A stretch of DNA of 64,000 nucleotides, taken from contig NC_008347.1 of NCBI RefSeq assembly GCF_000014745.1, positions 1,745,501 through 1,809,500 on the forward strand. The letters are read 5' to 3'. This stretch comes from Maricaulis maris MCS10 (GTDB taxonomy: Bacteria > Pseudomonadota > Alphaproteobacteria > Caulobacterales > Maricaulaceae). Shown here piece by piece: positions 1 through 64,000 of the stretch. The notes below the pieces were generated by a model that was given only the letters and a program-made list of their open reading frames with translations, was not told where the DNA came from and ran no database searches. A program made the translations under genes and the position numbers. Each line of letters begins with the position of its first letter. The first letter of the stretch is position 1.

Positions 1-633
1 CGCCTGGGCGCCCAGCCCCGCCGCAATGACCAGATAGCGGGTCGTCACCTCGGTCGCATGCTCACCACCGGTGCGGACCCGAAAACCACCACCGGGCAGC
101 GCCTCGGCACCGGCAAAGGGCGTGTTGAGGGCAATCGCGCCGCCATGGCCGGCAATCTCGCCGGCTAGCGCGTCCATATAGGCGTGCGCATCCATGACCC
201 CGCTTTCTTCCGACAGCAAGGCCGCCTCGGCGTGAAGTTCAGGCTCGAGCGCCCGCGCCTCGGCGCCGCTGAGGCGTCGCATGCCACCGACCTGGTTGAT
301 GTTGGCCTGGTCAAGGATGGCATCCAGCCGTTCGATCTCGTGCGGCTGGGTGGCGACAACCAGCTTGCCGCATTTCTCGTGCGGCAGATGGTGATGTTCG
401 AGGAAGGCGTAGAGCATCAACCGCCCGGCCACGCACAGGCGCGCTTTCAGGGAGCCGGTCGGATAATAAAGCCCGCCATGGATGACTTCGGAATTGCGCG
501 AGGAAATGCCCTGCCCGATCGCCTTTTGCGCTTCCAGCACAACGGTTTCGTGGCCGCGCCGCGCAAAGGCCCGCGCCGTTGCAAGGCCGACCGCGCCCCC
601 GCCTACTATGATGGCATCTGTCTCGAAGGCCAT
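1..633 (-). CDS. FAD-dependent oxidoreductase, L-2-hydroxyglutarate dehydrogenase-like (3' end outside window)
   Basis: This is the N-terminal 211 residues of a DAO-family flavoenzyme; the C-terminus lies beyond base 1. A Rossmann dinucleotide motif GGGAVG sits at residues 11-16. NSEVIHGGLYY at about 47-57 is followed by a CGKLVVAT stretch, the pattern of L-2-hydroxyglutarate dehydrogenase/oxidase (LhgO) proteins, which oxidise L-2-hydroxyglutarate to 2-oxoglutarate. Two start codons lie six bases apart at 639 and 633. A GGGAG Shine-Dalgarno lies only one base before the first but seven before the second, so 633 is preferred. The family call is firm. The exact substrate is inferred and could be another 2-hydroxyacid or glycerol-3-phosphate-like compound. 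Confidence 0.8.
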   Translation of the reverse strand, partial: MAFETDAIIVGGGAVGLATARAFARRGHETVVLEAQKAIGQGISSRNSEVIHGGLYYPTGSLKARLCVAGRLMLYAFLEHHHLPHEKCGKLVVATQPHEIERLDAILDQANINQVGGMRRLSGAEARALEPELHAEAALLSEESGVMDAHAYMDALAGEIAGHGGAIALNTPFAGAEALPGGGFRVRTGGEHATEVTTRYLVIAAGLGAQA

Positions 634-731
634 GCGCATTCTCCCAGCCCGGCACGCCGAAACCACCAGACTGGCATGAGTCCGGCTCACGGGAAGAGGC
701 TGGCTATCCGGCCAGGCCGCAAAAAGAAAAA

Positions 732-756
732 CCGCCCGGCGCAGGGCACCGGGCGG
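732..756 (-). terminator. Rho-independent terminator
   Basis: An 8-bp perfect stem (CCGCCCGG/CCGGGCGG) with a 9-base loop. On the minus strand it is followed by TTTTTCTTTTT. It lies 26 bases past the stop of the membrane protein gene ending at 782 and before the start of the next minus-strand gene, so it ends that upstream transcript. Confidence 0.85.
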
Positions 757-781
757 CTCTTTATTCAGCGTTTGGGCACGA

Positions 782-1960
782 TCAGCCCTCAGCGGCACTC
801 ACCGGCGGGAAGATACGACCCAGCGGTCCGACCTGCGGGATTGGCAGCAGCAGGATGCGGCGGACCGGGTTCCAGGCCGCGCCCAGCACCACCACCACGC
901 CGCCCAGCACCAGCAGGGTGACGGCGACAACCGCGCCGGCACCGAGGCCAGCCGAGTTGACGATGATGCCGATGGACACGCCAGCCGTTACCAGACCGGA
1001 GACGATCAGTGCCCGGCGATTGATGAGCAGCGAGACCAGGGCGAAAATCCCGATCACGATCAGGGCCGTGATGGCCAGGCGGGTCGCTTCGGCACTGTCC
1101 GACGCCATCGCGGCAAACAGGTTCAGGTTTTCAGGATTGGCAAAGTCACTTTCCTGAAAGGTCCAGCCGGTCTGGGTGACGTTCAGCACGGCGCCCAGCA
1201 GGACCGGCGCTGCGAAGAAATGCAGCCAGAAGGCGGTACCGGCCAGCCGCGTCTCCCGGCCCGGATCACGGGCATCGAAGAGAATACCAGCCAGCAAGAG
1301 CGATGCACCGGCCGCGACATTGATCGTCGGCGCCCAGACAATCACCGTGTAAGGGTCAAAGGCCAGCAGCGTCATGACAGCGGTCAGCACCACGCCGACC
1401 CCCATCAATCCGCCCGCATAGGGCAGGCGATAGCTGAAATAATAGGCCGCCACTGGCAAAAGGAAGGCGAGGCCGAACACGACCGGCATGAAGCGGATCG
1501 AGACCGGCAATTGCGCCAGCACCATCATCACCGCCTCGCGGCCGAACTCCATATTGTCGACGCTGTCACCCGCAACTTCAAACGACTGTTCGCTGATACC
1601 GGCGCCATGGATCAGGAACTGCGCATAGCCCCAGACCAGAACGATCATGGTGGTCACGCCGAACACCGAACTGAGCACAATGCCCGGCAGGATGCGGCGC
1701 TGCTTGCCGACCAGCAGGGCCGACAGGAACCAGATAAAGACGGCGATGCCACCGATCAGCGCCATCAGCGCGTTCTGGAAGGCTTGTTCGCCCTCGTCCA
1801 GGCCGAGCCCGGCCATCACCTGGCCGGCACCGACAGCGAGACCGCCGAGCAGGATCAAGACCCCGATCGTGGTGAATATGTCGTGGAAATTGTTCAGGAA
1901 AGGCAGCATCTCGTCCGATGGACGCGCGCTGCTGGCTTTCAGTTCGCTGGTATCCGTCAT
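782..1960 (-). CDS. Polytopic membrane protein of unknown function
   Basis: A 392-residue protein with about ten hydrophobic segments spread over its whole length and short polar loops. The N-terminal 20 residues are polar and the first membrane segment begins near residue 30. No transporter or enzyme motif was recognised. It is most likely an integral inner-membrane protein. The start has an AGGGG purine run about 7 bases upstream. It appears monocistronic, with a strong terminator behind it and a 145-bp gap in front that holds no evident gene. Function unknown. Confidence 0.7.
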   Translation of the reverse strand: MTDTSELKASSARPSDEMLPFLNNFHDIFTTIGVLILLGGLAVGAGQVMAGLGLDEGEQAFQNALMALIGGIAVFIWFLSALLVGKQRRILPGIVLSSVFGVTTMIVLVWGYAQFLIHGAGISEQSFEVAGDSVDNMEFGREAVMMVLAQLPVSIRFMPVVFGLAFLLPVAAYYFSYRLPYAGGLMGVGVVLTAVMTLLAFDPYTVIVWAPTINVAAGASLLLAGILFDARDPGRETRLAGTAFWLHFFAAPVLLGAVLNVTQTGWTFQESDFANPENLNLFAAMASDSAEATRLAITALIVIGIFALVSLLINRRALIVSGLVTAGVSIGIIVNSAGLGAGAVVAVTLLVLGGVVVVLGAAWNPVRRILLLPIPQVGPLGRIFPPVSAAEG

Positions 1961-2105
1961 GGCAGTCCCCTGTTCACGTTACCCGTGTGATGCCCCCAAG
2001 CGATCATTCGGATGCAGAACTCGCCAAAAAAGCGAGTCTGACAGACGGACATTACGCGCGTTTGGGGAAAAGGTCAGGGGGACTGGTTGGGGCAGCGTCC
2101 CGGCC

Positions 2106-3539
2106 CTATCGCGCTTTCAAATCATCGCGCTCAAGCGGCTCGCCATGCAGGATGATGGTCTGGATGGTGTCCCAGGCGGCGATATCAAGGCGGGGATTGG
2201 CCTCCAGCAAGAGCAGGTTGGCGACCTTGCCCACTTCGACCGTGCCGTAACGCGCCTCAAGCCCGAATTGCCGTGCCGGATTGATGGTCCCTGCCCGGAA
2301 CACGGACTCGGGCGACACGCCGGCTTGCGCCAGGCTCTCGATCTCGAGCCGCGTGCACAGCCCGGGTTGATTGGCGCTCGTCGGGCTGCCGGGACAATCG
2401 CTGGCCAGAAGCAGCGGATGCCCGGCTTGCTCAAGAAAGGCCGTCGCCCGCTGAACGCGCCCGACGCCATAGCCGAAAATCGCGGCCATCTCTTCTCGCG
2501 GCATGTCCGGCGGGAAATCGGCGGCCAGCTCATCGGCAAACCAGTCCGCGCCGCCCGCGCGATACCAGTCGAGCAGGTCGGATGGCACAATGTCAGCGTA
2601 TTCAGGGGCATCCATCCGGGCCGGTAGCAGGTGTTCGCCCAGGCCCGCCATGACGCGGTGGGTCGGCATATAGCCGACACCCTGCTCGTGCACCCGCTGC
2701 AGGATGTCCGCGACGGGCGGGTCGCCCTCGGGCCATTGCCAGTTCCACAGGCCGTGTGCCAGCACATCAACGTCAGCATCAAGCGCGATCTGATACATGT
2801 CGATGGCATTGGCATGGGCCAGCAGGGGCAGCTCGTGCGCCCGTGCCGCGTCCCGGATACGGCCCAGGATTTCGGCGTCATACAATGGCCATTCCGACTC
2901 GGCGCCGAAACCGTCTTCCAGATAGATTTTCACACAGATCGCACCATCCGCCGCGATCCGCTCGACCACCATTTCCGGCGTCCGGGTCGAGGTAATGCGA
3001 TACGGGTAGAGCGAAACCATGTCCGCATCATCGCGCTGATTGATCGGATAGCCGGCTTCTTCATTGGGGATTTCACCGCAGCGGAACAGGTCCGGTCCCG
3101 GGCTGTTCGCAGCAAAGTCGCGCCAGGCCAGGAGCGGCGCCGGATCGAGGATCTGCGTCACGCCGTAATAGAGCAGGCTGCGCGGCTGTTGCGCCATATA
3201 GGCGTCAACCAGCGCCTCATGATCACGCGCCGGTGCAACCCCGATCGCGCCCATGCCCGGCACGAAGGCAACATGGTGGTGACTGTCCATAAGGCCCGGG
3301 GTCAGAAAACGACCATGGCCCTCGATGCGCATCACCGACCGGTCGGCCTGAATCGGCTCGGCAGAGATCTCCGCAATGACACCGTCACGGACCAGGACAT
3401 TCATGGCGTTCGACGCCGTCTCGCGCTCGGCGGAAACGATCACGACATTTTCGATCAGGAGCTCGTTGCTCTCCGACGTACACGCGGTCAGTCCGAAGCC
3501 CACAAGAATTGTCGTAATAAGCCAAACTTTCACAGCCAC
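2106..3539 (-). CDS. Amidohydrolase-family lipoprotein
   Basis: A metal-dependent hydrolase of the amidohydrolase superfamily, about 477 residues. The metal-site pattern is visible: DSHHHVAF near the front, a candidate bridging Lys in VKIYLEDG, His in LLAHANAID and LAHGLWNW, and Asp in ASDCPG. The C-terminus carries the usual composite-domain return segment (GTVEVGKVANLLLLEANP). The N-terminus is a lipoprotein signal with lipobox LTAC, so the enzyme is probably membrane-anchored outside the cytoplasm. GTG at 3539 is chosen as start because GAGG lies 5 bases upstream and the signal peptide starts there; an upstream in-frame ATG at 3608 would bury the signal. The substrate cannot be read from sequence. 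Confidence 0.82.
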   Translation of the reverse strand: MAVKVWLITTILVGFGLTACTSESNELLIENVVIVSAERETASNAMNVLVRDGVIAEISAEPIQADRSVMRIEGHGRFLTPGLMDSHHHVAFVPGMGAIGVAPARDHEALVDAYMAQQPRSLLYYGVTQILDPAPLLAWRDFAANSPGPDLFRCGEIPNEEAGYPINQRDDADMVSLYPYRITSTRTPEMVVERIAADGAICVKIYLEDGFGAESEWPLYDAEILGRIRDAARAHELPLLAHANAIDMYQIALDADVDVLAHGLWNWQWPEGDPPVADILQRVHEQGVGYMPTHRVMAGLGEHLLPARMDAPEYADIVPSDLLDWYRAGGADWFADELAADFPPDMPREEMAAIFGYGVGRVQRATAFLEQAGHPLLLASDCPGSPTSANQPGLCTRLEIESLAQAGVSPESVFRAGTINPARQFGLEARYGTVEVGKVANLLLLEANPRLDIAAWDTIQTIILHGEPLERDDLKAR

Positions 3540-3631
3540 ACTTTCCTCATCTCTGCTTTTGTCATCTGCATGTCGGGTGAGACCACCGACAGGTCTTATT
3601 TCGTCCAAACCGGGGCGTCGCCGCGTCGCGC

Positions 3632-4834
3632 CTAAATCACCCCCAGCTCCCGGCCCACCTTCGTGAACGCCGCCACCGCGCGGTCGATCTGCTCGGGCGT
3701 GTGGGCCGCCGACATCTGGGTGCGGATCCGGGCCTTGCCCTTGGGCACCACCGGGAAGAAGAAGCCGATCACATAGACGCCCTCACCCATCAGCCTGGAC
3801 GCCATCTCCTGGGCCAGTTTGGCATCGCCGAGCATGACCGGAATGATCGGATGCTCGCCCGGCAAAAGGTCGAAACCGGCCTCGCTCATGCCGGTGCGGA
3901 AGCGTTTGGCATTGTCGAACAGGCGGGCGCGCAGATCATCACCCTCGGCGACCATGTCGAGCGCCTTGAGCGAGGCACCGGCAATGGCGGGCGCCAGTGA
4001 ATTGGAGAACAGATAGGGCCGCGAGCGCTGGCGCAGCATGTCGATGATCTCGCGCCGCGCCGCGGTGAAGCCACCCATCGCCCCGCCCAGCGCCTTGCCG
4101 AACGTGCCGGTGATGATGTCGATCTCGCCCAGCACACCGCAATGTTCCGGCGTGCCGCGCCCCTTCGCGCCCATGAAGCCATGGGCATGGCAGTCATCGA
4201 CCATGGTCAGCGCGTCATACTGCTTGGCCAGGCGAACGATGGATTTGAGGTCGGCGATATAGCCATCCATCGAGAACACGCCATCGGTGACAATCAGGAT
4301 GTGCCGCGCACCATCGGCCCGGGCCTGTTTCAGCTGGGTCTCGAGGTCGGCCATGTCGGAATTGGCATAGCGATAGCGCTTGGCCTTGCACAGGCGCACG
4401 CCATCAATGATCGAGGCATGGTTGAGCGCGTCGGAAATGATCGCATCCTCCGGCCCCAGAAGCGGCTCGAACACGCCGCCATTGGCGTCAAAGGCGGCGG
4501 CATAGAGGATGGCATCCTCGCAGCCGGCAAAGGCCGCGACCTTGGCTTCCAGCTGCTTGTGCAGATCCTGCGTGCCACAGATAAAGCGCACCGAGGCGAC
4601 ACCGAAACCGTGACTGTCGAGCGTCGTCTTGGCGGCCTCGATCAACTCGGGACGATTGGCCAGGCCGAGATAGTTATTGGCGCAGAAATTGATGACATGG
4701 CTGGACGTCCCGTCCGCCGTCACATCGATCTCGGAGAATTGCTGCGAGGTGATGACGCGTTCGCGCTTGTACAGCCCGTCAGCGTCGATCTGGGCGAGCT
4801 CGGCTTTAAGGTCGGCGAAAAAGGCGTCGGACAT
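3632..4834 (-). CDS. kbl: Glycine C-acetyltransferase (2-amino-3-ketobutyrate CoA ligase)
   Basis: A 400-residue PLP enzyme of the alpha-oxoamine synthase family, matching full-length Kbl. It converts 2-amino-3-oxobutyrate and CoA to glycine and acetyl-CoA in threonine degradation. The PLP lysine is K247 in [18 protein letters not shown] and the N-terminal [11 protein letters not shown] motif are also typical. The start has GGGAG 6 bases upstream. Threonine dehydrogenase (tdh), the usual neighbour and source of the substrate, is not adjacent or elsewhere in the window. A composite palindromic repeat lies directly upstream. Confidence 0.93.
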
Positions 4835-4891
4835 GAAGGGCTCCCAAGGGTGAGTCTGTGTTGGTCCTGCTTTTATGTGCCCGCTTCACGC

Positions 4892-5066
4892 TTGTCATCC
4901 CGGCCGGAAGCCCCGCGGACGCGGGGTGCAGAGCCGGGACCTAAAAACACCCGGGTTCGCAAGTTTTCGGCGCGGCGGCCTTACGGCGCAGTTTCGGACA
5001 GCTACCGGGCCTATAGGTCCCGGATCTGCGCCCGGCTCAAGGCCGGGCATCCGTCCGGGATGACAA
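4892..5066. repeat. Dispersed palindromic repeat, family A, copy 1
   Basis: A GC-rich element bounded by inverted TTGTCATCCC and GGGATGACAA ends with several nested hairpins inside, including CCCCGCGGACGCGGGG. Copies of the same family lie at 6511-6705 and 32592-32711. It occupies the gap between kbl and the serine hydrolase gene and codes for nothing convincing. Such elements are usually transcribed-hairpin or REP/MITE-like sequences. Confidence 0.8.
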
Positions 5067-5090
5067 CGGAGGGGCTACCCTGTGCCAAGC

Positions 5091-5217
5091 AAAACCCGTT
5101 TTTCCCGGCCGCAAACCGGCGAAAGCCGGTTGGAGAGCCGGGACCGACCGCACGTTTTCACAAATGATGAGTATCCGGTCGGTCCCGGATAGCGCTGACG
5201 CGCTTCCGGGAAAAATG
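5091..5217. repeat. Dispersed palindromic repeat, family B, copy 1
   Basis: Bounded by inverted TTTTTCCCGG and CCGGGAAAAA, with a CCGG-CGAAAG-CCGG core. The copy at 6730-6856 is near-identical over its two outer thirds and differs mainly in the middle 25 bases. It lies 24 bases after the family A element, the same order and spacing as at 6511-6856. Confidence 0.85.
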
Positions 5218-5255
5218 GAAACCTGGATCTCCTTCCTCGCAACACGGCATTCCCC

Positions 5256-6404
5256 CTACTCCACAAACTGCTCTGGATAGACCCACCACCAGGGCATCGG
5301 GTTTTCGCCCATCGCTTGCTCGACGATCTGCGAATAGATCAGCTCGGCGCGGACCGAATTAGCGAGCAGGACGATGCAACGCTGCGTCTCTTCGTGACAG
5401 GTCGCGCGATTGCCGGTCCAGGGATTGTGGCCGCCCTTGTCGAACCAGTGACCGGTTTCGTCCTGGAAGGTGATGACACCCAGTCCGGCCGCCAGTCCGA
5501 TCGCCTCCGCGCGCGGGTCTTCCTCGGTGGTGATTGTCGGAAACTGGCCTGGCGAACGGATTACCTGCGAGGCGGAGACAAATTCGGCACGCGCCTCGGC
5601 GCTCAGCCCCTCGCCGCGAACCATGCCGGCCCACATCCGCGCCTGGTCGGCGATGCTGGTATCCATCGATCCGGCCGCCGATACACCGGAGCGCTCGTCA
5701 TGCGGCTCGAACGTGCCGTCCATCGCATAGCCGTCGGCGAGATGGTCAGCAAAATCCTCGCGCCATTGCATCGAGGTGTCAGTCATCCCGAAACGGTCGA
5801 AAATACGGGTCTGCATCTCCTCCTTCAGGTCGAGACCAAGGCCTTCCTCGATCACATGCTGCAGGATGTAGAAGCCTTCCGCCGAATAGGTCTGGCGCTC
5901 GCCCGGCGGGAAATGGAATTGCAGGCGGCCATCCGCTTCCAGCCAGCGGAAATTGGCGAAACCGGTACCGTTGGACAGGATGATCCGCGCCGTCAGGTCC
6001 CGCCATTGCGGCTGGTCGGCGAGATCGGCCCATTCGTCATACTCGGGCAAGGGCCGGGGCAGATAGTCGGCGATCGAGGCATCGAGATCGATCAGCCCCT
6101 CATCGACCAGCATCAGGACATAATAGCCAAAGGCCGCCTTGGTCAGCGAGGCGCCATACATGATGCTGTCGGTCTCGAGCGGCGCCGCATTCTTGCGATT
6201 GCGATAGCCGAACGCGGCGACATGGGCGACCTCGCCCTCATCGATCAGGGCATAGGCCAGTCCGACCACCTCCTCCTCCGCCATCAGCGACTGGATCGCG
6301 CTGTCGAGTTCAGTGATCTCCGCCTCGCTCCAGCCATCGGGCTGGGCCAGGGCAGAACCGGTCAGGGCGAGAAGAGAGGTGGCAGCAGTCAACACGGCAC
6401 GCAT
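5256..6404 (-). CDS. Secreted serine hydrolase, beta-lactamase/class C PBP family
   Basis: About 382 residues with a Sec signal peptide ending near ALA-QPD. The active-site SxxK is SLTK at about residues 86-89 counting from this start. The second motif is YSAEG in place of YxN and the third is KGGHN in place of KTG. These match class C beta-lactamase-fold esterases and peptidases rather than true beta-lactamases, so activity may be on esters or D-amino-acid peptides. The second ATG (6404) is preferred because AAGGA abuts the first ATG (6410) but sits 6 bases from the second. The gene is bracketed by direct copies of repeat pair A+B. Confidence 0.8.
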   Translation of the reverse strand: MRAVLTAATSLLALTGSALAQPDGWSEAEITELDSAIQSLMAEEEVVGLAYALIDEGEVAHVAAFGYRNRKNAAPLETDSIMYGASLTKAAFGYYVLMLVDEGLIDLDASIADYLPRPLPEYDEWADLADQPQWRDLTARIILSNGTGFANFRWLEADGRLQFHFPPGERQTYSAEGFYILQHVIEEGLGLDLKEEMQTRIFDRFGMTDTSMQWREDFADHLADGYAMDGTFEPHDERSGVSAAGSMDTSIADQARMWAGMVRGEGLSAEARAEFVSASQVIRSPGQFPTITTEEDPRAEAIGLAAGLGVITFQDETGHWFDKGGHNPWTGNRATCHEETQRCIVLLANSVRAELIYSQIVEQAMGENPMPWWWVYPEQFVE

Positions 6405-6510
6405 GGGCATTCCTTCGCATTGTTCGCAGGAAGGCTAGGCGCGACGTTTGAGCAGGGTAAGCGGGACGCAGAGGGCATGTTTCTCCCTCCGATGCGAAGC
6501 CCCAACCCTA

Positions 6511-6705
6511 TTGTCATCCCGGCCGGATGGCCCGCGCAGGCGGGCCGCAGAGCCGGGACCTACAAACATCAGCACATGCAATTATCTGACGCGGCGGCAC
6601 CACTGCGAACGATTGGGACCCAACGGGCGTATAGATCCCGGCTCTCCAGCCTGCTTGCGCAGGGCAGGAGCCTGCGCCCGCGAAAGCGGGTGGCCGGGAT
6701 GACAA
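6511..6705. repeat. Dispersed palindromic repeat, family A, copy 2
   Basis: Same inverted ends (TTGTCATCCC / GGGATGACAA) as the copy at 4892-5066. It shares blocks such as GCAGAGCCGGGACCTA and GCGGCGG, with a diverged interior. It lies upstream of the serine hydrolase gene in the same orientation as copy 1. Confidence 0.8.
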
Positions 6706-6729
6706 TTCGCTGGTGAATATGGACACGCG

Positions 6730-6856
6730 AAACCCGTTTTTCCCGGCCGCAAACCGGCGAAAGCCGGTTGGAGAGCCGGGACCGACGAGACGTCGTTGCA
6801 GGCGATGAGTCTCCCGTGGGTCCCGGATAGCGCTGACGCGCTTCCGGGAGAAATGG
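6730..6856. repeat. Dispersed palindromic repeat, family B, copy 2
   Basis: Direct repeat of 5091-5217. The first about 58 and last about 40 bases are almost identical in the two copies. With the family A element in front, it forms a composite unit repeated on both sides of the serine hydrolase gene. Confidence 0.85.
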
Positions 6857-6880
6857 CGTTGAGTGTTTCTTCCCCATTCC

Positions 6881-7024
6881 ATGGGGCTGGCATTCCTGCT
6901 GGCAGGACCGGTTTACGACCTGATCAGCCAGCGCAGGATCACCGCCGCCACCCTGATCGGGATCGGGATCAATGTGCTCTACATCGTCGGCTTGGTGCTG
7001 GCGACCGCCCCGCCGGAAGGGTGA
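6881..7024 (+). pseudogene. Fragment of a membrane protein gene (47 codons)
   Basis: Reads as 47 codons with a hydrophobic, protein-like C-terminal tail (LAGPVYDLISQRRI, then a membrane segment and a stop). The first codons fall inside a repeat-like motif (TCTTCCCCATTCCATGGGG), and an in-frame stop lies just upstream at 6860. This looks like the 3' end of a longer gene whose front was replaced by repeat DNA. It could instead be a genuine one-span small protein. No Shine-Dalgarno was seen. Weak call. Confidence 0.3.
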
Positions 7025-7090
7025 GAGTCGGAAGCGAGGGCGGCAAAATCAACTTGTGCAGAAGTAGCCGCCCGCCAGTCCGCCTGAAAA

Positions 7091-7603
7091 TCAATCAGTT
7101 GAAACGTGCCGCCCAAAAAACTGGACGGCCAGGTTTTTCCGGAAAATCATGAACTGGACGGATATCATGGCGTACATCAGCGCCGCCCAACTCAGCAGAA
7201 CCGGACTCTCCAGCACCACGCGCCACAGTGCATCCGGCTGATGCATTCCGGTCGGGCTATCCGAGGCAAGGTTGAAAACGACCACGGCGGGCATCAAGAC
7301 CAAAATCCACGAACCCAGTCCGATAACCCGTGCCACCGGCCGGGCGGTTTCGGAGTACTTGGCAGTCGACGCGATCCGCAAAGCGAGGCCCCAGCCAAGG
7401 GCCGCCATGCCGATCTTCATGATCAGTGGAAATTCCTCACCAAAGGATACGCCCAGCAGAGGGGAAAATCCGATCATGAGGACAACGCCACAAGCGGCAA
7501 AGTGCGAGGCATAGAACATGCCGGCAGAATACTCAGTGACTGCAAATTTAACAATCGAAGCCGCCGGAAGATTGATGGGCGGGCCATCCGCTTTCTTCCC
7601 CAT
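7091..7603 (-). CDS. Small membrane protein of unknown function
   Basis: Up to 170 residues with four hydrophobic segments (about residues 29-50, 62-80, 92-115 and 132-152) and a short polar tail. No family recognised. The start is uncertain. ATG 7603 lies inside the palindromic repeat at 7594-7722 and has no Shine-Dalgarno. ATG 7519, just before the first membrane segment, would give 142 residues but also lacks one. The repeat may therefore have replaced the native 5' end. The gene appears less GC-rich than its neighbours. Confidence 0.55.
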   Translation of the reverse strand: MGKKADGPPINLPAASIVKFAVTEYSAGMFYASHFAACGVVLMIGFSPLLGVSFGEEFPLIMKIGMAALGWGLALRIASTAKYSETARPVARVIGLGSWILVLMPAVVVFNLASDSPTGMHQPDALWRVVLESPVLLSWAALMYAMISVQFMIFRKNLAVQFFGRHVSTD

Positions 7604-7722
7604 CCCATGGGGAAGTGGGCCGCTGCGCAGCAGCGGGTCGAAGGGGCCGAGCGCAGCGAGGAAAAACGGCTACGCCGCCCCTCCGTCCCTGCGGGACACC
7701 TCCCCATGAAATGGGGAGGGAA
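7594..7722. repeat. Palindromic repeat, family C
   Basis: Begins with TTCCCCATCCCATGGGGAAG and ends with CTCCCCATGAAATGGGGAG, with internal hairpins rich in CTGCGCAGCAG and CGGCTACGCCG. It separates hutU from the small membrane protein and includes that gene's nominal start codon. A half-unit resembling its left end occurs at 6868-6890. Confidence 0.7.
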
Positions 7723-7726
7723 GCCG

Positions 7727-9394
7727 CTACACACTCGGCAGATCCAGCCCCTGCTCCTTCGCGCAGTCCTTCGCGATCTCATAGCCGGCATCGGCGTGAC
7801 GCATCACGCCCGTGCCCGGATCATTCCACAACACCCGACCAACGCGCTCTGCGGCCTCAACCGTGCCGTCGGCGAGGACGACCTGGCCGGAGTGCAGGGA
7901 ATAGCCCATGCCGACGCCGCCACCATGATGCAACGAGACCCAGGTGGCGCCCGAAGCCGTGTTGAGGAGCGCGTTGAGGAGCGGCCAGTCGGCGACGGCG
8001 TCTGAGCCGTCCATCATCGCTTCGGTTTCTCGGTTCGGGCTGGCGACCGAGCCTGAGTCGAGATGGTCGCGGCCGATTACGACGGGGGCGGAGAGCTCGC
8101 CCGTGCGGACCATCTCGTTGAAGGCGAGGCCCAGCTTGTGGCGCTCGCCCAGGCCGACCCAGCAGATCCGCGCCGGCAGGCCCTGGAAGTGGATGCGCTC
8201 GCGCGCCATGTCGAGCCAGCGGTGAAGGTGCGGATTGTCCGGGATCAGTTCCTTCACCTTGGCGTCGGTCTTGTAGATGTCTTCGGGATCACCCGACAGC
8301 GCCGCCCAGCGGAAAGGGCCAATGCCGCGGCAAAACAGCGGGCGGATATAGGCCGGCACGAAGCCGGGAAAATCGAAGGCGTTGGTAACGCCCTCGTCAA
8401 AGGCCATCTGGCGGATATTGTTTCCATAATCGAGCGTCGGGATGCCCTGCTCCCAAAAGGCCAGCATGGCTTTGACCTGCTCCGCCATGGAGGCTTTTGC
8501 GGCCGCTTCGACGGCGGCGGGATCGCTCTCGCGTTTTTCGTCCCATTCGGCGAGGGTCCAGCCAGCGGGCAGATAGCCGTTTGCGGGGTCATGGGCGGAG
8601 GTCTGGTCGGTGACCATGTCCGGCTTGACGCCGCGTTTCACCAGTTCCGGGAAGACCTCGGCCGCATTGCCCAGCAGGCCGACCGAGACCGCCTCGCCCT
8701 TGGCGCAGGCCGCGTTGATGATTTCCAGCGCCTCGTCCAGCGTGGTGGCGCTCTTGTCGAGATAGCCGGTCTTCAGCCGCATCTCGATCCGGCTCGGCTG
8801 GCATTCCACCGCCAGCATGGAGGCGCCGGCCATCGTCGCAGCCAGCGGCTGGGCGCCGCCCATGCCGCCAAGCCCGCCGGTCAGGATCCACTTGCCGGTG
8901 AGGTCACCGTCATAATGCTGGCGACCGGCCTCAACGAAAGTCTCATACGTGCCCTGAACGATGCCTTGCGAGCCGATATAGATCCAGGAGCCGGCCGTCA
9001 TCTGGCCGTACATCATCAGGCCCTTCTTATCGAGCTCGCGGAAATGATCCCAATTGGCCCAGTTGGGCACGAGATTGGAATTGGCGATCAGCACGCGCGG
9101 GGCATCCTTGTGAGTGCGGAAGACCCCGACCGGCTTGCCGGACTGGACCAGCAGGGTCTCGTCTTCCTTCAGGCGTTTCAGCGTCGCGACGATGCGGTCA
9201 TAGCTCTCCCAGTCGCGCGCGGCCCGGCCGATCCCGCCATAGACAACCAGCTCTTCCGGCTTCTCCGCCACGTCGGGGTCGAGATTATTCATCAGCATGC
9301 GCAAGGGCGCCTCGGCGGCCCAATGGGTAGCGTCGAGCTCTGAGCCATGCTTGGCGCGGATGATGCGGGAATTGTCGCGGCGGGTCTGGGTCAT
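7727..9394 (-). CDS. hutU: Urocanate hydratase
   Basis: A 555-residue full-length urocanase that uses NAD+ to convert urocanate to 4-imidazolone-5-propionate, the second step of histidine degradation. Diagnostic stretches include [11 protein letters not shown] near the N-terminus, [13 protein letters not shown], and [13 protein letters not shown] near the C-terminus. It is the last gene of hutI-hutH-hutG-hutU and starts on the base following the hutG stop codon, so translation is probably coupled. Cytoplasmic. Confidence 0.97.
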
Positions 9395-10207
9395 TTACTT
9401 CACCTCTCCGGAATAGAGATTTCGCGCCGCGTCGAGCGCAGCTTTCATCACGTCTGTCAGGGCGGAACGCAACCGGTCGGCCTTGTCGCCATCAAAGGCC
9501 CAGGGCGGGGCTTCGGTCATGTAAGCGGACTGGGCGATTTCCATCTGCAGGGCGTGGATATTCTGGCTCGGACGGCCAAAGGCGCGGGTGATGAAACCGC
9601 CCTTGAAACGGCCATTGACGATGGAGGCATAGTCCTCGTGATCCATCATCGCCTTGACCGCCCAGCGTTCGATCATGCGGTCACAGCTCTCACCGCCATT
9701 CGTGCCCAGATTGAGATCCGGCAGTACGCCTTCAAACAGGCGCGGAACCTCGGATGCTATCGAATGGGCGTCCCACAAGAGCGCATAGCCATGCTCCATC
9801 CGGGTCGCCATCAAGGTCTCGGTCAGGGCGCGGTGGTAGGGATCATAGAACCCGGTCCGGCGCTGCTCGATCTCGTCCTCATTTGGGGCCGCACCCTCGC
9901 GATAGATCGGCGTTCCGTCGAACAGCGTGGTCGGGACCAGCTCGGTTGTCGCCTGACCGGGATAGAGCGACGTGCCCGTAGGATCACGATTGAGGTCGAT
10001 CACATAGCGCGAATAATTGGCGCGAATCACGGTTGCGCCCAGTGTCTCGAGAAAATCGTAGAGTTCGGGGATATGCCAGTCGGTGTCCGGCAAGCCGCCC
10101 GCCGGTTCGCTCAATCGTTCCGCCAGGCCCGGCGGCAGGGCCGTCCCGGAATGCGGCATGGAAACGACAAGCGGCGCGCTGCCGCGCGTGAGGGTGAAAA
10201 CATCCAT
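9395..10207 (-). CDS. hutG: N-formylglutamate deformylase
   Basis: 270 residues of the N-formylglutamate amidohydrolase family, hydrolysing N-formyl-L-glutamate to glutamate and formate. MPHSGT near the N-terminus, NRDP in the middle and LWDAHSI are typical. It is the final step of the five-step hut route and fits the presence of hutF in the divergent operon. Its ATG overlaps the hutH stop codon by one base (TGATG), and hutU follows with no gap. Confidence 0.94.
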   Translation of the reverse strand: MDVFTLTRGSAPLVVSMPHSGTALPPGLAERLSEPAGGLPDTDWHIPELYDFLETLGATVIRANYSRYVIDLNRDPTGTSLYPGQATTELVPTTLFDGTPIYREGAAPNEDEIEQRRTGFYDPYHRALTETLMATRMEHGYALLWDAHSIASEVPRLFEGVLPDLNLGTNGGESCDRMIERWAVKAMMDHEDYASIVNGRFKGGFITRAFGRPSQNIHALQMEIAQSAYMTEAPPWAFDGDKADRLRSALTDVMKAALDAARNLYSGEVK

Positions 10208-11730
10208 CAGGCTATCCCGGGAAGCGTGCCCGCATCCGCCACAAGCCCCCTGCCCGTCACCAGATCACGCGCATTGGCGATATCGGTGGCAAAATAGCGA
10301 TCATCGCCATAGGCGGGAACCTGTTTGCGCAATGTCGCCTTGGCCGTTTCCAGCGTCGGCGAGGAAGTCAGCCCGGCATGGAAATCCGTCCCTTGCGCCC
10401 CGCACAACAATTCGATGCCGACCACGACATGGAGGTTTTCCGCCATTTTCAGCAGGCGGAAGGCGCCATGGGTGGCCATGGAGACATGATCTTCCTGGTT
10501 GGCCGAGGTGGGAATGCTGTCGACCGAGGCCGGATAGGCTTTCTGCTTGTTCTCCGAGACCAGAGCCGCCGCCGTGACATGGGCGATCATGAAGCCGGAA
10601 TTGATGCCCGGATTGGGTGTCAGGAAAGCCGGAAGACCGGACACCGCCGGGTCGGTCAAAAGCGCGATGCGGCGCTCGCAGATCGAGCCGATTTCGCAGG
10701 CTGCCATGGCGATCTGGTCGGCGGCGAAGGCGACCGGTTCGGCGTGGAAATTGCCGCCGGAAATGGCCTCGTCCGTGTCCGTGAAGATCAGCGGATTGTC
10801 GGTGACCGCATTGGCTTCGCGCTCCAGCACGGCGCCGGCCTGGCGCAGGAGATCGAGCACGGCACCCATGACCTGGGGCTGGCAACGCAGGCAGTACGGG
10901 TCCTGGATTTTCTCGCAGCCTTCATGGCTGGACAGGATGCCGGAGCCATCGAGCAGGCCCCGCAGCGCCGCCGCGACATCGATCTGGCCGGGATGGCCGC
11001 GCAGGCTGTGAATGCGCGGATCAAAGGGCGCGACCGAGCCCTTGGCGGCGTCGACACTGAGCGCTCCGGATACAAGGGCAGCCTGAAAGCCGGCCTCGAC
11101 CTCGAACAGGCCGGCAAGAGCCAGCGCGGTCGAGGTCTGGGTTCCGTTGAGCAGGGCAAGACCCTCTTTCGGGCCGAGTTGAACCGGCTTCAGACCGGCT
11201 TTCGCAAGCGCGTCGGAGGCCGGCATGCGCTGCCCCTGCCACGTCGCTTCACCTGCCCCGATCAGGGCGGCGGACATGTGCGCCAATGGTGCCAGATCAC
11301 CGGAGGCACCAACCGAGCCCTGCGACGGGATGACCGGCAGCACGTCGGCATCAAGCAGCGCTTGCATGGCTGCAATCGTTGTCCAGCGCACGCCCGATGC
11401 GCCGCGCCCCAGGCTGGCCAGCTTCAAAGCCATGACCAGGCGGACGATGCGGCTGTCCAATGCTTCGCCAATCCCGGCGGCATGGGACAGGACGAGCCGT
11501 TCCTGCAGGGTCGCCAGCTCGTCATCGGCGATACGGGTCTGGGCCAGCTTGCCGAAACCGGTGTTGAGGCCATAAACCGCCTCGCCCGAAGCAATCAGGC
11601 GGTCGACCGTGGCAGCCGCAGCATCGACACCGGCCTTGGCCTCCGGGTCGATCCGGATTGTCGCGCCTCGCCAGATGTCCGCCCAGTCGGCCAGCACCAT
11701 GGCGCCGGGTTTGATGGTCACAGTCGTCAC
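10207..11730 (-). CDS. hutH: Histidine ammonia-lyase
   Basis: 507 residues. It deaminates histidine to urocanate, the entry step of the pathway. The Ala-Ser-Gly triad that cyclises to the MIO electrophile is at residues 142-144 in [20 protein letters not shown] lies at 53-60. The start is taken as GTG 11730: it overlaps the hutI stop codon by four bases (GTGA) and has AGGAG 7 bases upstream. An ATG further out at 11781 would lie within hutI and has no such support. Confidence 0.96.
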
Positions 11731-12935
11731 TGCCACTCTCCTGCGAGGATGCGGCCATGCAGTGGCCGGCGTCCGATCCATTGAATGATTTCTGCGGGAC
11801 GTTCGACGTCCCAGATGGCGAGGTCGGCGGCCTTGCCAACCTCCAGCGTGCCGATCTCGCCGTGTAGCCCGAGCGCCCGCGCGGCATTGCGGGTCATCCC
11901 GGCAAAGGCTTCCGGCAAGGTCAGACCGAACAGGATGCAGGCCATGTTGGCCGCCGTCAGCAAGGATACCAGCGGCGAGGTGCCGGGATTGGCGTCGGTC
12001 GCTACCGCCATGTCGACGCCCGCGGCCCGCATTGCCTCGACGGGCGGTTTTTTCGTCTCGTTCAAGGCGTAGAAGGCGCCCGGCAGCAACACACCGACCG
12101 TGCCGGCCTTGGCCATCGCCGCAATGCCCTCAGCATTCGTGTATTCGATATGGTCGGCCGACAGGCCACCGAATTCGGCAACCAGCCTGGCGCCGCCAGT
12201 ATCAGACAATTGGTCGGCATGGAGCTTGACTGGCAAGCCGGCAGCCTTGGCGGCAATGAAGAGGCGTCGGGTTTCTTCAGGTGAGAAGCCGATGCCTTCG
12301 CAATAGGCGTCCACAGCATCGGCGAGACCTTCGCGGGCGGCTTCGCGGATCAGCGGGATGCAAATCTCGTCGATATAGCGACCACTCTCACCCTTGTACT
12401 CCGGCGGCACGGCATGGGCTGCGAGCAGGGTCGCCGAGACCCGCATGCCCGAGGCCCGTTCAACGCCGCGCGCGGCCCGCAACATGGTGCGCTCGCTCTC
12501 ACGCGTCAGCCCGTAGCCGGACTTGATCTCGACCGTGCCGACACCTTCCTGTGCCAATGCATCAATCCGAGTCAGCGCCCCCGCCGCCAGCTCGGCCGCG
12601 CCCGCCGCACGGGTAGCCTCGACAGACCGCGCGATGCCGCCGCCGGAGCGCGAAATGCTTTCATAACTCTCCCCGCCCAGACGACGCTCGAACTCGTCCG
12701 AGCGGTCACCGGCAAAGACGAGGTGGGTGTGACAGTCGATCAGCGCGGGTGTCACCCAACGGCTGGCCAGGCGTTCGGTCTCCCGGGCCTCGCCCGGGAT
12801 CTCGGACATCGGGCCGATCCAGGCGATCCGCCCGTCCTTGATACCCAGCGCCGCCTTTTCGATGACGCCATAGCCGTCATCTCCAGCGACCATGGTCGCC
12901 AGTCGGGCTTCGGTCAGCAGGCGATCGAATTGCAT
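11727..12935 (-). CDS. hutI: Imidazolonepropionase
   Basis: About 402 residues of the amidohydrolase superfamily, opening the imidazolone ring to give N-formimidoyl-glutamate. The metal motif [10 protein letters not shown] follows the N-terminal strand, with HADQ and ATDANPG later. ATG 12935 sits 9 bases after GGGAG; ATG 12941, two codons earlier, is also possible. First gene of the leftward hut operon, divergent from hutF across an 86-bp gap that holds the HutC operator. Confidence 0.95.
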
Positions 12936-12969
12936 CGGCATAGGCTCCCGGGGACTTTGCAAGCAGCTA

Positions 12970-12983
12970 ATTGTCTATACAAT
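12970..12983. promoter_or_regulatory. HutC operator between divergent hut operons
   Basis: ATTGTCTATACAAT, a near-perfect 14-bp palindrome matching the TTGTnTAnACAA pattern known for HutC repressor sites. It sits midway between hutI and hutF, and hutC is encoded in the same regulon. One site could control both operons. HutC is normally released by urocanate. Confidence 0.8.
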
Positions 12984-13021
12984 AAATCCCGCTTTTCGAG
13001 TCTGTCCAGCCGGGAGACACC

Positions 13022-14395
13022 GTGTCCGCTGATTTTCATCTCGCTTGCGCGCTGCTGCCCGATGGCTGGGCCAGGGATGTCCGACTGAGCGTCGGTCCCG
13101 ATGGTGCCATTACGGCCCTGTCCGTCGGCGAAGCCGCCCAGCCCGGCGACACCCGTCTGGGCACAATCTTGCCCGGCATGACCAATCTCCACTCGCACGC
13201 CTTCCAGCGGGCAATGGCTGGCCTGTCAGAACGGCGCGGGTCTGGCACGGACAGTTTCTGGTCCTGGCGCGAGATCATGTACCGCTTTCTCGACCGGCTC
13301 GACCCCGACGCCGTGGAAGCGATCGCGGCCATGGTGCAGGTGGAGATGCTGGAGGCGGGCTTCACCGCGGTCGGCGAATTCCACTATCTGCATCACGCGC
13401 CGGATGGCTCGCCTTACGACGATGCCGGCGAGATGGCGGCCCGCATTTGCGCGGCGGCGACAACAACCGGCATGGCGTTGACCATGCTGCCGGTCTTCTA
13501 TCGCTGGTCCGGTTTCAAACAGGCACCGGCTACACCGGGCCAGCGCCGCTTCAACGCCGATCCCGACCTTTACGCCAGGCTCGTCGAACGGGCGCGGCAC
13601 CATGCCGGCCAGCTTCCGCACGCTGTAGTCGGCATCGCGCCGCACTCGCTGCGAGCGGCCTCGATGGATGATATCCGTGCAATCCTGCCACTGGCGGACG
13701 GCGGACCGGTCCATATCCACATTGCCGAGCAGACCGGCGAGGTCGACGCCTGTATCGACGCCACCGGCGCCCGCCCTGTTCGCCATCTCCTGGACCGACA
13801 ACCGGTCAATGACAGCTGGTGCCTGGTCCACGCCACCCACATGGACGCCGGCGAGGTCCGCGACCTGGCCGCCAGCGGCGCGGTCGCGGGCCTGTGTCCC
13901 ATGACCGAAGCCAGCCTGGGCGACGGGTTGTTTCCGGCGGTGGACTATCTCGCTGCCGGCGGTCGTTTCGGCATCGGCTCGGACAGTCATATCCGCATCG
14001 ACCTGGCCGAAGAGCTGCGCCTGCTGGAATACGGCCAGCGCCTGACGCGACGCGAGCGCAATGTGCTCTCCGCGCCCGGTGTCAGCACAGGTCGTCACCT
14101 GTTCGATGCAGCCTGCGAGGGCGGCGCACAGGCGATCGGACAGGCGACCGGCCGCATCGCCGTCGGTCAGCGCGCCGACCTGGTCGAGCTCGACGAGAGC
14201 CACCCGGTCCTCGCAGGGCGTTCCGGCGACGCGCTGATCGACAGCTGGCTGTTCGCCGGCGACGCGCGGCAGGTGCGCAGCGTCCATGTCGGCGGGATCC
14301 CGCGCGTCATTGACGGGCAGGCCACATGCCGTGAGACAGTGTCCCGACGCTATGAAAAGACCCTGCAATCCATCATGGCGGGCTGGACGACATGA
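13022..14395 (+). CDS. hutF: Formimidoylglutamate deiminase
   Basis: 457 residues of the amidohydrolase superfamily. It converts N-formimidoyl-L-glutamate to N-formylglutamate and ammonia, feeding HutG. LHSHAFQRAMAG carries the first metal histidines. IAPHSLRA, HIAEQTGEV and GSDSHIRIDL are also family-typical. GTG start with GGGAG 5 bases upstream. Its presence shows the organism uses the HutF/HutG five-step route rather than direct formiminoglutamase. Confidence 0.95.
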   Translation: MSADFHLACALLPDGWARDVRLSVGPDGAITALSVGEAAQPGDTRLGTILPGMTNLHSHAFQRAMAGLSERRGSGTDSFWSWREIMYRFLDRLDPDAVEAIAAMVQVEMLEAGFTAVGEFHYLHHAPDGSPYDDAGEMAARICAAATTTGMALTMLPVFYRWSGFKQAPATPGQRRFNADPDLYARLVERARHHAGQLPHAVVGIAPHSLRAASMDDIRAILPLADGGPVHIHIAEQTGEVDACIDATGARPVRHLLDRQPVNDSWCLVHATHMDAGEVRDLAASGAVAGLCPMTEASLGDGLFPAVDYLAAGGRFGIGSDSHIRIDLAEELRLLEYGQRLTRRERNVLSAPGVSTGRHLFDAACEGGAQAIGQATGRIAVGQRADLVELDESHPVLAGRSGDALIDSWLFAGDARQVRSVHVGGIPRVIDGQATCRETVSRRYEKTLQSIMAGWTT

Positions 14396-15126
14396 CCAAC
14401 TGGCGCGATCAGCTTCAGCTTGATGGTGAGGGTCCGGTCTATGACCAGATCCGCCAAGCCATCCTGTCCCGCATCCGCAGCGGCAGCTGGGCACCAGGCT
14501 ACCGCCTGCCATCCGAGGCCGACCTGTGCGATCATTTCGGTACCGCCCGGATGACAGTCAGCCGGGCACTGCGTTCCCTGACCGAGGACGGGCTGGTGAT
14601 CCGCAAACGCCGCGCCGGCAGCTTTGTCGCCCAGCCCGACGCCCCGGCGGCGCTATTGAAAATCATCGACATGGCCAGCGCCATTCCCGCGCGCGGTCAG
14701 CGCTATGGCTATCAATGCCTGGGCAGCGCGACCATCCCGGCGGGCGAGGACACGGCGCGCCAGATGCGCCTCTTGCCCGGTGCTCGCGTGCAACATGTCC
14801 GCTGCCTGCATTCTGCTGACGGCCAGCCGGTAGAACTGGAGGAACGCTGGATCAATCTCGCCTTGCTTCCGGATGTTGCCCAGGCCGACTTCACGGCCGA
14901 AGGCCCCGGCGGCTGGCTGCTGCGGCAAACCCCCTGGACCGAAGCCGAGCACACCGTCTCGGCTGTCAATGCCGACCCGGTCCTCGCCGCCTGCCTCGGT
15001 ATCGAACCGGGCGCCGCCTGCCTGGTCCTTGAACGCCGTACCTTCCAGGGCGACGACGTCGTCACCCTCGCCCGCCTCACCCACCCGGGCGACCGCCATG
15101 TGATGAGCGAGCGTTTTGCGCCTTAA
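14392..15126 (+). CDS. hutC: Histidine utilisation repressor, GntR/HutC family
   Basis: 244 residues. An N-terminal GntR winged-helix domain (about 15-82, including the YRLPSEADLCDHFG helix region) is followed by a UTRA effector domain, which in HutC binds urocanate. The ATG overlaps the hutF stop (ATGA), so it is translationally coupled to hutF. The operator at 12970-12983 would make the system autoregulated. Confidence 0.93.
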   Translation: MTNWRDQLQLDGEGPVYDQIRQAILSRIRSGSWAPGYRLPSEADLCDHFGTARMTVSRALRSLTEDGLVIRKRRAGSFVAQPDAPAALLKIIDMASAIPARGQRYGYQCLGSATIPAGEDTARQMRLLPGARVQHVRCLHSADGQPVELEERWINLALLPDVAQADFTAEGPGGWLLRQTPWTEAEHTVSAVNADPVLAACLGIEPGAACLVLERRTFQGDDVVTLARLTHPGDRHVMSERFAP

Positions 15127-15155
15127 AGACGTCGGCGACCGACAGCCTGCCAAAA

Positions 15156-15240
15156 GCGCCCCCACACTGACCTCGTGACATCGTCTGTCACCTTTGATCC
15201 GACGGTCAGCCGGCGGCGTCTGCGTCAGATGCGGGGGCGC
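15156..15240. repeat. Imperfect inverted repeat downstream of hutC
   Basis: GCGCCCCCACACTGAC at 15156-15171 pairs imperfectly with GTCAGATGCGGGGGCGC at 15224-15240. A smaller hairpin GTGACA-TCGTC-TGTCAC lies inside. It fills the convergent gap between hutC and the NTF2-like gene and may end both transcripts. No clear U-tract. Confidence 0.45.
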
Positions 15241-15259
15241 GTGGCGTTCAGCTCAGGAC

Positions 15260-15787
15260 CTAGTCCCGAGCATCCATGATCGCAGTGTGAGCGACTTTCC
15301 ATTGGCCGGACTGCCGAACCAGGACGAGATGAAAATGGGTTCGGCGCAGTTCGCGGCCCGCAACGGCTGAGGGCCCCCGATTGCCGTCCGTGTAGAGGTG
15401 CAGCACGGCCGTATCGTCACCGAGCGCACGCATCGAGATCAATTCCATGTTTTCTGCCTCTGTCCGCGAAACCCCGGGACCGAAGGCCGGGAAGAGCCGG
15501 TTCTCGAGGAAGTCGGCAAGAGACGGAGCGTCGGTGAACATGCGGGCATAGGCATTGATCCACTCCGTGTCGTCGGTGTGAAGTGCGATGAAAGCATCGG
15601 TATTCTCTTCGCTCCACGCGTCCCGATAAGAGCGCAGGAAGTCCAGCAAGGCCTGGCGCTGGTCAGAGCCTGCTTCGACACCGATCTCCCGATAGGCGGG
15701 AATTTGGCGCCTTTCCTGGGCCTGCGCCTCGGTCGCGAGCATGGGCAGGGCGATTGCCAGGGCGATCATGGAGAATGTGTTGGGCAT
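15260..15787 (-). CDS. Secreted SnoaL/DUF4440-like (NTF2-fold) protein
   Basis: About 175 residues with a signal peptide (hydrophobic core at 6-18, likely cleavage after EAQA). The mature part has the NTF2-like layout: an initial helix (LLDFLRSYRDAWSEENTDAF), an HTDDTEWIN segment and a closing strand ending WKVAHTAIMDAR. These small cone-shaped domains may be enzymes or ligand binders, and the function here is unknown. Start 15787 is supported by AAGGA 8 bases upstream. It is divergent from the LytTR regulator 102 bases away, which suggests a possible regulatory link. Confidence 0.7.
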   Translation of the reverse strand: MPNTFSMIALAIALPMLATEAQAQERRQIPAYREIGVEAGSDQRQALLDFLRSYRDAWSEENTDAFIALHTDDTEWINAYARMFTDAPSLADFLENRLFPAFGPGVSRTEAENMELISMRALGDDTAVLHLYTDGNRGPSAVAGRELRRTHFHLVLVRQSGQWKVAHTAIMDARD

Positions 15788-15889
15788 GTTTGATGTCCTT
15801 TGATGGTGTGCGTTAGGTTTGCCGCCGTCCCGGCAGCTGGTGCCTGCTTGCCCGGGCATGCCTGTCCGCAGCCAGGATATCGTCGCGAA

Positions 15890-16675
15890 ATGTCGCTTAT
15901 TGACGCGAATGGTCCCAAACTGACCGCAACGCCATCAAGCCTTTGGCATCATGATGCCGGACTGCTTTGCGGGGTTTGGCTGTTCATGACGTCGACCTTC
16001 GTCGTCGGTGGTGCCTATGACACAGACGAATTTGCCCCGTTGCACCGCATCGCGTTCTGGCTGCTCACAGCCGCCATGGTGGTTTTCCAGCCGGTCATTC
16101 TGGAGCGCCTGTTCAGCCGCTTCACACCCGCCACCCTGGTCGGCGCCTGGCTGGCTGCCACGGGCGCTGTCCTCGTGGCGATCCCGGTCGTGGCGATCGA
16201 GATACACCTGTTGAAGTCGACCCCATTATTGCCGCGAGCGGCCGACCCGTGGATCCAATTCATACCCTTCATCGGCGCGCCTGTTTTGATCGTTGCAGGA
16301 TTCGTCCTGTTTCTGCGCTTCTCCTGGGAGCGCAGGCACCTGGACTACAAGACGCAGCTCTCCAGACCTGCCAACAAGCCGGCTTCGGCACGCGGGCCGA
16401 TCGGACCGGAAACACTCTATGTCCGGTCGCAGGATCACTATCTCGAGATAACCACCGAAGGTGGGCGGCGCTTCATTCGGGGCCGCCTCGCAGACTTGAG
16501 CACCGGCAGTGACGTGTTTGGCTTCACACCCCATCGGTCCTGGTGGGTCGCAGATCGGGCGATCGAATCCTGCCGGCGTGACGGTCGTGACCTGCGGCTT
16601 GTCCTGAGCGATGGCACGGATGTGCCGGTCAGTCGGTCACGCCGGGAGTTGGTCCGGGCGCGAGGCTTGATCTGA
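15890..16675 (+). CDS. Membrane-anchored LytTR-domain transcription regulator
   Basis: About 261 residues. Four hydrophobic segments fill roughly residues 20-145. A C-terminal LytTR DNA-binding domain follows (LYVRSQDHYLEI through SRRELVRARGL). No receiver or kinase domain is present, so it belongs to the membrane-bound LytTR group, often found in small regulator/target pairs. ATG 15890 is taken as start because the upstream reading frame is not protein-like; the Shine-Dalgarno is weak. Its target may be itself and the divergent secreted protein. Confidence 0.78.
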   Translation: MSLIDANGPKLTATPSSLWHHDAGLLCGVWLFMTSTFVVGGAYDTDEFAPLHRIAFWLLTAAMVVFQPVILERLFSRFTPATLVGAWLAATGAVLVAIPVVAIEIHLLKSTPLLPRAADPWIQFIPFIGAPVLIVAGFVLFLRFSWERRHLDYKTQLSRPANKPASARGPIGPETLYVRSQDHYLEITTEGGRRFIRGRLADLSTGSDVFGFTPHRSWWVADRAIESCRRDGRDLRLVLSDGTDVPVSRSRRELVRARGLI

Positions 16676-16692
16676 GCCACAGCGCCACAGCA

Positions 16693-18747
16693 TCAAAACC
16701 CGACCCGAACGCCAATGCTCACTCCCCGCTCCTCGCCCGGAAAGTAACGGTCTGAGCCGAAAGCGTAGTCGGCGCGCTCGGCGTAGCGGGTGTTGAGCAG
16801 GTTTCTAATAGCGCCGAAAATTTCCGCGCCCTCGCGCCATTGATAGCGGGCGCGCAGGTGAAACAGGTCGTGTCCGTCATAGCTGTGCAGATTGCCAGCA
16901 TCGGTGAAGTAGCGACCCATGTGCGACCATTCCAGCTCGCCACTGAAGCGCGCGGTGGGTTGCCATCGGGCACGCACATTCCACAACCATTCCGGGGCGG
17001 TGTCGATCTCGGCTCCCGCGCGGATGGTCTCGCTGGCAGTGCTGACCGGCCGGTCGAAATCATAGAGGTGACGGGCCCAGCTGCCGGCCAGGTTGAATGT
17101 CAGCGTCGATGAAGCCAGCCAGTCCAGCGCCAGTTCCAGCCCGTGATGCCGGGTCTGGCCACCCGTCACATTGAAGCCGTCGGCATCGCGGAAAAAAACA
17201 TTGTGCTTTTTCATGGCAAAAGCGGTCACGGACCAGTCGAAGCGCGCGCCGCCGCGCCGGTATCCAATCTCGAAACTGTCCAGTGTTTCCGGCTCGATGC
17301 CGTCAATCACCTGACCTGGCTGCAGCCGGTAGAGCTCGGCGGTCTGCGGCGCCCGGGCCCCGCGTGCGAGGCGGGTCACGACATGGCTCGAGGTATTGAT
17401 CTGCCAGCTGGCACCGACATGAGGCAGGACGAGATCATAGCCGTCGCTTCGGTCGGCGACGCGCAGATAGCGCCCAATGGCGTTGTCGGCGAGCCGGTTA
17501 TCATAGTCATATTGCACCCGCTCGAGCCGCAATCCGGCTTGCAGGCGCAAGGCATCGGACGCGTCCCAATACCCCTGCCCGTAGACCGCCGTCAGCGTGC
17601 TATCCACGGTGTAGTCATAATGTTCGCCCTGGACGAAGGAGAAGAGGGTCGGGCGGGTCTGGGTTTCGCGCAGCGTGCCGGTCGTGGCTTCGACATCGGC
17701 GCCCAGCACCCACTCGCCCCATCCGGTCTGCCGGGTCAGCGAGGTTTGCACGCCCGCGCTGGCATGGCCGCTTTCCTCGAGAGCCTCGGAGGGCAGGAAA
17801 TGCATCAGGAAATCCATCTCGTTGGCGCGCAGATAGGGGGTGACCTGCCATTGCGTGAGGGCGTCGGCCTGACCGCTCAGGCTGAGCGTCAGACGCAGGG
17901 CCTGCGCGTTGCGAAAGGCTTCCGGATCTCCATTCCTGCGCGCCAGATCAAGATTGCGATAGGCGTCGAGACCGCCGACATAGCCGGCGGTTTCCTGCTG
18001 CAAGCTCACCAGAGCCGCCGTGGCCCGCCAGTCAAAGCGCGGCATCGCGCCATCGAGCCGCACCAGGGTTTCAACCCGATCGAGGCCGGCTTCGTCACGC
18101 CAGCCATCTTCGTGCTGCCCCGCTATGGCAAGCAGAGCCGACGCTCCGTCGCCGGGACGGGAGATGATCAGCTGTCCGCGTCGCCGCCCGAAAGACCCCA
18201 GCTCAGCCTCGAACCCCGATGCCGTGTCCGCGGCGGTCGGGGTCAGGTAGTTGATGACACCGTGAAGCCCGTTCGAACCCTGCAGGGCCGATCCAGGTCC
18301 ACGCACAATTTCGATCCCACCAGACAGCCCGTTCAGGGCCTCGAACAGGCCATTCACATTGGCAAAGCCGGCGGCGCGCAGCGGGATGCCGTCCTCCAGA
18401 TAGAGGAAGGATCCGGCCCCTGCCCCGCCGGTCAGGACCGGCGAGCGGATGGCGGCAAGATGTTCGGCGCCATTGCCGCGGTTCAGCGCCACACCGGGCA
18501 CACGGGCCAGAATTTCGGCGGGATGCTGGGCCGCCGTCCGGATGAGCGTGTCGCCGTCAATCCGGGTGACCGGCAGGATGGTCGCGTCGACCGCCTCGCC
18601 GCTGCGCGCGCCGGTGACCACGATCACATCATCCCGATTGAACACATCATCCCGATTATTGCCCGGCAGCGGGCCCTGGGCAGCCGCGCCGGCAGCCAGC
18701 ATGACGCTCGCCGCAAGCCCAGCCAGTCCTGGTTCACCCATCCGCAT
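16693..18747 (-). CDS. TonB-dependent outer-membrane receptor, coupled to the his operon
   Basis: 684 residues. A signal peptide (to about residue 23), a plug domain with VIVVTGAR as a candidate TonB box, VPGVALNRGNG and IEIVRGPGSALQG, then a 22-strand-type barrel ending in the C-terminal GVRVGF expected of outer-membrane proteins. A short RDDVFN direct duplication lies before the TonB box. Its ATG overlaps the hisIE stop by one base (TGATG), so it is the last gene of the histidine biosynthesis operon. Its substrate is unknown. Position suggests histidine, a histidine-metal complex or another his-regulated nutrient; that is inference. Confidence 0.9.
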   Translation of the reverse strand: MRMGEPGLAGLAASVMLAAGAAAQGPLPGNNRDDVFNRDDVIVVTGARSGEAVDATILPVTRIDGDTLIRTAAQHPAEILARVPGVALNRGNGAEHLAAIRSPVLTGGAGAGSFLYLEDGIPLRAAGFANVNGLFEALNGLSGGIEIVRGPGSALQGSNGLHGVINYLTPTAADTASGFEAELGSFGRRRGQLIISRPGDGASALLAIAGQHEDGWRDEAGLDRVETLVRLDGAMPRFDWRATAALVSLQQETAGYVGGLDAYRNLDLARRNGDPEAFRNAQALRLTLSLSGQADALTQWQVTPYLRANEMDFLMHFLPSEALEESGHASAGVQTSLTRQTGWGEWVLGADVEATTGTLRETQTRPTLFSFVQGEHYDYTVDSTLTAVYGQGYWDASDALRLQAGLRLERVQYDYDNRLADNAIGRYLRVADRSDGYDLVLPHVGASWQINTSSHVVTRLARGARAPQTAELYRLQPGQVIDGIEPETLDSFEIGYRRGGARFDWSVTAFAMKKHNVFFRDADGFNVTGGQTRHHGLELALDWLASSTLTFNLAGSWARHLYDFDRPVSTASETIRAGAEIDTAPEWLWNVRARWQPTARFSGELEWSHMGRYFTDAGNLHSYDGHDLFHLRARYQWREGAEIFGAIRNLLNTRYAERADYAFGSDRYFPGEERGVSIGVRVGF

Positions 18748-19373
18748 CAGGCCGGTTTGGATGCCCGGACTGCATGGCGGTTACGCAGCACGTCGACGAC
18801 GTCTTCCAGACCCAGTTCCCGCGATTCCAGCAGGACCATCAGGTGGAACAACAAGTCAGCGGCTTCACCGGCCAGCGCTTCCTTGCTTTCCGACACGGCC
18901 GCCATCGCCACTTCCACGCCCTCTTCGCCGACTTTCTGGGCCGGGCGCTTGGGCGCTTTGGCCATCAGGCTGCCAACATAGGAGCCCTTGGTCTTGTCTT
19001 TCTTGCGCTTGCGGATGATGGCGCGCAAATGAGCGAGGAAACCCAGTCCCGGACCCGGGTCATCCCCGAAACAACTGACCGTGCCGGTATGGCAGGCAGG
19101 GCCTTTCGGCTTGACCTCAACCAGCAACGCGTCGCTGTCGCAATCGGCAGCAAGGTTGACCAGTTTGAACGTGTTGCCGGAGGTTTCGCCCTTCTTCCAA
19201 AGGCGCTGTTTGGAGCGCGAGAAGAAGTGGACCTTGCCGCTCTTGATCGTCGTGGCCAAGGCCTCGGCATTCATATAGCCCAGCATCAATACCTGCCGGG
19301 TGGCCGCGTCCTGGATGATCGCCGGGATCAGGCCATCGCCCTTTTTCCAGTCGAGCGTCTTTTCATCAATCAT
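18747..19373 (-). CDS. hisIE: Bifunctional phosphoribosyl-AMP cyclohydrolase / phosphoribosyl-ATP pyrophosphatase
   Basis: 208 residues. The HisI domain occupies about 1-110 with the zinc-site stretch [10 protein letters not shown] and [12 protein letters not shown]. The HisE domain fills the C-terminal part with [13 protein letters not shown] and [13 protein letters not shown]. Together they do the second and third steps of histidine synthesis. The start overlaps the hisF stop by four bases (ATGA) and the stop overlaps the receptor start by one. Confidence 0.96.
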
Positions 19374-20137
19374 GGTCTGACCCTGATTCCTTCACCATCA
19401 AGCCAGGACTTCAACTGCCCGATCTCGATGACCCCCTTGTGAAACACGCTGGCGGCCAGCGCACCATCGACCTTGGCAAGTTCGAACACGGATTTGAAGT
19501 GCTCTTTCCGTCCGGCGCCGCCCGAGGCGATCAAAGGTGTGGAACACATCGCACGGGCCGCCTCCAATTGCGCGATATCATAGCCGTCGCGGACACCGTC
19601 CTGGTCCATGCAGTTGAGCACGACCTCACCCGCTCCGCGGTCGACGCCCTCGCCGATCCAGTCAAGCGTGCGGCGGTGACCGGCAAAACTCTTGTCCGGG
19701 TCACCGGTGTATTGGTGGACCCGCCAGGCGCCCTCGATCATGCGGCTGTCGACGCCCAGTACCACGCACTGGCTGCCGAACTCGGCGGCGAGCCGGTCAA
19801 TGATGGTCGGGTCCTCGAGCGCTGGCGTGTTGACCGAGATCTTGTCGGCACCGGCAAACAGGCGGGCCCGGGCATCATCAACCGAGCGAATCCCGCCGGC
19901 GACGCAGAAGGGAATGTCCAGCTCGCGAGCCACGGCGCTGACCCATTCCGGCTCCACCGTCCGGCCACGGGCGCTGGCGGCGATGTCGTAGAAGACCAGC
20001 TCGTCGGCCCCCTCGCGGGCATAGCGGCGGGCCAGATCGACAATATCGCCGACATCTTCATGGTCCCGGAAACGCACGCCCTTGACCACGCGACCGTCGC
20101 GCACGTCGAGACAGGGAATTAAGCGTCGCGCAAGCAT
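19370..20137 (-). CDS. hisF: Imidazole glycerol phosphate synthase, cyclase subunit
   Basis: 255-residue (beta/alpha)8 barrel. [16 protein letters not shown] carries the first catalytic Asp, and VLGVDSRM is near the second. It uses ammonia from HisH to form imidazole glycerol phosphate and AICAR. Its start lies 19 bases inside the 3' end of hisA. Confidence 0.97.
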
Positions 20138-20853
20138 GCGATCGCCTCCCCGACGGTGAAACGGCCTTCATACAGGGCCTTGCCCGTGATCGCGCCCGCC
20201 GCACCGGCCGCCCGCGCTGCGCGAAGATCGTCCAGCGAAGACACCCCGCCCGAGGCCTGCCAGTCGATATTCGGATAGTCCGTCGCCAGCCGCTTGTAGA
20301 GGGCGATATTGGGGCCCGACAAATCGCCATCGCGACCGATATCGGTGACCAGGGCATGGGCAAGTCCGGTGCCCTCATAAGCCGAGATCACATCGTCCAG
20401 CGTTGTGTCCGCCATGTCGGTCCAGCCTTTCAGCGCGGGACGGTATTGGCCGCCGATCTGGCGTACATCAAGCGCCAGCGTGATCCGGTCACCACCATAA
20501 TTCTGCAGCCAGCCGGCCACCCGGTTTGTGTCCGTGACCGCCAGAGAGCCGATGATCACGCGTTCGACACCGGCTGCCAGCAAGTCCTCGATATCCTCGG
20601 CCGAGCGAACGCCGCCGCCGGTCTGGACACGCAGACCGGTCTCGCAGAGCGAGCGGATCAGCGCGCCCTGCCGGCGGGCGCCATCGCGGGCACCGCTGAG
20701 ATCGACGATATGGACCCAGACGGCACCCGCCTCACCGAACTGTTCAGCAACGCGCATGGGATCATCACCATAGTCGGTCACGGCATCGAAGGCGCCCTTG
20801 TGCAGGCGCACGACACGACCGTCCAAAAGGTCAATCGCTGGATAAAGAATCAT
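20119..20853 (-). CDS. hisA: Phosphoribosylformimino-AICAR ribotide isomerase
   Basis: About 244 residues, a (beta/alpha)8 barrel paralogous to His[17 protein letters not shown] holds the catalytic Asp near residue 8, and VTDIGRDG holds the second. The start at 20853 is chosen because the IDLLDGR strand must begin there; the frame stays open upstream but is not protein-like. It overlaps the hisH stop by four bases. Confidence 0.96.
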
Positions 20854-21449
20854 ACCGAACCCGTTGCAAAATTTGTCAGAATTCGCGCACCGACAATGCC
20901 GGAGCGCTCGGGATGGAACTGGCAGCCGGCGACATTGCCCTTCCGGACGACCGCGGAAATCTCGCGACCATATCGGGCGCTCGCCCGCGTGTGGGACCCC
21001 ACCGGCGCAAAAAACCCGTGCACGAAATAGACATGGGAACCGGGCTCCAGACCGGACAAAAGCGGCTCTTCTCCCGGTGTGAAATCCAGCGTGTTCCAGC
21101 CCATGTGCGGCCACACGCCATCATCCGGCGGCGGCAATTTTTCAATCCGGCCGGGGATCAGGCCCAGACCGTCCACATCCCCCTCGGCCGAGCGCTCGAA
21201 CAGGAGCTGCATGCCCAGACAAATGCCCAGGACCGGGCGGGTTTCGGCTTTCAATGCCGCCTCCCATCCGCGCGCGCACAATTGTTCCATGGCCGGTTTC
21301 GCCGCACCGACGCCAGGCAGGATGAGGCGGTCACAATCGGCAAGCCCGTCCGGGCCTTTCGCAACCTGATAGGCCAACCCTGCCCGTTCCAGGGCAAAAC
21401 GCACCGAGGCCAGGTTGGCGCAACCGGTATCGATCAAGCCAATCATCAC
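20850..21449 (-). CDS. hisH: Imidazole glycerol phosphate synthase, glutaminase subunit
   Basis: 199-residue class I glutamine amidotransferase. The nucleophile Cys is in GICLGMQLL, and the His-Glu pair is in CQFHPERSG. It supplies ammonia to HisF. The start is GTG 21449 or ATG 21446, both overlapping the hisD-hisB stop codon, so it is translationally coupled. Confidence 0.96.
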   Translation of the reverse strand: MMIGLIDTGCANLASVRFALERAGLAYQVAKGPDGLADCDRLILPGVGAAKPAMEQLCARGWEAALKAETRPVLGICLGMQLLFERSAEGDVDGLGLIPGRIEKLPPPDDGVWPHMGWNTLDFTPGEEPLLSGLEPGSHVYFVHGFFAPVGSHTRASARYGREISAVVRKGNVAGCQFHPERSGIVGARILTNFATGSV

Positions 21450-23341
21450 GCCAGCATGCCCTTGGTTGACGGAAGCGCGTCGCCCTCGACCCGCAAGGCC
21501 TGACGCAGGGCGCGCCCGAAAGCCTTGAAACAGCCCTCGACCATGTGATGGGCATTCTCGCCCTCGACCTTGAGGTGGATCGCCGCACCGAGGCTTTCCG
21601 CGATCGAGCGGAAGGCGTGGGCCGTCATTTCGACCGGGAACTCACCGACGAACTCACCGGGAATCTCACCCTCGAACTTCGCGAAAGGACGACCGGACAG
21701 GTCGATCCAGGCCGCCGCGCGGCTTTCATCCATCGGCAATTCGAAGCCGAACCGGCCCAGTCCGCGCTTGTCACCCAGGGCAGCGCGCAGAGCCTCACCG
21801 AAGGTCAGGCAGACATCTTCAATGGTGTGGTGTCCATCGATCTCCAGATCTCCCTCGACCGCGACGTCGAGCGCAAATCCGCCATGACGGGCGACCTGGT
21901 CCAACATGTGGTCGAAATAGCCGATCCCGGTGGCAATGCGGATTGGTCCGTCGCGGTCCAGATTGACGGTGACCGTGACATCGGTCTCCTTGGTCTTGCG
22001 GCGTTTGGTCCCGGCACGCGGGCCGGCATCCGGCGCGACATCGCCCGTATTGGCCCGCTCGCGCCGCAAACGCATGGCGAGACCGTGCGCGTCGAGTTGC
22101 TCCAGCGCCGCCAGGCGTTCGACCGTCGGCGCAAGGGCGACGGCGCCGGCCTCGCTGGCCCGCAGGATGGTTGTGGTCTTCTGGAAGCTCTCCACCGACA
22201 CGCCGCCATGCGCCCGGGCCGCACCGGCTGTGGGCAGGGTGTGGTTGGGCCCGGCGGCATAATCACCGGCCGCTTCAGGCGTCCAGGCCCCGACAAAAAT
22301 CGAGCCCGCATGCCGCACTCCCGCGAGAAGACGCTCGGCGGACTCCGCCTGCAGGATCAGGTGTTCCGGGGCGTAGATGTTGGCGATGTCGATGGCGTCA
22401 TCGACGCTGTCGCAAACCAGTATGGCAGACGCAGCCAGGGCCTCCCGGGCGATCGCCGCGCGGGGCAGGTCTTCGAGCAACTTGGCGACGGATGCGGTCA
22501 CCCGATCCGCCGTTGCGGCGTCAAAACAGACCAGCATCACTTGGGCGGAGGGGTCGTGCTCGGCCTGGCTCAGCAGATCGCTGGCGACGAGGTCAGGGTC
22601 GGCGGTCTCATCGGCGATCACCATGACCTCGCTCGGCCCCGCGGGAAGGTCGACCGCCGGGCCGCCCGGCAGGCTGCTGACATAGGCTTTCGCCGCGGCG
22701 ACATAGGCATTGCCCGGGCCGAAAATCTTGTCGGCTCGCGGCAGTCCGGCAGCACCGAAAGAGAGCGCCGCAATCGCTTGCGCACCGCCGATGGCATAGA
22801 CCTCGTCCAGGCCCAGCAGGTCCGCAGCGGCCAGCAGCGCCGGATTGACGCCGCCATCTCCGGCCGGCGGGGCAACTACCACAATCCGCGGAACCCCGGC
22901 CAGCTGGGCGGGAATCGCCAGCATGATCAGCGAGGAAACCAGCGGCGCGGAACCGGCCGGGACATAGAGCGCCGCCGTGTCGACCGGTGTCGCCCGACGC
23001 GAGGCCGTCACGCCGGGCCAGGTCTCGACACTGTAGCCGCGATAGCCTTGCTGGACGTGAAAACGGCGAACGGCATCGGCCGCGGCCTTGATGGCTTCGG
23101 CATCGCGTGGATCAAGCGCCGCCCGGGCCGCCTTGAGCACACCTTCGGGCACTCGGAAGTCACCCGGGGCGTACCCGTCGAGGCGCTTGGCGTAGGCCCT
23201 CACGGCTTCATCGCCCTGATCACGGATGGCATCGACGATATCGCGCGCAGCCGGACCGGCAGAGCTGCTGCTGGCCGGACGGGTCAGGGCTCGCGTCCGG
23301 GCTTCGGGAGACGCGTCGGTCCAGTTGAGAATGTCGAGCAT
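21446..23341 (-). CDS. hisDB: Fused histidinol dehydrogenase / imidazoleglycerol-phosphate dehydratase
   Basis: One uninterrupted 631-codon frame encodes two pathway enzymes. Residues 1-426 are HisD (GPGNAYVAAAKAYV and the Zn/NAD-site region HDPSAQVML are visible), which oxidises histidinol to histidine. Residues 446-631 are a complete single-domain HisB dehydratase beginning at its usual KRRKTKETD N-terminus, with metal motifs GHHTIEDV and NAHHMVEGC. A 19-residue Ala/Gly/Pro-rich linker joins them. The start at 23341 has GAGG 8 bases upstream. The only in-frame ATG near the junction (22075) has no Shine-Dalgarno, which favours a true fusion over internal initiation. A lost stop codon or a sequence error must be excluded. 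Confidence 0.9.
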   Translation of the reverse strand: MLDILNWTDASPEARTRALTRPASSSSAGPAARDIVDAIRDQGDEAVRAYAKRLDGYAPGDFRVPEGVLKAARAALDPRDAEAIKAAADAVRRFHVQQGYRGYSVETWPGVTASRRATPVDTAALYVPAGSAPLVSSLIMLAIPAQLAGVPRIVVVAPPAGDGGVNPALLAAADLLGLDEVYAIGGAQAIAALSFGAAGLPRADKIFGPGNAYVAAAKAYVSSLPGGPAVDLPAGPSEVMVIADETADPDLVASDLLSQAEHDPSAQVMLVCFDAATADRVTASVAKLLEDLPRAAIAREALAASAILVCDSVDDAIDIANIYAPEHLILQAESAERLLAGVRHAGSIFVGAWTPEAAGDYAAGPNHTLPTAGAARAHGGVSVESFQKTTTILRASEAGAVALAPTVERLAALEQLDAHGLAMRLRRERANTGDVAPDAGPRAGTKRRKTKETDVTVTVNLDRDGPIRIATGIGYFDHMLDQVARHGGFALDVAVEGDLEIDGHHTIEDVCLTFGEALRAALGDKRGLGRFGFELPMDESRAAAWIDLSGRPFAKFEGEIPGEFVGEFPVEMTAHAFRSIAESLGAAIHLKVEGENAHHMVEGCFKAFGRALRQALRVEGDALPSTKGMLA

Positions 23342-23351
23342 GGTCGGGGCC

Positions 23352-24236
23352 TCAGGCGAGCATTTTTTCAATCGGCAGGACAAGGATGGCGCGCGCGCCT
23401 TCCTTCTCCAGGGCTTCCAGGGTCTCCCAGAAGACCCGCTCCCGGCACACGGCGTGGACGGCGACGACATCCTCGCGACCGGCGACCTTGGCGATGGTCG
23501 GAGCGTCGGCACCAGGCAGAAGCGCGCGGATGGCGCCCAGCCTGTCAGTTGGCGCGTTGAGCATGATGTATTTGGTTTGCGACGAAGCGATCACACCCTC
23601 GGACCGACGCATCAGGATGTTGGCGATTGCATCGGTATCATCGGCACGGCCGGATTTGCGCCGGATCAGGACCGCCTCACTTCGCAAGACGGTCTCAAAG
23701 GCTTTCAGGCCATTGGCCTGCAAGGTCGCACCGGAGGACACCAGGTCACAGATTGCGTCGGCGATCCGCAGACGCGGCGCCACCTCGACCGAGCCGCGCA
23801 TCTCGACAATCTCGGCCTTGACGCCGCGGTCAGCGATATATTGCGCGGTCAATGCCGGATAGGAGGTCGCCACTGCCTTGCCCTCGAGATCGGCAACCGT
23901 GCGGATCGAGCCATCATCGGGAGCGGCGAGCTTCAGCGTGCAGCCGGCAAAACCCAGACGCAAGGCGACCTCAAGTTCGCGGGCTCGGCCACCGGCCGCC
24001 TGTTCCTCGGCGAGGACATTCTCGCCGACAATTCCGTAATCACAAGCGCCGCTGCCGACGAAATTGGGGATGTCGTCATCGCGGACCAGCATCAGGTCGA
24101 CCGGCATGTTCTCGGCCCGCTGGTGCAACTTGTCGCGACCATAGGCGAAGCGGAGTCCGCAACGCTTGAGGAGGTCCATCCCCCCTTCGGCCAGACGGCC
24201 CTTGCTTTGAACGGCTATGCGCAAACGGGACGTCAC
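23352..24236 (-). CDS. hisG: ATP phosphoribosyltransferase, long form
   Basis: 294 residues. Catalyses ATP + PRPP to phosphoribosyl-ATP, the committed step. It is the long HisG form with a C-terminal regulatory domain, normally inhibited by histidine, so no HisZ is needed. RIAVQSKGRLAEGG starts the protein, and the phosphate-binding region is near GSVEVAPRLRIADAICDLVSS (counted about 150-170). Its ATG overlaps the stop of the upstream TrpR-like gene (ATGA). Confidence 0.95.
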   Translation of the reverse strand: MTSRLRIAVQSKGRLAEGGMDLLKRCGLRFAYGRDKLHQRAENMPVDLMLVRDDDIPNFVGSGACDYGIVGENVLAEEQAAGGRARELEVALRLGFAGCTLKLAAPDDGSIRTVADLEGKAVATSYPALTAQYIADRGVKAEIVEMRGSVEVAPRLRIADAICDLVSSGATLQANGLKAFETVLRSEAVLIRRKSGRADDTDAIANILMRRSEGVIASSQTKYIMLNAPTDRLGAIRALLPGADAPTIAKVAGREDVVAVHAVCRERVFWETLEALEKEGARAILVLPIEKMLA

Positions 24237-24550
24237 GATCCGGTCTCCTTGAGGCGGTTGAGAATGGTGCGGTAGCCCTGCCAGGGTTCCTGGCTGAGAA
24301 AACGGGCAACACGGGTCACGGTGGTGGTACTGGCGCCCGTCATTTCGGATATTTCACGATAGGAATGCCCGCCCTCGGCCAACAGGCCGGCCACACGCCA
24401 GCGCTCGGTCAGCGTCTTCATCTCGCCCGGGGTCAGGAGATCGCGCAAAAAGCGCTCGGCCTCCCCGGCGTCCTTCAGGGCGAGTATGGCGGCGCTCAAG
24501 GCGCTGAGATCGGTGGGTCCGTCACTGCGGCCCGCTGCGGGATCGGTCAT
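24233..24550 (-). CDS. TrpR/YerC-YecD-like regulator heading the his operon
   Basis: 105 residues related to the trp repressor fold. LLTPGEMKTLTERWRVAGLL corresponds to the dimer and helix region, and YREISEMTGASTTTVTRV is the helix-turn-helix. Similar YerC/YecD proteins are predicted repressors of histidine biosynthesis (HisR) in several bacteria. The first gene of the operon, it overlaps hisG by four bases. AAGGAG lies 9 bases before the ATG, and a perfect 18-bp palindrome begins 30 bases upstream. Autoregulation with histidine as corepressor is the likely mechanism, by inference. Confidence 0.85.
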   Translation of the reverse strand: MTDPAAGRSDGPTDLSALSAAILALKDAGEAERFLRDLLTPGEMKTLTERWRVAGLLAEGGHSYREISEMTGASTTTVTRVARFLSQEPWQGYRTILNRLKETGS

Positions 24551-24579
24551 GGGTTTGGCTCCTTGAGGGCGGGTATAGC

Positions 24580-24597
24580 GTGTTAGCGCGCTAACAC
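24580..24597. promoter_or_regulatory. Candidate HisR operator, perfect 18-bp palindrome
   Basis: GTGTTAGCGCGCTAACAC is identical on both strands and lies between a plausible -35 (TTGTGT) and -10 (TATACC) of the his operon promoter. Its position directly in front of a TrpR-like gene makes it the obvious operator for that protein. Confidence 0.8.
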
Positions 24598-24664
24598 AAT
24601 AACAAATATCACCGAACTGCAGCGCCAGGCCGGCATTGCTGATCGGGACGGTCTGATCCTATAT

Positions 24665-24680
24665 GTGCAGAGCTACGCAA
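24665..24680. promoter_or_regulatory. BigR/SqrR-type operator, site 1
   Basis: GTGC-AGAGCTAC-GCAA at the 5' end of the ArsR-family gene. It shares spacing and the TACGCAA half with site 2 in front of the persulfide dioxygenase. Consistent with autorepression. It overlaps the most upstream possible start codon, which argues for a later start. Confidence 0.6.
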
Positions 24681-24695
24681 TTAATGGATCGCGAC

Positions 24696-25010
24696 ATGCA
24701 GTATGATGAAATGACGCCCATGGCGGAAACGATCGCGGACCTGATGAAGACGCTCGCCCATCCCAGCCGGCTGCTGGCGCTGTGTGCGATGATGGAGAAG
24801 GAACGCTCGGTCGGCGAGCTTGCGACGGCGCTTGGCATGCGCGATCAGGCAATGTCCCAGCAATTGGCCATCCTGCGCAATAAGGGGCTGGTCTCCACGA
24901 GGCGGGACGGCCAGACCATCTATTATGGCCTCGCCGACGCCCGGATCGAAACAGTGATGGCGGCGCTCTACGCGACCTATTGCGCCGCGGAGACGACCGC
25001 AAAGCCCTAA
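24696..25010 (+). CDS. bigR: ArsR-family repressor, BigR/SqrR-like persulfide sensor
   Basis: About 104 residues with the ArsR winged helix (LGMRDQAMSQQLAILRNKGLVSTRR). Two cysteines, C30 in LLALCAMM and C96 in LYATYCAA, are 66 residues apart. This matches the two redox cysteines of BigR/SqrR that form a disulfide or polysulfide bridge when sulfide rises and release DNA. No metal-site cysteine cluster was seen. Start codons at 24663, 24684 and 24696 are all possible; 24696 has a weak GGA upstream and clears the operator. Its stop overlaps that of the convergent rhodanese gene. Confidence 0.85.
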   Translation: MQYDEMTPMAETIADLMKTLAHPSRLLALCAMMEKERSVGELATALGMRDQAMSQQLAILRNKGLVSTRRDGQTIYYGLADARIETVMAALYATYCAAETTAKP

Positions 25011-25534
25011 CGGGACCGCAAACCCAGCCCGGCGAAGAAGCGGCTGAACGGACAAAAGCCGGTCAGTCTCGCCTGAAACAGCAGGACAGCAACACCCGCC
25101 GCAAGGATCAGCCACCAGGGCGAGACCGACGCTGCCAGGCCGACCGAAATCACAACCAGCACGGTCGCGCTTGCGGCGACAGCCTGTGGAACCGTCAACC
25201 CTGATGCACCCCGATCAGCCCGTTCCGTCGGGAGACCGGCCGCCTTCCATTTGAGGATGCCGCCCCTCATATGGCCGGCAAGCTCGATCCCTTGTGATCG
25301 GCACATGTCCAGCGCCCGCGCCGAGCGCACGCCGGAGCGGCAGTGAAGCACCACCGCACAGCCCTCGCCTTCAGGAATCTCACCCGGCCGAAACCGGGAC
25401 AGTGGCACCAGCAAGGCCTCGGGGATGCGCTCCGACGCATGCTCGCCCGGCTCGCGCACGTCGATCAGCCGATAGCGTCCGGCTTTCAGACCCGCCTGTA
25501 TTTCCGCCGGTTCAAATTCCGTATGGTCTGTCAT
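25007..25534 (-). CDS. Rhodanese domain fused to membrane DUF2892-like tail
   Basis: About 175 residues. The N-terminal rhodanese domain has active-site Cys65 in the loop CRSGVRS and the substrate Asp-Arg region LIDVREPGEH. Two hydrophobic helices follow (about 117-150), ending TGFCPFSRFF, the YgaP/DUF2892 pattern. It probably moves sulfane sulfur near the membrane in sulfide detoxification. GGAGG is 6 bases before the ATG. Divergent from the persulfide dioxygenase with a shared operator in the 131-bp gap. Confidence 0.88.
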   Translation of the reverse strand: MTDHTEFEPAEIQAGLKAGRYRLIDVREPGEHASERIPEALLVPLSRFRPGEIPEGEGCAVVLHCRSGVRSARALDMCRSQGIELAGHMRGGILKWKAAGLPTERADRGASGLTVPQAVAASATVLVVISVGLAASVSPWWLILAAGVAVLLFQARLTGFCPFSRFFAGLGLRSR

Positions 25535-25593
25535 AGTGCGCCTCCATTCTACCATTCGCCCGAAGCGGGCCGCCGCCCCTTGCATTATCGTAG

Positions 25594-25609
25594 TTGCATA
25601 GTTACGCAA
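25594..25609. promoter_or_regulatory. BigR/SqrR-type operator, site 2
   Basis: TTGC-ATAGTTAC-GCAA in the gap between the rhodanese and persulfide dioxygenase genes, matching site 1 in arrangement. One repressor dimer here could control both directions. Confidence 0.65.
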
Positions 25610-25665
25610 ATAACTTATATGCAGGATAGACAACGGTTCAACAGACAGACCGAAAGGCCGGGCAC

Positions 25666-26535
25666 ATGACCCAGACACCCACCGTCAAAGCCTTCTTCGA
25701 TGAAGACACCTTCACCGTCAGCTATGTCGTGTCCGATCCAGAAACCCGTAAAGCTGCGATCATCGACTCGGTACTCGATTTCGATCCGGCCTCGGGACGC
25801 ACGGCGACACGCTCCGCCGACGCCTTGCTCGACCATGTCCGCCGCGAAGGCCTTACGGTCGACTGGATCCTGGAAACCCATGTTCATGCCGACCACCTCT
25901 CCGCTGCGCCCTACCTGGCGCGCGAGACAGGCGGCCGGATTGGCATCGGCTCCCATGTGACCCATGTGCAGTCGGTATTCGGAGACCTGTTTCATGCTGG
26001 CTCGGATTTCGCGCGGGATGGCTCGCAATTCGGGCATTTGTTCGAGGATGGCGAGCGTTTCTCGATCGGCTCGATCGAAGCTGAAACCATCTACACTCCG
26101 GGCCATACGCCGGCCTGCATGGTCTATCATATCGGCGACGTGGCCTTTGTCGGCGACACGCTGTTCATGCCCGATTTCGGTACCGCCCGGTGTGACTTCC
26201 CCGGCGGCGATGCGCGTGCCTTGTACAAGTCCATCCAGAAAATCTTCGCCCTGCCCGACAGCACGACGCTCTACATGTGTCATGATTACAAGGCACCGGG
26301 TCGGGATCATTTCGCCTGGGAAACTACCGTCGCTGACCAGAAGGCGCGCAATATCCATGTTCATTCGGGTACGACCGAGGACGAATTTGTCGCCATGCGC
26401 ACCGCGCGCGATGCCGAACTCGCCATGCCGCGCCTGATCCTGCCTTCGGTTCAGGTCAATATGCGCGCCGGCAATCTGCCGGAACCGGAGGACAATGGCC
26501 GACGCTATTTGAAAATCCCGCTGGATTCGGTCTGA
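25666..26535 (+). CDS. blh: Persulfide dioxygenase-like metallo-beta-lactamase-fold protein
   Basis: 289 residues of the MBL fold. The metal motif THVHADHL gives H72, H74, D76 and H77, with further ligands in PGHTPACM and VGDTLF, and a late H in MCHDY. This resembles Blh/ETHE1-type persulfide dioxygenases, which use one iron to oxidise glutathione persulfide to sulfite. The neighbouring BigR-like repressor, rhodanese and anion transporter fit that role. Cytoplasmic. Followed three bases later by the SulP gene. Confidence 0.88.
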   Translation: MTQTPTVKAFFDEDTFTVSYVVSDPETRKAAIIDSVLDFDPASGRTATRSADALLDHVRREGLTVDWILETHVHADHLSAAPYLARETGGRIGIGSHVTHVQSVFGDLFHAGSDFARDGSQFGHLFEDGERFSIGSIEAETIYTPGHTPACMVYHIGDVAFVGDTLFMPDFGTARCDFPGGDARALYKSIQKIFALPDSTTLYMCHDYKAPGRDHFAWETTVADQKARNIHVHSGTTEDEFVAMRTARDAELAMPRLILPSVQVNMRAGNLPEPEDNGRRYLKIPLDSV

Positions 26536-26538
26536 GCC

Positions 26539-28287
26539 ATGGCCTGGCTGCGGCGCCTCCTGCCCGGACTTGAATGGCTCGACGGCTATGACGGTCATCG
26601 ACTGACCCAGGACGGTCTGGCCAGCCTGGTCACCGCCATCCTGCTGATCCCGCAAAGCCTGGCCTATGCCCTCCTTGCCGGCCTGCCACCGCAAGCCGGG
26701 CTTTACGCCTCCATCGCGCCCCTGGTCGCCTATGCCCTGTTCGGGTCCAGCCGTGTGCTGGCGGTTGGGCCTGTAGCGGTGATCTCATTGATGACCGCAG
26801 CCGCGATCGGTTCGCTTGGCCTGACAGACCCGGCCGACCTGATGGCCGCCGCCGGCGCCCTCGCTTTGCTGTCCAGCGTCTTCCTCTTGTTGTTCGGCGT
26901 GTTCCGGCTGGGCAGTGTCGCCAATTTCCTGTCCCGCCCGGTGGTGGAAGCCTTCATCACGGCATCGACCGTACTCATCATCGCCAGCCAGCTTCGCCAC
27001 TTTCTCGGTGTGGAGATGGAGGGCGCGACAATCCCGGAACTGGTGGTTTCGCTGATCCGCCAGTTCGACGGGATCAATACCACGGCGCTGGCAATGGGCG
27101 TGATTAGCCTGGCCTTTCTCCTGGCCTCGCGCTCACTCCTGCCCAACCTGCTGGAGCGGACCGGACTGGCGACATCCCATATCAGCATCCTGACCCGGAT
27201 CGCCCCGGCCGCCCTCGTCGCGCTGACGGCGCTGACGGCCTGGGCCTTCGGACTGCAGGAGCGGACCGGCCTGTCGATTGTCGGCGAACTGCCCTCCGGC
27301 CTGCCACCTTTCGCCTTTCCGATCGTGCCACTGGAGACCTGGCGGGCGCTGATCGGACCGGCGGCGCTGATTTCTCTGGTCGGCTTTGTCGAGAGCGTAT
27401 CGGTTGGACAATCGCTCGCCGCGCGTCGCCGCGAGACCATCAATCCGAACCGGGAATTGCTCGGTCTGGGCGCAGCCAATGCGGCCGCGGCCTTCACCGG
27501 CGGCTATCCGGTCACCGGCGGGTTCGCGCGCTCGGTGGTGAATGAGTCGGCGGGCGCTGAAACACCGGTCGCCGGTGTCTTCACGGCGCTCATCATTCTC
27601 CTCGTCGCCGCCTTCCTCACTCCGCTTTTCCACCATCTCCCGAAAGCGGCCCTCGCCGCGACGATTCTGGCAGCGATCTGGCGGATGGCGAATTTCCATG
27701 ACGCCTGGCTGGCCTGGAAATACTCCCATGCCGACGGGGCCGCGGCCTTCCTGACCTTGGTCGGCGTGCTTTTCCTCGGGGTCGAGATCGGTCTGACCCT
27801 GGGCGTCGCCCTGTCGGTCGGGCTCGTTCTCCAGCGCACGATGCGACCGCACTGGGCGGAGGTCGGACAGGTCCCGCGCACCCATCACTTCCGCAATATC
27901 AACCGGCATGAGGTGATCTGTTCGCCGCATGTGGTGTCGCTGCGGATCGACGAGGCGCTCTATTTCGCCAATGCGCGCTTTCTGGAAGACCTCGCCGGCG
28001 AGATCATCGCCCGTGAAAGCCGTCCGACCGACCTCGTCCTGCTGTTTGCCGCCGTCAATTTCGTTGATGCGAGCGCCCTTGGCAGCCTGCGGGTGATCAA
28101 TGCCCGTCTCGGGGATGCCGGGGTCAAACTCCACCTGTCCGAGGTCAAGGGCCCGGTCGCTGACAAGCTGCTCGAGGCGGGTTTCTACGAGGAATTGTCC
28201 GGCGAGGTTTTCCTGTCCCACTACGCCGCCATGCGGACACTCGACCCGGCAACCACCTTGCGCGCGGAGGGCGTTTCACCGGATTGA
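26539..28287 (+). CDS. SulP-family anion transporter with STAS domain
   Basis: 582 residues. The N-terminal transmembrane core (about 20-430) holds 10-14 hydrophobic segments including the signature LIPQSLAYALLAGLPPQAGLY. The C-terminal STAS domain (about 445-560) contains FVDASALGSL. It starts three bases after the persulfide dioxygenase stop and so is cotranscribed. It may export or import sulfite, sulfate or thiosulfate made by persulfide oxidation. The exact ion and direction are not readable. Confidence 0.9.
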   Translation: MAWLRRLLPGLEWLDGYDGHRLTQDGLASLVTAILLIPQSLAYALLAGLPPQAGLYASIAPLVAYALFGSSRVLAVGPVAVISLMTAAAIGSLGLTDPADLMAAAGALALLSSVFLLLFGVFRLGSVANFLSRPVVEAFITASTVLIIASQLRHFLGVEMEGATIPELVVSLIRQFDGINTTALAMGVISLAFLLASRSLLPNLLERTGLATSHISILTRIAPAALVALTALTAWAFGLQERTGLSIVGELPSGLPPFAFPIVPLETWRALIGPAALISLVGFVESVSVGQSLAARRRETINPNRELLGLGAANAAAAFTGGYPVTGGFARSVVNESAGAETPVAGVFTALIILLVAAFLTPLFHHLPKAALAATILAAIWRMANFHDAWLAWKYSHADGAAAFLTLVGVLFLGVEIGLTLGVALSVGLVLQRTMRPHWAEVGQVPRTHHFRNINRHEVICSPHVVSLRIDEALYFANARFLEDLAGEIIARESRPTDLVLLFAAVNFVDASALGSLRVINARLGDAGVKLHLSEVKGPVADKLLEAGFYEELSGEVFLSHYAAMRTLDPATTLRAEGVSPD

Positions 28288-28395
28288 CGGGTTGCGGCCT
28301 GCCGGAAGCCGGGCCGGCCTGATTGCCTGCTCCGGCTGAATCGCTATCGTTCTGCCCGGATCTGACCAGACACGATCAAACGAGACGAGGCCGAC

Positions 28396-30351
28396 ATGTC
28401 CCAATCCGCTCAGAATGCCATCTACCCGGTCGCCGCCGAACGCGCCGCGGCGGCGGGCATTGATGCCGACCGCCGTGCCGACATGTATCGCCGTTCGCTC
28501 GACACGCCGGATGAATTCTGGCGCGAGGAAGCGCAGCGGATCGACTGGATAGTGCCCTTCACAGAAGTCTCGGATGTCAGCTGGAACAAGGATGACCTGC
28601 ACATCCGCTGGTTTGCCGACGGCACCCTCAATGCCAGCGCCAACTGCATCGACCGGCACTTGCCCGCGCGAGCCGATGACCCCGCCATCATCTGGGAGGG
28701 TGATGATCCGACCGTCGATGCGACCATCACCTATGCCCAGTTGCACGAGAAAGTCTGCCGCCTGGCCAATGGCCTCAAATCTGTCGGCGTGAAGAAGGGC
28801 GACAGGGTCACGATCTACATGCCGATGGTCCCGGAAGCGGCCTATGCCATGCTGGCCTGTGCCCGCATCGGTGCCGTTCACTCGGTCGTCTTCGGCGGCT
28901 TTTCGCCGGACGCGCTGGCCGGCCGTATCATCGATTGCGAAAGCCGTTTCGTCATTACCGCCGATGAAGGCCTGCGCGGCTCCAGACCAATCCCGCTGAA
29001 GGCCAATGTCGACAAGGCGGTCGCGACCGCCGGGATTGTCGACAAGGTGATCATGGTGAAACGCACAGGCGGCGCGGTTGACTGGGACGCCAGCCGCGAT
29101 GTCGCCTACGAAGCGCTGGTCCAGGCGGCCAGCCCCGACTGTCCGCCCGAGCCGATGAATGCCGAGGACCCGCTCTTTATCCTCTACACCTCAGGATCGA
29201 CCGGCAAGCCCAAGGGCGTGTTGCACACGACCGGCGGTTACATGGTCTGGGCCTCGATGACCCATGAATATGTGTTCGACTACAAGCCGGGCGAGATCTA
29301 CTGGTGCACCGCCGATGTCGGCTGGGTCACCGGGCACACCTATATCGTCTACGGACCGCTGGCCAATGGCGCCACCACGCTGATGTTCGAGGGCGTGCCG
29401 ACCTGGCCGGGACCGGATCGCCTCTGGCAGGTGGTCGACAAGCACCAGGTCAACACGCTCTACACGGCACCCACCGCGATCCGGGCCCTGATGCGTGAGG
29501 GGGATGGGCCGGTGAAGAAGCACTCCCGCTCATCCCTGCGCCTGCTGGGCACGGTTGGCGAGCCGATCAATCCGGAAGCCTGGAACTGGTATTACAATGT
29601 GGTCGGCGACGGGCGCTGCCCGATTGTCGATACCTGGTGGCAGACCGAGACAGGTGGCGCGCTGATCACCCCCCTGCCCGGTGCAACGGCGCTGAAACCG
29701 GGCTCGGCGACATTGCCGATCTTCGGGGTCGAGCCGGCCCTGATGGATGCCGAAGGCCAGCGGATCGCCGATAGCGGACCGGCCTCGGGCAATCTCGTCA
29801 TCTGCCGCTCCTGGCCCGGTCAGATGCGGACCATTTACGGCGATCACCAACGTTTCATCGAGACCTATTTCTCGACCTATCCCGGCCTTTATTTCACCGG
29901 CGACGGGGCCCGGCGTGATGAGGACGGCTATTGGTGGATCACCGGGCGGGTCGATGATGTGCTCAACGTCTCCGGACACCGTCTCGGCACGGCCGAGATC
30001 GAGAGCGCACTGGTCGCCCACAAGGATGTCGCCGAAGCGGCCGTGGTCGGTTATCCGCATGACCTCAAGGGTCAGGGCATTTATTGCTATGTCACCCTGA
30101 TGGGCGGACGTGTCGCCGCCGATGAGGATGTCGACCAGCTCAGGAAATGGGTACGCCAGGAAATCGGGCCGGTGGCGACACCGGACCTGATCCAGTTCGC
30201 CCCGGCCCTGCCCAAGACCCGCTCAGGCAAGATCATGCGCCGCATCCTGCGCAAGATCGCCGAGAACGAATTTGGCAATCTGGGAGACACGTCAACGCTC
30301 GCCGACCCCGGCGTTGTTGACGACCTGATCGAGAACCGGAAGAACCGTTAG
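28396..30351 (+). CDS. acs: Acetyl-coenzyme A synthetase
   Basis: 651 residues, the usual Acs length. Converts acetate, ATP and CoA to acetyl-CoA via acetyl-AMP. Motifs: [20 protein letters not shown] (P-loop), [28 protein letters not shown], and the C-terminal [11 protein letters not shown] whose Lys is the site of regulatory acetylation in the family. With aceA and aceB nearby it completes acetate assimilation through the glyoxylate shunt. It converges on the next gene with a three-base gap and no evident terminator. Confidence 0.96.
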
Positions 30352-30354
30352 GGT

Positions 30355-31860
30355 TCACCGGGGCTCGGTCGCGGGCGTGGAATGGCTGAGCCTGACTTCA
30401 ACCCGTCCGCCGGCGAACGCGTATCCGCGTATGGCGACAAAGGCAGGGATGGCGCTGAGCTCGCCGACCACGAATCGTGGATCGAGGGAATAGGCGCCAT
30501 CCGGCCCCGGACTGTCATCCACAGTCGCGATCAGATTTCGGTCGGCGTCATAGAGCCGTATGAACGGGTCCATGCCATCGAGTCCCATGACAGTCAGCTC
30601 ATCGCCGCTCTCTGCGCCGCTGAGTGCAACCAGCACCCATTCATTAACCGGCACCTCGAGGCGCTCACCGACTTCCCCATCATCCGGCCACGCCAGACGC
30701 GCGGCCTCGTCCGCGAAATCGCCGACTGCCGGATATAAGTCCTGGCTACTGTAGGATTGCGTCGTACCATTACTGGGCAGGAGCGATGCACTGACCAGAG
30801 TAGCTGAGCCCGAAACCGCCTCCAGTCCGCGTTCAATGCAAAGCTGCCGCCGGCCTTCCAGTGCCAGGCGGTCGGTCTCCTCGACCGGCAATTCGAAACC
30901 GGGATAGGGGCCGGTCGCGACGTGATTGAAATTGAGTTCGCTCTGACACGGCAGGGAAGCACCGGTGCGAACGCGTCTCCGGTATTCGAGACGCAGGGAG
31001 TTATACTCCCACATCGCCTGACAGCCGAGCCGGGTCACAACCATGTCGTCGCGCTGGCCTTCCGGGTAGTCGAGAACACCCAACGCTTTGAGCACATCCA
31101 GATTGGCATCGATCTCGTCGCGATCCGGCGGCCTGAAATCGATCTCGTGGAAGCGCCCCAGCATGATCGTGCGATAGGTCTGATAGAGCTCGGACGAACG
31201 CATTGAGGACGCCACGCTGCGCGCCACCGCATCGTCGAGCACACAGCCGATGAAATTGCGGAGAGCGTCATCATTAATGGTGGCGATATTGCCGAACTTC
31301 CCGCCCGGGCGAGACACGCCATTATTGGTACCCAGCGCCAGCAACTCCTCGTCAAACCCTTCCAGCATGGCATGCAGGTCGAGCGCGACAGTGCGGGTGT
31401 CAAAGACACTGAAGCGATGGACATCGGCCTCGAGCGCGGACACCGACTCGGCTTCTTCCTGGTTCTGGATGGAGCGGGCAAGCCGCAGGATATCGTCGGG
31501 CGAAATGATCAACGCGGCGATCAGCATCATGCCCAGGAACCGCATCACGCCGTCATTGGACTTCAGAGCAAAGGCAAAGATGAGCGCTGCGCCGGCAAGT
31601 GCGATGACCGCTTCGAACACCCGATTGAAGGGAAAGGCGTTGAGCGCATAGACAAGGGCGAACACGACAATGACGGCGAAACTGACCCAGAAGCTGCGCA
31701 TCGCCAATCGTTCCAACAGGTTGTGCCAGTCGGGACTTTCCCAGAAACGCCAGCGGATCAGGCCACCCTTTCCGGTTTGCGGTGCCTGACCTGGCCCTTC
31801 TTCCGGTGCGCCTTCGGGCGCCTTCGCTGCAGCAGCCTGCTCCTCGTCGCGCTCCGACAT
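30355..31860 (-). CDS. Unknown membrane protein with extracytoplasmic C-terminal domain
   Basis: About 501 residues. A polar, Ala/Glu/Gly/Pro-rich head (1-30) is followed by three hydrophobic stretches between about 60 and 130 and a long soluble part. Residues about 400-490 (VNEWVLVALSGAESGDELTV, then DPFIRLYD) resemble a bacterial pre-peptidase C-terminal-like beta-sandwich. The middle region is rich in Cys and Arg and is unrecognised. ATG 31860 is preferred to 31875 because GGAGG lies 9 bases before it. Function unknown. Confidence 0.6.
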   Translation of the reverse strand: MSERDEEQAAAAKAPEGAPEEGPGQAPQTGKGGLIRWRFWESPDWHNLLERLAMRSFWVSFAVIVVFALVYALNAFPFNRVFEAVIALAGAALIFAFALKSNDGVMRFLGMMLIAALIISPDDILRLARSIQNQEEAESVSALEADVHRFSVFDTRTVALDLHAMLEGFDEELLALGTNNGVSRPGGKFGNIATINDDALRNFIGCVLDDAVARSVASSMRSSELYQTYRTIMLGRFHEIDFRPPDRDEIDANLDVLKALGVLDYPEGQRDDMVVTRLGCQAMWEYNSLRLEYRRRVRTGASLPCQSELNFNHVATGPYPGFELPVEETDRLALEGRRQLCIERGLEAVSGSATLVSASLLPSNGTTQSYSSQDLYPAVGDFADEAARLAWPDDGEVGERLEVPVNEWVLVALSGAESGDELTVMGLDGMDPFIRLYDADRNLIATVDDSPGPDGAYSLDPRFVVGELSAIPAFVAIRGYAFAGGRVEVRLSHSTPATEPR

Positions 31861-32048
31861 GTCACGCCCCTCCATTCAACCCGAGCGCACACTATACCAA
31901 TAGTCGACCTGAGCGCGAATCACTTTGGGTTGCCGGGCACAAGCCGGCCCACACCGGTTTTCCCGCGCTCTGTCGGCCCAGCCCCTCGCCGCCCCGGACA
32001 AAAGCCGCTATAGCCAAGACAGTCCCTACCCGCCGAGCGGAGTTTATC

Positions 32049-32567
32049 GTGCGTATCCGATTTGCCTTACTTGCCCTGACCTCCATTGGCGCGCTGTCTG
32101 CCTGTGCCACCGAAACCGTGCCCATGTGCCGGGCCCCGCTGGGGTATGAGATGGCGGCCTTCTCGGCCATCATCAGCCATAACGAGACGGCGGTCGCCGA
32201 TGCGCTGGCGCCGGGACTGGTGCAAAACGCCTTCATTTCGCGCGATCCGATGATCCGCGCCCATGTCTGGGGCAGTGAGGGCAATACACGCGGCACGGTG
32301 ACCGGCATGCTGAGCCAGCCGCCACTGTGCATTTTCGACGATCCGGGCTTTGTGGCGACCGAGGCCTCGCGCCAGATCCTGGTCTATCCGCAGCGCCGTT
32401 ACGACCGGGTCGCACCGGCCCCGGAAACGCCACTCCTCGACGCGCCCTTGCCTTATGGCACCTATCGCGGCGACTACATGACTTGCCGCTTTGAACAGAC
32501 GGCAACGGGCTGGAAGCTGGCGGATCTGTGCGGTTACCGGATGCCGGGCACGGGTGTGACAGGCTAG
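32049..32567 (+). CDS. Small lipoprotein of unknown function
   Basis: 172 residues. A lipoprotein signal with lipobox LSAC at about residues 16-19. The mature part has four further Cys (MCRAP, PLCIF, MTCRF, DLCGY) that could form two disulfides. GTG 32049 is the start, with GGAG 6 bases upstream. The frame is open further upstream but lacks protein character. No family recognised. Confidence 0.7.
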   Translation: MRIRFALLALTSIGALSACATETVPMCRAPLGYEMAAFSAIISHNETAVADALAPGLVQNAFISRDPMIRAHVWGSEGNTRGTVTGMLSQPPLCIFDDPGFVATEASRQILVYPQRRYDRVAPAPETPLLDAPLPYGTYRGDYMTCRFEQTATGWKLADLCGYRMPGTGVTG

Positions 32568-32591
32568 CCAGGCGCAGGTTTCTCCCGGCTC

Positions 32592-32711
32592 TTGTCATCC
32601 CAGATGGACGCCCGGCGCAGGCCGGGCGAAAGTCAGGGACCTAACTTGTGGCCGCCACATGGGTCCCCGCCTTGCGTCCGGCCTTCGCCGGACATCCAGC
32701 GGGGATGACAA
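32592..32711. repeat. Dispersed palindromic repeat, family A, copy 3
   Basis: Ends TTGTCATCCC and GGGATGACAA in inverted orientation, with internal hairpins CGCCCGGCGCAGGCCGGGCG and CCGGCCTTCGCCGG. It is shorter than the two copies at 4.9 and 6.5 kb. It lies in the convergent gap between the lipoprotein gene and aceB. Confidence 0.8.
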
Positions 32712-32743
32712 TTGCAGAGGGTCGCCGCCCCCCAAACAAATAC

Positions 32744-32780
32744 GGGGCCCGGGCCGGTCATTCGACCTCACCCGGACCCC
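32744..32780 (-). terminator. Terminator downstream of aceB
   Basis: A 10-bp GC stem (one G-T pair) with a 17-base loop, followed on the minus strand by GTATTTGTTT. It lies 39 bases past the aceB stop codon. Confidence 0.65.
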
Positions 32781-32818
32781 GCGCCTGAGACGACCAACCG
32801 TCATCAGCCTGTTTGTTG

Positions 32819-34462
32819 TCAGTCCTCGAATTCCATCAGCTTCATCGGCGCCTTGAGTTCGGCCGTGAGGCGGTCATAGGCCGGCAAGGTCAGGAATTCG
32901 GCGAAGTCCTCGGACAGGACCAGCCCGGTCAGGATATCAGCAGCGGCGCGGATGCGATCGCACAGCTCGGTCTGATCCGGCACTTCATCCTGGATGGTCG
33001 AGCAGATGTCCTCGATCTTGTTTTCCAGCATCGGGCCGGTGAGCGCGGTGCCTTCCTTGGTGGACTGACCGAAGGTGCGCCATTGCCACAGCTGGGCACG
33101 GGCGATCTCGGCTGTCGCGGCATCCTCCATCAGATTGCGGATCGGCACCGCTCCGCGTCCACCCAGCCAGGCGGCGATATAGCGGATGGCGACGTCGATA
33201 TTGTCGTTGACGCCAGCATCGGTGATGTCGCCGGCCGGAGCCTCGAGCAATTGCTGCGTGGTCACCGGACGCTCGTGCGGGTCGGCCGGACGGTCGAGCT
33301 GGTTGGGGCCCTTCATGCGTTCGTTGAAGACTTCCATGGCAACAGGAACCAGATCGGGGTGAGCGACCCAGGTACCGTCATGGCCATTCTTCACTTCACG
33401 CAGCTTGTCCTCGCGGACCTTCTCGGTCGCTGCCGCATTGGCAGCCGGGTCATTCTTGACCGGGATGAAGGCCGACATGCCGCCCATGGCGTGGGCACCC
33501 CGGCGGTGACAGACGGCCACCACACGGCGCGAATAAGCCGCCATGAAGGGTGAACTCATGGTCACGGCCGAACGATCCGGAAGGACATGTTCCGGGCGCG
33601 ACTTGAGGCGCTTGATATAGCTGAAGATATAATCCCAGCGGCCGCAATTGAGGCCGACGATATGGTCTTTCAGCTCGTACAGGATCTCGTCCAGCTCGAA
33701 GGCTGCCGGCAGGGTCTCGATGAGAACCGTGGCGCGCAGCGTGCCGCGCTCCAGGCCGAGCTCGTCCTCGGCATGCTGGAAGACCAGGCTCCACAGACGC
33801 GCTTCCAGCCGGCTTTCCAGCTTGGGCAGGTAGAAATACGGCGCCGTGCCGCGTTCCTTCAGGGCCGCGTGATTGTGGAAGACATAGAGGCCGAAATCGA
33901 ACAGCGAGCCGGAGATCGCCTGGCCGTTGACATGAACATGGCGCTCGTCGAGATGCAGGCCGCGCGGACGGACGATCAGGACTGCCGCGTCATCCTTAAC
34001 CTGATAGCGCTTGTTGTTCTTGGGATCGGTGAAATCGATCTCGCGGGTATTGGCGTCGCGCAGATTGATCTGGCCCTCGATCAGGTTCGACCACAGCGGT
34101 GATGTCGCGTCCTCGAAGTCTGCCATGAAGCATTTGGCGCCGGAATTGAGCGCGTTGACGACCATCTTGCGGTCGACCGGGCCGGTGATCTCGACGCGAC
34201 GATCCTGCAGGTCGGCGGGGGCCGGACGGACCTTCCATTCGCCTGAACGGATGTCGACGGTTTCGTGCGGGAACATCAACAGCGCGCCCTGGTCGAGCTC
34301 GGCCTGGCGCTCCTTGCGGTAGCGCAGCAAGGACTGGCGTCGCTTTTCGAAACGACGGTGCAGGCCGGCCAGGAAGCCGAGTGCTTCATGGCTGAGAATG
34401 TCGCGATAGCCGGGCTCGAGATGGCCCAGGACTTCGACGCCGGAAGGGGCAATGAGGGTCAT
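32819..34462 (-). CDS. aceB: Malate synthase A
   Basis: 547 residues, as expected for the A isoform. Condenses glyoxylate with acetyl-CoA to malate. The family stretch FMADFEDATSPLW, the catalytic-region IETLPAAFELDEILYEL, GLNCGRWDYIFS and MGGMSAFIP are present. ATG 34462 has AGGAG 6 bases upstream. It follows aceA across an 82-bp gap with a strong hairpin, so it is either cotranscribed at lower level or separately started. Confidence 0.96.
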   Translation of the reverse strand: MTLIAPSGVEVLGHLEPGYRDILSHEALGFLAGLHRRFEKRRQSLLRYRKERQAELDQGALLMFPHETVDIRSGEWKVRPAPADLQDRRVEITGPVDRKMVVNALNSGAKCFMADFEDATSPLWSNLIEGQINLRDANTREIDFTDPKNNKRYQVKDDAAVLIVRPRGLHLDERHVHVNGQAISGSLFDFGLYVFHNHAALKERGTAPYFYLPKLESRLEARLWSLVFQHAEDELGLERGTLRATVLIETLPAAFELDEILYELKDHIVGLNCGRWDYIFSYIKRLKSRPEHVLPDRSAVTMSSPFMAAYSRRVVAVCHRRGAHAMGGMSAFIPVKNDPAANAAATEKVREDKLREVKNGHDGTWVAHPDLVPVAMEVFNERMKGPNQLDRPADPHERPVTTQQLLEAPAGDITDAGVNDNIDVAIRYIAAWLGGRGAVPIRNLMEDAATAEIARAQLWQWRTFGQSTKEGTALTGPMLENKIEDICSTIQDEVPDQTELCDRIRAAADILTGLVLSEDFAEFLTLPAYDRLTAELKAPMKLMEFED

Positions 34463-34492
34463 GTCAGTCTCCTGGATGGGGCGGAGAGAAGA

Positions 34493-34523
34493 CCGGGGTG
34501 CGCTCGGAGGGACCGCACCCCGG
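34493..34523 (-). terminator. Hairpin between aceA and aceB
   Basis: A perfect 10-bp stem CCGGGGTGCG/CGCACCCCGG with an 11-base loop, followed on the minus strand by TCTTCTC. It is a weak terminator or an mRNA-stabilising hairpin that could make aceA more abundant than aceB. Confidence 0.5.
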
Positions 34524-34544
34524 AAAGGAGCAGTGAGTGAGGCG

Positions 34545-35831
<1,287 letters not shown>

Positions 35832-35968
35832 TTTTGTCTCCGTTCCGGCTTGGCCGGTTTGGCTTGCTTGATATTGACCCCAAGCTGTCAAACGGAACGC
35901 GACCTGTCGATATGGCTTTTCCTATAAAGAGGTTTGCGTGTATGATCTCTACATTGTGTTGATGTCAG

Positions 35969-35988
35969 TTTGTAAATTTTGGTACAAA
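35969..35988. promoter_or_regulatory. Inverted repeat between aceA and its putative regulator
   Basis: TTTGTA-AATTTTGG-TACAAA immediately before the regulator start. The layout (two T/A-rich arms in an AT-rich gap) recalls RamB-type sites. It probably autoregulates the regulator and may affect aceA. Confidence 0.5.
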
Positions 35989-35990
35989 AC

Positions 35991-37421
35991 ATGAGCGACA
36001 ACCAGGCTTTCGAGAAGATCTTCGCCGGCGCCCGCCTGCGCCGCCTCAGGCGCGAACGTGGCATGACCCAGGCCGAGGCGGCCGAAGCCCTGGGCCTGTC
36101 GGCCAGCTATCTCAACTTGCTGGAACGCAATCAGCGCCCGGTGACCGCGCGGGTGCTGCTGGCCCTGGCCGAAGCCTTCGACGTGGATGTCCGCAGCTTT
36201 GCCAATGAGAGCGATCGGCAATTGATCGCCGACCTCACCGAGGCGGCTGCCGACCCGGTCCTGGCCGGTCTCGAGCTCGACCGCGTGGAACTCAACGAGC
36301 TCGCCGACAGCCAGCCGCGCGCCGCCGAGGCCCTGACCCGCCTGTTCCAGTCCTATCGGGAAATGGCCACAGCCACGGCCGATCTCGCCACGCGCATGTC
36401 CGGCCCCGGCGCGACAACGGGCGGCCCCGGTGTGGTGCTGGAATCCGTCCGCAACGCCATCGACGCTCACCACAATCACTTCCCCGACCTCGAGGAAGCC
36501 GCCGAGGCCCTGAGCGACCGGGCCGGTCTGCGCAGTCGCAATCGCGACCAGGCGCTGGCAGCCTATCTGCAGGACCAGCACGGCTTTACCGTTCGCGTGC
36601 TGGACGAGGACGTGATGGCCGGCGCCCGCCGCCGCCTGGACTTTCACGGTCGCCGCCTGCTGCTGTCGGAGACCCTGCCCCCCGCCTCACGCGGCTTTCA
36701 CATGGCGGTCGTGCTGGCGAGCCTGGAACAGGCCGATCTTCTCGACAGCCTGTGTGACCAGATCGATCTGCCCAGCGCCGAGGGACGGCGCCTGCTCAGG
36801 ATCGGTCTCGCCAATTATTTCGCCGGCGCGGTGCAGATGCCCTATGCCGCTTTCCACAGGGCCGCCGAGACCAATCGCTATCATCTCGGCGTTCTGCAAC
36901 GCCGTTTCGAGGCCAGCTATGAACAGGTCTGCCATCGCCTGACCACGCTGCAGCGACCGGGCGCGCGCGGCCTGCCCTTCTTCATGATCCGGGTCGATGC
37001 GGCGGGCAATGTCTCCAAGCGCTTCGGCGGCGGCATCATGCCCTTTGCCCGCGCCGGCGGCGGCTGTCCGAAATGGAATCTCTACGACGCGCTGCGGATG
37101 CCCGAGCGGATCCTGACCCAGTCCTTCGAACTGCCCGACGGCACCCGCATGCTGTCGCTCGCCCGTGGCCAGTCAACGCAAGGCCCCACAGGACAGCCGC
37201 CCGTCCTGCACGCGATCGCCCTGGGCTGTGACTGGGACAATGCCGGCAAGATCGCCCATGCCGACGGGATGAGTGACGCCAACCCGGCCGCGATCGGTCT
37301 CGCCTGCCGCCTGTGTGACCGCGAAGACTGCGCCCAGCGCGCCTTCCCGCCCCTCAACCGCAAGCTGACAATGGACCCGCACCAGCTGCGGGCCTCGCCT
37401 TATGCGTTCGGGGAGAGTTGA
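35991..37421 (+). CDS. XRE-family short-chain fatty acyl regulator (RamB/ScfR-like)
   Basis: 476 residues. An N-terminal XRE helix-turn-helix (about 10-65: MTQAEAAEALGLSASYLNLLER). The long C-terminal region ends with clustered cysteines (GGCPKWN, LACRLCDREDCAQRAFPP) as in the DUF2083 part of RamB and ScfR proteins. These regulate acetate, propionate and glyoxylate genes. Divergence from aceA supports control of the glyoxylate shunt. ATG 35991 is chosen over an upstream TTG. Confidence 0.85.
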   Translation: MSDNQAFEKIFAGARLRRLRRERGMTQAEAAEALGLSASYLNLLERNQRPVTARVLLALAEAFDVDVRSFANESDRQLIADLTEAAADPVLAGLELDRVELNELADSQPRAAEALTRLFQSYREMATATADLATRMSGPGATTGGPGVVLESVRNAIDAHHNHFPDLEEAAEALSDRAGLRSRNRDQALAAYLQDQHGFTVRVLDEDVMAGARRRLDFHGRRLLLSETLPPASRGFHMAVVLASLEQADLLDSLCDQIDLPSAEGRRLLRIGLANYFAGAVQMPYAAFHRAAETNRYHLGVLQRRFEASYEQVCHRLTTLQRPGARGLPFFMIRVDAAGNVSKRFGGGIMPFARAGGGCPKWNLYDALRMPERILTQSFELPDGTRMLSLARGQSTQGPTGQPPVLHAIALGCDWDNAGKIAHADGMSDANPAAIGLACRLCDREDCAQRAFPPLNRKLTMDPHQLRASPYAFGES

Positions 37422-37432
37422 GGGAAAGCACG

Positions 37433-38053
37433 ATGGAAGAACACCGCAACTACACGACCGATGAATTTGAAGCGAAGCTCGGCCGAATAGAGAGAGGCTG
37501 GCGATTGCAGGAGTTCAACACCCATCAGCCTTTTCAAATCGTGGAAGTCGCATATCCGGACCCTGTCGCGGATCGGGCTTTTGCGACATTGGGCCTGAGC
37601 AATCTCCGCGTTTGCGCCTCGAACCCGAACCAAATGATCGGCACAGAACTCATTATCGGGCTTAGCCAGAAACACGCCGGGTCATGGGTGCTGCAAATGC
37701 TGGAGCGTCTGGCCAAATCCGTAATTGGCGGCGAAGACCCGGTCGGCCCAGGGTGGGGATCTAACCCAGTCGGCCCAGGTTGGGTATCTATGATTTTCGA
37801 TCCATTGCCGACGGCCCCCTGGTTCGATCGCTTCTATTTGAGCGAGTTGAAGACAATTTCACCAAGCACCGGTGATGAAATCACACGCATCAACGACGTG
37901 TCGATCCTGTCTGTGGTGCCGATATCCGAGTCAGAACATGAATTCATTGCACAGAGCGGCAGCATCGAATTCGACCGGGCGCTGGCTAACTTGCGCGCCC
38001 ATCCGTGGGACCTCGACCGAGCCCGAATACAGCGCGACTTGTCGCGACCATGA
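37433..38053 (+). CDS. Suppressor-of-fused (SUFU)-like domain protein with tandem repeat
   Basis: About 206 residues. The C-terminal segment ILSVVPISESEHEFIAQSG and the layout resemble bacterial SUFU-domain proteins. These occur as toxin-immunity or accessory proteins and mostly have no assigned function. In the middle, nine codons are duplicated in tandem (PVGPGWGSN / PVGPGWVSM, bases 37739-37792), which is unusual. ATG 37433 has GAGGG 8 bases upstream. It looks less GC-rich than its neighbours and lies beside a large inverted repeat and a toxin-antitoxin pair, which hints at acquired DNA. Family call moderate. Confidence 0.6.
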   Translation: MEEHRNYTTDEFEAKLGRIERGWRLQEFNTHQPFQIVEVAYPDPVADRAFATLGLSNLRVCASNPNQMIGTELIIGLSQKHAGSWVLQMLERLAKSVIGGEDPVGPGWGSNPVGPGWVSMIFDPLPTAPWFDRFYLSELKTISPSTGDEITRINDVSILSVVPISESEHEFIAQSGSIEFDRALANLRAHPWDLDRARIQRDLSRP

Positions 38054-38140
38054 CGACCAGGGGCGTTGCCCTATGCGTTTGGTCAGGATTGAATCCGCAG
38101 TCATTGCAAGGTCCTGACCGGAAGCGCCGAGCGCGCATCG

Positions 38141-38274
38141 CCCCATAAATCGCTTGCCGGGAGTAAGCCGTCTCCGCTTCTTCAACTCAAGGGGCAGGCC
38201 CGCGCAGCGGCGGCTTCGCCGCCCTTGACTTGAAGAAGCGGAGACGGCCCGCTGGCTGACAAGCGATCTATGGG
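38141..38274. repeat. Very large imperfect inverted repeat (about 50-nt arms)
   Basis: The inner arms 38168-38193 and 38222-38247 pair over 26 bases with one mismatch around a 28-base GC loop. The outer segments CCCATAAATCGCTTG and CAAGCGATCTATGGG also pair with one mismatch. As RNA or cruciform DNA it would be a hairpin of about 130 nt. It occupies a 306-bp noncoding gap. It could be a MITE-like remnant, a strong bidirectional terminator or a structured RNA. Confidence 0.8.
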
Positions 38275-38328
38275 TCGACCCGCGCCTGGGCGGCCTTTTT
38301 GAACTAGCATCAGCCCCACACCCCTCCT

Positions 38329-38345
38329 ATATTCATTTTGAATAT
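38329..38345. promoter_or_regulatory. Putative ParD operator
   Basis: ATATTC-ATTTT-GAATAT, a perfect inverted repeat 14 bases before the antitoxin start codon, in an AT-rich promoter patch. Ribbon-helix-helix antitoxins usually repress their own operon through such sites. Confidence 0.65.
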
Positions 38346-38359
38346 CCCGGAGCGCAATC

Positions 38360-38608
38360 ATGGCATCGACCAGCCTCTCACTCGGCCCCCACTGGGAATC
38401 CTATATCCGCGATGAGGTGGCGAGCGGCCGCTATGGAACGGCCAGCGAAGTTGTCCGGGCAGCCCTGCGGGAGCTGGAGGGCCGCGGCGCGCGACTTGCC
38501 GCCCTGCAACACCATGTCCGCGAAGGCCTCAGTGAAGCGGATCAAGAAGCCTTCGTTGATGATTACGATATCGAGACGATCATAGCCGAGGCCGGGCGAG
38601 AGGCATGA
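38360..38608 (+). CDS. parD: ParD-type antitoxin
   Basis: 82 residues. The ribbon-helix-helix N-terminus (TSLSLGPHWESYIRDEVASG) with RYGTASEVVRAALRELE is typical of ParD/CopG-type antitoxins. The C-terminal half wraps the toxin. The stop overlaps the toxin start by four bases. Confidence 0.9.
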   Translation: MASTSLSLGPHWESYIRDEVASGRYGTASEVVRAALRELEGRGARLAALQHHVREGLSEADQEAFVDDYDIETIIAEAGREA

Positions 38609-38895
38609 CACTCCGGGTGCGGCTTACGCCGCGCGGCGTTGCAGATATCAAGGCCATCGCTCGCTACACCACGCAGACGTGGGGCCATTCGCAGTGTCAG
38701 AGCTATTTGCGGTCCCTGGACGACCGCTTCAGATGGCTCGCCGAACATCCGGCCTCCGGGCGACCGCGCGACGACGTCGCCGAAAGTTCCCGTTCATTCC
38801 GACACAACGCGCACATCGTTTTTTATCGCACCCGCGACGACGGTATTGACGTCCTCGCGGTCGTGCACAGCGCCATGGATATCGACGGCATCTGA
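38605..38895 (+). CDS. parE: ParE-type toxin
   Basis: 96 residues of the RelE/ParE superfamily: LTPRGVADIKAIARYTTQTWG, HPASGRPRDDV, RSFRHNAHIVFYRTRDDGI. ParE toxins usually poison DNA gyrase. It starts within the antitoxin stop (ATGA), the standard arrangement. Intact, so the pair may be functional. Confidence 0.9.
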   Translation: MTLRVRLTPRGVADIKAIARYTTQTWGHSQCQSYLRSLDDRFRWLAEHPASGRPRDDVAESSRSFRHNAHIVFYRTRDDGIDVLAVVHSAMDIDGI

Positions 38896-38918
38896 TCAAC
38901 CCTCCCCCCAAAAGAAAA

Positions 38919-38942
38919 GGGCCCCGCGCAATGCGAGGCCCC
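38919..38942 (-). terminator. Terminator downstream of the diiron-protein gene
   Basis: A GC hairpin built on GGGCCCCGCGC and GCGAGGCCCC with small bulges, followed on the minus strand by CCCTTTTCTTTT. It sits in the convergent gap between parE and the diiron-protein gene. Confidence 0.65.
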
Positions 38943-38975
38943 AAGTCCGGGATACTGTGTGTGAGCCGGTCCGGC

Positions 38976-40067
38976 CTATTCGGCCATGCCGCCAACCGCA
39001 TGCACATAGGCCGTGCGGACGTCCTGGTGCTTGACGGTGTCGAGCTCGCGGGCGATTTCCTCGTCCTGCCTGGCGAGGGCGTCGAGGTCCTGATCGGCAT
39101 AGTGCAACACGCCCATATCGGCATAGGCCTTCTGGATCTTCGGACCCCACAGGCCGATATCCTTGACCACCGGTACGATGCGCTGGAAGAGCAAGGTCTT
39201 GAACAACTTGTTCATTTCTGACTGCTCGGCCCAGGCGACACATTCCTCGACCGGCAAGCCCATGACTTCATAGACTTCCCGCGCCTGGAAACGGTCGCGC
39301 ATGTGATAGCAGGCCTCGACCAGGAATTCCTCGCGCTCGTCGCGCTCGGCCTGGGTCAGGTGCGGATAATAGTCCCGCAGTGACAGGCGACCGAAAGCGA
39401 CATGACGCGCCTCATCTTCCATCACATAAGCATTGACCATTTTGGCCAGCGGGTTCTGGGCCAGGTCACGGATCGTGCCGAAGGCGGCCAGGGCCAGCCC
39501 TTCAATGACGACCTGCATGGCCAGATAGGTGAAGTCCCAGCGGCTGTCGCGCAGGGCCTGGTCGACCAGCTGGCGCAGCGGTTCGGTCATCGGATAGGCG
39601 ACGCCGAACTTGGTCATCAGATTCTTGTAAGCCTCGACATGGCGGGCCTCATCCATGACCTGGGTCGCGGCGTAGAATTTGGCGTCGAGATCGGGCACCG
39701 ATTCGACGATCTTGGCAGCACAGATCAGGGCCGCCTGCTCGCCCTGCATGAATTGCGAGATATTCCAGGCCTGGGCATGACGGCGGAACTCGATACGTTC
39801 CTTCTTCGTCATCTTGTCCCACATCGGCGAGCCGTGCAGCGCGATGCCTTCATCGGGCAGCTGCATCGGGTTTTCCGGGTCCAGCTCCAGCGTCCAGTCG
39901 ATGCGATTGACCGCATCCCACTGCATGTCCTTGCCCTTCTGGTACAAGTGCATAAGGGTCGAGCGACCTTCGTCATACTCGAAGTCGAACGTGGCGTCGA
40001 ACTGTTCCGGGATCGACCAATTCTTGTCGATGTCCTGCATCGGATATAGATCGCGAAGCGATGCCAT
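38976..40067 (-). CDS. Ferritin-like carboxylate-bridged diiron protein
   Basis: 363 residues forming a four-helix diiron domain. Metal ligands are readable: E110, E140-xx-H143 (DEARH), E189, E219-xx-H222 (DEARH). This is the full ligand set of R2-like/AurF-like oxygenases and oxidases. The protein is too short and lacks the radical-transfer C-terminus for a class I ribonucleotide reductase small subunit. It is likely an oxidase, hydroxylase or desaturase acting on a hydrophobic substrate; the substrate is unknown. The gene has its own operator-like palindrome upstream (40136-40150), shared with the downstream catabolic genes. Confidence 0.82.
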   Translation of the reverse strand: MASLRDLYPMQDIDKNWSIPEQFDATFDFEYDEGRSTLMHLYQKGKDMQWDAVNRIDWTLELDPENPMQLPDEGIALHGSPMWDKMTKKERIEFRRHAQAWNISQFMQGEQAALICAAKIVESVPDLDAKFYAATQVMDEARHVEAYKNLMTKFGVAYPMTEPLRQLVDQALRDSRWDFTYLAMQVVIEGLALAAFGTIRDLAQNPLAKMVNAYVMEDEARHVAFGRLSLRDYYPHLTQAERDEREEFLVEACYHMRDRFQAREVYEVMGLPVEECVAWAEQSEMNKLFKTLLFQRIVPVVKDIGLWGPKIQKAYADMGVLHYADQDLDALARQDEEIARELDTVKHQDVRTAYVHAVGGMAE

Positions 40068-40104
40068 GGCGCGTTACCTCCCCAGGAGCGACCAAACATG
40101 TCTT

Positions 40105-40129
40105 GCATTGCCAATATTTTGTACAATGC
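40105..40129. promoter_or_regulatory. Inverted repeat in the diiron-gene promoter
   Basis: GCATTG-N13-CAATGC, with TTTTGTAC inside. It lies 38 bases upstream of the diiron-gene start and next to the GTGAACA-type site, so a second regulator may bind here. The TTTTGTAC core also occurs in reverse in the site before the ScfR-like gene. Confidence 0.4.
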
Positions 40130-40135
40130 GGATTG

Positions 40136-40150
40136 GTGAACAATGTTCAC
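40136..40150. promoter_or_regulatory. GTGAACA-type operator, site 1
   Basis: GTGAACAATGTTCAC is a perfect 15-bp inverted repeat with one central base, 69 bases upstream of the diiron-gene start. Near-identical sites occur at 42259-42276 and 45206-45223. TetR-family repressors commonly bind such sequences. No TetR gene is in the window. Confidence 0.7.
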
Positions 40151-40655
40151 AACCCGAACGTCTGTCAAAACGAGCCGTTTGGCAAGCCCTGAGACGAAAC
40201 GTGGCCGGGATATTTTATCGACTGTCCGTAGCCCTTGGCGCGATGGGCCGCGTGGCGCCGGGCGTCCGCCGGGGGTGCGGGCATGCGCCTTCGTCTTCGG
40301 CCGCGATTGCGCCGAAGGGTGGGAGGGAACGGGATGTCGGCGGACACCGGGGTGTCCTGTTGGTGGTCTGCGGTGTCCGTGATGTCCTCGACATCCCGTT
40401 CTCGGAGATTTCCCGGACGCTCTCGCCCCCGATTCCAATGCGCCAGGTACTGAGGGTCGGTCGTTTAGTGCCCCTGGACCTGATCGCACGCCCTGCCGGA
40501 GCTTTGGGGTGTCACATCCAAAGCGCGGACAGGCTCCGCTCGTTCCCGGGCACAAGTGACTGAGCTCGCGCCTCCCGTCCCGAAAACCAAGGGCAGTGTC
40601 CCATGGCGGATAAGGGGGGAGGATAAGTTTCCTGGATTTTATGCTGGGTGATGCG
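40151..40655. other. Noncoding stretch with nested inverted repeats
   Basis: About 500 bases with no convincing gene. Short frames exist on both strands but resemble no protein and lack Shine-Dalgarno sites. The clear structure is 40328-40400: AACGGGATGTC pairs with GACATCCCGTT, and inside them CGGACACC pairs with GGTGTCCG, around a smaller GGACACC-GGGGTGTCC hairpin. It may be a decayed gene or a structured transcript. Confidence 0.5.
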
Positions 40656-40760
40656 TTCCCTCTCCCTTGGGAGAGGGCCAGGGTGAGGGGCAAATCCCGG
40701 TGACCGCAAGAGTTTCTCCCCTCATCCGCGCTACGCGCACCTTCTCCCAGGGGAGAAGGA
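40656..40760. repeat. Palindromic repeat, family D
   Basis: CCCTCTCCCTTGGGAGAGGG at the left and CTTCTCCCAGGGGAGAAGG at the right, with GGGTGAGGGG and CCCCTCATCC between. This CCCTCTCC-type interspersed repeat is common in bacterial genomes. It ends 63 bases before the desaturase-like gene's stop. Confidence 0.65.
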
Positions 40761-40823
40761 AAGGGGTGCAGGGCGGGGATAAGTGGCGCGCATCAAGCAG
40801 GGGGCGAGGCGTGGCCCACGCCC

Positions 40824-41762
40824 CTACTCCGCCGCCTCGGCCTCAGCCTCTGCCGCCTTGTCCTGCCGGGCCTGCCATTTGGCCTTGATGGTTTTGGAGG
40901 TCTCCCGCGATCCATCCGGCGACCAGCCAGGCGGGGCGAGCAGGTAGAGTGCCGCGTCCTTGAGCGATTTCGCGCCGGCCATGTCCTTCACGATACCCAT
41001 CCACTCATGCAGGCAAATCTTGACCGGGTTGAAGGTGCCGAGATTCTTGACGATGCCGTAGCGGCAGGGTTCGTCGTCACGTTCTTGCTGGAAGGTGCCG
41101 AACATCTTGTCCCAGATGATGAAGATGCCGGCATAGTTCCGGTCAAGATAGATCGGATTGGTGGCGTGGTGGACGCGGTGGTGCGAGGGCGTGTTGAAAA
41201 CCGCTTCGAACCAGGCCGGACACCGTTTGATGGCCTCGGTATGGATCCAGAACTGGTAGATCAGGTTTAGCGCCCCGACAAAGGCGACCATCGCCGGATG
41301 GAAGCCGAGGAAGACCATGGCCGAGCCGAGCCACAGGAATTTCAACGTGAAGGGGCTGATCCAGGGCTGACGCAGAGCGGTGGTCAGATTGTAGTGCTGG
41401 GACGAGTGGTGAACGACATGGTCGGCCCAGAACCAGCGCACTGTATGGGCGAAACGATGCGACCAGTAATACAGGAAATCATCGAAGACGAAGGCGATCA
41501 CCCAGACCCACCAGGCGAAGGAGATATCCAGCAGGCGGTTGTCGTAGACAAAGACCGACCAGCCTCCCAGCAGTAGGCCGAAAATGATGCCGGAGACGTT
41601 ATTGCCCAGCCCCATGATCAGACTGGCCGCCGTATCCCGCGTCTCGAAACGGGTCTTGCCGGTCAGGCGGGCGTGAACCATCTCGGCAAAGACCGAAAGG
41701 GTGAAGAACGGGATCGCCAGGGTGATCGGGTTCCAGTTCTGGACGAAGGCAGGGACCTCCAT
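40824..41762 (-). CDS. Fatty-acid hydroxylase / sterol desaturase-family membrane protein
   Basis: 312 residues, with membrane segments at about 15-32, 50-72, 82-103 and 140-170. The histidine clusters that bind two irons in the family are present: HRFAH, VVHHSSQHYN and SHHRVHHATN. The C-terminus is a charged Ala/Glu tail. Such proteins hydroxylate or desaturate lipids or carotenoids, or cleave ether lipids. It starts two bases after the upstream small gene ends, so the two are cotranscribed. The substrate is likely the hydrophobic compound handled by the surrounding genes (inference). Confidence 0.87.
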   Translation of the reverse strand: MEVPAFVQNWNPITLAIPFFTLSVFAEMVHARLTGKTRFETRDTAASLIMGLGNNVSGIIFGLLLGGWSVFVYDNRLLDISFAWWVWVIAFVFDDFLYYWSHRFAHTVRWFWADHVVHHSSQHYNLTTALRQPWISPFTLKFLWLGSAMVFLGFHPAMVAFVGALNLIYQFWIHTEAIKRCPAWFEAVFNTPSHHRVHHATNPIYLDRNYAGIFIIWDKMFGTFQQERDDEPCRYGIVKNLGTFNPVKICLHEWMGIVKDMAGAKSLKDAALYLLAPPGWSPDGSRETSKTIKAKWQARQDKAAEAEAEAAE

Positions 41763-41764
41763 GA

Positions 41765-42193
41765 TCAGGCCCTCGCAACTGGCTGGAGGTCGGACAGTCG
41801 GCCGGCCCAGAGCGAGGCCTCATCGGCCGTGCTGAACCGCAATCTGGCCGGCGCAAAGACAAAATCATTAAGGCGAAGCCGCACGGCACTCCCCTCCTCC
41901 ACGACTGCGTCCCGCACACTGCCGGGCACCAGATAACGGATCACCAGGTCACTGCCCCGGGCGACCAGAAGCCCGAGGCAATCGCCGGAGCGCTCGGCGA
42001 TCAGGGCCGCTGCGCCGTCAACGGCCAGCACACCCTCGCCGGCGTCGAAACCAACCCGGTCGGCATCCAGCCGACGGGCCGCGTCGTCCAGATCGACCAG
42101 GCGTGCAGGTCGGCTGATGCCGAGCCAGGCATTGATCAGGACCATGACACTGACGCCGAGAACAGACCCGGCCAACAGATAAATGAGCGACAT
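41765..42193 (-). CDS. Unknown protein with one N-terminal membrane segment
   Basis: 142 residues. A hydrophobic N-terminal segment (LIYLLAGSVLGVSVMVLINAWL) anchors a soluble domain of about 110 residues with a PH-like run of short strands (VRLRLNDFVFAPARLRF). No family recognised. ATG 42193 has GGAG 7 bases upstream. It precedes the desaturase-like gene by two bases, so it may be its partner. Confidence 0.6.
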   Translation of the reverse strand: MSLIYLLAGSVLGVSVMVLINAWLGISRPARLVDLDDAARRLDADRVGFDAGEGVLAVDGAAALIAERSGDCLGLLVARGSDLVIRYLVPGSVRDAVVEEGSAVRLRLNDFVFAPARLRFSTADEASLWAGRLSDLQPVARA

Positions 42194-42218
42194 CACACAG
42201 CTCCGCGTCCAACGAAAA

Positions 42219-42245
42219 CGGGCGGGACCCGAAAGGTCCCGCCCG
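42219..42245 (-). terminator. Rho-independent terminator after the TonB receptor gene
   Basis: A perfect 11-bp stem CGGGCGGGACC/GGTCCCGCCCG with a 5-base loop, followed on the minus strand by TTTTCGTT. It lies 30 bases past the receptor's stop codon and 26 bases before the next minus-strand gene. Confidence 0.9.
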
Positions 42246-42258
42246 CGATCATACGCTT

Positions 42259-42276
42259 ATTTGAACGTTGTTCACT
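42259..42276. promoter_or_regulatory. GTGAACA-type operator, site 2
   Basis: Reads AGTGAACAACGTTCAAAT on the minus strand, differing from site 3 by one base. It overlaps the stop codon of the TonB receptor and precedes the terminator and the small-protein/desaturase-like pair, so it could control that pair. Confidence 0.6.
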
Positions 42277-44995
42277 AGCCGCGAACACGCAGGGTGATGC
42301 CGTAGGTCTGCGGATCACCCGGATAGGCGTTGTAGCTGGTGCCGAGATAACCAACCGACGGGAAACCGCCCTTGGTGTAGTTCTCGTCAAAGATGTTCCG
42401 GCCCCAGAGCTGGACTGCCCAGGCACCGTCATCGGCGCCCAGCGTCACAGATGCGTTGTAGAGCTGGAAGGCATCCTGGTTGGCGAAGGGACGCGGGTCC
42501 TGGCTGGTCGTGTGACCAAATTCGGACACGTGGTTCATCTCACCGCGCCAGGACATTTCCATGCCCTCGCCGAGCTGATGCGTGTAGGTCGCCGTCAGCG
42601 CGCCGAGGAACTCGGAATTGCCGCGGTCACGACCAGACAGGTCGTTGAACAGGGCCGTCACGCCAGCGCCATTGGTGCGCTCGGCACCCGGTACGCAGAG
42701 CGCGAAGTCCGGATCGGTCGCATCGAAGCTGTCCGGGCAAGGCGCGTAGAGATATTCGCCATACTTGCTTTCGAACAGATAGGTGAAGCCACCGGTGATC
42801 AGGAGATTGTCGGTCGGAGCCCACTGACCTTCGAACTCGATACCGGACACTTCGATCGAACCGGCATTTTCCAGAGCAAAGCCGTTGCCGACGAAGTTGT
42901 TGGTCTGGAAATCGGTCACTTCCTGGCGGAAGTAGGCAGCCGCATAGACAAAGCGGCCGTCATCGAATGAGCCCTTGGCACCGAACTCGATGTTTTCCGC
43001 GGTTTCTTCCTCGAACTCGAACACGCCGGTGAAGGCGGCATTGGTCGAGACGTTGAAGCCACCCGGCTTGTAGCCCGTCGCGTAGGACGCATAGACGTTG
43101 AACGTGTCGGACACATCGTAGGACAGGATGATGTTGCCCGAGAAGTTCGAGTCATTGCGCGAGGTCGGGAAGTTGCCCGCATTGACCGGCGGGAAGTTCT
43201 GGAAGGCAGTGAAGCCCAGCAGCGGGTTCAGGGCCGGATTGGCGGCCTGGGCTGCGGTCAGCGGCGAGGTCGGCGAGATGCCGAGCGCCAGCAGCGTGTT
43301 CAGCAGGGTCGGGTCGCCGCCAATGGCTTCCGCCTGAGCCTGACCGAACAGGATGGACGGGACCAGATAGGCACAAGCGTCACCGCCGATGACACCGAAC
43401 AGGCCCGGATCACAAGTGCCTGGCGTCACCAGACGCAGATCCTGCGCAAGGTCGGCAAAGGAGAAGGCCGACATCGGATCGGGCTGGTTGATCGCCGTCA
43501 CCATTTCCTTGTCTTCGTCGGAATAACGACCACCGATCGTGACCGTGAACTGGTCGGTCAGATGCCAGTCGACCGTACCGAAGGCCGACCAGGCCGTCGT
43601 GTCATACTGGTAGCTTTCCGAGATCAGGCCATGTTGGGTGGAAATGAAGCCTTCCGCCGGGGTCGTCGGCAGGGCGCCATTGCCCGATGCCAGCGGCACG
43701 AAACCGCCAACGCCGGCGGCCTGGTTCATGTCGAGGAAGATCTCGAGCAGGGACACACCACCCGTGCCGGCCGGAAGACCGAAGGACGCGACGAGGTCCG
43801 CAACAGAGCCAGCCGAAGCCGCGTCGAAGAAGGTCCGCGCATCGGCACCATAAGGCGTCGAGTTGTCGTAGCTCAGCTCGTTATTGTAGTAGAAGCCGCC
43901 AAACATCCAGTCGACCGCATTGTCGCCCGTGGAGGTCACACGGAACTCCTGGGTGAAGCTGTCATACTGGTTCTGGATCGAACGCAGGCTGATCAGGTCC
44001 AGATCCGAGAAATCGGCGTCGAAGATCTGGTCTTCGTCATACTGGCGGTAGGCCGTGATCGAGGTGAAGGTGAAGCCGTCAAAGTCATGCTCGATCTGGG
44101 CCGAGATGCCTTGCGTGGTCAGATCGGTATTCAGGTCACCATCAATGGCAATCGTGTCGCCGCCATTGACGTCAGCCGGAACGGCCGTGCCGCCGAGGCC
44201 GACGAGAGCGCCAAGGTCGATCGGGTCATAGAAGGCGAACGGAGCCGCACAGCAATTCTCGTCAAGCTGACCCCAGTCGGCGATGATGCGGACTTCGGTA
44301 TTGTCGCTCGGGTTGAACAGCAGCTGGCCGCGGAAGCTCATGCGATCGCGGTTATTGGCCTCACGCCCGTCAACGACGTCGATATAGCCGTCATTCTGGT
44401 GGATATTGCCGTCGAGGCGGAAAGCCATGTTGTCGGACAGCGGACCGGTCACGGTGCCGCGCGTCTGGCGCATGCCGTAATTGCCGACCGTCACTTCACC
44501 GGCATAGTTGAAATCAAAGTCCGGCGCCATCGTGATGACGCTGACAACACCGGCCGGCGTGTTGCGGCCGAAGATGGTGGACTGCGGGCCACGAATGACC
44601 TCGATGCGCTCAACCGACATCAGGTCGTTGATCGCAGAGCCCGAACGCGGGCGGTAGACACCGTCAATGAAGACGCCGACGGACGGCTCGAGGCCGGGGT
44701 TGAAGCTGGACGTACCGATACCGCGAAGATTGAACTCGGTATTGGTCGATGTGGCGAACTCGGACACGCGAAGCGCCGGAACGAGGGTCTGCAGGTCAGC
44801 GGCATCGCGGATTTGCGATTGCTCGAGCTGCTCGCCGGTGACGACGGCGACAGAAACCGGCGTGTCCTGAAGCGTCTGTTCGCGCTTTTGGGATGTCACG
44901 GTAATCACGTCGACCTGGGCCATTGCGCTACCCGCAAAAAGCCCGCTCAAAATTGCCGTCGTGCCCATCGCGACGGCTTTGGAAAACAGTTTCAT
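42275..44995 (-). CDS. TonB-dependent outer-membrane receptor
   Basis: 906 residues. A signal peptide ending near AMA-QVD. DVITVTSQKREQ at the mature N-terminus is the typical TonB box and plug start. The plug continues with DTPVSVAVVTGEQL, FNLRGIGTSSF and IEVIRGPQSTIFGRNTPAG, and a large barrel fills the rest. This group of receptors is common in Caulobacterales and Sphingomonadales and often takes up hydrophobic or complex organic nutrients. ATG 44995 follows GGGGAGAAA. It is divergent from the serine hydrolase/GMC/aldehyde dehydrogenase operon across 247 bases. Confidence 0.93.
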   Translation of the reverse strand: MKLFSKAVAMGTTAILSGLFAGSAMAQVDVITVTSQKREQTLQDTPVSVAVVTGEQLEQSQIRDAADLQTLVPALRVSEFATSTNTEFNLRGIGTSSFNPGLEPSVGVFIDGVYRPRSGSAINDLMSVERIEVIRGPQSTIFGRNTPAGVVSVITMAPDFDFNYAGEVTVGNYGMRQTRGTVTGPLSDNMAFRLDGNIHQNDGYIDVVDGREANNRDRMSFRGQLLFNPSDNTEVRIIADWGQLDENCCAAPFAFYDPIDLGALVGLGGTAVPADVNGGDTIAIDGDLNTDLTTQGISAQIEHDFDGFTFTSITAYRQYDEDQIFDADFSDLDLISLRSIQNQYDSFTQEFRVTSTGDNAVDWMFGGFYYNNELSYDNSTPYGADARTFFDAASAGSVADLVASFGLPAGTGGVSLLEIFLDMNQAAGVGGFVPLASGNGALPTTPAEGFISTQHGLISESYQYDTTAWSAFGTVDWHLTDQFTVTIGGRYSDEDKEMVTAINQPDPMSAFSFADLAQDLRLVTPGTCDPGLFGVIGGDACAYLVPSILFGQAQAEAIGGDPTLLNTLLALGISPTSPLTAAQAANPALNPLLGFTAFQNFPPVNAGNFPTSRNDSNFSGNIILSYDVSDTFNVYASYATGYKPGGFNVSTNAAFTGVFEFEEETAENIEFGAKGSFDDGRFVYAAAYFRQEVTDFQTNNFVGNGFALENAGSIEVSGIEFEGQWAPTDNLLITGGFTYLFESKYGEYLYAPCPDSFDATDPDFALCVPGAERTNGAGVTALFNDLSGRDRGNSEFLGALTATYTHQLGEGMEMSWRGEMNHVSEFGHTTSQDPRPFANQDAFQLYNASVTLGADDGAWAVQLWGRNIFDENYTKGGFPSVGYLGTSYNAYPGDPQTYGITLRVRG

Positions 44996-45205
44996 TGGAA
45001 TTTCTCCCCTGTGGCGCGGTTTTATTAGCCAACCATTCCGCGCATCTGTCCAATATATGAACACCGCTCGACACCTCTGTCAGCCGGTTTATCCCAGTCC
45101 CGCAAAAAACATGCCCGGCCTGATGCACGGATACCTCACCCAGTGTTTTGAATTTCCGTCAACAATCTGGCTCTTTTCTCCCGTCGCAACTCTGATACGT
45201 TAGAG

Positions 45206-45223
45206 AGTGAACAGCGTTCAAAT
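45206..45223. promoter_or_regulatory. GTGAACA-type operator, site 3
   Basis: AGTGAACAGCGTTCAAAT, 20 bases before the start of the serine hydrolase operon and in the divergent gap with the TonB receptor. It matches site 2 in 17 of 18 bases. Confidence 0.7.
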
Positions 45224-45242
45224 CGCTGTCATGGGGAGAGAA

Positions 45243-46526
45243 ATGAAGAAAATATTCATTGGGTTAGCGGTGATTATGGGCGCCGCCATCATCATTGGCG
45301 CAGGCTGGTTCTACCGGCCCTGGTCGGACTACTCACCCGCGGAAATCCAGGCGGCCACGCAGCCTGAACGTCTCGTGGAAACATTTTCAAACATGGGAGA
45401 TGTCTTCCCCTATCGCGCGATAAATTCAACCGAATCGGCGCGGGAGTTGCAGCGAAACCTTCAACCCGCGACCGTCGGCTACCGCCTGGGCGATGCCGAC
45501 CGGACCGTCGAAGACTGGATGGACGATAGCGACACCACCGGTTTGATGGTGATCCACAATGGCGAGGTCGTGCACGAGATCTACCGCCTCGGCGCCGATG
45601 CCGACACCCGGCACACGTCCTGGTCCGTCGGCAAGAGTTTTGTGGCCACCCTCATCGCCATGGCGATGCAGGACGGACGCATCGCCAATCTCGACCAGAG
45701 CGCCGAGATGTTCGCCCCGCAATATGGCGGCTCCGACTATGGCGACACGACACTGCGCCATCTCCTGATGATGTCGGCGGGCATGGATTTCGAGGAAGAC
45801 TATAACGCGCCCAATTCGGACATCCGCCGCCTCTTCCTCGGTGCAAACATCTATGGCCAGAATATTGATGGCCTGGTCAGCGAAATCGAGCGCAATCGTG
45901 CGCCAGGCGAGGACCTGCACTATGTCAGCGCCAACACCCAGGTGCTCTCGGCCGTGGTTCGCGGTGTCTATAACGACAATCTGGCCAATATCGTCCAGGA
46001 ACGGATATGGCAGCCGCTGGGCATGACCGGCGAGGCTTACTGGAACCAGAACATCCCTGGCGAGAATGGCATGGCGATCGGCTATTGCTGCCTCAATGCC
46101 ACGCTGGAAGATTATGCCCGCTTCGGGCAATTCTACCTGCAGGACGGTATCTGGGATGGCGAGCGCCTGCTGCCCGAAGGCTGGGTCACCCAGGCCACAC
46201 GCCCGAACGCCCCGTTTCAGGAAGCCGGCCCCAATTCGGTCTACCCCCATCGCGGCTATGGCCTGCACTTCTGGGTCCCGGAAAATCATGACGGCGAATA
46301 CTTCATGGCCGGCGTCTACGGCCAGTATGTGTGGGTGGATGAACGCCGCAATGTCGTCATAGCCCGCACCGCGGCCGACACCGAATGGGGTGGCCGGACC
46401 GAAGAGTCGATCATCGCCATGCGCGCCCTCGCCGCCCATTACGGTGACGCTGTGACGGCAGAACCGACCCCGGTCGAGCCGGTCATGCAAGAGGACGAGA
46501 CTGGAGGCGAAGATGAGCAGGACTGA
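45243..46526 (+). CDS. Serine hydrolase, beta-lactamase-fold (6-aminohexanoate-dimer-hydrolase-like)
   Basis: 427 residues with an N-terminal membrane anchor or signal (about 5-24). The catalytic SxxK is S128-V-G-K131. The tyrosine motif is Y227-V-S. The HYVSANTQVL context matches the NylB-type esterase/amidase group. It may hydrolyse an ester of the compound oxidised by the following enzymes. GGGGAGAG stands 2-9 bases before ATG 45243; an upstream GTG at 45207 lies inside the operator. The 3' end overlaps the GMC gene by 14 bases. Confidence 0.85.
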   Translation: MKKIFIGLAVIMGAAIIIGAGWFYRPWSDYSPAEIQAATQPERLVETFSNMGDVFPYRAINSTESARELQRNLQPATVGYRLGDADRTVEDWMDDSDTTGLMVIHNGEVVHEIYRLGADADTRHTSWSVGKSFVATLIAMAMQDGRIANLDQSAEMFAPQYGGSDYGDTTLRHLLMMSAGMDFEEDYNAPNSDIRRLFLGANIYGQNIDGLVSEIERNRAPGEDLHYVSANTQVLSAVVRGVYNDNLANIVQERIWQPLGMTGEAYWNQNIPGENGMAIGYCCLNATLEDYARFGQFYLQDGIWDGERLLPEGWVTQATRPNAPFQEAGPNSVYPHRGYGLHFWVPENHDGEYFMAGVYGQYVWVDERRNVVIARTAADTEWGGRTEESIIAMRALAAHYGDAVTAEPTPVEPVMQEDETGGEDEQD

Positions 46527-48117
46527 TTACGACTATATCATCTGCGGTGCCGGCTCGGCCGGCTGCACTGTCGCCGAACGCCTGTCCCGGGATCCGTCGG
46601 CATCGGTCCTGGTGCTGGAGGCCGGCGGCTCCGACAACAGCCCGATCATCCGCACCCCGATGCTGCTGCAATACGCGGTGACCGGCGAGCAGTTCAACTG
46701 GGGCTATTGGACCGAGCCGCAAAAACACCTCAACGACCGCAAACTCCTGTGGCCGCGCGGCAAGACGCTGGGCGGCTCGTCCTCGATCAATGCCATGCAC
46801 TATATGCGCGGCGCGAAAGAGAATTACGACGAGTGGGAAAGCGCCTATGGCGCCGAGGGTTGGGGCTGGGAGAACGCCCTGCCCGCCTTCAAGGAAGTCC
46901 AGAACCAGACCCGCGGCGCCAGCGATCTGCATGGCACGGGCGGCCCGCTCTGGGTCCAGGACATTGCGCCCCTCAACCCGCTGACCCAGGACTTCCTGAA
47001 AGCCGCAGACCAGCTGCAATACAAGCGCAATGACGACTTCAACGGTCCGCAACAGGAGGGTTTTGGCCCCTACCAGGTGACCCAGAAGGGTCACAAGCGC
47101 TGCTCGGCCGCCGACGCCTTCCTGAGGCCAGCCCTGGAACGCGAGAATTGCAGCGTCCAGACCGGCGCCCTGGTCCATCGCGTCGTCATCGAGAATGGCC
47201 GCGCCACCGGCGTCGAGGTCGAGATCGAGGGCGAGGTCCGCTTGATCAATGCGCGCAAGGAAGTCGTCCTGTCCGGTGGCGCAATCAATTCGCCCCAGAC
47301 ATTGCTTCTGTCGGGCATCGGCCCGGCCGACGAATTGCGCGAGGCCGGGGTCAGTGTCGTGCACGACCTGCCCGGTGTCGGCAAGAATCTGCAGGACCAT
47401 CTCGATGTCACGGCCCAGGTCTGGACCAAGTCATCGACATCGATCGGCAATTCCCTGCGGTCCCTGCCTACCCACATGTATATGGTGGCGCGCTGGGCGC
47501 TGCGCGGCGATGGCCCGTTCACGGTCAATCCGGTCCAGGGCGGTGCCTTCATCAAATCGGCTTATGCTGACGACCTGCCCGACCTGCAACTGGTCTTCAT
47601 CCCGGCGATCTCGAACCCGCACGGTGTTGAAAAGACGAGCGGTCACGGCATCACCCTGCATGTCTGCCAGCTCTATCCCAAGAGCCGGGGCGAGATCCGG
47701 CTGAAGACCACTGACCCCACCGACCATCCGGCCATCCAGCCCAATTATCTCGGCGAAGACTTCGATCTCGACGTGATGACCGACGGGCTGGCCAAGGTGC
47801 GCGACATTCTCAATGCGCCGGCCTTTGACCATGACCGTAAGGAAGAGCGTTATCCCGGTGCCGACATTACCACCATGGACGGGCTGCGTGAGGATGTGAA
47901 AGCGCGCGCCGAAACGCTCTATCACCCGACCTCGACCTGCGCGATGGGATCGGGCGAACTGGCCGTCACCGACAGTCGCTGCCGGGTCCGCGGCGTCGAC
48001 GGGCTGCGCGTCATCGACGCCTCCGTCATGCCCCGACTGGTCGGCGGCAATACCAATGCACCCACGATCATGATCGCCACCCGCGCGGCCGTCATGATCG
48101 CCGAAGACAACGCCTGA
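46513..48117 (+). CDS. GMC-family flavin alcohol oxidoreductase
   Basis: 534 residues, the choline-dehydrogenase/AlkJ type. FAD motif CGAGSAGCTVAERLS near the N-terminus, PRGKTLGGSSSINAM as GMC signature 1, SGGAINSPQTLLLSGIGP as signature 2, and the catalytic His in YHPTSTCAMG. It oxidises primary alcohols to aldehydes, passing electrons to quinone or oxygen. The aldehyde dehydrogenase gene ten bases downstream supports a pathway of alcohol to aldehyde to acid. GGAGG is 5 bases before the ATG. Confidence 0.93.
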   Translation: MSRTDYDYIICGAGSAGCTVAERLSRDPSASVLVLEAGGSDNSPIIRTPMLLQYAVTGEQFNWGYWTEPQKHLNDRKLLWPRGKTLGGSSSINAMHYMRGAKENYDEWESAYGAEGWGWENALPAFKEVQNQTRGASDLHGTGGPLWVQDIAPLNPLTQDFLKAADQLQYKRNDDFNGPQQEGFGPYQVTQKGHKRCSAADAFLRPALERENCSVQTGALVHRVVIENGRATGVEVEIEGEVRLINARKEVVLSGGAINSPQTLLLSGIGPADELREAGVSVVHDLPGVGKNLQDHLDVTAQVWTKSSTSIGNSLRSLPTHMYMVARWALRGDGPFTVNPVQGGAFIKSAYADDLPDLQLVFIPAISNPHGVEKTSGHGITLHVCQLYPKSRGEIRLKTTDPTDHPAIQPNYLGEDFDLDVMTDGLAKVRDILNAPAFDHDRKEERYPGADITTMDGLREDVKARAETLYHPTSTCAMGSGELAVTDSRCRVRGVDGLRVIDASVMPRLVGGNTNAPTIMIATRAAVMIAEDNA

Positions 48118-48127
48118 GGAGCCCATC

Positions 48128-49549
48128 ATGAGTGAAGCCGAAGCCAAGCAGATCGAACGCATGAAATCCCTCCTGGCCAGCCAGAAGTCGGCCTTCCGGG
48201 CCGAGCGGCACCGCCCGATCGACAAGCGCAAGGCCGATCTCGACCGGCTTGCCGATCTGTGTCGCAAAAACGCCGATGCCATCGCCGATGCGATCAGCCA
48301 GGACTTCGGCAACCGGGCGAGGCAGGAAAGCGTGATCGCAGAGCTCGCCTTCGTCATCCAGGATGCCGGCCATGCCAAGAAGCATCTCGGCAAATGGATG
48401 AAGACCCGAAAGGTCGGCGTTCCGCTGACCCTGGCACCGGGCTCGGCCAGCATCCGCCGCGAACCAAAGGGCGTGGTCGGGATCGTCTCGCCGTGGAACT
48501 ACCCGTTCCAGCTGGCGATGGCGCCCTTGGTCGCGGCCCTGGCTGCGGGTTGTCGGGTCATGATCAAACCGTCCGAATACACACCGGCGACGGGCGAGAT
48601 CATGAAGTCGCTGCTCGCCGAGGCCTTCGAGGAAGACCATGTCACCGTGATCACCGGCGGGCCCGCTGTCGGCGAGGCCTTCACCAAGCTGAAATTCGAC
48701 CATCTCTTCTATACCGGATCGACCCAGGTTGGCCGTCTGGTGGCCATGGCCGCCGCCGACAACCTGGTCCCCGTCACGCTGGAACTGGGCGGCAAGTCAC
48801 CGGCCATCGTCACACCGTCCTACCCGCAGGACGCTGCTGCCAAGTCGATCGGCTGGGGCAAATTCTTCAATGCCGGCCAGACCTGTGTCGCGCCGGATTA
48901 TGTGCTGGCGCCCAATGGTTCGGAAAAATCACTCGGCGAAGCCATCATCAAGGTCGCGCAGCACCAGTTTGACGATTCCGCCACCGACGACGCCTACACC
49001 GCGATCGTCTCGGACCGTCATTATGAGCGCCTCAACGGCATGATCGAGGAAGCCCGCACCGGTGGCGCCGAGATCCTGCAGCCCAAGCATGACGCCGAGG
49101 CCGCCAGGGCCGGCCGCAAGATCCCGCCGACCGTCGTCATCAACCCGCCGGCCGACAGCCGCCTGATGACCGAGGAAATCTTTGGGCCTGTCCTGCCGAT
49201 CATCGGCTATTCCGAGCTAGACGCCGCCACTGATCATGTCGCTGACCGCGACCATCCGCTGGCGCTCTATGTCTACTCGACCGACAAGACCGAAGCCGAA
49301 CGCGTGCTCGACAACACCATGTCGGGCGGTGCCGGGGTCAATATCAACCTGCTCCACCTGTCGGTGCCGGACCTGCCCTTCGGCGGCGTCGGCGCCTCCG
49401 GTCAGGGCAGCTATCACGGCGAGCATGGCTTCTTGACCTTCACGCATGAGCGCTCGGTTTTCCGCACCGGTAAATGGCACCCGTCCCGCCTGCTTGCTCC
49501 TCCCTATGGCAAGATGTACGAAACCGTCGCCAAGAAGCAGATGAAATAG
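48128..49549 (+). CDS. Aldehyde dehydrogenase (coniferyl-aldehyde dehydrogenase type)
   Basis: 473 residues. The catalytic Cys is in FFNAGQTCVAPDY and the general base Glu in ELGGKSPAIV. The short N-terminus and GVGASGQGSYHG tail fit the coniferyl/fatty aldehyde dehydrogenase subgroup. It would oxidise the aldehyde made by the GMC enzyme to the carboxylic acid with NAD(P)+. It sits between the GMC and SDR genes with very short gaps, so it is cotranscribed. Confidence 0.92.
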   Translation: MSEAEAKQIERMKSLLASQKSAFRAERHRPIDKRKADLDRLADLCRKNADAIADAISQDFGNRARQESVIAELAFVIQDAGHAKKHLGKWMKTRKVGVPLTLAPGSASIRREPKGVVGIVSPWNYPFQLAMAPLVAALAAGCRVMIKPSEYTPATGEIMKSLLAEAFEEDHVTVITGGPAVGEAFTKLKFDHLFYTGSTQVGRLVAMAAADNLVPVTLELGGKSPAIVTPSYPQDAAAKSIGWGKFFNAGQTCVAPDYVLAPNGSEKSLGEAIIKVAQHQFDDSATDDAYTAIVSDRHYERLNGMIEEARTGGAEILQPKHDAEAARAGRKIPPTVVINPPADSRLMTEEIFGPVLPIIGYSELDAATDHVADRDHPLALYVYSTDKTEAERVLDNTMSGGAGVNINLLHLSVPDLPFGGVGASGQGSYHGEHGFLTFTHERSVFRTGKWHPSRLLAPPYGKMYETVAKKQMK

Positions 49550-49556
49550 GCGTCAA

Positions 49557-50315
49557 ATGACGGGACAACTGGCGGGCAAACGCGCCCTGATCACCGGCTC
49601 CAGCCACGGCGTCGGCCTGGCAGCAGCCCATATGTTCGCCGCCCAGGGCGCGGAAGTCGTGCTGCACGGCAACCAGAACATGGCCGATGCCGACCAGGCC
49701 GTGCAGGCCATCGGCCCGGCGGCGCTGGGCGCGGTGCAGGCAGATCTGGCGCTGCCGGGCGCTGGGCGCGATCTCTATGACGCTGCCCTGCACCTGGCCT
49801 CGGGCCGGCTCGACATCATCGTCAACAATGCCGGCATCCACTGGGCCAGCCCGCTCGACAGTTCCGACAGTGACTGGGAGACCAGCTGGGCGACCACGCT
49901 GCAGGTCAATCTGATGGCCGTCGCTGACCTCTGCCGCGCGGCGATACCCGAAATGGTCGCTTCCGGCGGCGGATCGATCATCAATATCGCCAGCCGGGCC
50001 GGCTATCGCGGCGAAGACCGCAACCACATGGCCTATGGCGCCTCCAAGGGCGCGCTATTGTCATTGACCAAGACCATTGCCCGGCAATGGGGCGGTGATG
50101 GTGTTTATGCCTATGCACTGGCGCCGGGCTGGATCGATACCCGCATGGGACCGCAGCACGAGGAAGACCGCGCCCGCGCCAAGGCCGAGATTCCCATCGG
50201 CGAACTGGCCCATCCCGACGAGATTGCCGCCATGTGCGCCTTCCTCGCCTCCGGTGCCTGCCGCAGTGCGACGGGTAGCTGTATCGACATCAATGGCGCC
50301 AGCTACGTCCGGTGA
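49557..50315 (+). CDS. Short-chain dehydrogenase/reductase
   Basis: 252 residues. The cofactor motif TGSSHGVGLA is at about 15-24. NNAG follows in VNNAGIHW, and the catalytic Ser, Tyr and Lys come from INIASRAGY and YGASKGALL. It starts seven bases after the aldehyde dehydrogenase stop. It probably acts on a keto or hydroxy group of the same substrate. The cofactor and substrate are not readable. Confidence 0.9.
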   Translation: MTGQLAGKRALITGSSHGVGLAAAHMFAAQGAEVVLHGNQNMADADQAVQAIGPAALGAVQADLALPGAGRDLYDAALHLASGRLDIIVNNAGIHWASPLDSSDSDWETSWATTLQVNLMAVADLCRAAIPEMVASGGGSIINIASRAGYRGEDRNHMAYGASKGALLSLTKTIARQWGGDGVYAYALAPGWIDTRMGPQHEEDRARAKAEIPIGELAHPDEIAAMCAFLASGACRSATGSCIDINGASYVR

Positions 50316-50482
50316 CACGGCACACTGCCCGGCTTGTATGATTTTGAACGCTGCGGCGACGAGGTCAGCCGCCAGATTGTCGATCAGGAGTATCGACAGC
50401 CAGCCGTCGCGATCCGGATGATATTTCACCGCCCAGCGGCACCCTCATCCAGCCCGATGCAGGGCTATCACCGGCGCCCGAC

Positions 50483-50977
50483 CTAGAATTTGCCGTATGC
50501 GCCTGCCGACCGCCGGGACAGGGCTGATCGGGTCGGTGTATCGGCCCAGCTCGGGCCACTATCGGCGTCGATGCCACCGTTGATTTCGCAAATCTGGCAG
50601 GCATGAAAAACATCAAGGAGTTGCGCTCCCAACAACATGATGTCGAAGGGCTTCGCGATGACAGCCTGCGCACCGCTGGCCATCAACTGCTTCCAGTTGG
50701 CCGTGTCCGAGCGTGCGGTGAGAAAAACAATGGGAACCTGTTCCCCCTCCGGCGTTGCCCGGATTTCGCGCATGGCATCCAGGCCGGTCATTTTCGGCAT
50801 CAAATGATCGAACAGGCAAAGGTCGTAGGTGCCGGTCCGGAACATTTCGACGGCCTGGCGAGCATTGGAAGCATGCGCCACGTCGAAGCCGGAAATCGCC
50901 TGCAGGGAAAATTTGATGAGATCGGCATTTGCTTCGATATCCTCGAGAAGCAAAATCCGTTTCAACATCTTGACCAT
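50483..50977 (-). CDS. Single-domain response regulator (CheY-like)
   Basis: 164 residues. A receiver domain with acidic pocket E12/D13, phospho-acceptor D57 (CLFDHLMP), switch T87 (FLTARS) and K109 (VIAKPF). No output domain; a 35-residue polar tail follows. Such proteins relay phosphate or act by protein contact. No histidine kinase is nearby, so the partner is elsewhere. ATG 50977 has GGGAG 7 bases upstream. Confidence 0.87.
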   Translation of the reverse strand: MVKMLKRILLLEDIEANADLIKFSLQAISGFDVAHASNARQAVEMFRTGTYDLCLFDHLMPKMTGLDAMREIRATPEGEQVPIVFLTARSDTANWKQLMASGAQAVIAKPFDIMLLGAQLLDVFHACQICEINGGIDADSGPSWADTPTRSALSRRSAGAYGKF

Positions 50978-51314
50978 CAAAACACTCCCTGAGTCCGACC
51001 CGGTTGGCGACATGAGCTGTGAAATTCAACTTCCTTTCCCGGATTGAAACTATGGTTAAGACAAAATTGCACAATACAGGCATGAGCAGAAGCGAAATAC
51101 TAAACTGTTTTAATTCATACTGTTGCAGGTAATTTTGCGAACGAAATTCAGGGTAATAAAGTATACTATCTCACCTTTTCCCGATTTGGATGGTGAAACC
51201 GGGCGCTCTACACGCCCCCCGGACGGTGCTGAGTCGCAGCGGGCGCAAGAAGCGGGTGGCCAAGCATCACGACGCATCCACATTGCAATGCGAACCACGC
51301 AAGGAGATGCCGCG
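50978..51314. other. Divergent intergenic region with AT-rich core
   Basis: 337 bases between the response regulator and the PEP-mutase-like gene. Bases about 51030-51175 are clearly more AT-rich than their surroundings and include TTTTAATTCATACTG and GTATACTATC, suitable for promoters in either direction. No gene or clear hairpin was seen. It could also hold a small RNA. Confidence 0.4.
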
Positions 51315-52097
51315 ATGACCCGGATCAAAAAAGCCAAGACCTTTGCCGCCCTACACCGCCGCGGCGACCCTCTCATCCTGTACAATATCTGGGATGCCGG
51401 CAGTGCCGCGGCCGTTGCCGGCGCAGGCGCCAAGGCCCTGGCCACGGGAAGTCATTCGGTTGCCGAAGCGCAGGGCTGGCCCGACGGGGAACACCTGCCA
51501 CTGGACATATTGCTGGCCGTCGTCTCCCGCATTACCGCAATCAGCGACCTGCCGCTCAGTGTCGATTTTGAAAGCGGCTTTGCTCGCGAACCCGAGCGAA
51601 TATCCGCCAATGTTGCCCGCCTCCTCGAGACCGACGCGGTCGGCATTAATTTCGAGGACCAGCTGATCGGCGGCCAGCCGGAGGGTGATCTCTACCCAAT
51701 CTATCCGCTGGAAGAACAGGTTACCCGCCTGCGTGCCGTACGCGCTGCCGCCGACGCAGCCGGCGTTCCGCTCTTCGTCAATGCCCGTACGGACCTTGTC
51801 CTGCGTCAGGGCGATATCAGCCAACACCCTGCATTGATCGGTGCCGTGATCGAACGCGGCCAAGCCTATGCCGAAGCCGGCGCCACCGGTTTCTTCGTGC
51901 CGGGCCTGGTCACCCCCGACCTGATCGGCCGCGTGGTCGAGGCGACAAGCCTGCCGGTCAATCTGATGACCAAGCCGGGCATGCCAGACACCACCACACT
52001 GGCTGCCCTCGGTGTCGCCCGCATCAGCCACGGCCCCTTCCCTTATTGGCGCGCCATGGCGCAGGTGCGCGATTGGGCTGCCGAGGCGATGGAGTAA
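51315..52097 (+). CDS. Isocitrate lyase/PEP mutase-family protein
   Basis: 260 residues, a PEP mutase-like barrel. LILYNIWDAGSAAAVAGAG at the N-terminus, SVDFESGFA with a metal-site Asp, and INFEDQ are family-typical. Members include phosphonopyruvate hydrolases, methylisocitrate lyase-like and carboxyphosphonoenolpyruvate enzymes; no phosphonate genes are nearby, so the reaction is open. Start 51315 has AAGGAG 8 bases upstream. Confidence 0.85.
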   Translation: MTRIKKAKTFAALHRRGDPLILYNIWDAGSAAAVAGAGAKALATGSHSVAEAQGWPDGEHLPLDILLAVVSRITAISDLPLSVDFESGFAREPERISANVARLLETDAVGINFEDQLIGGQPEGDLYPIYPLEEQVTRLRAVRAAADAAGVPLFVNARTDLVLRQGDISQHPALIGAVIERGQAYAEAGATGFFVPGLVTPDLIGRVVEATSLPVNLMTKPGMPDTTTLAALGVARISHGPFPYWRAMAQVRDWAAEAME

Positions 52098-52272
52098 GGG
52101 CGTGGCGCGCCCCGCCTGTCGGGCGTAAAAATGGCTCATGCTGCAGCCATGCTCATCGGACATGACCCTGTTCGGGGTTGTGCTCCCAGCCCAGCACGGG
52201 CAGATAAGGGCCAATCGCCGCGACTTGCGGCGCGCCATCCCGGCCTTCAACCTCACCAGGGACCGATTTAGT

Positions 52273-52620
52273 TTGAAAAACTACGCAAATCCGAGCTTCG
52301 CCGACCGCAACAAGAATGCCGCCGAGGCCAAGAAGAAGCTTCTGGAAAAATTCAAGAATGCGCCGAAACCTGACGAGGCGCAGCTGGCCGCCCGTCGCGC
52401 CGAACGCGAAGCCGCCGACAAGGCCCGCGAAGCGCGCCGCATTGAGCGCGAACGCGTGAAGGCCGAGGAAAAGGCCCGCAAGGAGGCTGAACTCGCCGAG
52501 AAGGCCGCAGCCGAACTCGCTGCCGAAAAAGCCGCTGCCGACGCCCTTGTGGCCGAAGAAGCCGCCAAAAAGGCCGCCCGCGACGAGCGCTACGCCGCCC
52601 GCAAGGCCCGCAAGCGCTGA
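52273..52620 (+). CDS. DUF6481-like small charged coiled-coil protein
   Basis: 115 residues, almost entirely Ala, Lys, Glu and Arg after the first 20, predicting one long helix or coiled coil. The opening NYANPSFADRNKNAAEAKK and the KARKR tail match DUF6481-type proteins common in alphaproteobacteria. Function unknown. TTG 52273 is chosen because the conserved N-terminus begins there; GGGA lies about 10 bases upstream. Confidence 0.7.
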   Translation: MKNYANPSFADRNKNAAEAKKKLLEKFKNAPKPDEAQLAARRAEREAADKAREARRIERERVKAEEKARKEAELAEKAAAELAAEKAAADALVAEEAAKKAARDERYAARKARKR

Positions 52621-52643
52621 GTCTTTAACGATCCGAGACGGCG

Positions 52644-52800
52644 CTTCTTCTCCCCGGCCGGGGAGAAGTGGCCCGCAGGGCCGATGAGGGGCGGCGCGTC
52701 AGCGCCCATCGAGATTCTTTCTTGCGCCGCGCCGCGGCGCGCCCCTCACCCCCTGCGCGCTTTGCGCGCCGGGACCTCTCCCCGGTCGGGGAGAGGCAGG
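52644..52800. repeat. Palindromic repeat, family E
   Basis: Starts with the perfect 22-bp palindrome CTTCTCCCCGG/CCGGGGAGAAG (52647-52668) and ends with CCTCTCCCC-GGTC-GGGGAGAGG (52775-52796). GC-rich hairpins including GCGCGCTTTGCGCGC lie between. It fills the convergent gap before the D-aminoacylase-like gene. Confidence 0.7.
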
Positions 52801-52812
52801 CAAGACGTCTCC

Positions 52813-54585
52813 CTACTCCGCCGCCACAGCCTGTTGCCCAGCCCGATAGACCGTGCCCGGCATGGCGCCGGTGAGCTTGCCCTCTTCCATTACCACCTCA
52901 CCGGCGACAATGGTCGCGACATAGCCGGTCGCGCCTTGCAGCAGGCGTTGACCGCCGGCGGGCAGATCACGTTCCATGTGGGGCGGTTCCATCTGCAGGC
53001 GGTCGAGATCGATGATGTTGATATCGGCCTTCAGGCCCTCGCGTAGATATCCGCGGTCGGTCATGCCCATATAGTCGGCCTGGGCGCCGGTCAGCATGCG
53101 GACCACGCGGGGCAGGTCGAGCTTGCGGCCACGTTTGCGGTCGCGGGTCCAGTGGGTCAGCATGTAGGTCGGCATGGAGGCATCGCAGACCGTGCCGACA
53201 TGGGCGCCACCATCGGACAGGCCATAAAGCGCCTGCGGGTGCTCCATCATCTTGAGCACATTGTCGTAATTGAGCTCTGTATAGTTATAGAGCGGCAGAT
53301 AGATCAGCTCGTGACCATCGCGCTCCAGCAGGGTGTCATAGACCATCTCCATCAGCGAGACGCCTTTCGACCGTGCCCGCGCCGCCAGGGAGTTTTCGCC
53401 GGACTGCTCATAGTCGGGCGGATTGCCGAGCTGGAAGAATTTCTCGGCGACGAACTCAATATGCTCCATCAGCATGTCGGCCAAAGGCGGCACGGACGAA
53501 CCCGGACCCGACAGCTTGTCGGTCGTCTCGGACAGGATCTGCGCCTTGAAGGCCGGGTCCTTCATCCGCGTCACGCGCTCGTCCAGCGGCAGGTCGGCGA
53601 TGGTCTTGTAGCTGGGATAGCCCATGAAGGGGTGGAAGGTGCAGTTGAAACCCAGGAAAACGCCGATGGCGCGCGGGGCGACCTGCATGCGGGCGTCGAC
53701 GCCCTCGTCTTTGAGTGTCTCCGTGCGCTCGATCAGCTTGAGCCACTGATCCGGCGCGAAATCGCGCTGCATGAGCGAGAATGAGAAGGGTCGGCCGGAG
53801 GCCTTGGCGTAGTCGGCAATGATGCTCCACTCATCGTCGAAATCCTGCTCGCCGCGCTCCAGATTGAAGTCGGACACGGCTTGCACAACGCCGAAGTCGA
53901 GGCCGTTGAAGGCCTTCGCGATACCGGTCAGCTCCTCGCGGGTGGATTCCGAGGACGGGGTCCATTCGCCGTCAGCGGTCTTGTGGACATCCGAGCGCCC
54001 GGTCGCGAAACCGACGGCGCCCGCTTCCAGCGCTTCGCGGGTCAGGCGGCGCATTTCGGCGATGTCGGCGTCATTGGCCGGCTCGGAATGAACAGCCCGG
54101 TCGCCCATCACATAGACGCGCAGCGGATCGTGCGGGACCATGGCGGCGATATCGATGGTGCGCGGGATTTTCGACAGGGCGTCGAGATAGTCGGGGAAGC
54201 TTTCCCAGTCCCAGGTCAGGCCTTCATGAAGCGCGGTGCCGGGAATGTCCTCGACGCCTTCCATCAGCTTGATCAGCTTGTCGTGATCGGCCTCGCGCAC
54301 CGGTGCAAACCCGACGCCGCAATTGCCCATCACCGCGGTGGTGACACCATGATCGATCGAGGGCCGCAGCATGCCGTCCCAGCTCGCCTGGCCGTCATAA
54401 TGGGTGTGGATGTCGACAAAGCCCGGTGTGACCAGCTTGCCGGTCGCATCGATGGTGCGGGCCGCCTCGCCCAGATCCTGGCCGATGGCGGCAATGCGCC
54501 CGTCCTTGATGGCGATATCCGCGGTAACCGGCGCAGCGCCGCTGCCGTCATGGATCTGACCGCCCGTAATCTTGAGATCAAACAT
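52813..54585 (-). CDS. N-acyl-D-amino-acid deacylase-type amidohydrolase
   Basis: 590 residues of the D-aminoacylase branch of the amidohydrolase superfamily. HTHYDGQASWD carries the first metal residues, GVTTAVMGNCGVGFAP follows, and GGAHVGTVCD lies near the end. These enzymes remove acyl groups from D-amino acids or hydrolyse related amides. It starts 12 bases after the BASS-family transporter stop, so the pair is an operon. The true substrate may be whatever that transporter brings in. Confidence 0.87.
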   Translation of the reverse strand: MFDLKITGGQIHDGSGAAPVTADIAIKDGRIAAIGQDLGEAARTIDATGKLVTPGFVDIHTHYDGQASWDGMLRPSIDHGVTTAVMGNCGVGFAPVREADHDKLIKLMEGVEDIPGTALHEGLTWDWESFPDYLDALSKIPRTIDIAAMVPHDPLRVYVMGDRAVHSEPANDADIAEMRRLTREALEAGAVGFATGRSDVHKTADGEWTPSSESTREELTGIAKAFNGLDFGVVQAVSDFNLERGEQDFDDEWSIIADYAKASGRPFSFSLMQRDFAPDQWLKLIERTETLKDEGVDARMQVAPRAIGVFLGFNCTFHPFMGYPSYKTIADLPLDERVTRMKDPAFKAQILSETTDKLSGPGSSVPPLADMLMEHIEFVAEKFFQLGNPPDYEQSGENSLAARARSKGVSLMEMVYDTLLERDGHELIYLPLYNYTELNYDNVLKMMEHPQALYGLSDGGAHVGTVCDASMPTYMLTHWTRDRKRGRKLDLPRVVRMLTGAQADYMGMTDRGYLREGLKADINIIDLDRLQMEPPHMERDLPAGGQRLLQGATGYVATIVAGEVVMEEGKLTGAMPGTVYRAGQQAVAAE

Positions 54586-54597
54586 GTCTGCCTCCCG

Positions 54598-55536
54598 TTA
54601 TGAGTCACGCTCTCTGGCGTGTGCGAGGAGTGTCCGTGAATCCATCCAGCGGAACAACCCCGCAACCAGTGATCCACCCACCAGGTGCCAGATGCTCCAG
54701 GTGCCGATAATGGCCGCGGCACCGCCGACACCTTCGAACTGGCTCAGGAGGATGACCAGGCCAAGCCCGGAATTCTGGATGCCGACTTCAAAGGTCAGGG
54801 CCCGGCGGCGGGCCGCTTCCATGCCCATGGCACGCCCGCCCAGCCAGCCAAGCGCGAAGGCAGACCCATTATGGAGAACGACGATGGGGATGATGATAGC
54901 ACCGGTGGCAAGGATCAGGGCCCAGTTCTGGACGATGCCGACGACGACCAGCAGCGCGATACAGGCCAGCGCCAAGGGACCGAGGACCGCTGCCAGGCGA
55001 CCCGCCAGGGCTGGACGCCACTGATTGAGCGCCATGCCCAGGATCAGGGGAACTGCGAGCAGAACCGCCGTCTGCGCAAAAAAGGGCAAAGGGTCGACGT
55101 CCAGCGATCGGACCAGCGCACCGGCCGGCGCATAGAGCCCGGACCAGAACAGGATTGAAAGCGGGGTCATGATCGCTGAAGAGACGCTGGAAATGGCCGT
55201 CAAGGTGACCGAGTAGGCCGTATTCCCGGCGGCCGCGCGGGTCAGCAGGTTGGAGACATTCCCGCCCGGACAGCTCGCCACGATCAACATGCCCAGGGCG
55301 ATGCTGGCCGGCGGCGACAAGAGGAGGATAAGGCCAAGGGTCAGCAGGGGCAGGCCAACCAGCTGGACCGCGACCCCACCCAGCACGCGACCAGGTTGGC
55401 GCCGTATCAATGCGAAGTCTTCCAGCCTCAGCGTCAACGCGACCGAGAACATCATCACAAAGAGAATCGCGGCGATCCCCAACCGCGATTGGTCATCAAC
55501 TATTACCTGCAATTGGTCGATCGCGCTGGCGTCCAT
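54598..55536 (-). CDS. Bile acid:sodium symporter (BASS)-family transporter
   Basis: 312 residues with 9-10 membrane segments. The family pattern VASCPGGNVSNLLTRAAAGN (sodium-site region) is clear. BASS proteins carry organic acids such as pantoate, keto acids or bile acids with Na+. ATG 55536 is preferred over TTG 55554 because AGGA lies 9 bases upstream. The first gene of a two-gene leftward operon, divergent from an HxlR regulator. Confidence 0.88.
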   Translation of the reverse strand: MDASAIDQLQVIVDDQSRLGIAAILFVMMFSVALTLRLEDFALIRRQPGRVLGGVAVQLVGLPLLTLGLILLLSPPASIALGMLIVASCPGGNVSNLLTRAAAGNTAYSVTLTAISSVSSAIMTPLSILFWSGLYAPAGALVRSLDVDPLPFFAQTAVLLAVPLILGMALNQWRPALAGRLAAVLGPLALACIALLVVVGIVQNWALILATGAIIIPIVVLHNGSAFALGWLGGRAMGMEAARRRALTFEVGIQNSGLGLVILLSQFEGVGGAAAIIGTWSIWHLVGGSLVAGLFRWMDSRTLLAHARERDS

Positions 55537-55814
55537 AAAGGCATGTCCTGTCAATAACTTGTCACACTCACGAAAACCGGAAATGCCTGACCAATCAGGC
55601 GCTAACCAGTTGTCATGTCAACATAAGGGTCGCCAAAATCATCACAGCCTGTATCCTGATAGGGTTGTATTGTGCGCGTCAATTTCCGGTTTTCCGGACG
55701 GGGCGCACGATGACCGCAGGGACAATATCTCGCCTTGGGGGCAGGATGCTGTGGTCATTTTTTTGTTTATCGAGCAGGTCGCACGGGCAGTGACCAGGTG
55801 TTTGGGGGACCGTA

Positions 55815-56282
55815 ATGGGTCGAAAACGTTTTGATGAAATGTCGTGCGCAATCGCGCAGACGCTGAATCAAGTGGGCGATTGGTGGACGCTGCTGATTGT
55901 ACGCGACGCCATGAAAGGCGCGCGGCGCTTCAGTGATTTCCATGAGAGCACGGGTATCGCGAAAAACATTCTGACGGACCGTCTCAACAAGCTTGTCGAG
56001 AACGGAATCATGGTGCGCGAGGAAGTCGGTGTCCGGGGCCAGCGTCAGGAATATGTCCTGACCGAGCGCGGTGAAGCGCTGTTCCCGATCCTCATGGCGA
56101 TGCAGCAATGGGGCGATAAGTGGGTTTATGGCGAGAAGGAAGTTCCGCTGGAGGTCTATGACGTCCGTACCGGCGAGCAGCTGGCTCCCATGGCCGTCGC
56201 CAATCAGAGCGGCGAGCAGGTCAGCCATCGCGATATTGCCGGTCGCGACCCGAATGGACGCGCCATCCGCGAAGCTGGCTGA
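55815..56282 (+). CDS. HxlR-family transcriptional regulator
   Basis: 155 residues with an HxlR winged helix (VGDWWTLLIVRDAMKGARRFSDF, then ILTDRLNKLVENGIM). A cysteine (MSCAIAQ) sits just before the domain, as in thiol- or aldehyde-sensing members. A C-terminal extension of about 50 residues holds a short strand-rich tail. The 278-bp gap to the divergent BASS/amidohydrolase operon suggests it regulates that pair. Confidence 0.87.
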   Translation: MGRKRFDEMSCAIAQTLNQVGDWWTLLIVRDAMKGARRFSDFHESTGIAKNILTDRLNKLVENGIMVREEVGVRGQRQEYVLTERGEALFPILMAMQQWGDKWVYGEKEVPLEVYDVRTGEQLAPMAVANQSGEQVSHRDIAGRDPNGRAIREAG

Positions 56283-56388
56283 CACGGCGGATTACGCCCA
56301 GGCCCATTCGCGATTGGCGAATCAGGGCAAAAATTGTCCACTTCCCTCGCGTGTGACCTTGAGCGTTGCACGCGGGAGGAAGGGACAC

Positions 56389-57660
56389 TTGACTGCCAGA
56401 CGCCCCCTGAAATCACTGATCTTGCACATCGTACTGTGCGCCATGGCCGTCGGAGCCTGTGGCGCGCCACAAACGCGTGATGTGACCACCGCCGACCGCC
56501 GCTATGCGGGCCAGTTGGTCGAGCGGCTCGCGGCGGCCAGTCCCGGCGACATCATCGACATCCCGGAAGGCGTGTTCGCCTTTGACCGGACGCTTGTCGT
56601 CGCAGCCGACAATCTCATCCTGCGCGGTCAGGGCGCTGATCGCACCATCCTGTCCTTCCAGGATCAGGTCATGGGATCGCAGGGCGTGCGGATCACCGCG
56701 AACCGTGTCTCCCTTGAAAGCCTCGCGATTGAAGACCCGGTCGGTGACGGTGTTTCAGTGCTTGGCAGCGACGGCGTCGGAATTCGTGGCGTCCGCGTCG
56801 AGTGGACCGGGGGACCGGCTGCCGACAATGGCGCTCACGGGATCGCGCTTGATGAGGCCAGCAACATCCTCATCGAAGACAGTATTGCCATCGGAGCCGC
56901 CGTGGCCGGCCTTCATCTCGGCCAGTCGCGCAATGTCGTCGTGCGCGGCAACCGCACCGAATCCAATCTTGTCGGCATACAGGTCGAAAACACGATCGGC
57001 GCCGACCTGCATGACAACGCGGCCACCCGGAACACGGCCGGCATCCTCGTATCGAGCACGCCGGGACAGGGGCAGGTCGGTCGGATGACGCGGATATTCC
57101 ACAATCATCTCTTCGCCAACAATGTCGACAACCCCGCCCCTGCCCGATCCCCGCTCGCCGCACTGCCCGCTGGTTCCGGCATTGTCCTGAGCGCCAGCGA
57201 CCAGGTCGAGATCTTCGGCAATGTCATCGCCGACAATCGCACCGCCAATATGATAATCACGGCGCGCCAGTCGACCGGCTTGCCAGCGACCTCCCCGCCG
57301 GATGGATTTGATCCCTATCCCGAAGCCATCCACATTCACGGCAATACCTTCTATGACGGTGGCAACAATCCCGACGGTCTCGACCTGCAAGGCCTGAGGC
57401 TTGTCCTCGCCGGACCACTCGGCCGCCTGCCGGATATCCTCTGGGACGGCCACCGCAATGGCGAAAACGGGCGCGATGGCGCCGGGACGGACCATCGGTC
57501 GATCTGCCTCGAGGACGAAGAGGCTGACATCGTCAACACCGACGCCGCCAACGAACACGCGCAACCGCATATCGTTACCCAGGCGCATGAATGCGCCTTG
57601 CCCCCCTTGCCTGCAATCCAACTGGAAGCGGCTGGCCGGTTCGATCCCGCACCTCGCTAG
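56389..57660 (+). CDS. Parallel beta-helix repeat lipoprotein
   Basis: 423 residues. A lipoprotein signal with lipobox VGAC is followed by repeating beta-helix coils (IEDPVGDGVSVLGSDGVGI, NVVVRGNRTESNLVGIQVEN and similar), as in right-handed parallel beta-helix proteins. Such folds bind or cleave polysaccharides or act at the cell surface. Catalytic residues were not identified. TTG 56389 is taken as start, with GGAGG 9 bases upstream and the signal peptide beginning there. Confidence 0.8.
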   Translation: MTARRPLKSLILHIVLCAMAVGACGAPQTRDVTTADRRYAGQLVERLAAASPGDIIDIPEGVFAFDRTLVVAADNLILRGQGADRTILSFQDQVMGSQGVRITANRVSLESLAIEDPVGDGVSVLGSDGVGIRGVRVEWTGGPAADNGAHGIALDEASNILIEDSIAIGAAVAGLHLGQSRNVVVRGNRTESNLVGIQVENTIGADLHDNAATRNTAGILVSSTPGQGQVGRMTRIFHNHLFANNVDNPAPARSPLAALPAGSGIVLSASDQVEIFGNVIADNRTANMIITARQSTGLPATSPPDGFDPYPEAIHIHGNTFYDGGNNPDGLDLQGLRLVLAGPLGRLPDILWDGHRNGENGRDGAGTDHRSICLEDEEADIVNTDAANEHAQPHIVTQAHECALPPLPAIQLEAAGRFDPAPR

Positions 57661-57921
57661 CGCCGGCATACCCGGCCGATGATTTCATGGCCGACTCGTC
57701 ACGCCCGGCTATCGGAACTGGCCTGACATTGCGGCCACCCGGGAGCTCAAGGCCAGCAGCACCCCGACCTCTGCGAATAAATCACCTGTCACGGGAATTT
57801 CGCGAAGAGATGTGTTGAGAGACGGGAAATCCCCCTCTATCTTCATACCCGGTGCACGAATGGGCGCTTTCAGCGCCACCCAACCCAGCCAACAACACGC
57901 ACCAATCAGGGGAAGACCAAC

Positions 57922-58236
57922 ATGCTGATCAGTTCAATCCTGCTTGCCGTCGCGCTCCAGGCCTCACCGGTCGACACGCTTGTCGCCAATGCGCTTGAAG
58001 TGAGCTCGCCGTCGGGCAGCTACATCACCTATTTCGAGGCCGATGGCACCTACACCACGAATGTCGGTATTTCCGGCACCTGGTGGGTGAACGGCGACGA
58101 ACTCTGCGTCCAGCGCAGCACTGGCGAAAGCGGCTGCGCGCCGCTCGGCGACAGCCAGGAAGTCGGTACGACCTGGACCGGCCAGAACGCCGCCACCGGC
58201 GAGACCGTGACCTATACGATCGTCTCGCGCGGCTAG
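57922..58236 (+). CDS. Small secreted protein of unknown function
   Basis: 104 residues. The short hydrophobic N-terminus (ISSILLAVALQA) is a likely signal peptide. The mature 85 residues are strand-rich with two Cys (ELCVQ, SGCAP) that could pair. No family recognised. GGGGAAG lies about 6 bases before the ATG. Confidence 0.65.
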   Translation: MLISSILLAVALQASPVDTLVANALEVSSPSGSYITYFEADGTYTTNVGISGTWWVNGDELCVQRSTGESGCAPLGDSQEVGTTWTGQNAATGETVTYTIVSRG

Positions 58237-58247
58237 TCCGGATCGGC

Positions 58248-58268
58248 GGGCAGGCTCAGCGCCTGCCC
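58248..58268. terminator. Hairpin in a convergent gap
   Basis: GGGCAGGC-TCAGC-GCCTGCCC, a perfect 8-bp stem between two converging genes. No U-run on either side, so it may be a weak bidirectional terminator. Confidence 0.45.
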
Positions 58269-58291
58269 GTCACGGCGCCTGGTTGACGGCA

Positions 58292-59662
58292 TCAATTGCC
58301 GAATGAACCGGCCGCGCCGGGGAAGACAACCGGTGTTTCCGAGCCGTCCAGCGCGACCGCTGAAACACCGAAATAATAGTTGTCGATCACCACATTCTCG
58401 AGCGTGAACGTGTCGGTGATGCCGACAAAGCGGCTCCACTGCCATTGCGGCTGGTCGGTCAGGCGCCAATAGACGCGGTAGCCGGCCAGATTACTGGCCG
58501 CATCACCTTCAGCCGCATTCCAGCTTAACGTCGTTGAGGGACGCACAGCGCCCTCAATCGTGACATTGGCGGGAAATGGCGGCGCGCCCGCCATCTGCGC
58601 CATGACGGCGACATTGAGGGCCGTCAGACGCGCGGCATGATCAAAGTCCACACCATCAATCGTGTCGCCATAGGGACGACCATCCTCAACCCGCAAATCC
58701 TGATGCTGGCGGTCATAATGCTCATTGGTCTCCATGATGCGGACACCGGGATAGCCGACCGCATTGAACGGGCGGTGGTGGCCGCCGCGCCCGAAACGAT
58801 CGAGCCGGTAGACCATCATCACATCGAGATTGGGAATGTACTGGTCCGCCGTCCGGTCGACGAAACGGGCCAGATTGCGCGACGGGCTGTCGACCTCACC
58901 ACCGGTGAAGCGTCGGGTGCGCGCTTCCTCAGGCGTCTCGACCGCGCGTGTGCCCTCGGAGAAAACACGGGCGGTGGTATTGTTGATGACTCCATTGATA
59001 CCGGCGATATTGCCGATCATGTCGTTGTTGAGCACACCCTTGATCCGCCAGCCATTCTCGATGGCGTGAGCGGCCACGATCTGACCGCCAAACAGGCCCT
59101 GCTCTTCGCCCGACAGGCCTGCATACATGATGGACCCGTCAAACTGGTGCTGGCTGAGTACGCGGGCCGCTTCGATCACGCCGGCCATGCCGGACGCATT
59201 GTCATTGGCGCCTGGGCTGTCGGAGGTGCCATCCAGAGGGTCGGTCACACGGCTGTCGATATCGCCTGACATCACCACATACCGGTCCGGATCAATCCGG
59301 CCGCGCTGGATAGCCACGACCGAGACCACCTCTACCGGGTCAGGAATTCGCGCCGTGCCGGAAATCGTGTCGGAGATATACATGACTTCCAGACAGCCAC
59401 CGCACTCGGCGGAAATGCGTTCGAATTCGTCGAATATCCAGCGCCGGGCGGCGCCAATACCGCGGGTGTCGCTCTCGGTCTCTGACAGGGTGTGGCGGGT
59501 CCCGAATTCGGCCAGGGTGCGAATATCGGCTTCGATCCGGTCGGCCGAAACGGCCGCGACATGATCGTGGACGGCGAGGACTTCAGACGGCGGCGCGTGT
59601 TGCTGGGCCAGTGCCGGTGTGGCCAACAGGATGGCCATGGATGCGGCGGTCACGAACTTCAT
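58292..59662 (-). CDS. Secreted M28-family metallopeptidase with C-terminal Fn3-like domain
   Basis: 456 residues with a Sec signal (cleavage near ALA-QQH). The M28 zinc-site motifs are PGANDNASG, SGEEQGLFG, NNDMIGN and a late GGHHRPFN. The usual first ligand position (GHxD) reads GDID here, a His-to-Asp change seen in some subfamilies that could alter metal binding. A fibronectin-III-like domain occupies about 365-450. Likely an extracellular aminopeptidase. ATG 59662 has GGGGAGGG 5 bases upstream. Confidence 0.87.
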   Translation of the reverse strand: MKFVTAASMAILLATPALAQQHAPPSEVLAVHDHVAAVSADRIEADIRTLAEFGTRHTLSETESDTRGIGAARRWIFDEFERISAECGGCLEVMYISDTISGTARIPDPVEVVSVVAIQRGRIDPDRYVVMSGDIDSRVTDPLDGTSDSPGANDNASGMAGVIEAARVLSQHQFDGSIMYAGLSGEEQGLFGGQIVAAHAIENGWRIKGVLNNDMIGNIAGINGVINNTTARVFSEGTRAVETPEEARTRRFTGGEVDSPSRNLARFVDRTADQYIPNLDVMMVYRLDRFGRGGHHRPFNAVGYPGVRIMETNEHYDRQHQDLRVEDGRPYGDTIDGVDFDHAARLTALNVAVMAQMAGAPPFPANVTIEGAVRPSTTLSWNAAEGDAASNLAGYRVYWRLTDQPQWQWSRFVGITDTFTLENVVIDNYYFGVSAVALDGSETPVVFPGAAGSFGN

Positions 59663-59760
59663 GCTTCCCTCCCCGGAAACGGGTAAAACAACTGACAGGA
59701 TGATGGGCCAGACAGGCTGAGGGTCAAGCGCTCCGCCTGTTTTGTCCGTCCGGAAATGAG

Positions 59761-59788
59761 AACGGCGCACCTGCCAAGGCGCGCCGTT
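59761..59788 (-). terminator. Hairpin downstream of the quinone oxidoreductase gene
   Basis: AACGGCGC and GCGCCGTT, extended by a GCCT/AGGT inner stem, form a 12-bp stem with a 4-base loop. On the minus strand it is followed by CTCATTTCC. It ends the leftward operon of the window's last genes. Confidence 0.55.
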
Positions 59789-59814
59789 GCTCTTGCTTCA
59801 ATCCCTCAACACCA

Positions 59815-60789
59815 TCAGGGCGTCAGGATTACCTTGCCGATTGCCTTGCGGCCGGACAGGGCGTTGAAGCCCTCAATGAAATCCTCGAGCCTGTAGGTTC
59901 CGGCGACGTGGGGCTTGATCTTGCCGGCTTCGAACATCTCGAACAGCTCGTCCATGTTCTGCTTGTGGCCGCCGGGTACGGACCCGGCCCAGGCCCCCCA
60001 GAACACACCGACCACGCTGGCCATCTTCAGGAGCGGCAGGTTGAGCGGCAGCTTGGGGATCTCGCCTGCGGCAAAGCCGATCACCAGGTGGCGTCCGCCG
60101 GCGGCAATGCCGCGAAAGGCCGTCTCGGCATAGTCGCCGCCGACCGGATCATAGATCACGTCGACGCCCTTGCCACCGGTCAACTCCTTGATCCGCGCCT
60201 TGAGGTCCTCGGTCGAGTAATTGATCAGCTCGTCGGCGCCGTGGCTCTTGCACACCGCCAGCTTCTCGTCGCTGGAGGCGGCCGCGATCACCTTGGCGCC
60301 CATCGCCTTGCCCAGTTCGACCGTGGCCAGGCCGACACCGCCGGCCGCACCCAGGACCAGCAGGGTCTCGCCCGGCTTGATCTCGGCGCGCTGCTTGAGC
60401 GCGTGATAGGAGGTGCCGTAAACAATGGTCAGGCCGGCCGCCGCATCAAACGGCATCGAGTCCGGGATTGGCGTGACGGCTGGCGCCGGCACCACAGCCT
60501 GTTCGGCAAAGGCGCCGACCGGCGTGTTGAACAACACCTTGTCGCCGACGGCGAGGCCTTCGACACCCTCACCCAGCTCCGAGATCACTCCCGCGCCTTC
60601 CGTGCCAGGCACGAAGGGCAGTGGCGGCTTGAACTGGTATTGCCCGCGAACGCACAGCAGGTCGGGGAAATTCAGCCCCCCGGCCTTCACGTCAATGCGG
60701 ACATGGCCCGGCTGGATGGCCGGCGCGTCGATATCCTCGACGACGAGCTGGTCCTCGGGACCGAATTCCTTGCAGACAAGTGCTTTCAT
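59815..60789 (-). CDS. Quinone oxidoreductase-like zinc-independent MDR enzyme
   Basis: 324 residues of the medium-chain dehydrogenase/reductase family, quinone-reductase branch. The NADPH motif LGAAGGVGLATVELG sits in the Rossmann domain, and the substrate domain begins MKALVCKEFGPED. No structural-zinc cysteines were seen. It may reduce enoyl groups or quinones. It lies 25 bases after the SDR gene, as the last gene of the ligase-MaoC-SDR operon. Start 60789 fits the domain; the frame extends upstream without support. Confidence 0.88.
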   Translation of the reverse strand: MKALVCKEFGPEDQLVVEDIDAPAIQPGHVRIDVKAGGLNFPDLLCVRGQYQFKPPLPFVPGTEGAGVISELGEGVEGLAVGDKVLFNTPVGAFAEQAVVPAPAVTPIPDSMPFDAAAGLTIVYGTSYHALKQRAEIKPGETLLVLGAAGGVGLATVELGKAMGAKVIAAASSDEKLAVCKSHGADELINYSTEDLKARIKELTGGKGVDVIYDPVGGDYAETAFRGIAAGGRHLVIGFAAGEIPKLPLNLPLLKMASVVGVFWGAWAGSVPGGHKQNMDELFEMFEAGKIKPHVAGTYRLEDFIEGFNALSGRKAIGKVILTP

Positions 60790-60814
60790 GGCCTTGGCCT
60801 CTCCTGTTTTGGGG

Positions 60815-61735
60815 TCAGCCCAGCTTGACGCCGGCACTTGCCGCCGCCTTGGTGAGAAACTTGATGGTCTGCTCGCCGCCAGCGCCCAGCTCTTTCTGGC
60901 CGGCCTCGTCGCAGATATCGGCGAAGCGCGCGGCGACATTCTCCGGTGTCTGCTGCTCGGGCGGCAGGAAGATGCCGTCGGTCTCATGGATCTTGGTGAC
61001 GGCATAGCCACCGGCACCGGCACACAAGATGGTGCGGCTGGGGCATTCATCGCTGACCAGGAAGACCAGACCGGTCGACACCGATTCCGGCGTCATCAAC
61101 TCCAACGCGGCGGGCGGCAGGAGGTTTTCGGTCATCCGCGTTGCCGCCGTCGGAGACAGCGCATTGACGCGGATATTGTACTTTGCGCCTTCCAGATGGA
61201 GCGTATTCATCAGACCGACGAGGCCGAACTTGGCGGCGCCGTAATTGGACTGTCCGAAATTGCCATACATGCCGGACGAGGAGGTGGTCATGGCGATGCG
61301 GCCATATTCCTGCTCGCGCATGATGTCCCAGACGGCCTTGGTGCAGACCGCCGAACCATTGAGATGGACGTCGACCACGGCCCGGAAATCATCCAGCTCC
61401 ATCTTGGCAAAGGACTTGTCGCGCAGGATGCCGGCATTGTTGACCAGGATGTCGACCCGGCCCCACTTGTCCATCGCCTGGGCGACCATGTCGGCGACTT
61501 CGTCAGCCTTGGTGACATTGGCGCGATGCGAAATCGCCTCGCCGCCAGCGTCACGGATCTCCGCAGCGACATCCTCGGCGGCCGAACCCGTGCCCGTTCC
61601 GTCGAGAGAGCCGCCCAGATCATTGATGACCAGCTTGGCGCCACGCGAGGCCAATGCCAGGGCATGGGTGCGGCCAAGACCCTGGCCGGAACCGGTGACA
61701 ATGGCCACGCGGCCGTCAAAACGAATATCACTCAT
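60815..61735 (-). CDS. SDR 3-hydroxyacyl-CoA dehydrogenase, MFE-2-like
   Basis: 306 residues. FDGRVAIVTGSGQGLGRTHA and KLVINDLGG closely resemble the dehydrogenase domain of peroxisomal multifunctional enzyme type 2. The catalytic Ser, Tyr and Lys are in TTSSSGMYGNFGQSNYGAAK. A C-terminal extension of about 60 residues follows the SDR fold. It likely oxidises 3-hydroxyacyl-CoA, working with the MaoC hydratase in front. ATG 61735 is chosen as the conserved N-terminus. Confidence 0.9.
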   Translation of the reverse strand: MSDIRFDGRVAIVTGSGQGLGRTHALALASRGAKLVINDLGGSLDGTGTGSAAEDVAAEIRDAGGEAISHRANVTKADEVADMVAQAMDKWGRVDILVNNAGILRDKSFAKMELDDFRAVVDVHLNGSAVCTKAVWDIMREQEYGRIAMTTSSSGMYGNFGQSNYGAAKFGLVGLMNTLHLEGAKYNIRVNALSPTAATRMTENLLPPAALELMTPESVSTGLVFLVSDECPSRTILCAGAGGYAVTKIHETDGIFLPPEQQTPENVAARFADICDEAGQKELGAGGEQTIKFLTKAAASAGVKLG

Positions 61736-61784
61736 ATCGTCGTCATTCCTTGATTGCGTTGTGTCGGGAGTGGCTGAAGACCAC

Positions 61785-62243
61785 TCAGCCGACAATCTGC
61801 AGGGTCAGCCATTGCGCCATCAGCGCCGGCTTGTCCTCGCCGTCGATCTCCACGATCACATCATATTTGAGCATCCACTGGCCCGGATTGCGTTCCACCG
61901 CCTCGGCCAGGGTGAAACGCCCCCGGATTTTGCGGCCCGCGCGGACCGGGGTCAGGAAACGGACTTTCTCGAAGCCGTAATTGATCCCCATCACGATCCC
62001 GTCGAGCACCAGGGACGTGCCGCCAGCCAGCGAGGACAGCATCGACAGGGTCAGGAAACCGTGGGCGATGGTGCCACCGAAAGGCGTCTGGGCAGCCTTT
62101 TCCGGATCGATATGGATGAATTGGTGGTCGTCGGTCACATCCGCGAATGTGTTGATCTGGTCCTGGGTGATCTCGGTCCAGTCCGACACACCGATCTCGG
62201 TCCCGACCAGGGCGGCCAGGTCACTGGGTTTGGTAGCAGTCAT
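61785..62243 (-). CDS. MaoC-family (R)-enoyl-CoA hydratase-like protein
   Basis: 152 residues with a single hot-dog fold. DDHQFIHIDPEKA holds the catalytic Asp and His, and GGTIAHGFLTLS completes the active site. It hydrates enoyl-CoA to (R)-3-hydroxyacyl-CoA, which suits the adjacent MFE-2-like SDR. Its start overlaps the stop of the CoA-ligase gene (ATGA). Confidence 0.92.
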   Translation of the reverse strand: MTATKPSDLAALVGTEIGVSDWTEITQDQINTFADVTDDHQFIHIDPEKAAQTPFGGTIAHGFLTLSMLSSLAGGTSLVLDGIVMGINYGFEKVRFLTPVRAGRKIRGRFTLAEAVERNPGQWMLKYDVIVEIDGEDKPALMAQWLTLQIVG

Positions 62244-63955
62244 CTTCCTGCCTCCCCTTCGGTCAAAAGCATTTTGCGCAGGCCCGGCTTGTCGATCTTG
62301 CTGGTCCCGCCGCGTGGCAGCGGTCCGTCCATGTGCCAGAACCGCTCCGGAATCTTGAATGGCGCCAAGTGAGGTTTGAGAAAAGTCTTGATGTCCTCAT
62401 CGGTCAGGGTCGCCCCGTCGCGGGCGAGGACAGCTGCACCGACCCGCTCGCCAAGACGTTCGTCCGGAATACCGATAACGGCGGCTTCCAGGATGTCGGG
62501 ATGGTGCGCCAGAGCGCCCTCAACTTCCAGACAGCTGACATTCTCGCCGCCCCGCAGGACCATGTCCTTGATCCGGTCGACAATGAACAGGAAACCGTCC
62601 TCGTCGATGATCCCGACATCGCCGGTCTTGAACCAGCGATCCTTGGTCAGCACATCGGCGGTGGCTTCCGGCTGGTTGAGATAGCCGCGGAACACCGCCG
62701 GAGACTGGATCCAGACTTCACCCGGCTCACCGGTCGGGGTCTCATTGCCGGCCTCGTCGACCGTCTTGATGAAAGTCACGGCCGGCAGGGGCGCGCCGCA
62801 GGAGCCCGGCTTGGCCTGGTATTCGCCCAGCCCGTTATAAGTGCCAAGCGCATTGGTCTCGGTCAGGCCATAGCCCGACGACGACCAGGCTTGCGGGAAG
62901 ACCTCATTGATCTTCTCGACATGGGCCTCGGGGCGTTTGGCGCCGCCCGTGCCCATTGACTGGAGCGTCTCCAGGACAACCCCGCGGCGCTCGGCCTCCA
63001 GGGTCAGTTCGTGCGACATGGTGGGAACGCCGACCATGTCGGTCAGCTTTTCCGCCTGGATGATGTCGACGGCGTCGCCGGCATCCCATTTGCGCATCAG
63101 CGCCATCTTGCGACCGGAAAACAACGACAGCATGAAGACCGCGTGTGACCCGGTACAATGAAACAGCGGCAGACAGACCAGAACGCCCGGATCGCCGTCG
63201 ACGAATTCCTGATCGCCATTGGCGAGCTTCAGCGCCGCGCCCAGCAGGGCAAAGGACAGGATGGTGGTCACCGCACCACGGTGGGTCAGCACGGCGCCCT
63301 TGGGCTTACCGGTCGAGCCCGATGTGTAGAAAATCGCGAAATCGCTGTCGGTGTCGATCACCAGTTCAGGCGGCGCCTTGCCAGCGCCGGCCGCAACCAT
63401 GGCGTCAAACGTATCGGCAACCCCGTCAATCTCACCGCGCCCGGCAATCAGCGTCAGGCCCAGCCGTCCGGCGTGTGGCCGGACGCGCTCTATCTGGCGG
63501 GCCCCGGCGATCACGATTTTCGCACCGCAATCCTCCAGACCGAAGGCCATCTCCTCACTGGTCCACCAGCCATTGATCGGCACGATCACACCACCGGCGG
63601 CGAGGACACCAAGGAAACACGCCATCCATTCGGGACAATTGCGCAAGGCCAGGGCGACACGGGTCCCCGGCTTGACGCCATGACGGTCGATCAGCGTGTT
63701 GGCGACGGCAACCGAACGCGCGGCCAGGTCGGCGAAAGACCAGCGCTGGTCCTCAAACACCACCGCAGTCTTGTCGCCATGCTCCATCGCCTTCAGGAGA
63801 AGAAAGCGCAGATCGGCCGGTGCGTTGACATAAGCCGGCTGCTTCACGCCGAGCACTTCGGTTTCGGCGATGTTGAGCACCGGCTCGGCGGCGGCAACCT
63901 GCCGGGCGATTTGTTCGAGTACAGCCCGCGGTGGGGCGGGTTTACGCTGCGCCAT
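62240..63955 (-). CDS. Acyl-CoA ligase (class I adenylate-forming enzyme)
   Basis: 571 residues. [17 protein letters not shown] is the P-loop, SSGYGLTETNA a central motif, and GDVGIIDEDGFLFIVDRIKDM plus the C-terminal GGTSKIDKPGLRK complete the ANL pattern. It activates a carboxylic acid to its CoA thioester, the first step of the operon's pathway. An N-terminal segment of about 40 residues precedes the usual start. The acid could be long-chain, branched or cyclic. It begins two bases after the upstream gene's stop. Confidence 0.92.
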   Translation of the reverse strand: MAQRKPAPPRAVLEQIARQVAAAEPVLNIAETEVLGVKQPAYVNAPADLRFLLLKAMEHGDKTAVVFEDQRWSFADLAARSVAVANTLIDRHGVKPGTRVALALRNCPEWMACFLGVLAAGGVIVPINGWWTSEEMAFGLEDCGAKIVIAGARQIERVRPHAGRLGLTLIAGRGEIDGVADTFDAMVAAGAGKAPPELVIDTDSDFAIFYTSGSTGKPKGAVLTHRGAVTTILSFALLGAALKLANGDQEFVDGDPGVLVCLPLFHCTGSHAVFMLSLFSGRKMALMRKWDAGDAVDIIQAEKLTDMVGVPTMSHELTLEAERRGVVLETLQSMGTGGAKRPEAHVEKINEVFPQAWSSSGYGLTETNALGTYNGLGEYQAKPGSCGAPLPAVTFIKTVDEAGNETPTGEPGEVWIQSPAVFRGYLNQPEATADVLTKDRWFKTGDVGIIDEDGFLFIVDRIKDMVLRGGENVSCLEVEGALAHHPDILEAAVIGIPDERLGERVGAAVLARDGATLTDEDIKTFLKPHLAPFKIPERFWHMDGPLPRGGTSKIDKPGLRKMLLTEGEAGR

Positions 63956-63957
63956 GA

Positions 63958-64000
63958 TCAGACCTCATTGGCGTAGGGCTTGAGTTCCTTGCGACCGATG
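63958..64000 (-). CDS. 3' end of an upstream gene of the same operon (cut by window edge)
   Basis: Only the last 14 codons are in view, ending GRKELKPYANEV and a TGA two bases before the ligase start. It must be a minus-strand gene translated just ahead of the CoA ligase. The fragment is too short to identify. Confidence 0.55.
   Translation of the reverse strand, partial: IGRKELKPYANEV

Follow-up and report, generated by a model that had tools for sequence, protein, structure and literature searches.

PfmR, FadR, KstR2 and AlkX are TetR regulators of lipid or alkane oxidation, and to our knowledge neither an efflux pump nor TolC belongs to their regulons. TetR repressors of the AcrR type, represented by EnvR and MtrR, control adjacent RND pumps while also acting at distant genes (PMC6790063). 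TipR of Caulobacter crescentus is reported to be a TetR-type repressor of the RND pump AcrAB-NodT with few chromosomal targets, djlA and ccrM being named, with the consensus WTGaGWMtGAWC and with tipR placed divergently from the pump (PMC10754441).

The locus presented here lies in a window, meaning the whole 64-kb stretch of DNA analysed, whose three near-identical sites are likely to be operators of one TetR-family repressor, TetR-B, encoded beside an RND pump. Judged from gene order, TetR-B would qualify as a local repressor of the AcrR type, its gene adjoining RND genes with a putative operator at their promoter. It resembles EnvR and MtrR in combining a gene beside an RND pump, a palindromic operator at the pump promoter and distant targets, but differs in that its distant targets are mostly oxidative enzymes. 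TipR shares with TetR-B the TetR type, the RND pump and the order, yet was rejected as a match on motif and arrangement: its published consensus differs by inspection and its gene is divergent, whereas the pump genes here run in the same direction as TetR-B, and the targets are others. PfmR, FadR, KstR2 and AlkX are alike in TetR fold and in controlling oxidative lipid-related genes, but their operators and gene sets are different, and PheR of Sphingobium was discarded as a parallel because it is an IclR protein. The motif and proposed regulon of TetR-B are common to Maricaulaceae and Hyphomonas/Henriciella.

The original prediction held that chance recurrence of three such sites at gene boundaries was improbable, and this was confirmed: GTGAACANYGTTCA occurs exactly at three places in the window (four rows), with no exact match in 100 dinucleotide-preserving shuffles, and with up to two mismatches it gives eight rows against a shuffle mean of 1.68 and a largest value of 7, the sites also being conserved in relatives. 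Operator 1 ends 68 bp before the ATG of the diiron gene and operator 3 ends 21 bp before that of the serine-hydrolase gene. Operator 2 overlaps the TonB-receptor stop codon, 5' of that gene's terminator-like hairpin, and lies about 65 bp upstream of the 143-aa gene, which is followed by the gene for the fatty acid hydroxylase; by eye, the hairpin stem is paired with different letters in several congeners. The TonB receptor had been counted among the controlled genes, and the sites do lie where claimed, but the receptor is not clearly under an operator, because one site stands where the gene ends and the second, 208 bp before the receptor's ATG, adjoins the opposite operon. From gene spacing, the serine-hydrolase, GMC, aldehyde-dehydrogenase and SDR genes likely form one operon.

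Features of the window locus; positions are counted from the first base of the window.
Feature	Position	Strand	Sequence, evidence or context
AurF-like (PF11583) ferritin-fold diiron protein, 363 aa	38976..40067	-	Conserved E110, E140, H143, E189, E219, H222
Operator 1 (putative)	40136..40150	.	GTGAACAATGTTCAC; perfect palindrome GTGAAC-AAT-GTTCAC; AurF-like diiron gene downstream
Fatty acid hydroxylase superfamily protein (PF04116), 312 aa	40824..41762	-	Pfam
143-aa protein, directly upstream of hydroxylase gene	41765..42196	-	No Pfam match
Terminator-like hairpin after TonB-receptor gene, 3' of operator 2	42218..42246	-	Stem also paired in several congeners (by eye)
Operator 2 (putative)	42261..42275	-	GTGAACAACGTTCAA; GTGAAC-AAC-GTTCAA; 5' of 143-aa and fatty-acid-hydroxylase genes
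TonB-dependent receptor (PF00593, PF07715)	42275..44998	-	Pfam
Operator 3 (putative)	45207..45221	+	GTGAACAGCGTTCAA; GTGAAC-AGC-GTTCAA; serine-hydrolase operon
Serine hydrolase, beta-lactamase/esterase superfamily (PF00144)	45243..46526	+	Pfam
GMC oxidoreductase, choline-dehydrogenase-like	46513..48117	+	601.6 bits vs subfamily cut-off 605
Aldehyde dehydrogenase	48128..49549	+	Family match
Short-chain dehydrogenase (SDR)	49557..50315	+	Last gene of likely operon

The diiron protein matches PF11583 at 78.3 bits against a cut-off of 29.6, its listed ligands being invariant in 22 sequences and its two carboxylate/EXXH metal motifs in 22 relatives, which would place it in the AurF-like diiron oxygenase family. 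It has the ferritin fold in common with the AurF/CmlI diiron N-oxygenases, aldehyde-deformylating oxygenase and R2-like ligand-binding oxidase, the identity in its structural matches being 13-20%. A literature search on AurF-like and PF10118 proteins yielded no usable account.

Across the entire 3,368,780-bp genome, GTGAACANYGTTCA occurs exactly at five places (six rows) and its reversed pattern at none, while the relaxed core TGAACRNYGTTCA has seven exact places, all at gene boundaries when ATG starts are taken, one of them, in the window, overlapping the last bases of the TonB-receptor gene. The expectation of a rare motif tied to gene starts was thus borne out, and a frequent motif unrelated to gene starts was encountered neither in these scans nor in relatives (among the matches listed for G008). 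With one mismatch, TGAACRNYGTTCA has 34 genome places against eight for the reversed pattern, so lone one-mismatch places are unreliable by themselves; those at 78332 (the least clear by a wide margin), 1277312 and 2188073, whose conservation was not established, were left out of the target count.

The gene that each site adjoins is constant in all, or at least most, of the 18 congeneric genomes. Scored out of 14 arm and R/Y positions, the diiron-gene site reaches 14 in 17 congeners and 13 in one, the serine-hydrolase site 13 in 17 and 12 in one, and the hydroxylase-side site 13 in 14, 12 in two and 11 in one, being off the contig in the last. At operators 1 and 3 the arms are 97-99.5% conserved in these congeners, against 40-65% in flanking DNA. 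One arm of operators 2 and 3 stays imperfect in almost every congener; tentatively, this could mean a lower affinity and hence an order of induction. Outside the genus, among four family members with a high-identity diiron gene, three (G020, G022 and G024) carry the diiron-gene site at 14/14; the exception, G021, keeps the diiron, hydroxylase and serine-hydrolase genes, with TetR-B and all three sites absent.

TetR-B is a 215-aa protein encoded at C1:1159229-1159876, outside the window and 626 kb away, directly before RND efflux genes (HlyD-like MFP and AcrB/AcrD/AcrF family) that follow in the same direction. A site lies between TetR-B and the pump genes, and in this genome none was found upstream of TetR-B itself. 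Its N-terminal TetR HTH domain (PF00440) scores 49.2 bits against a curated cut-off of 24, one of 13 such matches in the genome, and its AlphaFold2 model (pLDDT 89.3) has 385 PDB matches at E up to 0.001. The best 50 of the 385 are mostly named TetR regulators and include fatty-acid and acyl-CoA regulators, with structures of PfmR, FadR and KstR2; the best neighbour, 3on2, has no assigned function, and TetR-fold neighbours are unspecific. The model is consistent with a TetR-family protein of all-helical two-domain fold with a predicted ligand-binding C-terminal domain. Across 26 orthologs, the recognition-helix region (D50-Y51-S52-P53...Y57-K58-Y59-F60) shows no substitution.

The perfect motif and TetR-B (E below 1e-40) are present in the same 26 of 41 genomes, with a Fisher p of 1.6e-11 that treats related genomes as independent. 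Over 200 genomes of the order, a perfect site is found in 59 of 60 with TetR-B, G051 being the sole exception, versus 14 of 140 without a close TetR-B (p 7e-36, again treating related genomes as independent). In one family (f2), 25 of 34 genomes have the site 37-87 bp upstream of TetR-B, and all 42 Hyphomonas/Henriciella-type loci have it just upstream of the gene. Among 80 named TetR-B loci kept from 106, a site of at least 13/14 flanks TetR-B in 68, ten of the other 12 having a 12/14 variant at the same place and two nothing of at least 11/14; the 515,086 bases of TetR-B loci held no other hit of at least 13/14 and no reversed-pattern hit. The search for a TetR gene carrying the site thus found one, and comparative genomics supports the predicted control of the set by one TetR-type repressor encoded elsewhere. 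That TetR-B binds the three window sites appears highly probable from these sequence comparisons.

A second regulator, TetR-A (C1:1474189), is encoded next to a PspA gene. Its divergent promoter region contains two sites, of which one matches TGAACRNYGTTCA exactly, and its N-terminal domain is of the same family, as would suit a true or joint regulator acting on the window sites. In congeners, however, the sites of TetR-A itself are mostly ATGAAC...GTTCAT/G and not GTGAAC...GTTCAC; none of the 22 other relatives, outside the genus, has a close ortholog of it (best E 1e-12 or worse), yet G020, G022 and G024 keep the diiron-gene site, and in congener G007 the sites are kept while TetR-A matches are only weak or partial. 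Because of this phylogenetic range and different own site type, TetR-A was rejected as the main regulator, and a true or joint role for it is improbable.

Slightly less probable still is that TetR-B controls the pump and TolC only, the window sites answering to another regulator with a similar motif, either a further TetR protein or a LexA-like one. Eleven further TetR HTH matches exist in the genome, the phylogenetic profiles covering TetR-A and TetR-B, and operators of LexA in Bacillus and DesT in Pseudomonas are palindromes with GAAC arms. Their spacer, however, has four bases versus three here, and the targets here are not SOS genes; LexA-, DesT- and FabR-type operators were rejected on spacer and target genes, and a literature search for DesT and FabR operators found nothing. 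The diiron-gene sites, moreover, are of perfect consensus identical to the TetR-B and TolC sites, and the diiron-gene site is lost in G021 together with TetR-B. Chance matches or a non-operator role, which the unusual operator place at a gene end before a terminator hairpin (operator 2) might suggest, are very unlikely given the shuffles and, above all, the arm conservation.

Beyond the window's operons, the predicted targets are the RND pump, TolC, a ferredoxin, a P450, a second diiron-like protein and an acyl-CoA dehydrogenase. The 18 congeners have 36 perfect sites in total, every one of which could be assigned (diiron gene 17, TolC 11, RND 3, PF10118 protein 3, NMO-like 1, TPR protein 1), and sites L251, L252, L257, L263 and L272 in relatives had no clear target gene. 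The predicted locus for hydrophobic-compound oxidation holds insofar as oxidative enzymes are among the targets, but the description understates the range of the set: the targets shared most widely are the RND efflux pump and TolC.

The computation shows where the sites lie, how well they are conserved, which genes they target and how they accompany and flank TetR-B. From this a scheme can be proposed for binding and repression, for the positions of the promoters, and for the class of ligand and the physiological role; in it, a TetR-B dimer would sit on GTGAAC-N3-GTTCAC. A sigma-70 promoter scan of 38900-46600 found none against a shuffle mean of 2.1, and promoter positions were therefore read by eye from conserved spacing, which suggests that at two places, the diiron gene and the serine-hydrolase operon, the operator follows the -10 element by 4-7 bases. 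Repressor bound past the -10 element would block initiation, and TetR-B would leave the DNA once its C-terminal domain had taken up a hydrophobic ligand, turning on export (RND pump, TolC) together with oxidation (diiron proteins, ferredoxin, P450, GMC and aldehyde dehydrogenases, acyl-CoA dehydrogenase). Whether the inducer is a lipophilic compound both oxidised and exported is evenly balanced in our judgement. More tentatively, the whole may be an 'oxidise and export' regulon: in response to a lipophilic compound, perhaps similar to a lipid or steroid, a single repressor would allow joint expression of the pump, TolC, monooxygenase-type enzymes and the enzymes that oxidise alcohols and aldehydes. 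Pump and TolC would then be the old core, to which oxidative genes were added lineage by lineage. Lineage additions in that reading are the diiron, hydroxylase and serine-hydrolase loci in Maricaulaceae, and Coq4-like, flavin monooxygenase and carboxylesterase genes in G022.

Probably, then, one TetR-type repressor works a genome-wide switch for an efflux pump and oxidising enzymes. The type of switch is familiar; for this gene set, no description was found in open-licence papers on the motif, on Maricaulis/Hyphomonas TetR regulons or on a combined efflux/oxidation TetR regulon. Maricaulis and its relatives thereby gain a concrete, testable regulon of about ten operons with a named candidate regulator, tying enzymes without an assigned substrate (the AurF-like diiron protein, the PF10118 protein and the P450 with its ferredoxin) to an efflux system. 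An inducer of the pump, if found, would point directly to what those enzymes act on, and the system illustrates how a repressor of a neighbouring efflux pump may come to control metabolic genes in the course of evolution.

The three sites, at the diiron gene, on the hydroxylase side and at the serine-hydrolase operon, are confirmed in the window sequence at the places originally noted. All share GTGAAC-N3-GTTCA, and site 1 is a perfect palindrome. Exact matches to the motif were absent from 100 shuffles of the window. The originally noted pattern also proved rare across the whole M. maris genome, with 5 exact places and none for its reversed form. The relaxed core TGAACRNYGTTCA occurs exactly at 7 places genome-wide: the three window sites, upstream of a 2Fe-2S ferredoxin gene, upstream of TolC, between the gene of a TetR regulator outside the window (TetR-B, 215 aa) and an RND pump, and between a second TetR gene (TetR-A) and a PspA gene. 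Allowing one mismatch gives 34 places in this genome versus 8 for the reversed pattern, and an isolated one-mismatch place therefore counts only if conserved.

Coordinates of sites, genes and regions (window positions unless the chromosome, C1, or an extracted locus, L, is named)
Feature	Position	Observation
Site 1, diiron gene	40136-40150	Centre varies, unlike that of site 3
Site 2, hydroxylase side	42261-42275 (-)	
Site 3, serine-hydrolase operon	45207-45221 (+)	AGC centre and an imperfect arm (last C replaced by A or T) kept in 19/19 Maricaulis genomes
TetR-B gene	C1:1159229-1159876	Followed by a site, then RND genes
TetR-A gene	C1:1474189	
Sites between PspA and TetR-A	C1:1474089-1474160 (L027:8090-8161)	Tandem, ~57 bp apart
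SBF (bile-acid-symporter family) gene region	54598-57660	No site of 11/14 or better
Second PF10118 protein and fatty acid desaturase gene, congener G003	L260:226-2301	Downstream of another 13/14 site
Intergenic sequence	40655-40775	Repeat-like by eye; inverted CCCTCTCCC...GGGAGAGGG and CTTCTCCC...GGGAGAAGG blocks
Two small overlapping genes	38360-38895	ParD/ParE-type toxin-antitoxin look, by eye

The sites had been attributed to one TetR-type repressor encoded elsewhere. TetR HTH matches number 13 in the genome, and two of these, TetR-A and TetR-B, adjoin exact sites. Two sites lie in the promoter region from which TetR-A and PspA diverge; their counterparts in congeners mostly belong to the ATGAAC type, and no close TetR-A ortholog was found outside the genus among the relatives searched. 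Cross-talk between the two regulators at these tandem sites is possible.

TetR-B and the motif occur together. Scoring sites by matched arm and R/Y positions (14/14 being perfect), perfect palindromes are present in 26 of 41 genomes, and TetR-B relatives, with presence set at E below 1e-40, are found in exactly these 26. G034 and G038, also in this set, lack the site and have weak matches to TetR (E about 1e-16 to 1e-17). Among 200 genomes of the order, a perfect site is present in 59 of the 60 with TetR-B (exception G051) and in 14 of the 140 without a close TetR-B. Fisher tests on the two sets give p = 1.6e-11 and p = 7e-36, with related genomes treated as independent. The motif in those 14 genomes (G042, G159 and 12 others) may serve a related regulator; weak matches resembling TetR-B, near 1e-21, occur in 3 of them. 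Of the 34 TetR-B genomes of one family (f2), 25 have a perfect site upstream of TetR-B, 37-87 bp from its matched start. In a collection of named genomes TetR-B is matched best by Maricaulis records; 80 loci were kept of 106 relatives there, and a site of at least 13/14 flanks the gene in 68, upstream in all 42 Hyphomonas/Henriciella-type loci (L358-L399) and downstream in 26 of 38 Maricaulaceae-type loci (L320-L357). The remaining 12 comprise 10 whose site at the corresponding position scores 12/14 and 2 with nothing of 11/14 or better; no other match of at least 13/14 and no reversed-pattern match occurs in the 515,086 bases of these loci.

The window sites are themselves conserved in a search of 18 congeners. 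At the diiron gene, 17 of these have a 14/14 site and the other a 13/14 site; at the serine-hydrolase operon, 17 have 13/14 and the other 12/14. The hydroxylase-side site reaches 13/14 in 14 genomes, drops to 12/14 in two and to 11/14 in one, and is off the contig in the last. Arm identity to the reference is 99.5% for site 1 and 97% for site 3, with measured 15-base flanks at 40-65%. Site 1 is also perfect in three genomes of other genera (G020, G022, G024). G021 keeps all three genes and lacks all three sites and TetR-B, and G032 and G040, which belong to a different family of the order, carry the diiron gene (66-67% identity) with neither TetR-B nor a perfect site.

Each of the 36 perfect sites found in these congeners could be assigned to a gene: diiron gene (17), TolC (11), RND pump (3), PF10118 protein (3), a nitronate-monooxygenase-like gene (1) and a TPR protein (1). 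The TolC site extends to G022 and, within f2, to G033 and G037, which makes TolC and the TetR-B/pump locus the targets shared most widely. A 13/14 site adjoins the ferredoxin gene in at least 14 of 18 congeners; among the matches listed, others adjoin P450, nitronate-monooxygenase-like and PF10118 genes and a MerR-like/acyl-CoA dehydrogenase pair in some congeners. G022 has further perfect sites beside a Coq4-like gene and between flavin monooxygenase and carboxylesterase genes. Five congeners (L254, L258, L262, L264, L273) have a 13/14 site close to their homologs of the window SBF gene and of the gene at 56071.

By eye, alignments place a TTGCC-N17-NACNTT-like pattern (diiron gene) and a TANNNT-like -10 (serine-hydrolase operon) 4-7 bases before the operator. 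Since an automatic scan found no sigma-70 promoter in the region, we can only infer that a repressor bound there would block transcription initiation. Operator 2 is flanked by the TonB-receptor stop codon and by that gene's strong terminator-like hairpin (folded stretch z -4.35), and the closest relatives have a TATGAT after the operator; from a promoter here, RNA would begin at the hairpin. In G014 and G008 (L195, L196), G+C-rich repeat-like sequence after the best-matching receptor end replaces the arrangement of window 42218-42276.

There are known TetR regulators that adjoin an RND pump and have further targets elsewhere (PMC6790063), and the consensus of Caulobacter TipR (PMC10754441) differs from this motif. 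No published description of this regulon was found among open-licence papers. The nearest structures to the model of the diiron protein (pLDDT 78) are CmlI, aldehyde-deformylating oxygenases, R2-like ligand-binding oxidases and AurF, and the protein's metal-ligand residues do not vary among 22 sequences. The TetR-B model adopts a confident TetR fold (pLDDT 89), with PfmR, PvrA, FadR, FasR and KstR2 among its structural neighbours; these would fit a lipid-type ligand but are unspecific. The function of the regulon we infer; the regulon itself is well supported.
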